From NCBI GenBank assembly GCA_037176885.1, contig JAWWNJ010000019.1:1550001-1614000 (forward strand): a DNA stretch of 64,000 bases, in the 5' to 3' direction. The notes below the pieces were generated by a model, which was not told the origin of the DNA, did not search any database, and saw nothing but the letters and a program-made list of their open reading frames with translations. The position numbers and the translations under genes are program-made. This document shows positions 1-64,000 of the stretch, piece after piece; the stretch's first letter is position 1, and each line of letters starts with the position of its first letter. The stretch is from Favolaschia claudopus (Eukaryota; Basidiomycota; Agaricomycetes; Agaricales; Mycenaceae).

Positions 1-141
1 AATGTATGAATCTTGCAATGAGTTCAAGTTGCAGCGAACACAAGTGTGGTTGCAGACACCCCAGCAGAACCGATTTCATCCGAAGAAATGGACGTGGACG
101 ACGATGGAATTGATAGCGAGGACGAGTATGATTCAAAGTAG
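1..141 (+). CDS. 3' terminal exon of an unidentified gene (partial)
   Basis: The frame that reads through ATG at 88 ends at TAG 139-141 with an acidic tail (EEMDVDDDGIDSEDEYDSK). Stops in this frame at 7-9 and 19-21 imply that an intron ends near the TTGCAG at about 29-34 and that the visible exon starts about position 35. No domain can be named from some 35 residues. The acidic end would suit a nuclear protein, but that is inference. The rest of the gene lies upstream of the window. Confidence 0.35.
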
Positions 142-784
142 ATTGTATGTGGCAATGAAATGGAGTGTATCGAGGAATATATGAGGACGAGGGAAGCAAG
201 AGATCGTGGTGGTCGTCACAACTTCAAGGTTAGACAAAGAGATTTCAAGTTGCCGAGTCCTCGGCTATCATCACGTGGAGCTGACCAAGCACACGATTCC
301 CGCACCGCAATTTGCCGGCAAGTTAGACGGTGGCCAAAAAAAAGCCACTGACTGGCTTCCAGCCGAGCTAACTGACTTTCCAGCTGAAAGTCAACAGCAT
401 GTTTTTTTTCGTGAATTTTACTTTCATCATTAGCACGTCGGACTGACTCGGATCCGTCACATTCGGAGAGAAGCAAGAGAGAAGGACGGAGGGGAGGCAC
501 CAGTGGGTGACCGGGTCAGATGATGGGGAGGATTGAGACCAGAGCTCGAATCCTTTCAGAATTAGTATCCATACCTTGCGGGAGAAGCTGAAAGGCGAGA
601 TGGCATTGAACACGCTCGCGTGCATTTGGACGAGTGTTGCATGTCCGACAAGATCTTGATCTCCTCAAATCAGAGCAGCGAGTCTGCGGCCCCAAGATAT
701 CGGAAATAATTCATACAACCCATGTTCAGAACACCTCGCGAGGACAACATTCGCTCTGACTATTTGCGCGGTTTCCTATTCAAA
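142..784. other. intergenic, no gene seen
   Basis: Between the partial gene and the 3' end of the DUF6534 gene. No convincing coding exon or RNA gene was found on either strand. Confidence 0.5.
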
Positions 785-2405
785 TTATGAGCCTCTTTTA
801 CGATTCTCTGCGCCGCTTTCTGGATCCTCAGGGTCCGCAACAACGAACTTCGATATCGTCATCTGAACCCCATCCGTGGAAAGTGGCTCATTCTATCGAT
901 ATCGGAAGCTTAGCATCGGTGTGTTCGGCAAAGCCAGCAATTGTTCCCACATACCAAGACTCGTATGCGATTCGTCTGCGTCGAAAATAGCTGAAAGGTG
1001 GCGTCGTTCATTGCGCGGAGAGTTATTCTGGAGTTGAGACTGCATATCGTCAGACTGGCAATTTCTAGGATACTGCAAGGAATCGAAAAGGAACCTGGTG
1101 ATAACAGAGATAGAGTATACTTTTTTTTAGACGGTGAATTATGCGGACTCGATCGAGAAAGGACATCATAGACTTACAGTGCGGATGTATGACAAAAATC
1201 GCGACCCATTTAACTGGAAAAATCAATCATGGTCATCAGATATTGAATTGCTTCAAGGACACTCACAGTCAGTGAGATCCGTGAGGAACTATGGGGAACA
1301 TCCATGATGAGATTCATAGCTTAACAGTTTCGAGAGAGTACCTACAGAGCCAAAGCACGCCATCGCAACGACGCTACTCGTAAGAAAGAATGAACGAAGC
1401 CGTCCCTATGAATCATGGAGAATTTGTACCATGTCAGGAGGCCAGTCTCTGCAGCAGAACGATATGAACGGAATTTCTAGCGCAAGAAAGGATCGCACCT
1501 ATTGTCGCAGCAATTAACTTATCAACAAGGGCCTTCGTTCTAGAGAGTGAAGGCATCGGTAGGACGAACATCAAAAGGTTTACAATTCCTCACCTGTGGT
1601 GAACGTCCGAGCGTTGTTTGATGAAAAAGTACAGCAGCACCGCTGTAATCGTCAAGTCGTTTGCCGCGGTGACAGCCCAAAATAATGTAAAGAAGTCCTT
1701 GAATTCTTTATCGATCTCGTTTTGGAGCGACAAGTTTCGAGATGCGTCAGGTACGGTATGGACAAAGAGAACGAGGCCGGCGGTCAAGCTTCCAATTGAC
1801 ATCACGCCGCTAACAATAGGGAGGTACAATTTCTTGTACAGGGCGTAAATCCTGAACTGAAAAAATCCTTGAACTATGCCGATTTGAATCAGAAGGGGAG
1901 AATGATAAAATAGTGTCACTTTACCACAGACTACAACAAAGATGGCAATAAGCATGCTAGTATTCAGAGAGTTGGGCGTTGCAGCGCCGAGAAGTTCTGG
2001 GTGTCCATAATCGAGGATAGTGTAGGTATAAAGAGCGTGGGCTATGCAGCCTGCATGCGCTGCTTCATTGATCCTGTTCAAACCACTCCCTGAGTGGAGG
2101 TAGTGGGTGAATGTATAGATCGTGACTTACCACAGAAAGGCCACCTTGAACATATTAGTAGGTCAGGTCGTTCTTGGAATGTGTAAACACCTATAGATGC
2201 GCACCAGGAACTTGATTGCCCGAGAGTCCGCCGGGAAGCGAGTAAAATATGTATAAATTTGACTTGTCAATATCCCGAAGAGTAGGAAGGAGACGAGACT
2301 AGCAATTTGTATGGCGCCTGCATAGGCTATGTGAGCACGCATGAGGTTTGGCTCCGAAATGATTTCACCAATATTGGCCGGATTTAACGGGGAAGTGGGG
2401 CCCAT
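785..2405 (-). CDS. DUF6534 family polytopic membrane protein (paralogue 1)
   Basis: Fungal DUF6534 membrane protein of about 325 residues; the biochemical role of the family is unknown. Reading the minus strand, 13 short exons join in phase. Recognisable blocks in order are IASLVSFLLFGILTSQIYTY, the HALYTYTILDYGHPE segment, GFFQFRIYALYKKLYLPI, LFWAVTAANDLTITAVLLYFF, ETGLLT, VVAMACFGSV, KWVAIFVIHPH and the family signature SLNSRITLRAM near the C-terminus. The last exon starts NEPLSTDG and stops at TAA 785-787. The start was placed at ATG 2405 because the homologous gene at 24185 starts there; an upstream in-frame ATG at 2483 has no counterpart. Introns are placed exactly as in the paralogue. 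Near-identical in layout to the gene at 24185-25816 but in inverse orientation. Several hydrophobic segments are consistent with about seven TM helices. Confidence 0.85.
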
Positions 2406-4089
2406 GGTGTGTCTGTCACAGGAAGGGTCCCATAGCCTATTGTTTATAAGCCTTTCCGAAAGTGAGTAGCTTGGAATAACCAATCGTTCGCAATCTTCGC
2501 AATGAATCTGAAACGTGATTCGAATCGCCTGGACGCTTTGATACCCGCCAAACCGCCTCCAAATCGTCCATCAAATTGTTTGCTGAATCGTTCTCTCGAG
2601 TGCAGGGAATCTGAACGAATTCCATTTGGTTGAATCGTTGTCAAATTTTCCAGTGCTTCGCTTCTGAATCGGCTTTGAAGAGTCATCTTTGAATTCACTA
2701 TATCGGAAACCTGCATAATCTCCAGAGTTGTTCACGCCGCCAGCGGCTTCAATACTTGCCATACGAAGCCAAAATAAGCTTTCGTCTGAGGGGAGGGAAT
2801 CCTGTGAGGCGTACAGAAAACTATGATTGATGCATAAAACCATAAACAGACTCACATCCAGCTGAAAGCAAATCTTGATTCGAAAGGGCGCTGCATAGGC
2901 GAATAGCAGTCCACCTAGAAATATGCGGAAAACGTTGATACCACGGCGAAATAGACGCGCTCTATGCATCACAAGATGAACAGCATCTAAGAACTCGCGA
3001 TTTCTGGAAGAGGCGCTCGGGCGGCTCAGCACCCGGACAGAGACTAGCAGGCAACACTAGTCAGCGAGGTGGAAGAAGAAGGTAGATTGTGTTCCCCGGA
3101 TCAAAACCGAGATCTCAAACCCATACTAGGTCGAAGAGAGCATATCCGTGCTTACTTGAGTTGCGACGAGGGGACGGATTTAAAATAACTGCACAGGCAT
3201 TGACAAGCAGCTCAATGGTTCCGCGACGGTGGTGAACCGCAATCCTGAGAGATTGTACTTCAAAATAAGGAACGGCGACAAAACAGCACCCCACTTTCCA
3301 CTGTCACCAATGGTTCTTTGGCATGAGTTCCGCTACACTCCATACTTCATCATGCTGTACGCTGCAGAAATAGCCAGAAAGAAGATGGCCGCCCGACTCA
3401 GTCTGCAGCCAGTCTAAACTACGTGGGCTCGCGGCGTTGATGACCGTGACTCGGTGGACACCGTCGGAGTCGCCGAGTCGGTGGTAACACCGAATTGAAT
3501 CTTGCTGGCAGCCGGTGAGGGCACATCAATTCGGGCGCCATTGGAGAAAAGAGGTAGCGTGGTCAACTGCCCGCGCGATGCGAGCTTGAGTTAGGTCGGA
3601 CCGTCAGCAAAGGTGAGAGAGAGTGGCGGAGGGTGGCGATGTCCTTAACCGGGCCGTAGGAGTTGATGGGACTCGGACATTGCCGACTACGCAATGTTTC
3701 TTCACACAACGAGCAAGCCACCCAATATCGAGAGGGGAGGTAGGTTTGAGTGCAAGCTTGGGACTTCCCTAATCTCAAAGCTCGAGACCACGTACTTAGT
3801 CATACACCACACGAGTATTTTCGAATTTGTACATATGATACAGATTCACAACCTACGAATCCATTGTTCTTTGAATTTATTTCTTTTTTCTTCATCTCAA
3901 TGCACGCCTCCCCGACCAACACACAAACGCTTCCTTGGGTTAATTGATTTGTTTACTACAGAAAACCATTGTGATTTGTTATTCGCAGAGGCTGGATTCA
4001 ACCATATCAGTTCACTCAATCGTTCGAAGGCTAGAGAGAACAGAAGACGCACGTTGACATTCGCCGACCGTTGCTCAAAGCTTTGATTG
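2406..4089. other. intergenic, no gene supported
   Basis: The first about 80 bases next to the DUF6534 start resemble the promoter of its paralogue (24110-24184). The rest has only short open frames without family features. The stretch 2450-2720 is rich in degenerate GAATCG/GATTC motifs on both strands, and looks like decayed repeat. Confidence 0.4.
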
Positions 4090-4363
4090 CTAGAGGAGAC
4101 GCTTCTCAGCCTCCTCGAAGTTGATCACATTCCAGATGGCGTTGAGGTACTACGAGAGCTCGGTCAGTACGGTTGAGGTTACGACGAAGAGATGACGTGA
4201 AGCTGATGAGATGATGATGCGTAATCTGAGCCGGAAATGACGCGGGCCAAGCGCAGGCGGAATTCAAGTGGAATGGAATAGAGATACGCACATCGGGCTT
4301 GACGTTGAGGTACTGGAGGTAGAAAGCGTGCTCCCAGATGTCGACGCCGATGATGGGGGTGTG
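4090..4363 (-). pseudogene. Mn superoxide dismutase, severed C-terminal part
   Basis: Reads [20 protein letters not shown] then VKPD, an intron (about 4156-4294, GTGCGT...CTCGTAG on the minus strand), then [19 protein letters not shown] and TAG at 4090-4092. This is the C-terminal third of Fe/Mn SOD and contains the DxWEH signature with two of the four metal ligands (Asp and His). It begins exactly at the CACACC copy (codons His-Thr) next to the 13.9-kb transposon. The N-terminal two thirds lie at 18272-18904. It has no promoter of its own here; any transcript would have to read through the element. Frame and splice sites are otherwise intact, so the insertion looks recent. Confidence 0.9.
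4358..4363. repeat. target-site duplication, left copy (GGTGTG)
   Basis: GGTGTG here and at 18272-18277 are identical and abut the two ends of the large element. On the SOD coding strand they are CACACC, the His-Thr codons that occur only once in the expected SOD sequence (LLS-HT-PIIG). Confidence 0.85.
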
Positions 4364-4387
4364 TATGAAGGCCGCCATTGGACAAAA
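4364..4387 (+). repeat. terminal inverted repeat, left
   Basis: 24 bp starting TATGAAGGCCGCC and ending GGACAAAA. It aligns without gaps to the reverse complement of 18248-18271 with 7 mismatches. Confidence 0.75.
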
Positions 4388-5257
4388 AACATTTGACTTT
4401 GTACCTGACCTATTTTGCATATGAATCACTACAGATCCTTGATATTCCTTGTAACTCCGTGCAAATCCTTCCGAAACCTCGGCATTCTGAGTGATTCCTT
4501 CAAATTCCTGAAGCCTGTCCCGATAAATCCTAAGGAATGACAAGGATAGCCAGGGAGTTCCTCAGGAATCAATCCTGAGGAATCCTGAGGAATTCCCAAT
4601 ACATTGTATTTCTACGAATCGCCGTCACTGTTTGACTTTGGCTTTCCTCGCCATTCCTTAGGAATCCTGCTGATCGGATTTCGTTATCCGGTTATCCGAG
4701 CTTGAATGCCGTACCGAGAATGACCTTCAAGTACTGCCCAGAAGCACAAACTGCGTCGTCTAATTTCCCCGTCAAACCCAACTGATCTCAATAATGCGTC
4801 TAAATTTCCGGCTTCCTTCTCGCGGAGCCTGTATCGTTGCTGACTGCGTTCAAACCTGCTTCGGATTTGTCGCCGAAAACCCCGACGGCACTCCAAAATA
4901 TGCTGTGTGTCCTTTTTTTATGCTTACGGTACTCTATCGAAACTCAGAAACTGTAGGACTTTGACAATCCGGAAACCATTTGCTTTATCTGTGGTCACCC
5001 TTGGATCACTCATGTTGTTCAAGCTTCGTCTTTGACTGAACAAAATCAGATGTTTGCCCGCGGCGGAACGAGTGATGGCCGCTGCGCTGCCTTCTTTTCG
5101 GTGTGTTTACCTCGTATTGCGAACTTGAAACGGTGTTGTGATTGATTTGATTTCAAGACAAGTACCACTTGGACTATGCATCTGGCCTGTATCTGTGGTC
5201 TCAAATGGTCGGCACACGCTCAACTCACTCAGTCGTCGAGGTGCGCATTTCGTCATC
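4388..5257. repeat. left subterminal repeat zone of the transposon
   Basis: Between about 4430 and 4680 the motif CCTNAGGAAT or its halves (ATTCCT, AGGAAT, CCTGAGG) recurs more than a dozen times. The same motifs occur in the right subterminal zone (18030-18235). Such clusters are typical transposase-binding regions; the binding role here is inference. 4690-5257 holds no further gene and would contain the promoter of the HECT-like gene. Confidence 0.55.
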
Positions 5258-8200
5258 ATGTCAACGGTCAATCAGTTGTTGATCCGTTAATTAAGCTTGC
5301 CCTCCACCACCTCCAGCACATCCGCTCCTGCTCCTGTCCCATCTGGTCTCGTCTCTACCTCTGTTTCTGCCGGAGCCAGTCCCTCTATCGGTGTTCCTCA
5401 TCGCCCAGTCACTGCTTTCACCGGTCTTGCTCGGCCATCGACTGCTTCGGTGCAACAGGCGCGTCAGGCTTCAATCCAACGAAACTTGCATGGGTCTGCT
5501 GCCGGTTCCTCAAGCCTGGCTACATCGTCTTCTCCCACATCTCCGAAGAAGAAGCGCAAGTCTGGTCCGCCTCGCTCGTTCACGGAAACCTCGGCTTCTA
5601 TCCCGGCATTGAACGACTTTGCAGCGGTGACTGCTCCGACCTCGGCGATCGTCTGGTGCGGTATTTTGCCTAAAGTGGTGCGCAAATATCGTTTCGATCT
5701 TTAATCGTCTACTGATGCATTTATATCTATACCCTGCTTCTGTTAGCTCGACACCTCGGATTTTAACGACACTCTCGATCTTTCTCCGCGTTTTTTCTGG
5801 AAGAGCGCAGAGGAGATTGAAAACGTTCAAACCACTCTTAAAACTGCGGGCCTAGTTTTCACCGTCGACGTCTCGACGACCGGACCAATCTTTGAAGCTA
5901 TCGAGCTTGCTTTCCGGGATCATTGTGCTACCAACAACATCGATTACGTCGCCCCAGCTCTCACTGCTACTATCCCTAGTCCCAACACGATGTCTTACGT
6001 CCTCCTTGGTCCACGCGGACGGTGAGCTTAGTGTTCTTGTCCAATTTATTCTATTTATGACTTAATCTAGCGCTAACGGGCGAACCTGGGTCGAGGATCC
6101 CAAATCTCTCACACGATTCACGTTTACCTTACAGGCGCTCCGGAGTGCCCCTTATAGTCATACACCCAACAATCTTGGCGATGGTGTATTTATTTTTCTC
6201 GGTGCGTCATTGTATGGGATACGAATTGTGACGAGAACTTAACCATGCTTCCAAAGCCCCTCGTAACCGGAATCTCTTTGCGCCGATCGACTGCTTATTT
6301 GGCCCGACTAGTCGTCTTCCAGGCTATGTTCTTCCCCACCGCTGCTTTGGGCGGCGTGTTCTCCACTCGATCATCGCGTCACTCAGTGGAGATCCAAGCC
6401 CCGAGTGCGGAAAGGGATGTACAAGGCTCACCACCCCCGAGCCGGAATCTGTTCGCCAAGTCTCGCCCGAGATTCTTGAGGTTCCCGATAGCGATGACGA
6501 GGTATGTATACAGTTCGCACTATTGCATGTTATGCTTATTCAATCTTGTTCGTGTAATAGTTTCCTGCCATGTTAATCGATGAGGTCAGTTCAACTTCTT
6601 TTCAGTCGTACTCCCTACAGCTCTCAAACTATTATCGAAATACAGGATTCTCCTTACCGCAGTGACAGCGGCAGCGAGTCACATTCTGTTCCTGCCGCTC
6701 CAGGATTGCAAGTATGTATTCCTTTCCTTGCTGTTTAATCACTTTTGAGATAACATAGATGATCACTCGATCTGCCGCTCGCCAGCAGTGGCAGGAGGTA
6801 AGAATCACGACTCCTTATTCTCCTTTTCGGCTCAAATTTTTGTGCAGCAGGCTGCAGCCGATGCCGTTCCGATCTCAACGACTGCAATGTTCGTTCCCGG
6901 CCCACTTCTCACAGCCATAATGAAACAGGCGCCTGTCAGCATGAAGGCAAGTTTAATTCTGATCTTTTCTCAACAATGTCTGACCTCTCTCTCACACAGC
7001 ATCGTTCATACCTAGGGCCACACGCCGCTGTCGATCTCACTCTTCAACACATGCCCGGGTCTGGCCCTTCCACTCTAACGGCGTGGCAAAATCATCTCCA
7101 GGCACCTCGGGAGATCGATGACCACATTGTCGTCGTTTCAAGCACGGTAGATGACGGCGCACGAGCCCTCATTACACTGTGTTTTTGGCTCTGCTCTCGC
7201 CCCACCACTCTCAAACTGAAAGAAGCGATCAATGAACAGTTTCTTTCGGCCCGGCCGACCATTGAGAACGCACATCTTGGGGAGCAGGGTTTGTTTGGAC
7301 TTCGTGCGAGAATGTGAGCTTTTGATGTCTGTGTTGAATCTCCCCTGATAAATTCTGTAGCGGCCCTGGTATCGGTCGTGGCCCTCGCAACGAGGTCATA
7401 GGGCAGGCTGTCAAAATCCTTCTCTCTGATGGCCGCTTTTGGATCGAGCGCGAAGGCTTTCTAACTCTCCGCCTTCATCCGTCTCGTTCCCCCTTTCCTT
7501 ACCGCTTCTGTGTGGCTAAAGCTACCGGCCTCATTCTCCTCCTTCACTTTCTATTCATTGGCGCTCCTCTTCCAGTTTCCCCTTTTCTTTTTCACACTTT
7601 ATTCAACGGACGCGTGAGTGCGTCGAAGTTTGACATTGACTTTCTTTCCCGCTTCATGTCACCGGACTCGATTTTGTTCATCAAACGCATTGTCGGAGTA
7701 TCACTAGATCAGCCTTTGTATTCTGCTAAGCCTCCCTACTGTGAAGTGTACCAATATCTCGTCAACATCCCCGAAATTGATGTAAGCAGTCTCTTCTTGT
7801 ACCACCGTCAACATCATTCTCATTGCCCTACAGCCGACCTTGATCTCGTTGCCGCGCTCAGAGGAGGAGCATCAGGGGATCTCGGACTCCATTGTTAGCT
7901 ATGCGACACTTGGCACTGCCGATATCGAGCACCATCCAGACTATTTCGGAATGGGTGATGGTTTCAATGCTGTTGTGGAGCCTTTCGGAGGACAAGACCG
8001 TCCGCATCATATACTCGAGGTGAGTGTCACATCCATAGGTTGTATATCCTCTCATCTCCGTCGCACGCAGTGGTTTGTGACTCCGTGTCTGGAGCTGATC
8101 AAGGCTGCCTTTGACCGGCAGCTTAAATCTCCTGCCGACATTCTGCGATTCATCGACTACAATGAAACCAATCCGGAAGTCAATCCCTGGGGGGATAACG

Positions 8201-8701
8201 TCGAGATGGTGGCGCTCATTGAGCGTTTCGTCTCCCACTACTTGTTGGAGCGCGGCCATCCCCGGGACCTGGACGGTGTGATACGCGCACTGATCGACCC
8301 CGAGTTCACGGCTCCCGACTCTGTCGTCCGTGCTCGTCTCTTCCTCTCTGTTACTACTGGATCGATCCTTCTGCCTGTGAGACCTGCGGGTTGGAGAATC
8401 AAGGTGAGCAATTTTTGCCTTCGAACAACTGTTCCAATATTTATTTTCTTTGTCACAGTGCCTCATCACACATGACTATTCCGAAGCCTACCCGACCGTT
8501 GATGCGGCGGGGAATGACGATTTCGGGCCAGACGTCGTCATCGACTTCCGCTCTTGCTTCAAAACTTTCTCTATCACCAACAACGCTCGTCTTCGCCACC
8601 TTCTCATCTCAGAAAATGCGGAGGCAGGGAAGGACACTACATTTGGTCGCCTCTTTCATGCTCAACTTCTGGCTTCCCAGAATGCCTACACTTCGTCGTA
8701 G
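5258..8701 (+). CDS. transposon-borne HECT-like E3 ubiquitin ligase protein
   Basis: About 910 residues in roughly 14 exons. The start MSTVNH (5258) joins over an intron at about 5275-5318 to a Ser/Pro/Thr-rich region with a basic PKKKRKS stretch (possible NLS). A middle part follows (PRFFWKSAEEIENVQTTLKT, VSYVLLGPRG, FGLRAR). The C-terminal 400 residues resemble a divergent HECT domain: GRGPRNEV, a hydrophobic LLLHFLFIGAPLPVSPFLF like the HECT N-lobe, RARLFLSVTTGS matching the FVTGS segment, then DFRSCFKTFSI, which fits the active-site TCFNxLxLP motif with its Cys, and NARLRHLL. The last exon ends TAG at 8699-8701. The HECT assignment is by motif reading only; the fold match is inference. 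Upstream it faces the left terminus. The neighbour at 8834 is in the same orientation only 132 bp away. Confidence 0.65.
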
Positions 8702-8833
8702 ATTACTGCTACGATGTCTCGGTACTTTACCCGAGCTCATTTGAAATGTTTAAGCGATTTCAGGGCTCACCGTTAGTGTGAAAACTTCAAGTACTGCTAT
8801 ATAATCGTCTTTGAGTGTTCTTCACTGTGCGCA

Positions 8834-10822
8834 ATGAGCCAAGCCCCCACCCGACACAGTCGCCGGCTCAATGGAGAGGCTCCATCTCCAGTTCGCCCCC
8901 TGCCACAACGATCTCGTACTCCTCATTATCGCCGACGCTCAGACGAGCTCAACTCTGTTCCTCAAGTGGAGGGTAAATCATCTTGCGTTGTTATTTGTCT
9001 CTTTTCTGAGTTTGAATAGATGAGGTCGACAATAATATGGAAGTCGTTGTTGAGCATTCAGAGGCAGGAGATTCCGTACCGTGCGTGCCACATTATTTTT
9101 GATCAGCTGTTTTTCAACAATTCACAAAGCGAGTTGGACTTCGATAATTGGCCTGAGGAGCCTATGGGCGAAGATCTCACTGTCACTTTGAACCCAGAAG
9201 TCGAGGCCAGCATTCATCACTTCATGAACGCACCTGGGCTGGACTTTCTCGAGAACGCGCTCCCCAGCTCACCGTCTTACCCATTGGCGCCAATTTCAAC
9301 CAATCCTTCTCCGGCAGAAGCCAATGATTTCCACAACATCATTTATCGTCCACCTACTCTTCACTCTCCACGTGCGCGTTATCCAGGCTCTAGGTCAACC
9401 TCGTTCACCAGTAGCTCGCTCGGGTTTCCTCTGACGACAGGCTCTCCAAACGCGCTGGATTTCGAGTCAACTCACGACGAATCTGCCAGTGATTCCAATC
9501 TGGACCACCTCTTCCCCGCCCGTCAACCAAAATCCCGTTCTCCCAGCAGTCGCATGTCCCAGGGCTGGTAACGGAAGTCTCGCTAATCTGCGTGAGCGCG
9601 AACGTCTCCGCCGCACTCCTGCTCCACCTGTTGTTCCTCCCACTGTCAGCCGGCCTCCGTCAGCGATTCCAGCTGAGGTTGCTGTATATCTCGGGCTCCC
9701 ATCCGAGAATCCTGCGCAGTGTGGCTTCCTGGAACTCGTTTGTGTCGCTTCTTTGGCTCCATCTCTGAGGGATCTCATCCTCGCACTTTGTGACGGCAGT
9801 GGCACAGCAGCAGAGATGTTGAGAAGGATTTGTCGGCAGCTGGATCGTACCGAGTATTGTATCGCGTGCTCTCAGCGATTGATCGAGGTTCAGGATCCCA
9901 CTTTTAGTATGCTTCAAAACACCTACTCCGAAAAGGGGTCTTTGCGCTCCCACCTCGATTCTTCTATGACGGTCATTGCGCCACGAGCCGCTCATACACC
10001 TACCAGCCATGAAATCTTCCGCATTCGTGGCATTGCTGAAGCTACATTCTTTTTCGTGCTCTATGTCTTCCCTCGTGTGAGTGCGTTTTATCTCGCTACT
10101 GATCTGACCTAATTTCTCTCCAGTATCTCACCGCACCTACTGTTCCTCCATCTAGCTCCTCCGCTACTCCAGTACCATCAGAGAACAGTCGCCCAGCGAG
10201 TCGCTCAATGTCGAGAACACCGATGCCGCAACCGCCGCAGATTGTCCAGCGCTGCTTAGCCAATCTTGCCTTGGTGAGCGCGGCACTTGACCAGCATTTT
10301 CTCCCCGAAGCATATCAACTTTCCATTCTGTTGGAGGACGACGGATCTCTGCCTAAATTCGGAACCGCGTACACCCAAATTCGACAAATTCTCATTGTCG
10401 AGGATGTCATCGCCCGCGCCAGAGGTGCAGGGATTCCAACCTCTGACGAGTACAAAATAGCGGATGCAGTTCCGCTTTGGGCTGCATTGAAACTGTCCAC
10501 TTACGGAAACAACAAAACGTTCACCCGGGATGCCCGCGCTACGCTAATGTATTTACAGGATCGACAGAGCTCCAACACTGGTCCTGCATCCTCTGTAGAA
10601 CAGCTAAAAGAGAATGCGCTGCGGCGATTCTTGGCGGTGTGCTTTGCCCCTGCCCTGGCCACCTCGCATACCGCACAATCTCTGAACCAGGCAGGTGGCT
10701 CCGGGATTGCGATTACGATCAGGGCAAAGGTCAAGGCGGTGAAAGACAAGCTAATCCCATATAAATCTCTGTCTTATAGTTTGCGCGATGGGCCACTTAC
10801 AGTAGTAGAACCTGTGACTTGA
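8834..10822 (+). CDS. transposon-borne protein of unknown function
   Basis: About 585 residues, five exons (8834-8971, 9019-9078, 9130-9569, 9653-10077, 10125-10822). The frame change at about 9570-9652 is explained by an intron GTAACG...CTGTCAG. The N-terminus is Arg/Ser/Pro-rich (MSQAPTRHSRRLNGE), followed by an acidic DEVDNNMEVVVEHSEAGD and a long low-complexity Ser/Pro stretch. Two ordered-looking segments follow: AEVAVYLGLPSENPAQCGFL ... EMLRRICRQLDRTEYCIAC, and from about residue 400 VQRCLANLALVSAALDQHF to the end. CIAC plus nearby residues could hint at metal binding, but no complete motif is visible. I do not recognise the family. It is probably transcribed independently of, but together with, the HECT-like gene. 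Confidence 0.6.
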
Positions 10823-12721
10823 ACTATGGCTCCAGGCTTTACCGAAATGTAACTTCGCCTCCCAATCCGGGAAAATCAGATTTCCTTGTAAGGGATTGTG
10901 CACCTAGTGAAATCTGGGAGTAAAAACCTCTTTTAAGGACTTCAATGAATGTCTGAAGCATCACAGAAGTATTCTCTATACCATCGCTGTTGGACATTGG
11001 CGCGTTGTGAGATGGGCAAACACGGTCACGTGACCGCGTCAACCCTTCGTTCGCATTTCGTACCTGCGCTATGAGAAAAGGTATAAAGCTTATACCTCAT
11101 AGGAGCACCAGTGCATTGCTTATCTCGCATTTAGCTCATAATCTCTTCATTGAAAGAGCACAAACAATCACAATTTCAACTGCCTTAAAGTGTCGAAGAT
11201 TATGACTCTGTAATTCAGAACAAATCCTTTCAGGGAAGTTGCTGTTGAGCATCCAGACTCCTTTGAGCGTAAATATACTGGTGTAACATTTCTAGCGCAT
11301 TTGATCATCAGAATACTGGGAAATTGGATTATTTCCGAAGGACAACCGGTTTGTGACCAAACATGCTGATTTCACTCTTTTCAACACAACACAGTTCAAA
11401 ATGGTAAATTTAGAGTATTGTATGCCTCTAATAGACTGTTCAGACGTGCATTCGATTTTCAGATGCCACGGTTGCGGCTTTGAGCACTGGTGCACTCAAG
11501 CAACTTCCATTTCGGGTATGTTCGGCAGCTCGGTAAAGTGCGATTGGGCATCCAGAGCGTAAAATACTTTCATAGCCATGCTAAACCATGGCCTCATAAT
11601 GCTAGCAGGTCTCTCTTAATACACTGTCTCACACGCAACCTTCCTAGCAAGTACTTGTTGTACTAGGTGGTCTAACTTGAAGGAAGCTAATAGCACCTGG
11701 CAGGAGTGTTGCACAGACTACAGATAATTAATTTGAAGAGAAACCGACTGTTCAATCTTCGTACATGTGTTTTTGAGGCTGCTACGCCGACATTGCACGT
11801 TGAGGATTCAGGAATACATCGAGTACAAGAGAACACGATCACGTGACCGCAACTCTGTCGCGATCTTCATGACAACTTCTGGTGGGAGCGGTAAATCGAA
11901 AGGCGTACTCACAACTAAGTATGAATACATCCCAGAAACAGAAAATCTCCCGCATGGCTCTACGCTGAGGCTCTTCCTGATTTGGAACCCTGCTAGTGTG
12001 TCATCGACGTACTTTTCGGTATGGAGACAATTGATTCAGGGAGAGTTTCACATCTAGATTGACTTGTATTGTTACAACAAGGTCCTGATGTTCTTCCACA
12101 CGTTGAGGAATTGGTTGAGTGCAACCTGTCGAACTGTTTATATCTGTATGCATATCTAACCCAATTCGGAAATTTCGTCTTCGTCCTAACTCTGTACATA
12201 CTACATCAGGGAAGCTGTAAAGCTAGATATTCGCGGAGGCACTAGTTGAGCTGTACCATGCCCCATATCTAGTGATTTCATCATCAATTTCGGCAGAAAG
12301 TAGCAAGTTTCCAACTTGTTTGTACCTGTATGTGCGTCCTAATTGGAGAGCTGCTAGCGCATCACAGAAGTGTTTCTCGGAGTGTAGGTAATTAATTTGG
12401 AGGGACATTGATGTTCAAGTTACCCTGAATGTGTTTTCAAGCCTTAGACAAAGATATTACACGTCGAGGAATTGGTTCAAGTGCGATCAAGCCATATTGT
12501 TTGCTTCTGTATGTCGTCCGAATCCGGGACCTACTACTGCAATCAAGGTGTATCTCTCTGCACTAGGGCAATTATTCTGAAGTGGAAACCCTGAATAGAT
12601 CTCACTGGATGTGTTTCTGCTGATTAGAATGTGGTTTCCAGCGTCGAGGAATTGTAAACTTATGATTTTGCTCAGGTCACCGAACAATCCACCCATATAC
12701 ATATCAAAGTCCTATAGCAGA
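10823..12721. repeat. internal non-coding zone with degenerate repeats
   Basis: No gene. Diverged repeats: the motif CACGTYGAGGAATTGG recurs at about 11798 (partial), 12100, 12457 and 12640, each preceded by a related block of AATTNATTTGRAG...TGTGTTTNNNAGGC. GCATCACAGAAGT recurs at 10960 and 12357. Two E-box palindromes occur, GGTCACGTGACC at 11024-11035 and TCACGTGA at 11839-11846. Confidence 0.5.
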
Positions 12722-14667
12722 CTATACTCTATGGCTACTGCGCGTATGATATCGAGGTTGAGGAGTCAAACCTTCCTCCACCTCGATTGGATCATTTTCC
12801 TTCTCATCAAACGTTGCCGTGTGACGCTTCAGTGAGCGCGGGATGGCTTCGATACGTTGTTTGACCCGCAGTGTGAGAGTGCTCTTGGGTCTGCCGGGTT
12901 TTCCCGTGCGCTTGGGCTTCAAAGAGTAAAGAGACGGCGTAGATCAATGATATTGAGCACATACTTTCGGCGGGCGACCTCGCTTTCCGACCCGCAGACG
13001 AGCAACTTCGTCCGGGTCCAGTTTGTTGCGCAGAGGTTCGACGAAGGAGGCTGGACCAAGGGTTGATTGAAATCCGGCATTCGACACATCTTCAAATGGA
13101 GACTCCTATAGATCCGTGAGCGGAAACGACTTCCGAAAAAGCTAATCTTACTTACCACGGTGTGAGCACTCTCCCATGAGTCGGGCGGCATGGCTTTGAT
13201 GATGTGATAACGGTTGTTAGCTGAGTCTTCAAAGAATCGAACTGGTACGACTTTGAACATGCGAGTGGTAGGTTCGCATGGAGCTAGGTAAGGTAAGCCT
13301 GGATCGCCATGTTATGCTCTTGCAATGAACGTAGTCCAATATGACGCACCAATGGTATGGTCAGAGTCAAAGAGACCCTCTGATTGATATAAATGGTACA
13401 GAGCAGCTGGAACTCGGACTTCGATTTTACGATAGACCTTGACAAACCCGCGAATGAAATTGTTGTCGGAATAGTCGTTGAAGTAGAAGGGATTGAGGGA
13501 GTTCGACGCCAGCCCACAGCGTTCGAAATAGCGATCAGACACGAAGGTGCGCATGAAAACCGGAATATGGGCACGGAAGCGCGCATACAACCCATCATGG
13601 GAGCATAGATCGAAGCTCGGCATATCCGGGTGAATGGCGCACTCGAAGAGGAGATCACTTGCCATTTGTTGACCAAGGCCAGACGCGAAACTGTCTGCTT
13701 GATTGAGAACATCCAGAATGGCCATACGGCGCTGAGTTTGAAGAACAGTGTCACGCCACTGGTCTAGACCAGCGAGCGCATCGTCGGTTTCGAAAACCCA
13801 ATCGGGGGCGCTGGGCCACTTTGCCCACAGCCTATCGCGCCAGATCTCCAGAAATAATCAGCGAGTATTACCCGGAGATGCGAGAGACTAAAAACCTGTG
13901 ACCCTGGGCGAAGGTCTTCCTTTTCGAACATCCTAGCGCTGCTCACGACGTGGATCTGGGTCATACGAGAATAGTCCATCACCACTATCACCTCCTCCTC
14001 CATCACCACGGCAGCCAAGATATTAATCTTGAAATCCTCGCCTTCTTTCAAGCGTGCACCAGGTTCAATGAATCGTTCGGGGGCGAGGAATGAGCGTAAA
14101 CGAGCCGCTTTGTTTTTGTTCGGGTTGTTGCCGGGGACGCATTCCGCCACAAGTTCGTCAAAATCACGTCTATCCATCACCAATATACTGCCCTCCAGTG
14201 CGAATCGGCAGACTACCGCATGCTGAACAAGAACGGTAAATATATATGGCATATAGCAAGGAGAACTCGATGACACACATGGCCCGCAGACAGTGCGATG
14301 TGCTTCCCGCGAACAGCCACGTTTACGGGCCCAGGCTTGAGCTGCTGAGTTATAACGTATCGCCCAGGTCGATTCTTTGGGAACTTCCTATCGTCGTATT
14401 CGCAGACTTTGGCCGGCATCGGTTCGAGGGTTTCGACGTAGTCACCAACGTCGGCAGAGAATGTCTTGTGAGCCTTCCGGGCCGTGCCTTCTGCCCATGT
14501 GCGGGGGAAAAACAAGAAGTAACCTGAAATTGAGTTTTCTCAGCTATGTCATGGACGGCAAAGCATCTAGATTAACCTTGCGGCCAACGACCAGTTTTCT
14601 TGAAGCGGCGCTTCAGTGCCCGCTTGATGCGCCGCAGAAATGCTGACAAGACTTGGAACTCAGGCAT
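12722..14667 (-). CDS. transposon-borne AT-hook protein
   Basis: About 530 residues, seven or eight exons read on the minus strand. The start MPEFQVLSAFLRRIKRAL (ATG 14667) leads to WPQ, an intron, then YFLFFPRTWAEGTARKAHK. Later blocks are RFALEGSILVMDRRDFDELV, VVMDYSRMTQIHVVSSARMF, WRDRLWAKWPSAPDWVFE, HDGLYARFRAHIPVF and VRVPAALYHLYQSEGLF. The C-terminus has two AT-hook-like cores, VGKRGRPPK (before an intron) and KPGRPKSTL (after it), ending in HTRSSHRV and TAG 12722-12724. AT-hooks bind the minor groove of AT-rich DNA, so a DNA-binding accessory for the element is plausible; that is inference. The remaining 450 residues match no domain I know. It is divergently arranged with the b5-like gene (174 bp between starts). 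Confidence 0.65.
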
Positions 14668-14840
14668 CGTGAACGCGACGAGACGGTGGAGCGGAGCAAA
14701 GAGTGATTAACTTCACACGTTACCCGATCAATCAACAACGGCACGCGACACGATCTCGTGTGCTTCCGGCTTGCTCGATCCGAATGTGCGAATCATTATC
14801 TGATTCGCTTCTCCTATCCTCCACCATTAACATCTTTATA

Positions 14841-15347
14841 ATGTCTCTCGCAAATGAAGTAGTTCCTCTATTTATTCCTGCCAACCCTATCAATCAAAAT
14901 CTCAACACAACGAGCCTCTCAATAATGACTCTGGCTGACTTGACAAGGGATGATGAATACGAGTTCGGTGCACGGATACTGATTGTTTTGAAAGGCACGA
15001 CTCAGTGCCTTTCAATGCTTATAAGAGGAGAACTAACAGTGGTTTACAGGACTTGTGTTCGATGTCACCCGCATGAAGGAGGCTTTCGGTCCCAATGGAT
15101 TGTTCAAATTCTATGCGGGGAATGATATCACGTACGCGTTAGCAAAAGGGAGTGTACTCGAGGCGGATGCGAGGGTTGTCAGGGCATCGGGACTGACAGA
15201 AAAAGAGAGAGAAAACCTGGAGCGGTGGTTTTTTGTGTTCAAGTGCGTTGTTTCGATATCTTATTGTGTTCGGTGTGTTCTGATGAGTTTAAAAGAAATA
15301 GATTTGAAGTTATCGGAAAGATAGATGAAGCAAATCAAGGATTGTAA
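14841..15347 (+). CDS. cytochrome b5/MAPR-like heme-binding domain protein
   Basis: Small protein of about 120 residues, three exons. MTLADLTRDDEYEFGARILI then VLKG joins over a GC-AG intron to LVFDVTRMKEAFGPNGLFKF, YAGNDITYALAKGS, GLTEKERENLERWFFVF, then an intron ending AAATAG to FEVIGKIDEANQGL and TAA 15345-15347. The order (KG.VFDV..GP.G....AG.D....LAK, L...E...L..W, .F.K...VGK) is that of membrane-associated progesterone-receptor-type b5 domains, which bind heme and partner P450 or sterol enzymes. The usual N-terminal membrane anchor is not obvious: residues 1-25 (MSLANEVVPLFIPANP...) are only mildly hydrophobic. The start at 14841 was preferred over an in-frame ATG at 14703. It lies wholly inside the transposon and has no evident transposition role, so it is probably captured cargo. 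Confidence 0.75.
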
Positions 15348-15519
15348 TAACAACCCCATACTTGTGACATCTGTGTACTTGGCGTTAAATTGATTCGACG
15401 GAAATTCAGTGCGTTGATGTGGAAGGAATTTTGGGGCATCCGATATAAGCATCGAGCAAGCAGCTTGAGCAGTTTAGGCGAGAAAAATAGGTTGATTAAA
15501 ATTGTAATTACTTAGATAT

Positions 15520-17831
15520 TTAGTGTATTACTCCCTCCTGAATATTCTGCGCGATTTGAAGTGCCCGAGCCCAAACCAACCGCCTTACGTTCATGTTGCG
15601 AGAAAAGAGATCAACCGATGCGTTCAATTGCTCGTCAAGTAATTGAAGCTGCCTCGGAGTGAAAGGGCAACCAGGCGGCTCGCACAAAACTTCGGAGAGG
15701 TTTGCAGGGGTGCTGGATGACGCGAACGGGTCGGTGTTGTTGGCACGCTCGTCAGGGTTATTCTAGTCCATTTTTAAGATCAAGGGCGTGCAAGGAGTAA
15801 AATTTGGATTATGTAATCATATTTCCGCCCATTTACACGGTATATAGAGCTCAGATTTAGTCTGGAGCGTTTATATAGGGAGTTAGGAATCTATTCGGCG
15901 CTTGAAACCAGCCAGAATCATGAGAAGGTGCTGCGGAAAGTGGTTGAAAAAATGCGTTACCATTCTGTCACAGGTGTCACAAGGCAGAGCAAGGGCTTGG
16001 TGCGTAGACCCAGAAGATGCATTTTACTGCGTTTTTTTTTTCAGAGAGATAGATATGCCTATATAGATTGTCTCTGGCCCAAATAATAGTGTATATGCGC
16101 CTGAGGGAGGGCGCTATGAGAAAAGTGAACGAAATTGACGTAAGAAACACAGCCACAAAGATTATATAATAAGGTTCTACCATTGACACGCCTATCAACT
16201 TAAAAACAGACTTCAACACATCGAGGTACGAGATCAAGAGTGTTGAAGTCTGGCTATGAGAGACTAGGGTTATTCTCAAGCAGGTGAGCAATTAATTCCG
16301 GCTCCTCGTTCGCCTCCCAGTCGATCCCATACTCATTGATGTCTTCGATCTCCTCCTCCTCCTCGACAGCTAAAAAGGAGGATATCCCCCGTGGACCCTC
16401 CCTCAACATCCCGAACATAAAAAGATCACGCGGACTGCGTTCGCGCTGCCGACGAACCGTAAGCTGATGAGAGTTCCAAGCTTCGGCCCAGTCTTGAGCA
16501 TCACGGTTGATTGACGCGAGGAAAAGGTGGTGAAGAAGCCATATATGGCCTGGGCGAGTGGGGTTGAGACCGTGGTTGGTTTCGAGATCGAGGAAAAAAA
16601 CCTTCCATTTCTTTCCGAAGCCATGCGTAACATCGTACCACAAACGCTCGATGCGTGTGTTGTGAACGCTCCTGAAGGGAGAATCTCAGCAAGGGTATAG
16701 GAACGCAGAAATGAACTGACCTTCCCCAGATGAATGATCCTCGGCCAGGGCCTTTGACTTCCTCCATATAAACAGCAACCTCAATGTTCTCGACACCGTG
16801 ATCGCCTCGCAAGCGGCTGGGACAACCATGCAGCGCAATGACGTCGAGCAACAAGCGTAGGACGCTCGCTCCGCGATTGTTGTTGTGCACACGGATTCCG
16901 AGTACAAACCGCGAATAACCGTCGATTATACAGTGAATAACAATTTTGTAGCGAATAAGACCTGGTTGAAATTAGTCGAAGAAATTAAGATCGCACAACA
17001 ATACTTACCGTGTTGACCGTCGAGATGGGCGAGCGACATTGGACCTGGGACACGATACTTCTTACGACTAATTTGTCGGTCCCCAAAGATTGCGGGAGCA
17101 CCATGCACCCGCAAATACGACGCCGTTATTCGATCACGGGGAATGCGATACCCCTGAGACTTAAGATGTCCCCGAATCATACGGCGTCCGAACTGAGGAA
17201 ATACTTCAAGTGTCGACGCGACAAGCTGGTCGAGATCTGCATCGGAGATGACGGAAACGGGAGGTGCAGTCGAAGTATGTACAACCTCAACTTGACCTTG
17301 TTCGTTTGTCCGAGACTGGAACACAGGCGCGCCGGGTTGAACTAGTCCAGCTCGAAGAGCGGCACGACGAACAGTGCGAGCTGAAACTCCAATTTCAGGA
17401 GCAATTCCGGTCGGACCACGAAGATCGAGGGCGGCGCTCAAAAATTGGGGATCAATCTCAACGCGTGGCCGGCCTCGTCGCCCAGTACGAACACGATGAG
17501 CAACAGTCAGAGGGGCAGCATCAGGCGGGTCCATCGAGTCGTGGCAAGCAAGATCAAGAGCCGTCACGATGTCGGTGATAGACGTCTGAAGAGTAGCATA
17601 CTCGTCTGGGGGGAAAACAGCTCGATGCTAAAAGACACCATTAGCATTCGAAGGGAGTTGTATTGGTGTCATTCTTACCATCTCCGCCGCTGAAGCTAAC
17701 GCCAGTGCCCTGTCTCGAACAGCATTCAAGCTCGGTGGATCTCCGACCATAGTGCGCAGAGCTGAGAGAACATCGTCGTGAAGAGCGTGATAGGCGTCTC
17801 GTAGGTTTCTCAGTCGTTGCTCAGTGTTCAT
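15520..17831 (-). CDS. DDE integrase/transposase, IS3EU type, C-terminus interrupted
   Basis: Catalyses excision and integration of the host element. Reading the minus strand: MNTEQRLRNLRDAYHALHDD..., intron, HRAVFPPDEY..., a helix-turn-helix-like region with GRRGRPRV and IGVSARTVRRAALRAGL, then the integrase core. Its triad is D in MSLAHLDGQHG, D in SRLRGDHGVEN and E in NTRIERLWYD, with YKIVIHCIIDGYSRFVLGIR between. After GIDWEANEEPELIAHLLENN the frame now ends PSLS-stop at 16254-16256. The expected continuation PDERANNTDPFASSSTPANL ... LLDEQLNASVDLFSRNMNV, ending IQEGVIH-TAA, survives at 15520-15753. A 502-bp insertion (15764-16265) with a 10-bp duplication separates the two. Unless that insertion is spliced out, the protein lacks its last about 80 residues; the catalytic core is intact. 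Confidence 0.85.
15764..16265. mobile_element. 502-bp insertion inside the integrase gene
   Basis: Flanked by the perfect 10-bp repeat AGGGTTATTC (15754-15763 and 16266-16275). Deleting the insert and one repeat restores the integrase frame (LENNPDERANN). The ends share only TAGTC/GACT(A). Near its right end lies a 13-bp perfect inverted repeat, CAGACTTCAACAC at 16207-16219 and GTGTTGAAGTCTG at 16240-16252, with a 20-nt loop. No coding capacity. It is a non-autonomous element of unassigned class. Confidence 0.75.
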
Positions 17832-18029
17832 ACGAGCCAGTAGAGCTTAGGTACGGCAGAATGCACACAAGAGAGTCAGGAAGAAAGAGGAATGAGAGCT
17901 GGAAGCCGTGTAAAAACACCAAGATGACGTCGCGGGAGCTGATCCCAATCAGCTGGGAATGATGAGGAATCGCAGTGAATGCAAGTTCAAATTCAGAACG
18001 AGTCAGAATGTCAAGTTCAAACAGAGTTC

Positions 18030-18247
18030 AAGAAAAATCAGGAATGGGCCGGATTCCTTAGGAATGCTGAGGATGCAAAGTTGAATGCTAAGAGGGGAAA
18101 ATGCAGGATTCATTGGGGAATCCTCAGGACCAGCGATGATTTGTAGGGATTCGTGAGGATACCTGAGGATCGACGAGGAATGGGAAGGAATCGTGCGGAA
18201 TGATGGGGAAACATGATGATCAGTGAGGAAACAGATGCAAACCGCTA
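18030..18247. repeat. right subterminal repeat zone of the transposon
   Basis: Contains repeated TTCCTTAGGAATGCTGAGGA, GAATCCTCAGGA and GAGGAATGGGAAGGAATC-like motifs, the counterparts of those at 4430-4680. The stretch 17832-18030 is the integrase promoter region. Confidence 0.55.
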
Positions 18248-18271
18248 TTTTGTCCGGTACCGGCCACCAAA
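18248..18271 (-). repeat. terminal inverted repeat, right
   Basis: TTTTGTCC...GGCCACCAAA. The reverse complement begins TTTGGTGGCC and aligns to the left terminus (17 of 24 matches). Confidence 0.75.
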
Positions 18272-18277
18272 GGTGTG
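18272..18277. repeat. target-site duplication, right copy (GGTGTG)
   Basis: Perfect match to 4358-4363, directly abutting the right inverted repeat and lying in frame in the SOD coding sequence (CAC ACC). Confidence 0.85.
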
Positions 18278-18904
18278 GGAGAGAAGCGGATCCTGGTTCG
18301 CCGTGGTGACGATCTCGAGGCGCTTGGTGGTCGGGTTTTGGCCCTAACGAGGAATCGTCCGCGATAAGCAAACAGGCCGGAGAGAGTGAAAGCAAGGGTG
18401 AGGACGTACGACCCAGCCCCAGCCGGAGCCCTGGATGCCAAGCGTCGCGGCATTGAACTCCTTCTTGAGGTTGTCGAGACTACCGAAGTCCCGGTCGATC
18501 GCGTCCTTCAGGGCGCCAGCCTTGAGCTGACCGCCGCTGCCGCCTTTGTCGGGAGAGGGCGCAAGGTTCTTCCAGAAGAGGGAGTGGTTGATGTGTCCTG
18601 ATGGATGCGATGGCGATAAGCGTCTTTCGTCTTCATCGCTGCTTGCGCTCGCGGAAATGCAAGGCAAGCAAGCAGGAGTAGTACACAGGTAACACTACTC
18701 ACCACCGCCGTTGAACTTGAGGGCCGCCTGGAGGGCGATGCGCTCCTTGGGAGACTGAGCCTTGGCGTAGGAGGCCTCGGCGGCGTTGAGGGCGTTGACA
18801 TAGGTCTGGTGGTGCTTGGTGTGGTGGAGGGTCATGATCTGCTCTGAGATGTAGGGCTCGAGAGCATTGTACGCGTAGGGGAGGTCAGGGAGAGTGTTGG
18901 ACAT
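18272..18904 (-). pseudogene. Mn superoxide dismutase, severed N-terminal part
   Basis: Superoxide dismutase converts superoxide to hydrogen peroxide and oxygen. Three exons: [20 protein letters not shown] with the metal-ligand region [20 protein letters not shown], intron, [14 protein letters not shown] (second His ligand) ... GIQGSGWGW, intron, [20 protein letters not shown] then LSHT. NQDPL and the Gly-rich FNGGGHIN favour the Mn rather than the Fe type. No mitochondrial presequence is visible, so this is the cytosolic form known in basidiomycetes. Coding stops at the transposon junction after HT; read-through adds FGGRYRTK then stop. The remaining metal ligands (DxWEH) lie 13.9 kb away at 4090-4363, so the product cannot be functional as it stands. 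Confidence 0.9.
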
Positions 18905-20149
18905 GGTGGAAGAGACTAGGCAAGCTGAGTAACCAATCGAACATCAAAGAACTATTTATCCCGCCAGAATGACGTCACCGGCAATTCCCGATTTCAAATC
19001 ACCGAACAACAGTGAGTTCAAGTTCAACTGTTCAATTTTTCAATGGATGAGTCGGCTTGTGTAGAGGCGGAGATCATTCACTCGGTAAGCTGGAAAGTTT
19101 ATGACCATTTGGTCATCTGGCAGTTGAACAAACAACAGATGAATGACTTGGATTCGAGTAACTTCAAGTTAGCCTTCTCCGAGTCTTCGATTTTGAACTG
19201 GTCTGGAGTCAGTCAGTGGACTCCACCTCAGAGTCCAAGTAGCTATGCCAGAGTACTTGCACCTCTAATAACGCGCCGACGGCACCGGGTGCATCCGCGA
19301 CGAGTGGATCTATTGCTCTGTTCGCCTTACTAGTGGAAGACCGTTCGACTCGGGGTCGGCTCTTACGAAGTGCGGAAAACATTTTTTGTTTCTTTTTCTC
19401 TTCCATTCTGCATAGTTCCAAAAGCTGGGTCAGTGTGTAAAAGGAGAATTGTATGGGATATCTCCTAGAGCCTTCAATACAGTTTCAACATATCGATTGA
19501 TGCGACTGAATGCATACATTCAGCGGTGTGGAGATGCTCGGAAAAGGAAGCCGACGCACAATTAATGACCTCCTCGTCATCCAAATCCAACGCATAGGTC
19601 CTCCTCCGTTCGATTCGAAACCAAGCCATGAAGAAGGTGTTTGCCGGGTGCCCTCGACTTCCCATTCAGAATAACTTCAGTTACGGACCTGATAATCCTT
19701 TGCTACGCGTTCTTTTTACAACTTATCGAGTGCAGATTCATTGTTGTACACTGCTTCTCGCGCATCGTTCACCCGGACCGAGAAACAGAGTACAGTATCT
19801 GACAATCGGGATTCGACGGGAATTCCCGCGAAGTTTACGAAAATTGTGAGGATCCATGAAGCAGCATGAAGCTAGCTTTGAGAATATCGCCGTTGAGAAG
19901 CAATAAAAGGTTTTCCCCATGTCAAACTCCCGCAGACTTTCTGAACTCCCACAATTCGCATACGTTCCCTATAATTAGCTCGGGTCGGCCCCGGACCGCC
20001 GACATAGAGCCCACCACGTGATGGAAAAACTCGCTGCCGACGTTTGGCCGACGCCAAGCCGGACGGCGGTCGGCTCTTTGTCCGATACCATAAAGAAAAT
20101 TCTCTCCACATGAGTCGACCCTCACCCTCTCCTCGTTTCCTCCAGCTCC
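18905..20149. other. intergenic between SOD and MFS gene
   Basis: Holds the SOD promoter on the left and the MFS promoter on the right, with CACGTG at 20015-20020. No convincing gene; short open frames at 19043-19333 and 19474-19665 have no features. Confidence 0.5.
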
Positions 20150-22794
20150 ATGTCTGCTCCAGGCGCAGACCTACCCGCCCCCTCCCTCCCCGCTTCAGGG
20201 ACGGCCACACCCCGCGCCGCTGAAGTCGAGCTTACAGACCAAACGAACCGATTGCCATTCAAAAGACTGCTTCCCATCTTTCTTGGGCTGGCGCTGTGCG
20301 TCGTGGTGTCTACTCTGGACTCGGTCATTGTGGCTACAGCGATACCCACCATATCTTCGGCTTTTAACGCGGGATCTGTTGTCTCTTGGGTGCCTTCGGC
20401 GTATTTGTTGACCTCGACATGTTTTCAGCCGTTGTACGGGCGGTGAGTTGGACGTATCGTCAAGCTGGATAGTAGCTGAATTGAGCTATAGGTTCTCCGA
20501 CATTTTTGGTCGGAAAAGCGCTCTGTGTCTGGCAATGTCGTTGTTCATGGTGCGGGGGTTTCGCTTCCCGAATCACGGTGTACTGAAACAGCATTGGCGA
20601 TAGGTTGGAAATTTGTTATCTGGATTCTCCAAAACAATCATTCAATTGATTGTCTTCCGTGGGTGTGTGTCTCGTCCGATTTTCCCCGGCTACATAACTG
20701 ACCTGGTTCCAGTTTCGCTGGGGCGGGGGGAGGCGGCCTGGTGAGCATGATGCAAATCGTTGTGTCCGACATCGTCAGCCTTCGTGAAAGGTGCGCGTGT
20801 CTACAAAGTTATGCCAGCATGCTATGCGCTTACACGGATTCCAGAGGAAAATACCAAGGTATCATCGGAGGAGGTAACGTGTATTACTAGGCCGGATGAC
20901 CGAAACAGCTCACCAAATTTTCAGTTGTCGCCATAGGGTACGCTATCGGACCCGTCATTGGCGGAGCATTGGCTCAGAATGTCGGCTGGCGGGTGCGTGT
21001 CCCTTATCTCACCGATTTCGCATAGTTCTTAACTCCATATCGGCAGTGGTGTTTCTGGGTCACTATCCCCGTGTCCTTCGTCGCCACCTGTGTCGTAGTG
21101 TTCATTCTACCTTTGAAGCCAGTACACGGAGATATTCGACGGTATGTGCTCGCCACATCATTCAAGATGATGCGCTTCATTTCAGGCTTGGTGATATAGA
21201 AAATTACTTGCCGTAGACTACGTCGGCACATTGTTGACCCTTGCAGGATGCACTCTTTTGATGCTACCCCTCATATGGGTATGTTTCTCGTATTCTCAGT
21301 TTAATCACCGCTGCAGCATGCTGTTTCAGGGTGGAGTGATATTTCCGTGGAAGTCTTCCATCGTCCTCGCCCCGCTTCTATCTGGTTTGCTTGTCGTGGC
21401 TATATTCTGCTTCTGGGAGTGGAAGGGAGCGCGGCTCCCCATTGTCCCGAGTACGTGGCTTCCCCAGCTAACTTTAGGGCGCACCTGCTGATGTGAAGAT
21501 AGTGTACATCTTCAAACATTCGACTGTTACTGGTGTATTCATATCGATGTTTGTCAAGTACGTTTTCCAGTCTCTCAAGACTCTACACACGCCATTGACC
21601 GGACCAGTGGATTTGTATTCTTTTCGACGTTGTATTACCTTCCGCAATTTTTCCAAGTTGCCTTGGGCTATGATCCTCTTCATGCAGGTAATTATGCAGA
21701 TCGCTAATCCTGCGCAAATTCTGATCGTTCTTCCTTCTAGGATTATTCCTTATCCCAGTTCTTGTCCTGCAAATTGTCGCCAGCTGGATTTCAGTACGTA
21801 GTATCGCAGCGAAATAGCAGCCGAGGTTGAACGTTGGATCTGTTTGTAGGGAATTCTTGTAAGCCGAACAGGACGCTATCGGGTGAGGCTCATTTGCTTT
21901 TCACGCTCTTCTATTCAAGCTCACAGACGTAGACAATTATCAATGTCGGCTTCTCCGTCTGGTCTATTGCTTGTGGCTGCATATCCACCGTTCGACCTGG
22001 AACACCCAAGGCTGTCCTGGTTATATTCATGGTACTTGCTGGTGTAGGGGCTGGTCAGGTATTCGTTGTTTGTTTTCTGCCTGCACTCAATTGAAACTCG
22101 TTAACAGACTATGCGTAAGCAAAATAATCGGATGTGACAACAGCATCGACTAGAAATTTTTACAGAGACTACCACAGTCGCCGTCCAAGCGAGCGTATCC
22201 AGACGCGATATGTCAGTTGTAACCGCTATGCGTAATGTGTGTTCTTTTCCAACTCACGACTCAACTTATTTACTTCGAACCCAGTTCATCCGACTTTTGG
22301 GCGGTACACTATCCCTCGCAGTCGCCTCCACACTCATCAACAACAAACTCCGCACCTCCATGACAAGCCTCGGCATCCAATCTTCCCGAATCACGCAAAT
22401 CATCGACGACCCAGCGCTCCTGCACACCCCAGCTCTCGCAGGAATATCTCAAGAAAACGCACAAATCATTTTATATAACGGCTACACCAAGGGATTCAGT
22501 GCCCTATTCATCATGAACGCGTCTTTGACCGTTTTCGCGACACTCATCAGCGTCTTGATGATCAAACATAAGGAGCTGTCTCGTGAAGACGATGAGATGC
22601 TTAGACAGCAGGCGATTGCGGAGGAGGTGGCTCGGAAGGCGAAGTCGGGGATGGCTAGTGGGACGGTGACGCCGAAAAGGAGCGGGGCAGCGACGCCGAA
22701 GAGAAGCGGTACTATTACGCCGAGAGAGATCGAGAGCGGGATTTCACGGACGCATGAAGAGATGGAGATGAGTCGGTTGGCTGAGAAGGCGTAG
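20150..22794 (+). CDS. MFS multidrug-type transporter, DHA2-like (14 TM)
   Basis: Proton-coupled drug/metabolite exporter of the plasma or vacuolar membrane. About 12-14 exons. The N-terminus MSAPGADLPAPSLP is cytosolic. TM1 has LCVVVSTLDSVIVATAIPTI. Motif A appears as LYGRFSDIFGRKSALCLAMS across an intron. TM4-5 follow with GAGGGGLVSMMQIVVSDIVS, and motif C as AIGYAIGPVIGGALAQNVGW. Further TM segments include TLAGCTLLMLPLIW, VLAPLLSGLLVVAIFCFWEW, PQFFQVALGYDPLHAG, FMVLAGVGAGQTMQ and GFSALFIMNASLTVFATLIS. The C-terminal tail carries a short TPKRSG-type repeat (three units) and ends MSRLAEKA. The hydrophobic pattern fits 14 helices. Frame is intact throughout. The substrate cannot be told. Confidence 0.88.
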
Positions 22795-24184
22795 AAGTCG
22801 GTCTATGAGATCGGGATGAGTTTGGTTGGAGGTTTGGCTTAGAGACTTCTCTTGTAGACTATCACTGTGACGACGATGTTCGCTCTGAAACCGCGTGCCC
22901 GATGCGCCGCCTTTTCAGTAGGAGAGGGAATGCTTACAGTACTTGTGCTTGAGGATTCTCTGCGAACCTTTGAGTCTGCAGAACCCAAGCAGAACCCAGG
23001 AGTAGGTATCCTCTTTGTTTCAAGTTGAAAAGTTCAAGATGATTGGAGCCGCCGAGCCGGCGATGTCCGAATCCCATCAGCTCCCACGATTCGGATAAGG
23101 AAATCGCCACTCTCACCGAGTCACCATTACCATCTGCCGACTCCCACAGAGCAGCGCACGCATTTAGCACCCTCGGGATGGCATCTTCCTTCCTTCAATC
23201 TCCTTCGAGTCACTGTGCTCACTCTGCCCACACTGCCAGCAAGATTCATTCCGATGCATAGGCTGCCAGTGCCACCGACTCCGCCTCCTTGCCCATGTAG
23301 GTTTGAAGCTGCCGGAGAATGAAGTTACCTTGTTCCTCCGACCCCTTTTCCGCTATTCTTCTGCTATTTTGCGTGCAGCAGGGTCGGAACTCACGCCATA
23401 GCGGCTAAAGAACCATTGCCAGACTGCCAGTGTAAGTATGGCCCGGGAGAGTGAGGTGCTGTTTTGTCGTGTTGGCTTATTTTGAACACAATCTCTCAGG
23501 ATTGCGACTTTCGGTGCGCCACCGCCAAGAATGGCCCAGTGAGTCGATGATCATCATCGAGCCGCTTGTCAGTGTAAGTTTACTGTGCAGCTATTTTGAT
23601 CACCTCCTCAGGTACCAATATGCACTCCTCAGGTTTAGTTCTCAATTTCAATCCAGGAAGACAGTTAAACGAATACCTTTTTTTCGACGACCTCTTTTCC
23701 ATATGCACGCTGACAATTGGCAGTGTTGGCTAATAGCAGATGCTTCGAAGTTTGTCGTGTTCCTGAGCTTCCTTTCAGAGATAACGTCTCTGGGAATTCT
23801 TAAATGCTGTTCATCTTGCGGCTCATCAAAGTCGTCTGTTTCGCTCCCGTCCCAGTCCCTTGGTTGGACCTCGAGGCGGACTACCATTCTCATAGACAGC
23901 GGGATCTCGATTCAAAAATCGTTTATCTAGTGGTTCAAATATTTGCTTCCTGCTTTCAAGTCGTCCTTCTGGTAAGCTTCTCTGTGGATGAACAGAATTT
24001 CGTTTCTCACGACGTGTCCTTTGATTCGACTTCATGGCAGTACCAAAATCGTCGTGGTGTGTGTAACTTTCGTGATTACGTGCTGATGCATCATTGCGAT
24101 AGTTGGTTATTTCAAGCCCCTTCCGGAATGTTACACCCACTTATAAGCCACAGGGTATGGATTCGTTGTTGTACCACACATACC
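22795..24184. repeat. duplicated upstream module 1 of the DUF6534 cluster
   Basis: No gene. From about 23020 a block with TTCAAGAT(G/C)ATG then CCGAGCCGGCGATGTCCGAA and ATCAGCTCCCACGA begins. Similar blocks begin at about 26044 and 29166, each roughly 1.0-1.2 kb before a DUF6534 start. 24110-24184 resembles the promoter of the inverted paralogue. Confidence 0.55.
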
Positions 24185-25816
24185 ATGGGCCCCGCTTTAG
24201 CATCCCCGTTGAACTCGGCAAATATTGGTGAATTTCTTTCGGGGGCAAACATCATTCTTGCTCACCCAGCGTATGCAGGCGCCATACAAATCGCCAGTCT
24301 CATCTCCTTCCTCCTCTTCGGAATATTTACAAGTCAAACTTACACATATTTTACTCGCTTTCCGGCGGACTCTCGTGCAATCAAATTTCTGGTGCGCATC
24401 CGAGTCTCGTTACCCCGAAATTTTTCATAAACAATCTGTATCTCAGGTGGGCTTTCTGTGGTAAGTCAAGATCTGTACATTCACCCACTACCTCCACTCA
24501 GTGATTGGTTTGAACAGGATCAATGAAGCAGCGCATGCAGGCAGCCTAGGCCACGCTCTTTATACCTACGCTATCCTCGATTATGGACACCCAGAACTTC
24601 TCGACGATGCAATGCCCAACTCTATGGATGTCAGTCTGCTTATTGGCATCTTCATTGTCGTCTGTGGTAAAGTGACGCTATTGTATCATTCTGCCCTCAT
24701 TCAAATTGGTGTAGTCCAGGGTTTCTTTCAATTTAGAATTCATGCCTTGTACAAGAAACCTTACCTTCCTATCATTTGTGGCGTAATGTCTTTGGGAAGC
24801 TTGACCGCCGGCCTTGTTGTCTTTGTCCACTCGACAGCTGGAGTAGCCCGTAACTCATCGCTTGAAATCGAGATCGGCGATAAACTGTTCCAGAGCTTCT
24901 TTAAACTATTTTGGGCGGTCACCACCACAAATGACTTGACGATCACAGCGGTGTTGCTATTCTTTTTCATTAAACAACGCTCGGACGCTCACCACAGGTG
25001 ATGGATCGAGCGAGAATTTCACAATGTTCACCTTATTGATGCCTTCATCACCTCTAGAACGAGGGCCCTGGTTGATAAGCTAATTGCTGCGACAATAGGT
25101 GCGATCCCTTTTTGTGCTCAAAACTCCATTCATATCATCATATTGCAGAGACTGGGCTCTTGACATGGTACAAATTCTCCATGATTCATAGTGACGGCTT
25201 GATTCAAATTCTTTGTTTCTTCCGGGTAGTGTGGTCGCAATGGCGTGCTTTGGCTCTGTGGGTACTCTCTCAAAAGAGGGCCAGCTGTGAATCTGATCAT
25301 ATGTTTTCGACATAGTTCCTCACGGATTTCACTGACTGTGAGTGTTCCTCAAACCAATTCAATATCTGATCACAGAAATTCGTTTCTCAAGTCAAATGGG
25401 TCGCGATTTTGGTCATACATCCGCATTGTGAGTTCATGGTCACTTTCCTGGTAGTCTACATAATTCACGTGCACTGTCTGGAAATAGTATACTCCATCTC
25501 CGTTATTACCAGGTTAACTTCTCGATTCCTGGCAGCATTTGGTCTGATATTTTGCAGCCTCAACTCCAGAATAACTCTCCGCGCCATGAACGATGCCACC
25601 TTTCAAATATTTTCGACGCAAACCAATCGCATACGCGTCTTGGTATGACCCGCTTTGCCAATCACTCTGACGCTAAAAGCTCTCATATAGAATGAGCCAC
25701 TATCCACGGATGGCGGCGTCCAGATGACAATATCGAAATTTGTTGTTGCGGATCATGACGAGTTCAAGGGCGAAACAGAGACTGGTAAAACGGGCCGAGA
25801 ATACGGAACCACGTAG
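24185..25816 (+). CDS. DUF6534 family polytopic membrane protein (paralogue 2)
   Basis: About 330 residues from 13 exons: MGPALASPLNSANI, intron, GAIQIASLISFLLFGIFTSQ ... SRAIKFL, VGFLW, INEAAHAGSLGHALYTYAIL ... IFIVVC, VQGFFQFRIHALYKKPYLPI ... FFIKQRSDAHHR, TRALVDKLIAATI, ETGLLT, CVVAMACFGSV, FLTDFTD, FKWVAILVIHPH, VYSISVIT, SLNSRITLRAMNDATFQIFS, then NEPLSTDGGVQMTISKFVVA ... REYGTT-TAG. It uses the same splice phases as all other copies here. Near twin of the gene at 785-2405 (also similar in introns and promoter) but opposite in orientation. Function of the family is unknown; an integral membrane location is inferred from the hydrophobic segments. Confidence 0.87.
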
Positions 25817-27316
25817 ACAGTGAAAGGGAATATTGTCCTCACAAGGTGATTTAAATCCGAAATATGTACCAGTTAAGTTGTATGAATAAGTATGTCAGGT
25901 CCGGAGACTCGGAGCTTCAACTTGAAGACGAGAAACTCAAAATCGCGTCGCCCATTTGGCACCTATTACTGACTAACTTATTCATAGAGTTTTCTTACGG
26001 ATCGTTGAATGTACGGATCCGACGGGTAAATATTCACTTAATGAAAAGTTGAAGATCATGCCGGAGCTGCCGTATCGGCGATGTCCGAACCCATCAGGCC
26101 AAGTCCGCACGTTGGCGATGGATACCTTGTCATCTCAACCGCGCGCCCGCGAATTTGACCGTAGTACGGTACAGCGTACCGCTGCGTACGGACTCGAGCT
26201 TGAAAACTACCGTTCATCCCAGTGGATATTTTGATAACCTCTTCCTCCATCGCCATGCGAAGCCCCGGCCGAACCAGCTTGACTCGGTCACCCAAGGCTG
26301 TGCCCACTGCGCTCCAAGAATCAAGATTCAACAGTTCACTGTGGTTTGACCGTGGTGGTAAGGCTACCGTGTCCACGAAACTTGAAGCTTGCTGTCAAAG
26401 CCAGTCAGACCCCCACAACTTTCGTCGCTCTATATTACTTATCCTCTTGCTAGGCTTGTATCCGCTACTGCTTCTGTTGTTTTGTTGTCAGCATGGAGTC
26501 GCTGCTCGGGAATTTAAATTTCGACTCGGATTTGCCCACGTTTCTGAATCCTCCGGGGCTGGATGATCTTGCAGATTTATGAACGAGAATTCGTTCATCT
26601 AGCGATTTCATGAATCTGAAGCTGCGCGTCCCGCGATCGTGTTACTCAACTTCCTCTGCTTATTTTCATGCCCAACACTCACTTCAAGTGGCACAGGTAT
26701 CCACACAGAAAGTGGAGTTTGAGAACAAAGGTTTGTCCATCTAATGATTTCATGTTTCGTGACAGGACCTGCGTCTGAGTCATGGCCCGGGGGTGTCGTG
26801 GAATTGTGGAGAATGAGGTACCAAGTGTTATTTCGCGTGCTGTACTCGTTCTGAAGCAGAAATGTCTCATGAATGCGGTTCTCCCTTCAAGTTTCTCCAC
26901 AGATGACCAGTGAGTTCTATTCAATGATGATCATCGGGCGGCTTGTCTGACTATTTTGAGCTCCGCCTCATCTCAAACCATGGACCCTCACTCCCCTCTG
27001 TGGACACTTTTAATTTGGGGGGCACAATCAGTCAATATTCGCCTTGGCTCTCTTGAGTTGACGACATACTCTACTTGTTTAATTCTTATCCAAGGCGCTT
27101 CAAATCACCGGTCTGGTTGCTTAGGGGAACGAACACTGTTCAAAGCTTCCGCAATCACCGCCAAAGAATCTCTACTGCAGCCGGCTTTGCTTCCTGCGGG
27201 TGCGCATCTTGAGGCATGATTAATTCCCGTTCCGTGCGACGCGGAACATTTCTTACTACTTATACTGGCCCAATACTGGCCCTCTCGTTCTTGTCCTCTG
27301 ATTTCCCGCTAGAGCC
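25817..27316. repeat. duplicated upstream module 2 with a decayed first exon
   Basis: Block at about 26044-26120 (CCGTATCGGCGATGTCCGAA) corresponds to module 1. 26383-26560 closely matches 29480-29650 (AAGCTTGCTGTCARAGCCAG, TCAGCATG..GAGTCGCTGC). 26980-27145 is a relic DUF6534 start (separate entry). No other gene. Confidence 0.55.
26980..27145 (+). pseudogene. relic 5' exons of a DUF6534 gene
   Basis: ATGGACCCTCACTCCCCTCT, TGGACACTTTTAAT and GTCAATATTCG...CTTGAGTTGACGAC, followed by CAAGGCGCTTCAAATC.CCG, match base by base with indels the first exon, first intron and start of exon 2 of the gene at 30128. Frameshifts abolish coding. The functional start of the adjacent gene is at 27317. Confidence 0.7.
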
Positions 27317-28945
27317 ATGGACCCTGCTCCGAAAGCAGATTTATTCAATCCACAGAGCACGATTGGTAAGTGCAATGTGCGTTTCTGCCAATCAAGCAGA
27401 CTCAATGCATTGATTCAAGGCGCATTTCAAATCTCTGCTCTCATCTCATTCGTCTTCTTTGGCATATTGACGTGCCAGACCTACACATATTTTAGTCGCT
27501 TTTCCAAGGATTCGTGGGCAATCAAATTTTTGGTGGGCATGGCAAAATATTTTCTACCGTGAATCTGATCCATGTTCAAGGTTGTGTTTGCATAGTAGGC
27601 CATGGCTAAATGATCCCTAAATTTGTGTCTATAACTGTTATACACAGCGCTAATGAAGTCGGACATGCAATCTGCACGGGGCACGCCATATACACTTACA
27701 CTATTCTTGACTATGGACACCCAGAACGTCTTCTCGATGGCGCAGTACCCAAATCTCTAGGCGCAAGTCTGCTGTTCGGTCTCGCGATCGTATTCTGCGG
27801 TAGCAGTGCCCATGTTCTGAATTGTCTCCCGTCTGATCACATTGATCCAAAGTACAAAGTTGCTTTGCGTATAAAATTTATGCGCTTTACAAGAAACCAT
27901 ACATCCCTGTACCGTGCTTCGCAGCTTCCACCGCCGGTGCCATCTGTGGCCTTGTTCTTTTCGTCAATACAATTCTGATGACAACTCTACGGAGCGGTAT
28001 TCACACGCAGAAATGGCTTCTGACTATATTTTGGGCTCTCACTGCTGTGAACGACCTGGCCATTACAGCTGCCTTGTCATTTTTCTTCATCAAACACCGC
28101 TCTGCCGTTCACAAGAGGTAACACACTGCTTTTAACTTCTCAATCTCCTTGCTGACCATTTTGGCATTTTCTCTCTCGTGTTTAGCACAAAGGTCTTAGT
28201 TGATAGACTTACTGTTTGGACCTTGGGTTTGTTTTGGATGTTTATGAAGGAAATACCAGCTCACGATATTCGTACACAGAGACTGGCCTGCTGACAAGGT
28301 TGGAATTGGTGTTCTCTTTGCAACCCATTTGGTGTTCATTTTCCACCCCGGTAGCATCGTCGCAATGACATGTTTTGCATGTGTATGTGTCTTCGACTCG
28401 GAGTTCGAGGCTCGGAAATTAATTACGTGCACTTCCTACAGTTTACGACAAATCCTGATAATTGTTGGTGCCTCCTCAGATTGCATACTGTACATCAGGA
28501 TATACTGCTGATTGCATTCACAAGTCGTTTGGGTAGCATTTTTTGTCCTTCATCCGCAGTGTAAGCCCATAACATGAATTTTCTATTGATGAATGCGCTC
28601 AAGAAACTCACATTTGAATTACAGTATATTCGATGTCTCTCATGGCAAGGTCAGTGTCTCAGCACGGCAATGTTTTTCGAAGCCAATTTGACTGGGCCAC
28701 TGCTAAGCCTTCACTCTCGTGCAACTCTCCGTGATGCCACCTCTTCGAGTATAAGGTTTCAGGTATGTTTACGAGTATCACGATGTTTGCAGCCAGATTA
28801 ATTTCTTGAATATCTTACTTTTATTTTTCAAACGCACTAGAATGTGCCTTTGAGCCTCGACGGCATACAAATGACAGTCTCAAAAGTAGTTGCTTCAAAT
28901 TTTGGATTGGAGGGTGGGACGGATAATGACAGCCAAGATGTATAA
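27317..28945 (+). CDS. DUF6534 family polytopic membrane protein (paralogue 3)
   Basis: About 320 residues, 13 exons in the family's standard phases: MDPAPKADLFNPQSTI, GAFQISALISFVFFGILTCQ ... WAIKFL, VVFAY, ANEVGHAICTGHAIYTYTIL, VQSCFAYKIYALYKKPYIPV ... FWALTAVNDLAITAALSFFF, TKVLVDRLTVWTL, ETGLLT, SIVAMTCFAC, FTTNPDN, FVWVAFFVLHPQ, LYSMSLMA, SLHSRATLRDATSSSIRFQ, then NVPLSLDGIQMTVSKVVAS ... DSQDV-TAA. One exon junction (VVFA|Y) replaces the usual Trp with Tyr, and one donor is GTTGGT. Otherwise the gene looks intact. Second of three tandem copies on this strand. Confidence 0.84.
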
Positions 28946-30127
28946 CATGACTTGACGTGACACAAACAAAAGTACAGTTCACTACAAGTTCAGTAGTATA
29001 AGTCACATTGTACTTTCGGACTCCGATGCATGGTTTTTGTGAGTTTCGGCGGGCCGCGTGATCTGCCGCGATCTGTCCAATTTCTATGACAACTTAGACC
29101 TGACTCTCACCGTGACGGTGCTGGGGTGGTTTTCGCTTTCTGCGGGTAAGAATTCCCCAGTCCGCGTTGAGAAGTTCAAGATCATGCCGGAACTGCCGAG
29201 CCGGCGATATCCGAATCCCATCAGCTCCCACGACCTGCATCTCTCCCACTGCGCCACGCGGCCGTGTAGTACTATGTAACTCAAGCTCGAGATCCATTCC
29301 AGTGGACACCGTGATAGCCTCTTACTCCAGTGTCACTCGAAGGCCCGAGTCACTGTGCCCACTGCACTGCGAGCAACTCTAACCTCTTGAAGTTGCACAG
29401 ACTCAAACTCGATACCTCGTCAATACCTCGTTAGAGCAACTACAAGATTCGACAGTGAACCGCGGTAGTACTGCCAAATTTTGAAGCTTGCTGTCAGAGC
29501 CAGTCAGACCTCTACAGCTCCGCTGCTCGATATTATTATTTTGCTCTTATTTCCTCTACTGCTTCTCGTGTTTTCTTTTGTCAGCATGTGGAGTCGCTGC
29601 TCGGGAATGCCGACTCGCATTTGTCCACGTTCCTAAATCCTCCAGGATTCCAGGAATCAGACCAGGATGGATGCCTTTGCAGACTTCTGTACGAGAATCT
29701 GTTCATCTAGTGATTCATGAAATCTGAAGCTGCGTGTCCCGCGGTCGTGTCAGCTTCCTCAGCCTATTTCTATGCGAAACACTCACTTCAAGTTGCACAG
29801 GTATCCGCACAGACAGTGGAGTTTGAGAACCATGGTTCGTTCATATAGTGATTCTAAAGCTGTGGAACTTTCAACTAACAATCATTGAAGATTGGTGCAT
29901 AAATTTCGTGAGAGAACCGGTCTCCGAGTCATGGGGTGTCGTGGAATTATGTTGCGTGCACTACTCGTTCTGAAGCCAAATTTCTCATGAATGCGGTTCT
30001 CCTTGTCTCCACGGATGACCCGGTGAATTCTATTTGATGATGATAATCGGGCCACTCGTGAATGCAGCTATTTCGAGCTCCGCCTCAAGTAGCACCCACG
30101 GATATGCTCTCTGCAACCCGCATTACC
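28946..30127. repeat. duplicated upstream module 3
   Basis: 29090-29240 (AAGTTCAAGATCATGCCGGA, GAGCCGGCGATATCCGAATC) matches modules 1 and 2. 29480-30060 matches 26383-26930. It ends with the promoter of paralogue 4. No gene. Confidence 0.55.
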
Positions 30128-31752
30128 ATGAATACCTCCCCCTCTCTGGACACTTTCAATCCAGGGAGCACAATCGGTCAATATTCGTCTTGACTGTCTT
30201 GAGTTGACGACTTACTCTACTTATTCAATCCTTACCAAGGCGCGCTTCAAATCGCCGTTCTGGTTGCTTGCGTACTCTTTGGGATTCTGACGAGTCAAGC
30301 CTACGCGTACTTCAGCCGCTTTCCAGATGACGCGCGAGCAATCAAGTGTTTAGTACGCATCCCCTTTGCCCGATTCATTCCGTGAATTCATAAGTTTACA
30401 AGGTTGCGTTTTTATGGTACACTACGCTAGTCAATCTCGACGATCGGTATTGTTGAATGTTGGGAGCAGGGCGAATGAGCTCGGATATGCGGCATGCAAC
30501 GCACACACCCTTTACACCTATACAATCGTCGACTATGGGCATCCAGAACGACTTCTCGCCGGCGCAGTCCCTAGGTCTCTCAGCGCAAGCTTACTTTTTG
30601 GCGTGATTATTATCGTCTCCGGTAGCTGGACTATTCTCCCTTATTTCGCTCCGTGAACTGACGGTATAACTAGTGCAAGTGTTCTTCGAAATTCGAATCT
30701 ACACGCTGTACAAAAGACTTTACCTCCCTATACTTTGCGGCACAGCGTCCCTGGCCACTCTAATTGTTGGCCTTGTTCTCGTCGTTGATGCACTGTTGGG
30801 GGCATCGATCCAGAGCTATATTTCGACCAAGAAATGGCTTTTGACTACATTCTGGGCTCTCTGCGCAGTGAATGACTTGATAATCACGGCAGCATTACTT
30901 TTCTTTCTCATCAAGCGACGCTCTGAGGTTCAAGAGAGGTGGCTCATTCAAGCGTTTCTTCAGGCTCCTGTTTACTCTTTCTCTGTTCATCTCAGAACAA
31001 AGGCACTTCTTGATAAACTCATCACCTGGGCGATAGGTCATTCGATTCACTTTCCGGTTGGCCACTCGATGCTCACAAATTTTGTCCACAGAGACTGGTT
31101 TGTTAATAAGGTTCGGCCAGCTGCTCAATTGTAAGAAGGCTAAATAATTCGTGTCCAATCACATTAGCATCGTTGCAATGGTGTGCTTTGCCTGTGTATG
31201 TATGTTTACTTGAACTCTATGATTTCGAGATGATTCCATCTTTAGCTCATGGTAAATCCCAATAATTGTGAGCTTATCCGAAAGCACCGTTCCATTCTAG
31301 ACCCTCTAAAGACGCAATTCACATTATATTCAAGTCGTTTGGGTGGCGATTTCCGTTATTGAGCCACGGTGTAAGCCTATCCGCAAATTTAGCGCATCCG
31401 CAATCCTTTTTCAATTTGATCTTCAGTGTACACCATGTCTCTGGTCGCAAGGTAACCAAAACCTATAATTTCAAAGACTTATGAATCTGATTGTTTGAAG
31501 TCTCAACTCAAGGACATCTTTACGCGCCATGAATCAAGCAACAACCTCCCTACAGTTTTCAACGTGGACCAATCGAGTGCGTGTCACTGGATCATTTTCT
31601 TGCGAATACTAATACTTGGTGCAAAGATTGAACTGCCCTCCAACAATGAGATTAGGCTAACAGGTCTGAGTGATCCAGCGGCTGAGGGACTTCAAACTGC
31701 GGGCCCAATGCCAGCAGAGAAAATGAAGTATTCGGCAACAACTTCGCGTTAG
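30128..31752 (+). CDS. DUF6534 family polytopic membrane protein (paralogue 4)
   Basis: About 320 residues, 13 exons: MNTSPSLDTFNPGSTI, GALQIAVLVACVLFGILTSQ, VAFLW, ANELGYAACNAHTLYTYTIV ... GVIIIVS, VQVFFEIRIYTLYKRLYLPI ... TFWALCAVNDLIITAALLFF, TKALLDKLITWAI, ETGLLI, SIVAMVCFAC, LMVNPNN, FVWVAISVIEPR, LYTMSLVA, SLNSRTSLRAMNQATTSLQF ... TNR, then IELPSNNEIRLTGLSDPAAE ... SATTSR-TAG. The last intron is GTGCGT...GCAAAG with a CTAATAC branch point. Third tandem copy; the whole coding path is open. Confidence 0.84.
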
Positions 31753-32114
31753 TAGATGAAAGAGGTTATGGGATGTACTCTTCTACATGAGATGAAATAG
31801 AAAGATCTGTGATATCCAGGCTGCCTGCTCGGCGGCTGAAACTGACTCGGACTGAACGCAACAACTTGACTCGCACAAATGGGTTGCCACTATCAGGTGA
31901 CCGTGTTTTGTCACGTCACCACTGCTGATGGTCAAGATTTGATGGTGTTTTGTCGATCTCTGTTCTGACTCTCACGGCGCTGGGGTCATTTTTGTCGTTT
32001 TCGCTTTCTGTACTTCGAGTTCGGTCTGTCCGGGCGGGGAATCAACTAGAAGCAACAGTATGTGACAAGTTGTGTGATGGCTGGGCTGCTTCTTACTTCA
32101 AGTTTCAAAAACCA
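31753..32114. other. intergenic, F-box gene promoter
   Basis: No gene. 31960-32020 (CTGACTCTCACGGCGCTGGG, TTTTCGCTTTCTG) resembles 29095-29150 in upstream module 3, so part of the duplicated module extends in front of the F-box gene. Confidence 0.45.
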
Positions 32115-33305
32115 ATGAATACCAGCTTTCCGACAAGCGAACTCCCGTCTGAGTTGTGCGACTGCACACGCACCATGCAGAGCGTAGGAGAAGATCGTGC
32201 TTTGATAGCAGAAATTAGAATTCGCCTTCGCGATCTTGAACGCTCCATTCACTCGCTACGTGCTCAAGAAGCGACGGTCCAACAACGGCTTGACTCCTAC
32301 AAATATCCCGTCCTTACATTGCCTAACGAGATCACCTCCGAAATCTTTATCCACTTTCTGCCTCCATATCCGGAATGCGCTCCTATCGTCGGCCCTCTTT
32401 CCCCGACGTCTCTCACTCATATTTGCCGCAAATGGCGGGCAATTGCGCTCACAACTCCCGCTCTTTGGAGTACACTGGGGCTCAGTGCTTTGAGTAGCCC
32501 ATTACTCAGTCAACTCAACTTCGAAGGGCGGAGCACGATCATCAATACGTGGCTGCGTAGATCCGGCTGCAGCCCTCTCTCTATTGAAATCGACCAATAC
32601 TGGCCTGCAGCGAGCTACTGTCCATCGGAGGCAGTACTGGCAGTGATTCCGCTTTTCCGACGTTGGGAACACCTCAAGCTCACCCTTGGCGGCGAATTCT
32701 TCCCCGAAATCGACGGCACCGTGCCTTTACTTCAGTCACTGCATCTAGCGTTGACCTCCGAAACTGCGAATTCGGCCCCATTTGCATCATGTTATATGCC
32801 GAAACTGCGCTCTGTGCTCCTCACATATCCATTTTCGTTGGATGCGCATCTTCCCTGGGACCAGTTGACCTCGCTCGGCCTTCACGACATGGAGCTCATA
32901 CCATGTGTGACGATATTGCGTCAAGCCGTGCGGCTGGAGCACTGCTCTTTGGCGTTCTGGGATGATGTGGATGTGGTTTACACCGATCCGAATATTTTTC
33001 TTCCGTGCTTGGCGACTCTCGATATGAAGTCAGCGAGGCAGGTATCTGGATTTCACGCTGCCCTCATTGTTCCTGCTCTACGCCAACTCGAAATTCCGGA
33101 GCTGTGGCTGGAACCGGACCCGATCGAGTCACTCAAATCGTTTATAACGAAATCGGGATGCAAATTGGAAGGGTTATGCATTGGCCGCACCTCTGTCGGG
33201 AATATACTCGTGCTCGAGGATTCGTACGAGGATGCCTTTCCTGACATTCCTCATGTATGTGTGGAGTTTATCGATTATGGCGCCCAGTCGGACAATAATG
33301 AGTGA
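32115..33305 (+). CDS. F-box protein with LRR-like region
   Basis: Substrate adaptor candidate for an SCF ubiquitin ligase. Single exon, about 396 residues. The N-terminus has a coiled-coil stretch (LIAEIRIRLRDLERSIHSLR), then the F-box core LPNEITSEIFIHFLPPYPEC ... LTHICRKWRAIALTTPALWS with the conserved CRxWRxIAxxTPxLWS ending usual in agaricomycete F-box-like proteins. Degenerate leucine-rich segments follow (LFRRWEHLKLTLGG, LLQSLHLALT, LRSVLLTYPF). The frame is open upstream to 31950, but ATG 32115 gives the usual distance to the F-box. It is embedded among DUF6534 genes. The substrate is unknown. Confidence 0.85.
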   Translation: MNTSFPTSELPSELCDCTRTMQSVGEDRALIAEIRIRLRDLERSIHSLRAQEATVQQRLDSYKYPVLTLPNEITSEIFIHFLPPYPECAPIVGPLSPTSLTHICRKWRAIALTTPALWSTLGLSALSSPLLSQLNFEGRSTIINTWLRRSGCSPLSIEIDQYWPAASYCPSEAVLAVIPLFRRWEHLKLTLGGEFFPEIDGTVPLLQSLHLALTSETANSAPFASCYMPKLRSVLLTYPFSLDAHLPWDQLTSLGLHDMELIPCVTILRQAVRLEHCSLAFWDDVDVVYTDPNIFLPCLATLDMKSARQVSGFHAALIVPALRQLEIPELWLEPDPIESLKSFITKSGCKLEGLCIGRTSVGNILVLEDSYEDAFPDIPHVCVEFIDYGAQSDNNE

Positions 33306-33514
33306 AGCGCTGACACAGGGGACAAAAATTGCGTACGTTTGAAGTATCGGGTTCTCAACTTTTTCAGCAACTCACATTTCTTTTAACAGTCATTCGTGAA
33401 GACTTTGGACCGAGCTCGGGGCCCATCAAGGGTAAGAGGATCGGCATCCAATTACAATGTACGTAGACACAAAATGCGAATGGTACCTGTTTGATACATA
33501 CAATCCGAGCTCGT

Positions 33515-35171
33515 TCAGAGCGACGATAGTTCGACTTTGAAGTGGCTGCCCTCAGAGTCCGATGTGCACTCTGGAGCCTCTGTGCGGCGTATCTCTACCG
33601 TCGTATTGGACGCGAATTCCAAAGTCTATTTATCATTCCATTCAATATACCAGTTCATTGTAGGATCTAATAGAGATCGAGCTCACCTTAGGATCGGGAC
33701 CGGAAGAAGCGACAACGAACGAGATATCAGTCATCGCACGAAGTGCTGTCCGCGAGTTGAGACTAGACAGAACAGTTCAAACGGTCAGCCTCATTCCGAA
33801 CTGCAGGCAATGACGGAGGTTACCTTGCGAGGAGGGAATTCGCATACACTTGAAGGAAGAACGCATCAGTCCGAATCCATGGTTCGAAAAAGACAATCCA
33901 GCGCACAGGGCGAGCAGATACTGAAAATTGCGAGCCAGACAACTACATCTTTGCTCAGCGACAGCCGATGATAAGGGATTTATAACGCACAGTCATCCCG
34001 GTTTGCGATGAACTGGCAAAGGAATATGTCAAGATCTCATTTGGTGTCAGCATAGAAAACGTACGCATGCGAGGCTCGCCATTTGAGCAAAACTTTGCAG
34101 ATAAGCAAGGTGACAGTTCAATAGTCGAGGGTGAGTTGCGCAATGTACTAACCTCGTCAACATTCCGGTCTCTGGGGAAAAGATGAATTCTCTACGGTAG
34201 AATGATAATTTTGGCTCGACGAACCTATGGTCCATCCAACGAGTTTGTCGACCATTGCTTTCGTTCTGCGCGCAACGGATTATCATGAAATTAGTTGGAG
34301 CCAAATACCAAAACAAATTCGTTCAATACCTTGGATTTACATCCGAACGATGTCGCATGAGGTAGAAAACCAACGCAGCAGTAATGACAACATCGTTCGC
34401 CGTCGTAACACTCCAACACATAGTGAGTAGCCATCCCCACCTGGCGTAGTACACCACCAGCGAAGTGATAAGCAGCGAGCTGACGAACAGAATGAGATTC
34501 CCAATCTCGCGAACAAGTGTCATGGCTGAGCAGACGATGGGGATGTAGAGCGATTTGTAGAGGGAGTAGATGCGAAAGGTGAAGAATAGCTGTGCTTGAT
34601 TGGAAAAATCAATGTAAGCTGGAGGAAAACAGTTTTGAAAAGAAAGGCCCACTGCTGGTTGCGACGATGCTATCGAAGAGTAGACACACGACGAGAGATT
34701 TAGGTGGTGTGGCCAGGCCCTCGGGGTGTCCATATTGAATTATGGTGTACGTGTAGAGCGAATGACCGATGCATATTGCGTGGGCGAGGTCGTTCAACCT
34801 GTGAATTAAGGAGTATGGTTGGGTTGGATACCTTAACAAAGTTGTCAGAGGGCGGCTCACCAAATGAAGGCCACCTTCATCCTTTATATCAGCGAGAACA
34901 ACAGATTAAATATTGAGCTTCGGAAGGGCATACCAGAAATTTAATCGCGCGAGGATCCTTCGGAAAACGTACAAAGTACAGGTACGTCTGGTTGCTCGTC
35001 ACGCCGAAAAGCATGTATGACACCAGAGCACCGATTTGAAATGCTCCTGCAATGCAATCGGAAACAATATCAGCATTTTTATTCAGGGAGGGCAGATGGT
35101 ATTTTTTTCGCACCGATAGTACTATGACGATTGAACTCAGACTGGAGGAGTGGGACTGAGGCTGAATCCAT
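33515..35171 (-). CDS. DUF6534 family polytopic membrane protein (paralogue 5)
   Basis: About 330 residues, 13 exons on the minus strand: MDSASVPLLQSEFNRHSTI, GAFQIGALVSYMLFGVTSNQ ... RAIKFL, VAFIW, LNDLAHAICIGHSLYTYTII ... IVATS, TQLFFTFRIYSLYKSLYIPI ... CWSVTTANDVVITAALVFYL, RTKAMVDKLVGWTI, ETGMLT, SFAQMASLAC, FIANRDD, YVVVWLAIFSICSP, LYANSLLA, SLNSRTALRAMTDISFVVAS, then a Ser/Glu-rich tail ending SSL-TGA at 33515-33517. More diverged than the tandem trio. The tail has acidic and Ser-rich residues unlike copies 1-4. Convergent with the F-box gene. Confidence 0.85.
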
Positions 35172-37629
35172 GATGCCCAGTGCGTTCCTGGACGAAGTTG
35201 AAGCGTCAGTGTATATATACCGATTACAAGGTTCCTGTGAACTGGAAAGATCTAGAGGTGAATACGACACCCGACGTGTTCATCATGACAACTGGAAGAA
35301 GGCTTTACTATAGGGAGGTTCGATGAGTTGTGATCGGGAAGTGGACCTTCGTGGCGGGTGCGCCACGACTCGTATTTGTTCGAAGAGAATATTATTGGAC
35401 TAATGCGACGTCTGTTCGACTCGGCGCGCTTTAGTCCTGCCAGTGGTGCCGGGAACGCCTCGAAAAATCATCGACTTCACTAACCCGATACTGAATGTAA
35501 GGATGAACTTATCAGCCCGACCAAGGTCTTCTCAATGATGCAGGTATCTCCAGCCAATCCAGCGTCATCGGCTCATCGCCCACGGGCGGGGCTTTCGCAA
35601 GCTGAGGAAGGCGGCGCCGTGGGAGAGAGCCCTGTAAAGAAAGGGATTCCCACTGAACAGCGGTGCGTTCGTGCGGGATGCAGCTCGGAGATAGGCAGAA
35701 TGCGGCGGGACCGTGAGGGAGGTACTCGATGAGGGGGGTATGTTCCCATGCTGCCAGATATCAAGAACTTTCAGAGGGAGGGATGTGGTTAGGTTGCTGT
35801 GAGTGCTCTGCCAGATTTGGGCAATGAAGTGCAGTTGTAGTTGGATAGCGGAGCTGGGAGTAGACGAATACCTATGCCTTCAGCAACGGTTGAGGGTTGA
35901 CGACAAGAACAGTGCGAGACAGCGCAAAGAAATTCAAAGTCTTGAGGAGGTGCAAAGGAGGTGGGCAAGGCGAGATCACAACGAGATCACCGATCACTGG
36001 ATCAGTGGCAATGCCATGTCGAAACGCGGTCACCTGACCCTTGCGCATCTTCTTTCCCTCGTTCCCTCCCCGAGAATTGCCGCAAAGATAGACGAAGGGC
36101 AGTTAAAGAAGAGTACAGACTAGTATGGATTGATTCCGTATCTAACTTTGAGTCAAATAAGAGGAATCAATGTAGTTGGATTCACTTTGAATCATTGATT
36201 CATCGCTTCGATTCTGCGCGCCGAAAACCCCTTTATGCTCGATACAAGTCTACTTGTTTGTCTGAATTCACGGCCACTGAGCCTGCCTATAACAGCTTAT
36301 TTTTTGGCGGACAGCTAGTATTCCAGGCAGGCTGTGATCATAATAGGTACAGCAGCTTAAACGATTCGGCGTTGTTCATATCCGGACTGTCCTTCTCCCT
36401 ATCACGATGCAGATAAAATGGAATGACAACTGCTCACCCAATGCTACAAATAAAGCTACTTGAGAATCCAACCTCCGATACCCTCCGCATTTGGCGCTTC
36501 TCTCTCATGGACCCCGATGGATCATATGGATCCAGGGAGTACAATTGGTACAGTGGCTTTCAATGCTCAAGAAAACTTCAAATCATTTCAAGGTTCTCTT
36601 TGGGTGTACTGATAGGAGCGGGCTACGAGTTTCACGGGCTGAAATTCCCCAGTCGAGTCATTGAATTTTCAGTGGAGAATATATGTGTTACATACTTGCC
36701 AGCAGTTGAACATAGGAAAATTCAACCACTCAACGGAACAATACATTTCTTACCAAATATTCATCCTCTCAGCTCGGCTGAGGTGCTTCAACCCCACGGA
36801 GACTTGCTTTACCTGATTTACGGCGACGCGGTGCCAGTGCGCGGCGGTTCCGGATTCCGATGTAGTGTATGTATGCATGTAGGATATAGATTTTTTTTTT
36901 GCTCATTCTGCTCTATGTTGGGTACATCCACTCCATGCACATGCATAAGTAAACGATGGAATGTTGCAAATTCGAACCATACTCGGCAATACCCGGATAC
37001 CTTCCCACAGTTCAATTTACGTGATTGAAATTTTCAATTGGAAATTCAGTTCATAAACCACCGGTTTCGAGCTATACCGAAATCACTATTGTAAGGATGC
37101 TTGCGCCGTGGTGAGAAATCTTTTGTGAATCACGGTGTATCACAGTCAGTCGCCCAATACTGCGAACATACATACTACGGGTAGCGGTATCGTAAAATGT
37201 GTTGTACTCCCCGCTCCTGTTTCACTATCTGCGTAAACGGAGTAAGAACACGTATCCGGTGATTTAATTAGCTATCCGAGCTTGCATAATTGAAACGCGG
37301 AAAGTACAGGAAAGTAGTACGCATCGAGCTCATCGGCATCGCCATCATTCTAGGCTCTCTTTACGGCGGCTTGAAAATCGGAGGTTTCAAAAAGAGTCTA
37401 CAAGAGCAGACAAGAGCAGACAAGAGCGCTGTTTCGGGATAACGCCGTATGGAACAACGCGTCAGTAACTACGCGGGCGCTTAAAACTCGGTTGTCAACG
37501 CGGTAACGGCACGCGTCATCGATTTCATCAGACATCACCTGACCGTGATGGGTAGCAATATCAACTTGACCTTTACCAGCCAGCTTGGACCCTCGTCTCT
37601 CCTTCACGACTCTGCTTTGACCAGCCCAG
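35172..37629. other. gene-poor stretch with a DUF6534 relic
   Basis: Apart from the relic at 36508-36625 I see no supportable gene. Small open frames at 35535-35732 and 35803-36416 lack features. Confidence 0.4.
36508..36625 (+). pseudogene. relic 5' exons of a sixth DUF6534 gene
   Basis: ATGGACCCCGATGGATC..., TCCAGGGAGTACAATTGGT and, after a would-be intron, ACTTCAAATC..TTC..GGTTC and CTCTTTGGGTGTACTGATAG match exon 1, the exon 1-2 junction and exon 2 of paralogue 4. No later exon follows. Confidence 0.5.
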
Positions 37630-38691
37630 ATGGCCATATCATTCCGCCCACAGCCTGAGCCCTGCAAGCCAAACCCGCCCCTCATGGATGCCTCCAACCG
37701 CACCCCGCCGACGAAACGTCACGCTCATTTCCGCTCCCTCAGCGCCTCCACCCTCCGAAAGTCCCCGCCGACGTGTACGCTCTCACTCGCGAGTGTCACG
37801 ACCGGCCCTGCGATTGCGATATCTCTATCCATCCCATCCACCCCTTCCGAGGCGTCGTGTGGAATTCCATTCCCGAGCGAAGCCGACGTAGCTACGGCGG
37901 AGTCGAGTGCGGTGACGCCGGACCCATGGCGTCGTCCGCGTGCGCGCACATCGCATGTGGTGACCCAGCGCCGCACTCAGCAGCCGTCGAAATCGCGTAG
38001 GGTGTCATGCAGATCCGCTCGAAATACGACCGTGACCGCCTGCGGCGCGCCGAGTCCTGCCTTGCACCTCGATACGACTTCTCCGCTACCACCGAGCCCT
38101 CAACGCAAGACCCCGACGCCCTCCGAACTGCGCCTTACCGCGCTCGTCGAGCGCAGCATCGCCCACCACATCGCTACGCGTTCGTCTCCCTCTTCCTCTT
38201 CCTCAACATGTACAATACAGCAGCTCGACGAACAAGACGCCCTCCTCCTAACGCACCTCCGCGCCTTCCTCGCCTCCCACGGCAAACCCCCCAGCCCCTC
38301 CTCCTCCAGCTCACCCGCCGGCATCGCCATCGCGATCGCACCCCCGACATGCGCGCCGTCCCTCCTCCTCTGCGGCTCCTCCGGCCTTGACAGTCTCCCG
38401 CCAGCGCCAGCGTCTTCGCCTCCACCCACCGCCTCTCCACTGCGATTCATCCCCGGAAACACTACCACTACCACAACCTCCCGCGCCCGCTCGGGCTCCC
38501 GCAGCACAACGATAACGCTCACCCTGCCCGCCCTCGTCGCGACGCTCGTCTTCCGCCGACACGAGCCTGGCCGCGCGTGTAGCCCTTCCTCCTTTGTTTC
38601 GCGGCGCGAGGCGAGGAGGGCGATGCCGCGGAGGTCGGGGCTTGGCGGGCGTTGTATTCTTGCCGAGGATGATGATTCGATGGGCAGATAG
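37630..38691 (+). CDS. Ser/Pro/Thr-rich orphan protein
   Basis: Single open frame of 353 codons from MAISFRPQPEPCKPNPPLMD to DDDSMGR. GC-rich, with very high Ser, Pro, Thr and Arg content and no recognisable domain. The only ordered-looking part is about residues 165-215 (LRLTALVERSIAHHIATR, IQQLDEQDALLLTHLRAFLA), which could form helices. Other frames in this GC-rich stretch are also open over several hundred bases, so the frame choice is less certain. An in-frame ATG at 37687 is an alternative start. Function unknown. Confidence 0.5.
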   Translation: MAISFRPQPEPCKPNPPLMDASNRTPPTKRHAHFRSLSASTLRKSPPTCTLSLASVTTGPAIAISLSIPSTPSEASCGIPFPSEADVATAESSAVTPDPWRRPRARTSHVVTQRRTQQPSKSRRVSCRSARNTTVTACGAPSPALHLDTTSPLPPSPQRKTPTPSELRLTALVERSIAHHIATRSSPSSSSSTCTIQQLDEQDALLLTHLRAFLASHGKPPSPSSSSSPAGIAIAIAPPTCAPSLLLCGSSGLDSLPPAPASSPPPTASPLRFIPGNTTTTTTSRARSGSRSTTITLTLPALVATLVFRRHEPGRACSPSSFVSRREARRAMPRRSGLGGRCILAEDDDSMGR

Positions 38692-39444
38692 CCGCGCGAG
38701 GGTTATGCAGAGGCGGGCGGCGTTGTTTTTAGGCGGGGTGCCCTTCTTACGCCGCTTTCTTTGAGGTTCAACCCTCAAGTACCATGGATCTGCGAGGTGG
38801 CTGTCTCGACTCGAGTCTCATCGTCGGCCCTCATTCCCATTCCCATCCACGACAATTCATTTCACTCGTTTACGACTGGTTCGACGATTCATTCATTCAT
38901 TCATTCCTTCATTTCACGCACCTCGTCACGCGCATGACTTTCAAACAACTTGTATCAAACAACTCACCACCGACCGCCGCATGATGCACGACATCCCTAT
39001 GAACGCGAACGCGAGACCCCTCCCCTCCACCCCTCCACTCCACTCCACTCCGCTCTCAGTTGCGAAACCCCGACCGACCATCTCACACATCCCGACATTT
39101 CTGGCATGCAGATATTGTAGCATGTTAGCATTTTGGTGGCGAAGAAGAATGAAGAAATCGAGAAGGATGTGGGAAGTAGAACGAAGAATTGAAGGCGGAA
39201 GAAACGAGAAGAAGAATTGAAAGGGGAAGAAGAAGAAGAAGAAGAAGAAGTATGTAAATAAAAGCATCGCATCGCATCGTCTGTATACATTTATCGCTCA
39301 TCTCTCATCCATCCATCTATATATCTTTTAGTTAGTTAGCTTAACCCGCATTTGCATTTGCTGTCGATTGGAATATGATTTGAAGTATGATTTTCTGCGG
39401 GGTAAGTCGATTGAAGGGGATCAAGTGAATAGGTATCAGGATGA
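38692..39444. other. intergenic with simple repeats
   Basis: Contains (ATTC)n at about 38890-38910 and a (GAA)n tract at about 39205-39250. No gene. Likely the 3' flank of the orphan gene followed by the start of the tRNA-like array. Confidence 0.5.
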
Positions 39445-39546
39445 GACCCAGTAGCGGTGGTCCGCGCCTGCGTCAAGTGTCAATGACTCAGTGTTGGGGG
39501 TCTCTATTATCTGCAGGGAGTGTTCGTTCGATTCGGACCTGGGTCG
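39445..39546 (+). ncRNA. tRNA-like gene, type 1, copy A
   Basis: Cloverleaf read directly: acceptor GACCCAG/CTGGGTC (7 bp), TA, D-like stem GCGG/CCGC with only a TGGT loop, anticodon-like stem CCTGC/GCAGG enclosing a 41-nt loop, 4-nt variable region, T stem GTTCG/CGGAC (one G-T pair) with loop TTCGATT, discriminator G. A-box-like TAGCGGTGGTCC and B box CGTTCGATTCG. A T6 run at 39572-39577 can end Pol III transcription. The D loop is too short for a canonical tRNA and the loop insert differs between copies, so this is a tRNA-like RNA, not an assignable tRNA. Confidence 0.65.
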
Positions 39547-39863
39547 TTCCTTGCTTGTTCGCTCTGTTAAATTTTTTCGTTGAATCTCGGCTTTGTTCTC
39601 AAGCTTGGGGGGAAATCTGTGGAGACTTCAGTTATAGACCGTCGCCGCATATGCAAATGCAACTGCGATGATACGTTGCCAGTGACGCGTACCGATGCTC
39701 GACAGCGCGCTATGGTCAATGTACGTTTGATTTTGGCCTTGCTGGGATTGCGACTCGGAGTCGCGTTGAGAGCTGAAACAGAGGGTCCTTTCATTTTTAT
39801 TCATTTTTACTCAGACTCAGCCGCGTTCTCATTTAAAGCGAAGTGCATTCAATTTCTTTTCAA

Positions 39864-39956
39864 GCTCAGTAGCGGTGGTCCGCACCCGGAGGCCGTGAGT
39901 TGCCCTGCCAGTTCCAAGTAAACACCGGGAACAGTCGTTCGATTCGAGCCTGGGCG
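39864..39956 (+). ncRNA. tRNA-like gene, type 2, copy B
   Basis: Acceptor GCTCAG/CTGGGC (6 bp), identical TAGCGGTGGTCC segment forming GCGG/CCGC, anticodon-like stem CCCGG/CCGGG (5 bp perfect) around a 35-nt loop, T loop TTCGATT with a 3-bp inner stem (TCG/CGA). T5 at 39980-39984. The type 2 hallmarks are the GCTCAG acceptor, CCCGG stem and GGGAACAGTCG 3' block. Confidence 0.6.
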
Positions 39957-40204
39957 TACATCAAAATCTCGTTGGCATCTTTTTATTTCATTTTCGTATT
40001 GAGAAGGTGAGGACTTCGAGGCGAGGGATAATACCAGGGCTTTACTTCAATTTTTTCTGGTAATCCAGGAAGCTGGAATGCCAAGCAGCCAATCAGTTCA
40101 TACAACTTTTGGTTGTTGAGATTTTGGGTCGCGGTAACTGGTAAGTCAATTTGACGGGATAAACCAGTGAGATACTTATATGTAGACCAGAAGCTGCCAG
40201 AAGA

Positions 40205-40297
40205 AGACCCAGTAGCGGTGGTCCGCACCTGCGTCAAGTGGATGTTGGGGGGTCTCTATTCTCTGCAGGGAGTGTTCGTTCGATTCGGACCTGGGTC
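40205..40297 (+). ncRNA. tRNA-like gene, type 1, copy C
   Basis: Same stems as copy A: GACCCAG/CTGGGTC, GCGG-TGGT-CCGC, CCTGC/GCAGG around a 32-nt loop (first bases GTCAAGTG shared with copy A, the centre different), GTTCG-TTCGATT-CGGAC. TTTT at 40316-40319 and T6 at 40323-40328. The best-formed copy of the set. Confidence 0.68.
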
Positions 40298-40661
40298 GTC
40301 CGTATCTTGATTGCCCTTTTGGATTTTTTGTTGGATAACTTGGATTTCGGCTTTGGTTTTGGGGGAAGTCTGTGCAAACTTCGGTTGATAGAACGTCGCC
40401 GCACATGCAAATGCAACTGCGTTGATACGTTGATCAATTGACGCGTATCGATGCTCGACAGCGCGCGCCCGGTCGAAGGAAAAATGCATGTTCGATTCGA
40501 GATTCGCGTTGAGGAGTCTAAGTCGACAAGGCGGCCAAGAAGCCCTTCGTTGTTTCCGCAGACTTGATGTTCAAGTTCTCGTACGCTCGTACAGCGTTCG
40601 AATTTTGAAGCAGAGCACATTTTCTTTTCAAGCTATTGGCTAAAACATTGAGCATTCAAAT

Positions 40662-40754
40662 GCTCAGTAGCGGTGGTCCGCACCGGGTACCTGTATCAAT
40701 CTCCTGATTCTATGTATATACACCGGGAACAGTCGTTCGATTCGAGCCTGGGCG
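40662..40754 (+). ncRNA. tRNA-like gene, type 2, copy D
   Basis: GCTCAG/CTGGGC acceptor, TAGCGGTGGTCCGCA, self-complementary CCGG segments on both sides of a long loop ending ATATACACCGGG, T loop TTCGATT. T5 at 40775-40779. Confidence 0.6.
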
Positions 40755-41019
40755 TTCAAGATTTCGGTGGAATGTTTTTATCTCGTTTTTGGATTGAGAA
40801 GGTGAGGACCGTGACTTCGGGGCACCGGATGATACCAGAGCTTTACTTCACTTTTATTATATCTGGTAATCCAAGAAGCTGTAATGCCAATCAATTCATA
40901 CAAGTTTGGTTGTTGCGACTCATCGATTCTGGGTCACATCAAGTACTCACTCGAGTCAATTTGGGAGGGACAAAGTGATCTGCGTAGTAGTAGCCCACTC
41001 GCAGCAAGAAGAAGACCGA

Positions 41020-41116
41020 GGTCCAGTAGCGGTGGTCCGTCCCTGCGTTACATAACTGCTGTCCTCCGGTTGATTCTTATCTGCAGGGAGCGTTCGTTCG
41101 ATTCGGACCTGGGTCG
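41020..41116 (+). ncRNA. tRNA-like gene, type 1, copy E
   Basis: Acceptor GGTCCAG pairs with CTGGGTC using two G-T pairs where copies A and C have Watson-Crick pairs. The D-like stem is GCGG/CCGT (G-T). CCTGC/GCAGG encloses a 36-nt loop. T arm GTTCG-TTCGATT-CGGAC. T5 at 41135-41139. Pairing is kept despite base changes. Confidence 0.63.
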
Positions 41117-41574
41117 TTGTCCCATTGGGCTTTCTTTTTCAAGCTAATATGAGTAATTGGATCCAGTTCGAACTTTGTTGCTCTATTGGATTTTTCGAAA
41201 CCAGTTGGATCTCCCGAGAAGTTTTGGGCTCAGAAAAATTTGCGGAGACTTCAGTAGATACTTATGATACTTACTTGTTTCGACTCCATGCAACTGCGCG
41301 TCCACCGTCACAGACTACAGTAGCTCCCCTCGCTAAGAGAATTCGAATCTTGATATCAATGCTCCAAGAGCGAAACGACGAAACGGACACAGCCTGAACA
41401 CAAGTCGAAATCAAAACAAATTGCTTTCAAGGTCCCGAAGACTCACTACTTATATACACACCACTCCTACTCTTCTTCTGCACTTCACTCACTCCTTCTA
41501 CTCTTCTTCACTCCCTCCTCCTCTTCTCCACTCACTACAACCCGCACACCAATCACCCACCCCATCACTACACA

Positions 41575-43951
41575 CTACACCCCCCACCCCACCTCCTCCC
41601 CCCTCCTCCTCTCCCTCTCCAGCTCCCCCCACGCCGGCAGCCCAAACAACCCGGGTAACCGCTCCCAAAAGCGCCCCCGCCGCGCCATCCAGTCGGCTTT
41701 CATGTATGCGAGGCAGGGCGGGCAGACGGAGAGGCGGGTGAAGTCCTAGGAGGAGGGGGAGGCGGGGTTAGTGGGATGCGGGAAGGTATATGAATGGGTA
41801 GGTAGAAAGACAAGAAGAGCGGGAGATCGAGCAGACAAGAGCACTGAAGTGCAAACGCACACCCGATTCCCGAAGACAAGAAGAAGCAAAAAGCACAAAA
41901 ACAAAAACAAAACAAGAAACAGCCACTTACCTCCTCCCCCCAAATCGCCCTCCCCCCCCTCCTCCCCCTCCTCCACACTCGCACTCCCAGCCCCATCCTG
42001 ATCCATGCCCTCACCTCCTCCCGCACTACCCTCCTGCCCCCGTCCTCCCGCACCCCCGCCACGCGAATCCGTGGATATCCCGTCATTTTGGCGCGACTCC
42101 GCAGAAATCTCCCGCTCATGCCCGCCCCTCCACCCCGAACACACCGCAATCGGCAGCAGCGCATCCGAGCGCCACCTCTCCGCCGCGACGCGCATCGCGA
42201 GGCGGTTCGCCGTGCAGGGGTTCGTTACGCCTTCCGTGCCTGGAAGGTATGGGGTAAGCGAACGCAATGGGAATGTAAGTAAGAGAAGAGGGGGGAGAAG
42301 GAAAACAATAGTAACAAGTAGGATAGAGGGCTTGGATGTAAGAGACGTACCACTCGCCGCCACACCACTCCCCCCACCCGCACCCCCAGCACCCGCATGC
42401 ACACACCCAGGACACACCGTCGGGCTCCACAAAAACCCCAACAACTCGCTCGTCCCCTCGCCCAACAGCGCGTTCCCTGCCTCGAGGAGCAGGACCTTGT
42501 CCCCGCGCTCGAGCTCGACGTGGACGACGCCGTAGTCGATGCCTTCCTGGAAACGTCGATGATCAGTGGGGGTTACGCAGAAAACAAAAAACAAAGGAAA
42601 GAAAGAGAAGCGGAAGAAAGGAGACGAGGTAGAAAGAAAAACGGGGAGAGGAACACGCACAAGAATATCCAACGCCGTCACCATCCCACTCGTCAACGCC
42701 GCCGCCGCCCGCAAAAACGCCGCCGGCAGCACCCACGGCGCGCGCGCCGCCCTCGCCAGCGTCAATATCGGGAGCTCCAGGTGCGACGGGTCGAAGGAGG
42801 GCCCGGCGTGGGCGGCGACTACTGCGCCGATGGTTGGGCGATGTTCTTGTACATGTTGTGGGAGAGATGAAGATTGTTGTTGCGAAGAAGTAGAGGAAGT
42901 GGAAGAGGAAGCGGAAGTAGACGCAGCGGGACTAGCCGCACAGAGCGCATCCCACGCCGCGAGGCTGGTGGGGTGCGCGGAGGAGAGGTGCTGCAGCGCG
43001 CGCCGGCGCAGGGGCTCGACGCGGTATTTGGTGCCGAGGCGGAGAACGCCGTGGATGGCGTCGAAGTCGGTGCGCGCGGGGTAGGGGGCGAAGAATCTGT
43101 TTTGTGGGTGGGGGGAGGTGGTTAGCGAAAGATCTTGTACACCTGAATTGGAAAGCGGGGATTTGAAATGAGAGGGAGAAGGGACTTGGATGAATGACAC
43201 CGCAGCTGAATCCCCAACCTGCGTCCTACGGTAGGTGGAGACAAAATGAAAGACACCCTGGTAAGCGCCTCGTGGCGCGGGGTGAACTCGGAATATGTAT
43301 CAAGTCCCCGGTCGACTCGCTGCTATGCTACTCGGTTCCTGCCAGCGCAGCAAGAAAGGAATCCCTCCAACCCGCCTCCTCGTCCGAGTCGCCCTCCCAC
43401 ATTCACATGGCAAAGCGTGCCCCAGGGATTCCTGCGGTGAAGACAAGACACCCTAATTGGGGCTTGAGGGTACCACGGATGTCAAGGTCAAGGATAAGAC
43501 AGTGCAGGTAAGCGCCTCGTGGCTCGGAGTGAACTCGGGACATCAACATCAAGTCCCCGCTCGACTCGCTGCTCCTGACAGCGCAGCAAGAGAAAATCCC
43601 TTCCCCCTCCCACATTCACATCGCAAAGCACCACAGCGTGCCCAAGGGACGATGACGGCGTTCGGCCAACAACGGACATGCAAGGAAAAGAGTAGACACG
43701 CACTCGTAATCAAACAACGCCTTCAAAAAATACATCGTATCAGCAGCCGAGTCGTCCAGGTGGAGCACAGGGCAGCCTTCGAGCGTCTCTGCGTCCTCCG
43801 GCTGCGGAAACGCCAGCATGTCAGCAAACACTGAGGATCTTGCTGCCAAGATGCCCTTGAAGACGCGGAAGAGCACGCCGTGCGCGCAGAGGACGATGTT
43901 GCCGTCAGGGAACCATAGAGAGTCGACGCGCTCCATTGTGGAAAGTTCCAT
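41575..43951 (-). CDS. BTB/POZ domain protein
   Basis: BTB domains mediate dimerisation and Cullin-3 or transcriptional partner binding. The minus-strand start MELSTMERVDSLWFPDGN leads into the BTB core IVLCAHGVLFRVFKGILAAR, SSVFADMLAFPQPEDAETLE and VLHLDDSAADTMYFLKALFD. After a long intron (about 43105-43700) come RFFAPYPARTDFDAIHGVLR, LGTKYRVEPLRRRALQHLSS (the usual second block), then ALTSGMVTALDIL, EGIDYGVVHVELERGDKVLL, an EGVTNPCTANRLAMRVAAER exon, and a final exon DFTRLSVCPPCLAYMKADW ... FWERLPGLFGLPAW. The Cys pairs (CPGC, CPPC) are typical of agaricomycete BTB proteins. Stop at 41575. GC-rich with pyrimidine-rich introns. An extra N-terminal exon upstream of 43951 is possible. Confidence 0.78.
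43236..43640. repeat. tandem duplication inside the large BTB intron
   Basis: 43260-43420 and 43502-43650 share GGTAAGCGCCTCGTGGC, GTGAACTCGG, ATCAAGTCCCCG and CGACTCGCTGCT blocks, then AGCGCAGCAAGA and CCTCCCACATTCACAT. The copies lie about 240 bp apart. Confidence 0.6.
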
Positions 43952-44613
43952 AATGGCGGCCTCGGTGTAGTGGGAGTGTTTGGGTGAGAGCTTGAAGTGG
44001 TGGTCGTTGCGACGACGTAGATGCGAGATTTCGTCGCCGTCGATGTCGATGTCGTCTGTCGCGAAGAATGTGGGGCTTCGATGACGCGCACAGGACCTTC
44101 AGGGGATGTGGGGAACGACGACGACAAGCAAGGTGAGCGATAGAGACGACGAGGAGTCGTGTGCTGGCACAAGATCTGGCTGTGTGGGTGCAACGTGTGG
44201 GGAAGAGAGCAGGAAACGAAGGCCTAAGCGTGGAACAGGCGGCAAAATTAAGGCACTGCCCGAATTCGGAACGGGCCGTTCTCGTCCGATCAGTATTGGT
44301 GTCTATTTTGGGGTTTCAACAGGTTGAATTCTGATTTTTCTACAGCCGCGACTGGCGGTGGCGGTAGATTATTGTGCGGGGTCGCTCATAGCATATTCCT
44401 GGTCCGCGGGGAGGCGGGCTGTATTTTTATTAGGCAGATTCGTTGCACTTCAAGGTCACTGGGGAACGCCAACCAAAGGCCAACACGAAATTAATTATGA
44501 ACTGCAGAACATTAGCAACTTAGATAGCCCAGCTGATGCCGGAGTAAAGCTCTGGTGTTATCCGGTGCCTCAAAATCCCGGGCGAGAAAAAAAGCTTCAC
44601 CCACAATGTAGAA

Positions 44614-44710
44614 CGCCCAGGGTCGAATCGAACGACTGTTTCCCGTGTATACTTATTGGAAAGCGTCAAAAGTACTCATAATCACCGGGTGCGGACCACC
44701 GCTACTGAGC
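44614..44710 (-). ncRNA. tRNA-like gene, type 2, copy F
   Basis: Minus strand: GCTCAG/CTGGGC, TAGCGGTGGTCCGCA, stem CCCGG with CGGG after about 40 nt, T stem GTCG/CGAC (4 bp) with TTCGATT loop. T7 (A7 on plus, 44587-44593) follows within 25 nt. Confidence 0.62.
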
Positions 44711-44849
44711 ATCTATAGGCTCAATGTTTCGTCTCCGATAGCTTGCTCAAAAAATGAACTCCGCTTCAAATGAGAAAGCCGATTCTGATCATCATAAGTC
44801 GAAAAGAAAGAACTTTTCTCGGAGTTCAACTCTCAGCGCGAATCCTAGC

Positions 44850-44930
44850 AAGGCTCGAATCGAACGAGCATTTTTTCCATGACCCTAGACTCTGACCACT
44901 GCTACCGATTCAGAGCTTTGGTACGCGCGC
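44850..44930 (-). pseudogene. decayed tRNA-like copy I inside spacer 1
   Basis: Minus strand keeps GGTAGCAGTGGTC (two changes from the A-box-like segment) and a perfect 5-bp T arm GCTCG-TTCGATT-CGAGC, but the acceptor pairing is lost and no T4 follows. A further-decayed counterpart lies in spacer 1 of the plus array at about 40470-40505 (GTTCGATTCGAG). Confidence 0.5.
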
Positions 44931-45133
44931 GCCAACGTACATATTAAAGCAGTTGCATCTGCATGTACGCTTACGGTGTCTGTCTCGACTGAAGCTGGGC
45001 AAATATTCCCCCGAAACCAAAATCAAAGCCAAGATCCAACGAAAATTCTAAAAGATTCAGAGCAGTCCAACACAATTCGAACTGCATCCCATAACTTACC
45101 AGCTCGAAAAAATTGCCGATGCCTTAGTACTTA

Positions 45134-45226
45134 CGACCCAGGTCCGAATCGAACGAACGCTTGCAGATAATGTTATCCATCCATCATATATTATTTAACG
45201 CAGGTGTGGACCACCGCTACTGGGTC
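45134..45226 (-). ncRNA. tRNA-like gene, type 1, copy G
   Basis: Minus strand: GACCCAG/CTGGGTC perfect, TAGCGGTGGTCC followed by AC (one D-stem mismatch), CCTGC with GCAAG (one mismatch) around a loop that starts GTTAAAT, T arm GTTCG-TTCGATT-CGGAC, shortened variable region. T6 (A6 at 45107-45112 on plus). Confidence 0.58.
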
Positions 45227-45482
45227 TTGCTGCGGCTCCGGAGCTGGGAGGTATTCCTATGAGGCAGATTCAGAATCATTGCACTCCAAGTTCAACTTGG
45301 GAAATGGCAGTGGCAGCGTACTAAAATTCAATTTATGAACTGACCGATCATTTGGTGAAGTGGGATTGCCAGATGAAAGTGAAGCAAACCTCTGGTTATC
45401 ACGTTCCTCAAAGCCTCGAGCTTCCCATTACGAGTTGAATCAAAGTTGAATGGGAGAAAAAAGAAGTCACTTACAATCCCGA

Positions 45483-45530
45483 CGCCCAGGTTCGAATCGA
45501 ACGACTGTTCCCGGTGTATACTGAGGGAAA
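45483..45530 (-). pseudogene. 5'-truncated tRNA-like type 2, copy H
   Basis: Only the 3' half is present on the minus strand: ATACACCGGGAACAGTCG, TTCGATT loop and CCTGGGCG. The T6 run is kept (A6 at 45457-45462). The D arm and 5' acceptor are absent beyond 45540. Confidence 0.55.
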
Positions 45531-45540
45531 GTCATCGCGA

Positions 45541-48500
45541 TTGGTGTGTTCCCCGCAGGCAGATGAAAGATGATCTGAATCGTCTTTGACCAGAGGCATG
45601 CCTGGATCTTTCCTTCGTGTCATGCAGGTATTCTGGGACGGACATCCTGAGCTCTCTTTCCGAAGTCGATGGCTTGTGAGTCTATACTGAGCTCATAAGT
45701 CTGGAGATATCGCTGATGGTCGACTTTACGCATTTCTTAGCTGGTTGTGATTGCTGGAGGTTGGATCGCTTCGTGGGTTGGTTACGAGCTCCCGGACAAA
45801 AGACTGAGGATGAATAAAACGAGATTTCCGCCTGCAAAGAAGGTCGATTGAGTTGTTGGCACTGGGATATGGGTATAATTCGAGGGACTTGTGGTTGTAG
45901 TCTAAATCTGGTTCGAATGAAATGTACTTTTATTCTCTCGAATGATAAACGGTTTACGGTCGAGCTTGAGCAAGATGCACGACAACAACCACCTGGATCG
46001 AGTCCAGTCGAGGACGAAAGCTCCGGATCCGGATCCCGGAAATGAATCCGGCGTATGCGAAGGAGGGAGAACTTGTCGAATGATACCAGAGCTAGAAGTC
46101 GATTATGCAGTGAGGGCGACGGTGAAGATGAAGCCGGCGTAAACCGTTAGAAGCGGGTCGGATCCTGTCACAAGTGTGACCAAGGTGTGACGTACCCGCT
46201 CACTACGCTCAGACCCGCTCATCGTCTTCCACAAGGGCCACAAACCCTTGAGCGGTCGACGTTTTCGTCAAACCCGTGTACCGCTTCCCATAATCATTGT
46301 TTGCTCATTGCTGGCTGCTGTTGAGGGAGCGGGGACTCGTAAATTATAAGATGCACATTAGGCCCCTCAAAAGCACTCTGTGCTTCCCATAACCAGCTCG
46401 TACTCTCTGCAATTTACAAGGCCGTGTCTTCCTCGAGCTCAAGCGCCGGCGGCTTTGGAGACCGCCTCCATTCTGTTGCAAAACTAAGGCCTTGGGATGT
46501 ATGAAAGACGTTGTATGAAAGACGTCAGTCCGGTTCCTTGTCTTGCTTGCACTTGTACTCAACGTCATGTACAGGACGTCCTTGGACATCGCTGTGCTGC
46601 GGGAAGGAGTGGGTCATTCGTTTTCAGTGAACGCGAAGCTGACGCGCTTGCTTCTCTTCCAGACCCACTGTCCTGTCTTCCGGCACCGTTGAGCCTCGCC
46701 GCACGCTTTCCTTCCTCGGCTTCGCCATCACCGTGTATACAGTAGCGCTCCAAAACGCTCCTCCTCTTCGGCACGCCTCCCCCCAAGCCACATCCACAAT
46801 TACACGGCTGCCTTGACTGAATAGGAATCCCAGAGTACCGGTGCATGAGCTGTCAAGACGCTCAGCGGTCGTATGAGTTGAGAGGTATGTAAGGGCTTGG
46901 TTCCTTTCCCAATTCGTGACGTGCTATACTGAAGTCCTTGCGTCGTAGGATCCTGCCAATCACCCGCTTGCTAAGGTTGTGCGTCTCAGCGCGACAAGCG
47001 CAGACGAGATAACTTCTGAGGACCAAGATGACTTGCAAGGACCACTACCAGCACAGCTGTCGCTCCGGACGCGTACGCTGGAAGGATGTGGATGCGTAGA
47101 GTAACCCAGTTCTGAGCCCATTGTGAGCAGTTCCCGCCCAAGTTCAATGTCCACCAGTTCTTATCGACGCGTTTGCGCGCTAGCCGTACCATATGGCGCG
47201 TATGACCTTGAAAGGAATACACGGCATCGAGCTAGTCGCAGCTGAGCGCTGGAGCCCGACTGTACCAGAAAGACAAGAGACCAACGGCACCTCGGCTTTC
47301 GACGACGCCTCGATGAACCGAGCATTGGAGATGAAACGTCGTTAGCGGGGTTGACAACAATATGGGACGAACACGGCAGGCGGATGATCGGTATGTGACT
47401 CGCCACCTCACCCCACTTTCTATCTCACTGACGCGCACGCAGACGACTTGACTGTGCTGTTCAATACTAGGTCGATGACCCGTCATTCTGCTCCTCGATA
47501 ACAAGCTGGCTGCTCTTTCCCGCGAACTTCGATCGTGTACAAAACCAATGGTTGAGACATCCCCCAGCTCTGACCACCGGCGCACGGACTTTATCTCAAA
47601 CCCAAGGCACCGACGCCTCCGGATCCGCCTCCCACCGCATCTTTTCTAAATCACGCAGACTCCATCCATACATAGCGAACGGGAGGATGCGAGGCGTGCG
47701 TCCGCTCGATGAGGCGGTCCGATCTGAAGGCACCAAGCTGGGCTAGGTAAGCGATTATTCAATATCCTGCTTAAAGCATTCCTCATCTCGCACAATTACA
47801 AGCATTTTGCATTGAGGACGCGTGGCAAGAACTCCAAGCGCGGCCCTCGACCGTTTATGTCCCGAAATGCAGTGGTCATCCAGCACGCACGCACGCTCGA
47901 AGATGATTCACAACAGCACTTCACAAAACGACGGTCCCCTTTGTAAACGGCTTGTCTGGGTCCTGGCCACTGCCTCTCGATCTCGTAGACGCGGCGTTGT
48001 ATCGTCGTCGCACGCCCGTCTCACGGACGTCTCCCATCTCCCGTCCCGCTCGGGCTCCCCTCCGGAAGCTCTCCGTGTGCATGCGTGCGTAGCTGGGCGT
48101 CGGCGTGAGACGGATGCTGGAGGTCAAGGTGGAGCTGGAGATGGATGCATGCTGACGTGGCCAGATCCACGGGCTCGAAGGAGGACCTCGAAGTTTTAGC
48201 GTCCCTCAAGCATTCTGCCGCGATGTTTGCTGTCATCCACGATATCGTAGACGCTAGTCTTTGAATCGCGCGCGTCAGGGGGGACGTTCCCATCTCAGCC
48301 CCTGCGCGACGCCGGGCGGCTTCCGTTCCCTCCCTTCGCGAGGACCAGCATATCCCATAGTCGGGCTTCGTGATTCGTCGCAGGTGGACAGGACGAGAGT
48401 AGCGAGAGGCTCTTTTACCCTATACAGACGCACCCAATACGCTACGACGAGCGAACACAAAATCAATCATTGACAATCAACAACCAAGGCATTACAAGCG

Positions 48501-50009
48501 GGCGATACGCTAGAGCAGGGATGAAGAGGAGGAGGCGGATAGGTGGTCATATAGGATGCGGGAATCGTGGCGATGCTTCGGAGAAGGGTGTCTGAGGACT
48601 TGTGGGGAGGATCGAACGGTGCGTAATCTTCGCTACCTTCCTGCCATTACCAGCCGAGGATGCTGACCCGTTCTTTTGGTTATAGGCAACCTATGTGTGG
48701 CCCATCAGCCTTTACTTCCACCAGCCTCCGCCGCCGTTCTGCTCCTCATCCTGTAACCTCATATCTGTGTCCGACGCTACGGGCGCTGGTGGCGAGTGCC
48801 GCGTATACCCTAATGATAGGCCCGGGCGGGGGAGCTGCAATGGCTTGATCATAGTCCGACCTCACTACGAGCTATCGCCGACCGTCGTTATATCCCTCCT
48901 GGTCCTGGACCATACATCGTTTTTCGCCGTCCGCTTTTCCACGAAGAGGGGCTTACCGCTCCAGGAAAAGACCTTCGAAACGATACAAGGTGCCGGACGA
49001 GACTTCAGGCCTCCACCCTCGACGGGACAGTGAATATCTTGTGCTTGCGCTGGATGGCACCACTCGCGCTGGCAAGGATCACTCGCGTGCGTGGAGACGA
49101 GATGGATTGATAGAGTGACGTTCCCCGTCCCGCGCCCGCCTTGTTTGCGAGTGGTCTCTACTGCTTCTACTTGCCTCCCTTTCTACGCGATTCTCGTGGA
49201 TGCGAAGGCCGAGGGTGCTGGAGAGAGGAGATGGCACAACGAGAGTTCCGCCAGTGGCTTCGTTCGATTGAGGATGGCAGCGCGGCGTATCCGTGAGCGG
49301 CTCATCTTCGTGTCTCAGGCCGAGCGGAGACACTGACGCCGTTGTCCGTATAGGAGGAAGAATTCCGTATATCCTTCCCTCCGCGGCAGTGTGGAAAGCT
49401 CACCCTTACCCACTTCATCTGCTTGTATCGGGTGACTGCCCAGCGTCCCGCGCGTCGGTCGACATGGCGTCCTTGCCCACCTCACCTCACCCTTGCTGGG
49501 TAACTATCCTCGCCGCGGCGGGAGCTACCTCGAGACGTATAGATGAGGTACCCAGAGGACTTTTGTGTGATGTCATGTAGTAATTGTAGTCTCTCTAGGT
49601 CGGGCAAGTGTCGCCTCAATTTCCCGATGTCTGGCCTTTTCCGAGTTACTCGGGTAAACACATGGCTGCGGGTTGTTTTGCCTTCTTTGAACTTCTTTGA
49701 AACACTGGACTCATCCAGCTGCAGTACCGTGGATTTACTGGCAGTGCCGGAATACGACGCATCTGGCCAGCCTTTGGCCGCCGATTCTTCGTCGGGTCGG
49801 GTAAGCTTATTTTAGTGTCTTGATTACTCATTTACCGAGGCAGCGAAATGCTAGTGTATAAAATTCGATAATTAGCTACAATCTCAGAGTAGTCCATCGG
49901 TCGTGTGGAAAGTCGGTAAGCAGGCTCAAAGTGAGGATTCTTTGCAAAGGTTGATACAGGAGTTGATTCAGCTGAAGAAACAGATAAACCGACGCCGTCC
50001 AACCTCTAC
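45541..50009. other. 4.5-kb stretch without recognisable genes
   Basis: Both strands were read. Open frames are short and show no family motif, consistent splice signals or repeats that I can name. GC-richer blocks occur at 46400-46800 and 47850-48400. It may be decayed sequence or an unrecognised non-coding transcript. I see nothing firm. Confidence 0.35.
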
Positions 50010-51182
50010 ATGACGATCTCGACAGCCGTATCTGCTCCGATTATTGCCGTGGTGGGAGCCACTGGCGCTCAAGGTGGCAGCGTAATTCGAGCCCTCTCAG
50101 AATCTAACAAGGCATACCGTATTCGCGGATTCACTCGAAATATTACCAAGGCCAGCGCGCAAGCGCTGACTGCGCAGGGAGTAGAGATGGTCGCCGTTAA
50201 TCTCGTGGTAGAGAACAGACACAATGTTTATAGCGCGTTCGTCGGCGCTGATTACGCGTTCGTGAGTCTTGATACTCACCTTTTCGATCGTACTATCTTA
50301 CTTAAGCTCATAAATTCTCCAGCTCGTCACTAACTTCTGGGAACATGCCGATAAGCAAAAGGTAATACAACCTCTACTAGTATTTCACTGTGACTCATCA
50401 TGTACTCTATAGGAAATTGCGGAGGGGAAACTTCTCATAGATGCCGCGAAAGCTGCTGGTGTCAAAGGAATCATTTTCTCCGGTCTCACGGCAGTGGAGA
50501 AACTTAGCAAAGGGAAATATACTAAAGTTTTTCATTTCGATGGGAAGGCCGAGGTGGCAGAATACGGAAGGGCTTCGGGCGTTCCCTTCGTCGATGTTCA
50601 GGCAGGATTTTACAACGACAATTTCCTCTCTGAGGGATTGCAGTTGGTAACCAAAAATTCAGACGGCACGTTTATCTTATCCTCGGTCATCAAACCATCT
50701 GCGGTCATACCCTTGATCGACGTCGAGAAAGATTATGGTTTATATGTTTGTCAAGTGCTGGAGGCACCCATCTTTCCGGATGGTTCGGTTGTTTACGCCA
50801 GGAGCGAAGACCTCTCGATGGAAGAAGTCGCTCGTCAGTTATCTGAAGGTGTGTGACCCGTGTGCTTATTTCTTGAGATTCACAAGCCTCGCAGGACTCA
50901 GCAAGACAGTCACGTATCAGCAAATTACTTATGAAGAGGCCACGCAGAGCCTCACGAAGCGCGGCTTCCCCGAAATCACAGCCATTGATATCGTTGAGGG
51001 ATTCCTTTTCTTCTCGGAATTCGGCTGTAAGTGTCGTTCTCGTTGGAATAGATATGTTGACCAAACATATCTGCTTAGATTATGGTCGATATCCAGCGTT
51101 TAGCGCCGAAGGCCTGGGACGTCCGCCTAGCAGATTTTCAGACTTTGTGAAGGCGGCTGACTGGAGTAAGGTGTTCTTGTGA
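50010..51182 (+). CDS. NmrA-like family NAD(P)-binding protein
   Basis: NmrA-like atypical short-chain dehydrogenases bind NAD(P) and act as redox sensors or reductases. Five to six exons: MTISTAVSAPIIAVVGATGA continuing QGGSVIRALSE gives the Rossmann GATGxQGG motif, then RGFTRNITKASAQALTAQGV and VGADYAF, intron, LVTNFWEHADKQK, intron, EIAEGKLLIDAAKAAGVKGI ... IFSGLTAVEKLS, FHFDGKAEVAEYGRASGVPF, VDVQAGFYNDNF, IPLIDVEKDYGLYVCQVLE, intron, LSKTVTYQQITYEEATQSL, intron, YYGRYPAFSAEGLGRPPSRF ... VFL-TGA. About 330 residues, the family's usual size. All frames are intact. The substrate is unknown. Confidence 0.9.
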
Positions 51183-51349
51183 AGGTTTGAGTGCTTCGTG
51201 CTATAACGTACAACAAACATGCATGATCGGATATGGTTTCAAGCCATCCATAAAACAAATCATCGAACTTGTTCGATTTCCAGCTCCCAGGTGCCATGCT
51301 CTCCTTTCCTCCACGTTCGGTTATCTGTGATCGCCCTCAAAACTCGCGT

Positions 51350-52360
51350 CTAACAAGAAACGGATGACGACGTACTGATACTACAGCCTCTGAGAGTCGG
51401 ACATGCTTCCGACCACGAGGAAATGACCACTCGGTCCTCAATACTCTCAGGGACGGGCCCTTGGCCAGGGCCAGCCCAATTGTTCTCGACCTCCAAGGCA
51501 AAGAAGGTGAGGTGGGTAAGCTGCTGCAGACACTCTTGAAACATTACAACCTCCAACTGCGAATCAAGGTGAGTGGCAACAACGTATTGAAGAGTAGCCA
51601 GGTTGACCTGAGTCAGGAGTCGAGTATCTGTACCTCCTCCGCGTCTCAACGTCACGACGGTTGTCTGCGGCATATTCTCGACCACAGACATGAGGAGCGG
51701 TAGGGGTAGGAAGCTGCCAGGCTCGCGGATGTGGTGGGAGATGAAGGGGATGTCCGCGCTCGTCATGGAGGCGAGAGTCGCGATGATGTTCCGCGTCTTC
51801 GTCGCGTCGTCCTCAGAGTCTCCGACCCAGAACAAATTGACTTGACGCAGATTTGTTCCACCCTCAAAGGCAACGACGACATCCGAAGGGCCCTCATAGT
51901 GCTCAAGACCGGGTAGTGGGATGCGGACGGATGAGAATGCTTCGAAATCGCTGAAAAAATGTTTGTGTAATGACGCATCGTAGCCATTCCCAAGTTTGAG
52001 ATATTCCAAGTTCCCCATGAGCGACATTGATGAGACAAGTAGGTCGGAAAGATTGTCGTTGGAACTTCATTGTATTAGGCTATACGCGTAACTAGAATCA
52101 GACCTGAAGACTCACCGCTCCATCCACTCGAGCGTGAGCCTCTTCACCAGGAGCGCTTTCTGCGGAGTCATTACCAGCGCCGAACAAAACCCAATGGTGC
52201 TGGCCTCAAACTCGAGATGGACTTCGGCGTTCAGGATAGGGCAGCAGAGATCGTGTAGTAGTTTGGACGCGCGACACATAGACGACTGGGTGGCTTTGTT
52301 TGAATACCGAATGATTTCCAGAATAATTTCGTTGGGAAGTCCTCTGTAGTGCGAAGTCAT
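51350..52360 (-). CDS. F-box-like protein
   Basis: Two exons on the minus strand. Exon 1 is MTSHYRGLPNEIILEIIRYS followed by SSMCRASKLLHDLCCPI, a compact F-box with LPxEIxxEI and the hydrophobic second helix, ending LVKRLTLEWMER. An intron (about 52071-52117) joins to SNDNLSDLLVSSMSLMGNLE. The rest is LRR-like: LRQVNLFWVGDSEDDATKTR, ADIPFISHHIREP, TVVTLRRGGG, LQQLTHLTFFALEVENN. About 320 residues, probably an SCF adaptor. Stop at 51350-51352. Convergent with the NmrA-like gene, 167 bp apart. Confidence 0.8.
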
Positions 52361-52535
52361 GGGCGAGAGTAAAGGTGCAAGGTGGTGGCAAAAGCAATAG
52401 GGGGCCCAAAGCGTGTCTATAACCAGTCACCCTATCGACATGCTCCGATCAAAGCAGATACAAAGTCGTATAACAAATTTGGACCGACGAAAAACAAATT
52501 CCGGTGTAAAAAACAAATTAGTATTATGTTCCGAG

Positions 52536-55486
52536 TCAGCTGGCACGGATTACAATTGTATCCTTCGTCCTTTGGTTAGGAGAACTCGGTCCCGATTCTG
52601 AGGGTGTGGAAGGCGGCCAATCCACCACATAAAACGAGGAATTTGAATGATGCTTTGGCCGAGACGGAGATGAAGCTCGAGATCTCCGGCCATTCGATGG
52701 CTGGCTGGCTATCTTTGTTCGTTCCCCAAGTGGTACACTGTCAGAGTTGCCATTCAATTGAACAACAGCTATCGTTTTGAGTCCGTAAGTTTGCGGCGAC
52801 GGCATGGGACCATACGATCCTTGCGGGGACCTGTGAACGATATAAACGGCATGATTTCTGACGCCGATGTTTGGTTCCTCGTCGCATAAGATGACATGAG
52901 TAGAACGAGGTTCGAAAAATTTCTCGTTCCACAACGTCATGAGTTTCGTGGTTTCCGATATAGGAGCGACGACAATATCATCGAACCAAATGTTTCCGAG
53001 AGCCTGACGACGAACCGTTCAGTGAGCAGATCCGTGACTGGCAGAGAATCTTACCGTGATGAACGAATCCCAATCCGAAAGCAATATGTCCCGTCGGCGA
53101 AGGTCGTTTGGTCGTGGATACGTTCGTACGCCGCCATGCACGAGATCCATAACTTTCACTGCATCAAATAGCGGCAGCGAAGCAGAATCAGACTTGTTCT
53201 CGAACGGTCTGTCGAAAGGAAGTGCTGGGGTCGGCGGTGCGGCGGGATCTGGACCTCGTGGGCGCACAGAGGAATGACGACCGCGTCGTGGGCCAGATGA
53301 ATCCGATCGCTGAATAGGTGCGGGCTCAAAGCTAGAGCCGGAGCCATACGGACGCGAGTAGCGATTACCACGAAGGGAACTACGTCCTTTGAGTGCATCT
53401 GGCTCCCAATATCCCGGTTGAGTCGTAATGGCAGGATACCGTCCTTCGTGTGCCCACTGGATAACTTTCTCATTCCATTTCTTATCCATAGAATCGCCAT
53501 ATTTTCGGAAAGTTCGAATGATGAGGATAAAATAGACGAGTGCCACTACCAGAAGCGCACTTGTGCCGATGCGAAGCCCAAGGGCTGCATTGTGTGAGAG
53601 GGCGCCTTCTTCCGGGTCGTTCGCGGCACCTGTGCGCCAGGCAAATGCCATTATGCACGTTACAAACAGGATAATCGACCTAAGAACATGAGATTGCTTT
53701 CAACGTTAGCGTGAAACATGACGAACCAAGCCATCCAGACACCCGGAATTGCGAGCAATATCCACACATTCCACAATATGGATTGACGGCTTTTTTGCGC
53801 CTCCTATAATTTGTTCAAGATCCAAAAAAAAATGGTATAGCGAGAGGATGGACACTTACATCTGCCCAAGTCGCAGCCTTGTACATTTTTCGCATCGTGC
53901 CGAACCGGATAATATACATGCTACCGAACAGTACACTCATGAGAGCGCAGATAAGAGACAATAGCGCTGTCGTTCTGGCAATAGGGTCGGCTGCGGCGGC
54001 ATCGATTTGAAGCATCGTCAATATGGCTCTGCCAACGCAATTCAGAATACAACAGAGACACGGAAGATAACCAACGTACGAAAGCATCAACGTTGCAATA
54101 ACATTTTGCGTCTTCCATTCACGTATGAGCGAGTCGATGAATCCCTCCCACGAATATTTGAAATTGAGCAGATGGGGAGGGACCGCCGAGTCGGGCGGGA
54201 GCCATGTCGTTAACAGTGCACCAGGAGTATTATCCCGCCATTGGTTCGCATTCGCAACTGCCATTCTTCGGATGTCCGGCAAGCTCAACTCAGCATCCTC
54301 GAACAATCGAGAAACTCTCGAAAAGTACAAGGACGGAAGTCTGAGAAGCACGTGCAGATATATTTGACGTGGAACGCGGACGAAAAACAGGATTAGCAGA
54401 AAACTGAGCACATCAGCAAGCCGGTAGCGCCATGTGCGACGATATCGAGGACGACGGAGAGGCGGAGTCAGAACGGGCATGGGCATGGATGTGTTTGGAC
54501 GGGAAGGACGATTTTGTCCTGGAGTCGGATTATCCGAAAGATCTGGACGTTCCGAAGGGGAGCCGGGAGTCGCGGGTGAGGGGGGAACATAACCGCCAGA
54601 ATACGGATAATTTGGGCGGCTTTCGTTTCTGGAGCTGTATTTGAATGGATCGACAGAGACGTATGGCTGCTCCGACCATGGATTCCAAGTGCCAGATGGG
54701 ATCACCGGCGGTTCGGTGGAATATGGAACTTGAATACCCGCAAGATTACGCGGAATAAAAGGGCTATAATATCCTGGCGTTGGAACTGGTCCGGGTCTTG
54801 AAGAATAGTTTGATCTTCTTGAACCAACTGGCGAGGGTGCGCGACCGCGAGCAGAAAGCCCCGGAACATATCTAATTGGCTCGTTTTGGGAAGGATTCAC
54901 TCCGTAGGGATTATCCTGTGTGGAAGGTGCCGCAGGGAAAATTCGCGTTGGCTCGTGCATTGGGCCGTGTATGTAGCGAATTTGAGGCATCACAGGTGGA
55001 GGTGGAGTTGAGCTTGGCGGCCGAGGCGCGTCGCTCTCCCGGGTAGGTAGGCGTACAGAGGGCCCAGCTCCTGAAATTGGACGGGAAGAAAGGATGTGAC
55101 CTGGTCGACGAGAAACTCTCGCAGACTCGACGGATGGGTTTCTTCGACCGCGCGGGTGTGGGGATCTCCCACGTGTGGATTCATCCAGATTTGGTGTTGG
55201 CTGAGAAGTCAAAGCGGACTCGCCCGCCCGGTACTGGCTATCTGAATGACATTGCCATTGGAAATGGGACTTTGCTGATTTAAGGCCACATACCTGCCGG
55301 ATGATAATATGCATTCCGCCCTCCTTCGGGAAGTTCGTCGGTGTCAGGTTGGCGGTGCGAGATCGTAGGTTCGTCTACCTGGTCTTGCCCTTCACGCGCC
55401 GCAAGAGGCATGTTTGCAGAGCTGCTGGGGGGAAAACCTCCGCCTTGTGTGTGAAACGCGGAAGAGAGAAGAGAAAGGGTGTCCAC
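52536..55486 (-). CDS. Pro/Ser-rich polytopic membrane protein
   Basis: About 900 residues, five or more exons. The N-terminus MDTLSLLSSAFHTQGGGFPP (ATG 55486) joins over an intron to SQYRAGESALTSQPTPNLDE and a 300-residue Pro/Ser/Arg-rich, probably disordered segment. Membrane segments follow: LADVLSFLLILFFVRVPRQI, VIATLMLSYVGYLPCLCCIL, TALLSLICALMSVLFGSMYI, then after an intron SILWNVWILLAIPGVWMAWF, and LGLRIGTSALLVVALVYFIL. A cytosolic C-terminal region has GRYPAITTQPGYWEPDALKG, Arg/Ser-rich linkers and VMDLVHGGVRTYPRPNDLRR, ending TKDTIVIRAS. This architecture recurs in agaricomycete hypothetical proteins, but I know no function. The polytopic pattern and the frame are convincing. Confidence 0.78.
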
Positions 55487-55726
55487 TGTACAGCTCCGAA
55501 GACTTCGTGGGCGCGGTTGTCACCGCGTTTTTGGGCGCGTATCATGGGAAACATCAACACGTGGGAGACATGTGACCCTGGCGCGTACGTGAGCGGATTG
55601 ATAATCCCGCCGTGCGCTTAGCGCCAGTGACATTGGGCGCAAGCTTTTGCCACGTTCAAAGCTGCAAGCTACCGTCGGCAGACTCCTCTCGCGCAATTGG
55701 AAGATTCTCAATCTCGACGCGTGAGA

Positions 55727-58503
55727 TGAGTGACCATGCTGACCCCGAGCTGGCGGGCCCCGACTTCGACTCGTCGATGGGGCAGGACTCAGGCTCGGAG
55801 CCTGCGTATTCTTATGAGCCAGGCTTGGAGTTTCGGGCAGTTCATTTTCTGAGGTACAGTGCGGTAGTCACCTTTCAACCCGATAAGCTTAACATTAGGG
55901 TTGATCCAGCGTACAGTTTGCCAATTTGAGCAAGCTCATGACGGAGCAGACCGATCTCCTTCGTCGTATCGAGGCACGACAAGCTTCTGCCGGTCAAGAG
56001 CTTTCTGTTCCATGTACTCAGGCTACTGATTCTCCATAGACTTGTCGCGGAAACCAATGCCGCAGGTACCAGCCACGAGTAGTAGTGCCTGGAACCCTCT
56101 GCTGAAATCTTTCGTAAATGAAACAATTCAGCCACAGGTGAATCGATGGCAGCATGGTCTCGATTCCCTCCTTGTCTTCGTATGATCTCACCGTTTTTAT
56201 TTGATCTCATTGACCGACGATATATGCAGTTGGGTCTTTTCTCTGCCGTCGTGACTTCTTTCTTGGCTGACTCATTAAACAATTTGAAACCGGATGAAGC
56301 CGCTAGGACTAACGAGCTCTTGCTGAATATCAGCGACATCATTACCGCCATCGGAGGTGCATCGTTATCCAACCTAACTCTTTCTTCGCCGTCGACATTC
56401 GAACCTGACCCAAGCGACATTCGGGTCAATTCGTTCTATTCTCTGTCTCTCGTGTTGAGTGCAAGTCTGAATCTTAAATATTAACATCGCTTGTGTCTCA
56501 TTTTTCCCAGTTGTCGATTGCTGCCCTTGTAGTAGCCGGAAGGGGATTTTTGAACATGGTCACTTGGTCGCCACACAAAAAAGCGGTATTCCGGCTCTCT
56601 GACATCCATGCAAGATGGGGCGCCGCAGAGCGCATTTTGCGCCCCGGTATCGAGTCTCTTACACAGCTGGTCGTGATTCCAGTCCTCCTCTTCATCGCAG
56701 CCATCGTAGATGTTCTTATCTCAACGGTCTTACCAATCTTTCCACGTCCAAGACTCATATTCGTCGCGACCGGTCTCTGCCTGCTCTCAATCACTACCGT
56801 TGCTTCAGTCTTGTTGATCGTCTTTTTTCGATGGCGGTCTTCATCCATCCACCTCGCCTTTCCAGTCTAGCTTGGCCTCACTTCTCCGCGTCGCTATAAT
56901 CAGAAGCTTGTCGTACCTTGGCAACACATCAGCCTGGTTTACAAAATTTCCGAAAGCACAACTTTCTGAGCCAGATAGCTCAGACCTTGAGAAGTGTGCG
57001 AAGCTCTCACATCCCTCTTTCCCGTTGTCGGATGCGGTTCAAAGCTATCACCAGATTCTACAAGGAACGCACGACGACGACGCTCTAGATCTCGCGGCCT
57101 CTGCTTTGTTGGACATCCTAAAAGTTCCTGGCAGCTCACGACGTTCCAAACTCACTGATATCGAGATCGCAACATTCTCCCATCTACTCTCACCTGAAGC
57201 CAGCACTCGGAGCAATCGTACGGCTGCGGAGGTATTCGCTGCGACCTATGGGGACAACTCATGGATTTCCCAAGGCGAGTCTCGATGCAGTTGAATTTCA
57301 TCATCTCAGATTCTGCTATAACAGAAACACGGCTCCTCGACAGCGCTTACCCACTTCTTGACCAATTTTTCGACGCAATGCAGCGCTACCACACAGATTA
57401 TTATTCTGGCCTATCCTTCATGAATATGTGGGACTCTCCCTTCATTCGAGCTTTGGCCGTCGCTGTGGGGTATCGACCTGGACCAATTCACCCCGTTGTA
57501 TATATCCTTTCTGCGCGGGCTCTCAACTGGGAACTTTGGTCCCCTGACCGGAGCTCGGCAACCACAAACGAAAACCTTCTCAGACTTGTATGGAAGGTAC
57601 TCGACGTCAAGCTGACGAAAGTATATTTTCAAGATATAGAGTCGCCAATGAAGAGGGCGGAAATGCATGCTTTGATTTATACAAGTCAACCTGGCGAATG
57701 GGTGGAGGTTGATTCCCGCTCCCTCCTCGAGTCACTCATTTTTCTTTTCGAGCATGGGAATTTAGACCAATACCCATGGATAACGGACTTCGTGCAGTGG
57801 ATCGCGGGATGGGCATCATTGGACGCCCTCATCGTCGACATGCTGCATACACTCCACAGCGATATACTTCAACAGCCTTGGGTTACATGGACGATGAAAC
57901 ACAATTTTCTAACGTGCATCGAACTCATTATGAATGCCTGCGCACAACGTCCTGATGCCCTGTCCGGACACCAGATGCTCAATTTGTGTTCGCTCTGCGC
58001 AACCAACGCCTTGCGCTGTATGGAGGCATTTGTGTCTCCTCTGGACTCGCTGGCGTTCGTGAACAACTTTGCCCGCACCTTGTCGATTGCACTCGCAGCT
58101 ATCGAAACTGTGCAGAAGCGGACATTGCCTCCAGAAATGACAAATGATTATCGGATAAAGCTTCTGCGTGTTCTGAAGGATGTGCTTCGAATAAAAGACT
58201 GGATGGATCGCCAAGGATACCATTTTCATGGGGAACAAATGGGAAATCATGTTCAAGTAGTCGTTGATCATGGTATGTACAGTACATTCATATTCTTGGA
58301 ATTTTCGCTTACTAATTCTACGAGCAGTTAACAGCGAAGAACAACTTCTGGAAGTACCGGACAGGATGCCTTCCTCACCTGGGATCACGATCGCCCGCCC
58401 TCTTCGGCATCTGAGTTTTACACGGGTAAAATGGATCAGACAGCAAGGCATCAAATATGGGGAAACGGCAGGTCTCGAGGAACGGCAGACGGGTTCGGCA
58501 TAA
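55727..58503 (+). CDS. DUF6535 domain protein
   Basis: DUF6535 is a membrane-associated domain common in Agaricomycetes, role unknown. MSDHADPELAGPDFDSSMGQ ..., intron, FANLSKLMTEQTDLLRRIEA, intron, WNPLLKSFVNETIQPQVNRW and GLFSAVVTSFLADSLNNLKP (the family's TM1 signature), FYSLSLVLS, LSIAALVVAGRGF, the block RGFLNMVTWSP and AAERILRPGIESLTQLVVIP, with two further TM segments to TVASV. After an intron comes a soluble C-terminus: LASLLRVAIIRSLSYLGN, DSSDLEKCAKL, LLDSAYPLLDQFFDAMQRYH, WVEVDSRSLLESLIFLFEHG, RIKLLRVLKDVLRIKDWMD, and a last exon ending RQTGSA at 58503. About 790 residues. One donor is GCGAGT (GC-AG intron at about 57283). Confidence 0.8.
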
Positions 58504-59003
58504 ATTTTGCAATATTTTCTTGAATGCTCACCGTTCAATCAGAGGGCCGATAAAACGGATGTTCAATCACGATGAATGGGCGGAGGTTACGTATCATTCA
58601 CACCAGTTATTTCGTATGTATTCAATATGTATTCACTCAGCCGCTCAATTTAGATTGCAACCTACCGGATCGTCAGGCACACTGACGCTGCTCTAATCTT
58701 GTCGATAGTACTTACGGAGTCTCTAGTGTGAAACTTCAAAACCACTGGCAGCAACTTGCAAAAGGAAGGTAGGTAGGTAGGTACTAAGTACTAGCATAAA
58801 GTTTGTCAACAAGTCTCATTTCAATTGAGGCAAGATGACTTTTTTCCGTCACGTATCCGAAAGTTTGAATCGTCCGGCGTCCGGTCCGGTAGAGCTCGAG
58901 TGCAGTCTAAGCGTGCGCGACGATAGTGCGACGATCTGCGACGATCGTCTCAAAAGACGCGTCGGCGTGGTATGTAAGCAGAATTTCGTGCAGGCCCGGT
59001 CGG
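58504..59003. other. intergenic
   Basis: No gene. A short (TAGG)n run lies at about 58768-58783. Confidence 0.45.
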
Positions 59004-59011
59004 GGAAGAAA

Positions 59012-59462
59012 AGGACCCCTGATAATCCCTTTGGAGGCTAGGTCCCGACCTCGGCCAATTCACCAAATTTTGTCCGGACGTTTTTGAGCTCAAATTTTCG
59101 ATTTTTGTCCGGACAGGACCTAGCTATCGATGACGTAATGCCCCAAACAGGCGCAATTTCCGTTCCCACGCGGCCAAAAACGCAAATTTTTCCCCGTAAC
59201 CTCCATTTTTGTCGTTCTCCGTGGCTTTTCTGCTCAGATTTGCACCATCAAGCACAGTTTCGATGTAGAAAGTGATCTGCGGACAATTTCGGCAGACCCA
59301 ATCCTCCCCGTCCAGCAACATTTTGTCCGGACGGGAACCTAGCTATCCGAGCCCCAAGGTCGAATTTTTGTCCGGTTGGGACCTAGGTTTTCGGCCAAAA
59401 TTTGCGATTTTTGTCCGGAAAGTGGGCTAGGCTCCAAGGGTATTAATATTATCAGGGGTCCT
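59012..59462. mobile_element. 451-bp MITE with perfect TIR and 8-bp target duplication
   Basis: Ends are AGGACCCCTGATAAT at 59012-59026 and its exact reverse complement at 59448-59462. Partial matching continues inward (CCCTTTGGAGGCTAG versus CCCTTGGAGCCTAG). Flanked by GGAAGAAA at 59004-59011 and 59463-59470. The interior repeats TTTTGTCCGG about seven times on both strands together with AGGACCTAGCTATC-like blocks. No coding capacity. An 8-bp duplication is typical of hAT-like elements; class assignment is inference. Confidence 0.85.
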
Positions 59463-59646
59463 GGAAGAAAGTGCCCGCCACAGCAACGGGTCATTTCCGC
59501 TGATGCTTGATCCTGGCTGTCGCCGACGGATCTGTGTGCTGCGGATGAATCCTCCGCAAACACCATGACCTCGCTGTTTGCGTTCAGCTCATTATCCCGA
59601 CCAATATATATCTCGACCTCGAGCAACGGGAGCAGACAAACAATAT

Positions 59647-61876
59647 ATGCCAGGGAACCGAACCTCGACAAGACGCGCCAAAACTGCCCAAGCGTGCAGC
59701 TCTTGTAAGAAGCACAAGACGCGATGCGAGATTCTGGGTGGGCTTTCTTCGCTCGGTGTCAATTTGCCGTTTGCTGAATTACTGCGGTTCGAGACAGATC
59801 ACACCAGCAAACCTATTCGCTGCCATCGCTGCAAAGTGCTCTCTATCGCATGTTCATATGAACAGCGCCCTTTGCCCGACGTTTCTCGACCAGCATCCCA
59901 CCCAAAATGGCGAGGAGAATTTGGTACATTACTCAAACCACCCATCCCGAAATCGGCTTCCTCCGATCCACAGCGACCAACATCGTCCGTCAGTTTCAAC
60001 AAACAATTATGGTCCTTCATTGAAGACGAGAACCTCGACTGGTCCGCACCGATGCTTACTATTGAGCGCTTGGCAGCAATTCACAGCTCCGACGCTTCTT
60101 CCCCCATCACCGACTTCGTGCGCAACGATGTGTCTCTCGAGATGATTTTACCAGAAGGTCGCATTGATTATTTGATTGACTTGTGAGCTTCTCACTTTCT
60201 CGTAGCTGCTATGTATACTGATAAATCGGTCGGCGAGCAAGGTTTTCTGCTCAGTACACGCCTTGGTTGAATTTCAACCCCATTCGAAATTCTAAAAATC
60301 CGCTGGTCGACATAGCGTGCTCTGCCGTAGCTGCGCGACATCTCGAGGGCGCTGCTGGGCGAGAGGTGCGATTACGGTTACAAGCTCTCAGTCGTGAATC
60401 CATCACGCAGCTGGTATTCAAACCTGGAGCATCGGAGTCGGTTGAAGCTGTTCAGAGTCTCCTCATCTTGTCTTTGTGGCCGCCGTTCGGCAGTCCGGAA
60501 TCTGACGTGCTGGAATGGGATAGCCGGGCGTTGATCTCTGCTGCGGTTCGTATGGGGGTCAATCTTGGGCTCAATGAAGCGGCGGCGGCGGCGAATGACA
60601 TGCAGACAACTCAGTATGTAGATCCGATGGATGTAGCTGAAGCTGTTGAACGTGCACGACTGGTAAGTATTCTATTGCGCACAGCTGAACGTTTCTGACG
60701 CGACGAAGTGGATTGCTCTTACAAATACGGATTCAATGTTCGTCTCATCGTTGATCTATTTCAAAGGCATTGAAATCCGAATAGGCTATGTCTTGGAACG
60801 CGGCGCACGCCATCGTCCAGCCGCAGTTCTGATGATTTGTCTTTCGTCAAGTTTCCTGCGATTCTCGACGCGCAGACAAACTTGCAGGATTTACGGCTTG
60901 GTTTGATCGGTCGTCTGCTAGACTTCTGCGAGGAGGGTGATGCGATATGTGCTGATGCAACTAAGGATGGGTGGGCACATAATATCAAGAGGTGTCCTGC
61001 TCTTTCTGTTTCAGAGGAAATTTCGAAAATATTCTAAGTAAATTCTCAGCGTTCTCGACCGAATCAAGCGGGAGCAACGATGGCTCATTCCACTGCCTGG
61101 TACGCTCACTTCTTCTTCTCGTGTCGTCTGATGCATCAACAAACTTTTCGATTGCAGTGGTCTTTGAGACAGACAAGTTCTATCTCGAGACACTTCACAT
61201 AATGCATGGAATCTGCCGTCTCCTCGTCATATACAATGTGTTTTGGGAATTAGGAAGCGCCCCGCTACCCGAAGCCGTGGGACCGCGTTGGGCAGAGCAG
61301 CTCATTCCCGGCCGTTCCAAAGGTCGCGAGGCGCTCATCACCCTTCTCGCACGCGACATGGTCCGGACCGGAGAATCCCTCCTCGTCTCTTTTCTTGCGA
61401 CTCCGACAGCGCGCCTCTGCACCCTCCCAGACACATATTTCACCGTCATCGCACTCACTGGCACGTATCTCGTTGGTGCCAACTTCTTCGTGTATCAATT
61501 CGGCACGACTCGGATGTTGTCTGGCGCGACGGAGCTTGTCCTCGAGAAGACGGTCGCGAGACTTTATCGTGCCGCGTGTGGTCCTGGACATGCTGCCCAG
61601 CGAGCGGCGATTCTTCTGCAAAACATGCTGGCAAAATGGAAGTTGCGCGGTCGCCCGTCATCGACGGATACGACTCAGCTGTTGTCGACAGACTCGTCGA
61701 GTCAGTGTGCAGAACTTCCTCCGCTTCCTATGGAGGGTATGCCTTCCTTGTTCACATTCCCCACGGATCTGCAGCCTTCAATGTTCACAATGGAGCCGTA
61801 TTTCGACTTGGAGTCATTTCGGGACGTTGATGGTTCGTTCTGGGATGGGTTGATGCAGCAGCAATGGATGTGGTGA
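59647..61876 (+). CDS. Zn2Cys6 fungal transcription factor
   Basis: Sequence-specific regulator. The N-terminus MPGNRTSTRRAKTAQ is basic. The zinc cluster is CSSCKKHKTRC, then a long linker of about 37 residues (ILGGLSSLGVNLPF ... TSKPIR) and CHRCKVLSIAC, giving the six Cys. The middle region has FNKQLWSFIEDENLDWSAPM and TDFVRNDVSLEMILPEGRID, intron, TPWLNFNPIRNSKNPLVDIA, AVQSLLILSLWPPF, ALISAAVRMGVNLGLNEAAA (fungal TF middle homology region), three further introns, then GNFENILSKFSAFST, HIMHGICRLLVIYNVFW, RDMVRTGESLLVSFLATPTA, a TM-like FTVIALTGTYLVGANFFVYQ, and an acidic/aromatic C-terminus ending SFWDGLMQQQWMW that could be an activation region. About 660 residues. The start was chosen because it is the only ATG close before the zinc cluster. 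Confidence 0.87.
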
Positions 61877-63606
61877 ATTAGCATTTTGGTGCGAATGCTC
61901 GATGTGTAATTCTAGTACTATCAGCGAGGGGTTAGTCGGCCACCCCCCCTTAGTCGGCCAGTTGCATTTGGTGAAGGGTACCGAGTGTTTTGGTGTCTAT
62001 CTTGGGTCCAGGGACACAATAGCGATCCAGACGAACAACAGACGAAGGTAGACGAAGGTGCACAACAAATTGTAGGAAATTGAGCGATGTGATCAACAGT
62101 CATGGCATCCGCGCCGATTGAGGTCGTTCTGGGCTCATCTTCAAGCTAGAACTCGGCGTTGATGCACCTAACTAGCTCACAATGGGATAACTTTGTATAA
62201 CCGACACATAAATGCCGACGAGCGCCAGCAACAAATTTCAGCACCTTGACCTTGGCGACCCTCCTCGCGATTGACCTGTTGCTGCTATCCGCCTAGGAGT
62301 CGGGGGTAGCATTCCGTTTAGGCATCTTTCATATATATATGGTATGTCACAATCTATCTTCGCTTCCTTGGCTCGCGCTAAGATGCAAGACTTCGAAGCG
62401 GTCGAAATCTGTAGCACACTTTGAAGGAATTTTTTCGAGGGAAACATAGCACTTCCGTGGCATGGCAGGTGCTCAAATATCTCTTCATCTATCCAAAATT
62501 GGGATAACTGCGTCATTTTGGGTCACTGGGAGTGCGCACTGGTAAGGAATAGGCGAAATTCCTGTAACGGCCTATTTTTAGCGGTACGGACCGCGTTTAC
62601 AAGTTGGGTTTTAAGCATCTATCTTAGCTTTCATATTAATTTTAAGTACGTAGAAACGCTCGCTCAATGCTACTGTACCCACTGTATATCTTTGAAGCCC
62701 CGAAATCGGGCAAGAACTGATGAAAATAGCGCGACTAAGCCATCAATTGCTATTTTTGGCCAGGTCGAAACAAAATATTCACTGTGTGCTCAGCTCCGCA
62801 TGTATTCTAGCGGAAGTGTGCTCAATACATTCCCAGGATACTATTCTACTACTGTGAATGTCCCTCGCACCCTCCTATCCCGTTAAGACTGCAGCGGTGG
62901 CCGAGTAAACCCTCGCTGATAGTATGATACTTATTATACTTGCAGCCTGTAGCGGATCCCAATTCCGTTAATGCGAGCTCATTATATCATAACACTTCTG
63001 AGGCCGCATCTGCTTCTACCCGTAATCTCTCTGCCCATGATCATGAAAAGGTTGGAGTTATGTACTAGGCCATCTCCCGATGTCATGTTTCAACAAAAGT
63101 GCGTCCGCCGATTGAGGTAGTTGATTCGCCGATGAAGTTTCATCTGCAGGTGCCCTCGCCTTAGCCTGCATTGGCGAGGTCGGGTCTCCGCGCTGTGCAT
63201 GGGAGTGTCAAACGCCGATCAATCCCGCCCAAATGGTTACGGCGTAGCAAAAAATACCACAGCGGTTTCAAAAAAAATCGGGCAAGAGCCATCTCAGGAA
63301 AGGAACGGTTCAATGCATTTCCTTGCCATTCTTCTATCCTTTCATTTTGGTCGTGTGCCATATGAAAAACTGCCGTTTTCGGCATCGGGAGGCAGTAGAC
63401 CCGATTTGGGAAAAGCTGTCAATCAGCTGACCGTTGTTATGGTCTCGGTTACCTAAAATAGAAGGTGGCACAGGCGAACTGTTTGATTCAAAAGGCGCCT
63501 CTCTTCTCTCCTTCTCCCTCCATCTGCGCGCTGGCGTCCTCGAGCAACACTTGACTTTCCTTTATCTTCTCTCTTTCTTCTTGTTTGGACCCAGTCCCCG
63601 GTGGCA
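61877..63606. other. intergenic, no gene supported
   Basis: Read on both strands; open frames near 62238-62516 and 62518-62886 have no family features. TTAGTCGGCCA occurs twice at 61931-61962. The last about 200 bases are pyrimidine-rich, as expected of the promoter of the next gene. Confidence 0.4.
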
Positions 63607-64000
63607 ATGAAGTCCCTTTCCGCCCTCGTCGCCCTGGACCCATTTGACGCCGGCCACGCGCTTGTCACGTCGCCTTTTTTCTCTCCGCGCGTGCTGGCAG
63701 CGATTCGTCTTGCGGTAGCATGCTACACCTTTGTTACCTTGGCGGTCGCGATTATCTGGGGCATCGTTGTGGACAAAGACGCAGCAGGGTGCGTGCACTT
63801 TTTCTTTGTTCATTCAGGGTGGCAGTCAGTCAAAGTTAACACGAGGCTGGACTAATATTTCCTGTATCCAGGTTCTTTTCATATTTCACTCATTTAACCT
63901 ACTGCGGGATCTGTGGTTACTTCCTCGCCTCGGGTCTTCACACCGCTCTCTACGCCCGCCGGGGACAAAGATCCTACCCTTTGCAGCGATGGCCAAAACC
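63607..64000 (+). CDS. polytopic membrane protein, 5' part (truncated by window end)
   Basis: MKSLSALVALDPFDAGHALV, then FFSPRVLAAIRLAVACYTFV and TLAVAIIWGIVVDKDAAG, intron (about 63790-63871), FFSYFTHLTYCGICGYFLAS, GLHTALYARRGQRSYPLQRW. At least three hydrophobic segments are visible. The SYFTHLTY...YFLASGLHT pattern recurs in fungal integral membrane proteins and loosely recalls AIG1/FAR-17a-type proteins; I would not assign a function. The gene runs off the end. Confidence 0.75.

Follow-up and report, generated by a model that had tools for sequence, protein, structure and literature searches.

The locus studied here raises the question of whether a cluster of repeated tRNA-like sequences represents tRNA genes, mobile elements or a family of structured RNA genes of another kind. 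It lies at positions 39445-45530 of a 64,000-nucleotide stretch of Favolaschia claudopus DNA (hereafter the window), in which the first-pass annotation had described a cloverleaf-like family in two opposed arrays.

Copies within the window

The two opposed arrays were found to contain seven full copies of cloverleaf-like plan together with two decayed copies, in agreement with that description. They fall into two kinds, A (GACCCAG/CTGGGTC) and B (GCTCAG/CTGGGC), and were scored with two family covariance models, R1 and R2.

On the plus strand, the copies of kind A occupy 39445-39546 (R1 89.3 bits; T run 39572-39577), 40206-40298 (93.8 bits; T runs from 40317) and 41020-41116 (86.3 bits; T run 41135-41139), the last with two compensating wobble pairs in its closing stem in the alignment. 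Copies of kind B are located at 39863-39957 (83.4 bits; T run 39980-39984) and 40661-40755 (89.3 bits; T run 40775-40779). The minimum free energy fold was a four-arm cloverleaf for the copy at 39445 and a non-cloverleaf structure for that at 39863. On the minus strand, one copy of kind B (44613-44711; 87.9 bits; T run 44593-44587) and one of kind A (45134-45226; T run 45112-45107) are complete; the latter reached 71.3 bits although it was absent from the sequences from which R1 was built.

Both decayed copies are also on the minus strand. At 45482-45527 only the 3' half of a kind-B copy is left (R2 27.6 bits, E 7e-5), with its T run kept 19 nt downstream, and at 44845-44911 the T arm is kept while the D region is altered and the closing stem lost (R2 36.0 bits, E 3.7e-7). 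A candidate lone member on the plus strand, 19271-19362, scored below significance (R2 16.7 bits, E 0.063, for 19276-19359); it has a possible closing stem, GCCGAC (19275) with GTCGGC (19355), a T run at 19382-19387 and a non-cloverleaf minimum free energy fold.

The A-box 12-mer had been described as unchanged in seven copies and the B box as present in all nine, and both statements held. The sequence TAGCGGTGGTCC, at the A-box position, matches exactly at seven places in the window, all within 39445-45530, and the B box CGTTCGATTCG at nine places in this segment, with a tenth match at 19607. When one mismatch was permitted, CGTTCGATTCG gave 12 matches in the window against a shuffle mean of 1.86, and none of 100 shuffles reached 12. 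Oligo-T runs (T4 or longer) begin 18-25 nt past each of the seven full copies, within the 15-30 nt originally proposed.

In 11 copies from the window and two homologous contigs, standard pairs filled 95.0% of cells, compared with 89.9% after shuffling; sliding the partners lowered the figure to 49.1% or less. The T stem is weaker in kind B, with the outermost pair broken in all four B rows and the next pair in three of the four. Two copies of the alignment have a loop of no more than 8 nt, and single-sequence folding energy was unremarkable (z from +0.11 to -2.12 for 16 sequences folded). Letters resembling TATATGTAG, located about 30 nt upstream, were common to several copies of kind A.

Size and spread of the family

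The T arm CCCGTTCGATTCGGG occurs exactly 242 times in the 264.6-Mb assembly and not once when read backwards; other pattern counts against backwards controls were 16 versus 0 and 337 versus 1. Arrays of strongly diverged relatives are spread over the assembly, and 133 distinct elements were collected. By extrapolation, the family comprises roughly 550-800 elements in an assembly that seemingly includes more than one haplotype. The first BLAST searches, which returned no more than three homologous contigs, would have given a false picture of this spread. The family is genome-wide, and the view of the first-pass annotation that it was locally amplified was therefore abandoned.

Outside this genome, the exact box pattern had no match in GTDB genomes or in IMG/VR, a second element pattern had none in IMG/VR, and phages gave no match. 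No such family was described in the literature searched (titles and the beginnings of abstracts in one open-access library), and excerpts of two surveys of fungal non-coding RNA contained nothing of the kind (PMC5640933, PMC5040776).

Conserved structure

In an alignment of 114 elements, compensatory changes were present in 19 of 20 pairs across the closing stem, the D hairpin, the stem at the anticodon position and the T arm. Paired cells amounted to 92.6%, compared with 71.4% after shuffling and at most 46.3% with partners slid, in an alignment that was fitted to the covariance model and with a shuffle that leaves relatedness in place. RNAalifold recovered the closing stem, D hairpin and T arm unaided, and did not propose the anticodon-arm stem.

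The two ends of 60 elements formed closing-stem duplexes of -10.6 kcal/mol, whereas swapped ends gave -6.9 +/- 0.36 kcal/mol and none of 10,000 trials was as low; these ends were taken from model matches, and relatedness was again left in place. Whole elements folded only mildly better than shuffled ones (mean z -1.13).

The most constant letters are those of the T loop (TTCGATT) and the D loop. The D loop is mostly 4-5 nt long and reads TGGT in 50 of the 114 elements, so that the elbow letters of tRNA, GG in the D loop and TTC in the T loop, are kept.

Pol III-type signals

The elements have the plan of a Pol III gene: internal A and B boxes, represented by conserved letters in the D and T arms, are followed by an oligo-T terminator. 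T5 occurred within 45 nt downstream of 121 of the 133 elements and upstream of four; among loci used for neither model, the counts were 63 and 2 of 71, respectively. The A box departs from the usual consensus, and the upstream profile contained no general TATA signal.

The median distance from the element to the start of T4 is 21 nt (quartiles 19-24 nt), compared with 5.5 nt in 30 genuine tRNA genes, so that the trailers are about four times longer than those of genuine tRNAs in this genome. The predicted transcript would be approximately 110-130 nt long. Its tRNA body would comprise the closing stem, a small D hairpin whose loop is TGG(T) and a T arm whose loop reads TTCGATT, and would be followed by a trailer (about 21 nt) and then oligo-U.

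The anticodon-arm loop

The loop of the anticodon arm is about 30-35 nt long and showed no fold of its own in the folding test. In 13 pairs of elements its interior was 83.9% identical, in contrast to 67.7% and 71.2% in the flanks. Of 111 arms, 93% have T at position 12 and 85% have a purine at position 11; in genuine introns of the genome, T at position 12 was uncommon (3 of 20). Pairing of the pre-tRNA type within the arm, on the diagonal expected for an anticodon-intron helix with a 3-nt bulge at the 3' splice site, was found in 0.40 of cells, compared with 0.34 for swapped loops (z about 4), a weak effect for which 94 of 114 rows were used. Loops did not match the remainder of the window beyond the shuffled level, the mean longest match being 10.51 compared with 10.35 for shuffled loops.

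It is possible, though speculative, that this loop is a guide or a tRNA-intron-like RNA. Most likely, the tRNA body would protect the RNA and bring it to the proteins that handle tRNAs. The open loop would be the working part, pairing with or binding a target while still part of the RNA or once released from it. The fixed point of any such release might be arm position 12, which corresponds to the start of a tRNA intron and is nearly always a U preceded by a purine. The full version of this proposal, a dedicated RNA-guide system on a tRNA chassis, is rather unlikely as a whole: several hundred diversifying, arrayed genes would carry unstructured loops of about 30 nt that find their targets by complementarity, perhaps freed by the tRNA splicing endonuclease at the fixed purine-U step.

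A precedent is found in yeast, where free tRNA introns (fitRNAs) silence mRNAs by complementarity, as stated in a section of a review (PMC13247085). Yeast intron-containing pre-tRNAs and the present elements both add sequence to the anticodon arm of a tRNA body. The family differs in that the decoding part is not kept, the D loop is short and the genes are diverged and arrayed in hundreds. The Pol III-transcribed milRNA genes of Neurospora are likewise fungal small RNA genes with poly-T, and boxes are marked at some loci; in the part of the report concerned, milR-1 has no predicted A or B box (PMC3547838). In the present family, by contrast, the unit is the cloverleaf.

An alternative with an appreciable though minor chance of being correct is that these are protein-binding RNAs made by Pol III, comparable to vault or Y RNAs. 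Body and loop together would then be the scaffold, sponge or regulator of a protein that binds RNA, and would not pair with a target. The element follows the same plan as vault RNA genes, which have boxes A and B, a closing stem, a variable middle and a T run; vault and Y RNAs alike are short Pol III transcripts in which a closing stem encloses a variable middle part. A loop that is conserved and unfolded would also fit a protein-binding site. On the other hand, the stretches searched had no match to the vault or Y RNA families of Rfam. No partner protein was found either: the shoulder domain of the major vault protein was unmatched, but its control matched nowhere, and TROVE was unmatched with a control that matched in one of 14 cases, and in both searches introns could hide the gene.

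Mobile elements, trailers, tRNAs and DNA sites

Tandem, diverged members, rather than near-identical and scattered ones, make it very unlikely that the family consists of mobile elements, either tRNA-derived SINEs or Helenus-type LTR elements with a tRNA-like Pol III promoter. The family does resemble these, being tRNA-like with a Pol III promoter and present in many copies genome-wide, and Helenus TRIMs with tRNA-like LTRs have been reported from Agaricomycetes (PMC10886601). Helenus elements are recognized by two near-identical LTRs, a primer-binding site, a polypurine tract and a 5-bp target duplication, of which LTR pairs were tested in 16 stretches. No direct-repeat pair of at least 60 nt exceeded 85% identity, and six pairs reached 80-85% at distances of 761-5,133 bp.

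The first-pass annotation had held out a dispersed SINE, with tails and target duplications, as the contrary outcome. A5 followed only one of the 133 elements, and flank matches of at least 8 nt, found in eight of 132 compared with 3.4 for swapped flanks, were in slight excess. With such tails nearly absent and no close LTR pairs in the 16 stretches, the SINE and LTR readings were rejected. The RNA structure of the family is moreover conserved by compensatory changes in its stems, whereas for Helenus the author states that the predicted structures do not support an RNA function (PMC10886601).

It is comparably improbable that the trailer itself is the product, released by RNase Z in the form of small RNAs some 22-27 nt long with U ends. 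The narrow range of trailer lengths would suit this, but no part of the transcript is less conserved than the trailer (75.0-76.9% identity, compared with 95% in the body). In the tRNA-linked miRNA precursors of murine herpesvirus, a non-decoding tRNA-like part is made by Pol III and the product is a downstream hairpin. The family shares a tRNA-like part that is probably non-decoding and made by Pol III, and differs in that only a short, poorly conserved trailer follows it.

The possibility that the elements are ordinary tRNA genes, or pseudogenes, with introns was considered highly improbable and rejected, as the first-pass annotation had anticipated. A cloverleaf and A and B boxes are present, genuine tRNAs of this genome often contain introns, and one subfamily is nearly canonical (D loop AGAGGTA, five of 114). 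However, genuine tRNAs of the genome score 37-61 bits with RF00005, while the elements had no match at E<=5 in 39001-46200 and loci L029-L035 or at E<=1 in 20 further loci, with L009-L013 and L066-L069 lying outside the search. Nor was there any Rfam match at the gathering score in the window, consistent with the earlier view that the family was an unrecognised one.

U33 is not kept, T being present at that position in 27% of 111 arms, and ARAGORN called 17 of the 133 elements, with 16 anticodon readings. The missing Rfam match and the failure of ARAGORN to call most elements are probably due to the short D loop and the long anticodon arm. The trailers are also much longer than those of genuine tRNA genes, and pseudogenes would not keep their pairs by compensatory change, as is seen here. 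With a D loop reduced to roughly TGGT, variable anticodons and no fixed U33, these RNAs are unlikely to decode codons.

Finally, the elements might act as mere DNA sites, namely boundaries or insulators that bind TFIIIC and need nothing but the boxes. This would account for the constancy of the T-loop and D-loop letters but is scarcely credible, given that compensatory change preserves the closing stems, which lie outside the boxes, that T runs are kept and that the loop is conserved.

Significance of the family

Taken together, the elements very probably constitute a real, array-forming, genome-wide family of non-decoding Pol III-type RNA genes. The structured Pol III-type, tRNA-like plan of the first-pass annotation was upheld. 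Judged from the genes, they would be transcribed by Pol III in the cell and their RNAs would have lost decoding.

If expressed, this would be a very large family of non-coding RNA genes, without an Rfam match in the stretches searched and mostly missed by ARAGORN, in which tRNA bodies have been turned into carriers of a conserved loop. It suggests that annotation can overlook whole tRNA-like families. Provided that it is expressed, it would also offer a specific system in which a regulatory role of tRNA-intron-like RNAs could be examined.

Copies in the Window and Homologous Loci

The first-pass annotation had reported at least eight tRNA-like sequences in 39445–45530; seven full and two decayed copies were found there, and its motif counts were confirmed, with the exact A-box 12-mer TAGCGGTGGTCC in seven copies and the exact B box CGTTCGATTCG in nine. 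Five full copies (39445–41116) lie on the + strand and two (44613–45226) on the − strand; the decayed copies occupy 44845–44911 and 45482–45527. R1, a covariance model built from 11 copies (six of the window and five of two homologous contigs), scored the seven full copies at 71–94 bits, including 45134–45226, which was outside its training set.

The locus is present in three versions within the assembly (264.6 Mb, 460 contigs): the window on contig C19, and versions at about 397 kb on C41 and at 5–14 kb on C192. Because long blocks of their left flanks are alike at about 81–90%, these look like haplotypes or homoeologs; the genome would be strongly heterozygous, hybrid or duplicated. The two opposed arrays described earlier are present, and their orientation is accounted for by an inversion relative to C41 (loci L009 and L010), which covers the inter-array gene segment and the second array (window 41566–45229), with breakpoints in or near the arrays.

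A second conserved block (CATGCAAATGCAACTGCG...) was seen in the array spacers at 39634–39710, 40388–40466 and 44939–44977; its two + copies are 93–96% alike, and a degenerate T-arm-like motif follows at 40489. Part of the inter-array gene, 43616–43951 (−), presumably resembles a mushroom BTB-domain protein, and Pfam gave no match for it. A non-coding-looking segment is duplicated at 43260–43416 and 43507–43629 (about 213–249 bp apart, pieces 78–96% alike), and an F-box-like match at 31950–33302 (+) had an E value of 2e-4 but fell short of the Pfam cut-off.

Genome-Wide Distribution

The family had been described as locally amplified, and this view had to be abandoned. Genome-wide, the exact pattern TAGCGGTGGTCC-N(22–52)-CGTTCGATTCG occurred 16 times, the T-arm 15-mer CCCGTTCGATTCGGG 242 times and the core CCGTTCGATTCGG 337 times, compared with 0, 0 and 1 occurrences of the backwards controls. 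Contigs C48, C133, C170 and C188 hold 11 of the 16 pattern matches, and R1 added members without exact boxes on them; across 11 loci searched it gave 50 matches (E ≤ 0.01), 32 of them in L029–L035, of which L030–L035 represent a single array region in homologous versions. Among the CCCGTTCGATTCGGG matches listed, a part of the 242, 24 contigs were represented, and a scan of 23 such loci with R2, a broader model of the family, yielded 22 full-length matches over the 15-mer (E ≤ 0.1) and one partial match. Since CCGTTCGATTCGG was carried by 26 of 62 elements in the box-pattern loci, or 26 of 44 without window-type loci, its 337 occurrences extrapolate to a rough total of 550–800 elements. Array neighbours had a median spacing of 339 bp and shared a strand in 62 of 67 pairs.

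Genuine intron-bearing tRNA-Lys genes were noted at C133:105778 and C170:482068, no more than about 10 kb from family arrays. In the window, a lone candidate member lies at 19271–19362 (+), closed by a GCCGAC/GTCGGC stem and followed after 20 nt by a T6 run; its R2 E value was only 0.063, and its MFE fold was not a cloverleaf. A second weak match, at 19535–19628, had no T run.

Gene Plan and Structure

T5 or longer, a region outside both covariance models, was found within 45 nt downstream in 121 of 133 elements, compared with four in the 45 nt upstream and one inside the element. In loci that had contributed to neither model, which hold 71 elements, the downstream and upstream counts were 63 and 2. 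T4 was present downstream in 130 of 133 elements, with a median distance of 21 nt to its start (quartiles 19–24); for genuine tRNA genes of this genome, the median was 5.5 nt (quartiles 3–10, a few at 17–20; 30 genes, one of the 31 taken not having been called in place by ARAGORN). Judging from sequence, the elements are probably transcribed by Pol III.

Closing stems vary among members (e.g., GATGCG/CGCATC, GAACGA/TCGTTC, ACCCGGC/GCCGGGT and GGTCCAT/ATGGACC). In a 114-element alignment fitted to the covariance model, 92.6% of cells were paired, compared with 71.4% after shuffling, which leaves relatedness in, and at most 46.3% after sliding; changes on both sides were observed in 19 of 20 pairs. 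RNAalifold proposed the closing stem, D hairpin and T arm from this alignment unaided, and did not propose the anticodon-arm stem. In 60 elements, duplexes of the 5′ and 3′ ends (model matches plus five extra bases) averaged −10.6 kcal/mol with their own partners and −6.9 ± 0.36 with swapped ones, none of 10,000 swaps being as low, in a test in which relatedness remains. Whole-element folding was only mildly better than that of shuffles (mean z −1.13 ± 0.09, 114 elements). As read from the alignment, the family structure is evidently kept by compensatory change.

Relation to tRNA and Other RNA Classes

The earlier judgement that these are not ordinary tRNA genes was upheld. A covariance search had been suggested, and Rfam gave no match to the copies, neither in the whole window at gathering score nor in 39001–46200 at E ≤ 5, nor in the family loci searched (L009–L013 and L066–L069 lay outside this search), while RF00005 scored genuine tRNAs of this genome at 37–61 bits (at least 58 matches). 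The D loop is mostly 4–5 nt long and reads TGGT in 50 of 114 elements. ARAGORN reported two tRNAs with different anticodons in the window, or four, all different, with introns allowed; it called 17 of 133 elements, with 16 different anticodon readings, and none of 133 shuffled ones. A decoding role is unlikely given these readings, the lack of RF00005 matches in the searched loci and a T at position 33 in just 27% of 111 arms. As the D-loop GG (92–94%) and T-loop letters (94–99%) are conserved, the tRNA elbow could still form. A near-canonical subfamily (GGATTGA...TCAATCC-like), with D loop AGAGGTA in 5 of 114 elements and T loop TTCGAAT in some members, suggests that the family arose from a tRNA by later trimming of the D loop.

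No such family was found in Rfam with the loci searched, or in the accessible text of one open-access library and of the fungal surveys PMC5640933 and PMC5040776. Kinship in kind with vault or Y RNAs, the protein-binding Pol III RNAs whose gene plan is nearest to that of the family, is possible though rather doubtful: Rfam gave no match in the stretches searched, and a partner protein was not found, in a search where the MVP control also matched nowhere. Mobile elements, either tRNA-derived SINEs or Helenus-type LTR elements, are highly improbable. SINEs are marked by tails and target duplications, and the first-pass annotation had named a dispersed SINE as the counter-reading; A5 followed only 1 of 133 elements, and flank matches were barely above those of swapped flanks (mean 5.43 vs. 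5.24 ± 0.11). Helenus LTRs are expected as close, near-identical pairs, and none was found in 16 stretches.

The Anticodon-Arm Loop

The anticodon-position stem encloses a loop of mostly 30–35 nt (quartiles). Across 13 homologous pairs, the loop interior showed 83.9% identity, compared with 67.7% upstream and 71.2% downstream, exceeding the upstream flank in 12 pairs and the downstream flank in 10. A separate reckoning gave 95.2% for the 5′ stem and D arm, 95.9% for the T arm, 87.5% for the whole middle and 76.9% for the trailer between closing stem and oligo-T; this low conservation weakens the idea that the trailer is the product, which is very unlikely.

No fold of the loop's own was found (mean z +0.05 ± 0.08, 100 loops). 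Arm position 12, in tRNA numbering the first base past position 37, where tRNA introns start, was T in 93% of 111 arms and was preceded by a purine in 85%. By ARAGORN's placing, 20 of the 30 genuine tRNA genes have introns, and 3 of these 20 introns start with T, so this T is not common to genuine introns here. Pairing within the arm along the pre-tRNA-intron line was weak (0.40 of cells vs. 0.34 with swapped loops, z about 4). Two copies, L011:5174–5242 (−) and L012:2483–2551 (−), have loops of 8 nt on a compensated stem, CCTGA/TCAGG; they are natural forms lacking the long loop, which is thus not universal in the family.

Proposed Function

For a family with the gene plan, compensatory changes and conservation observed here, we propose a function as non-decoding tRNA bodies whose conserved, single-stranded loop is displayed to a target. 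Pol III would make these bodies, tRNA-handling proteins would give the RNA its stability, and the tRNA body would offer the loop to the target; such a function is deduced from sequence. In yeast, free tRNA introns act through complementarity to silence mRNAs, according to a review (PMC13247085), and are a precedent for guide action by the family loops. More speculatively, the loop may itself act as a guide, whether excised or not.
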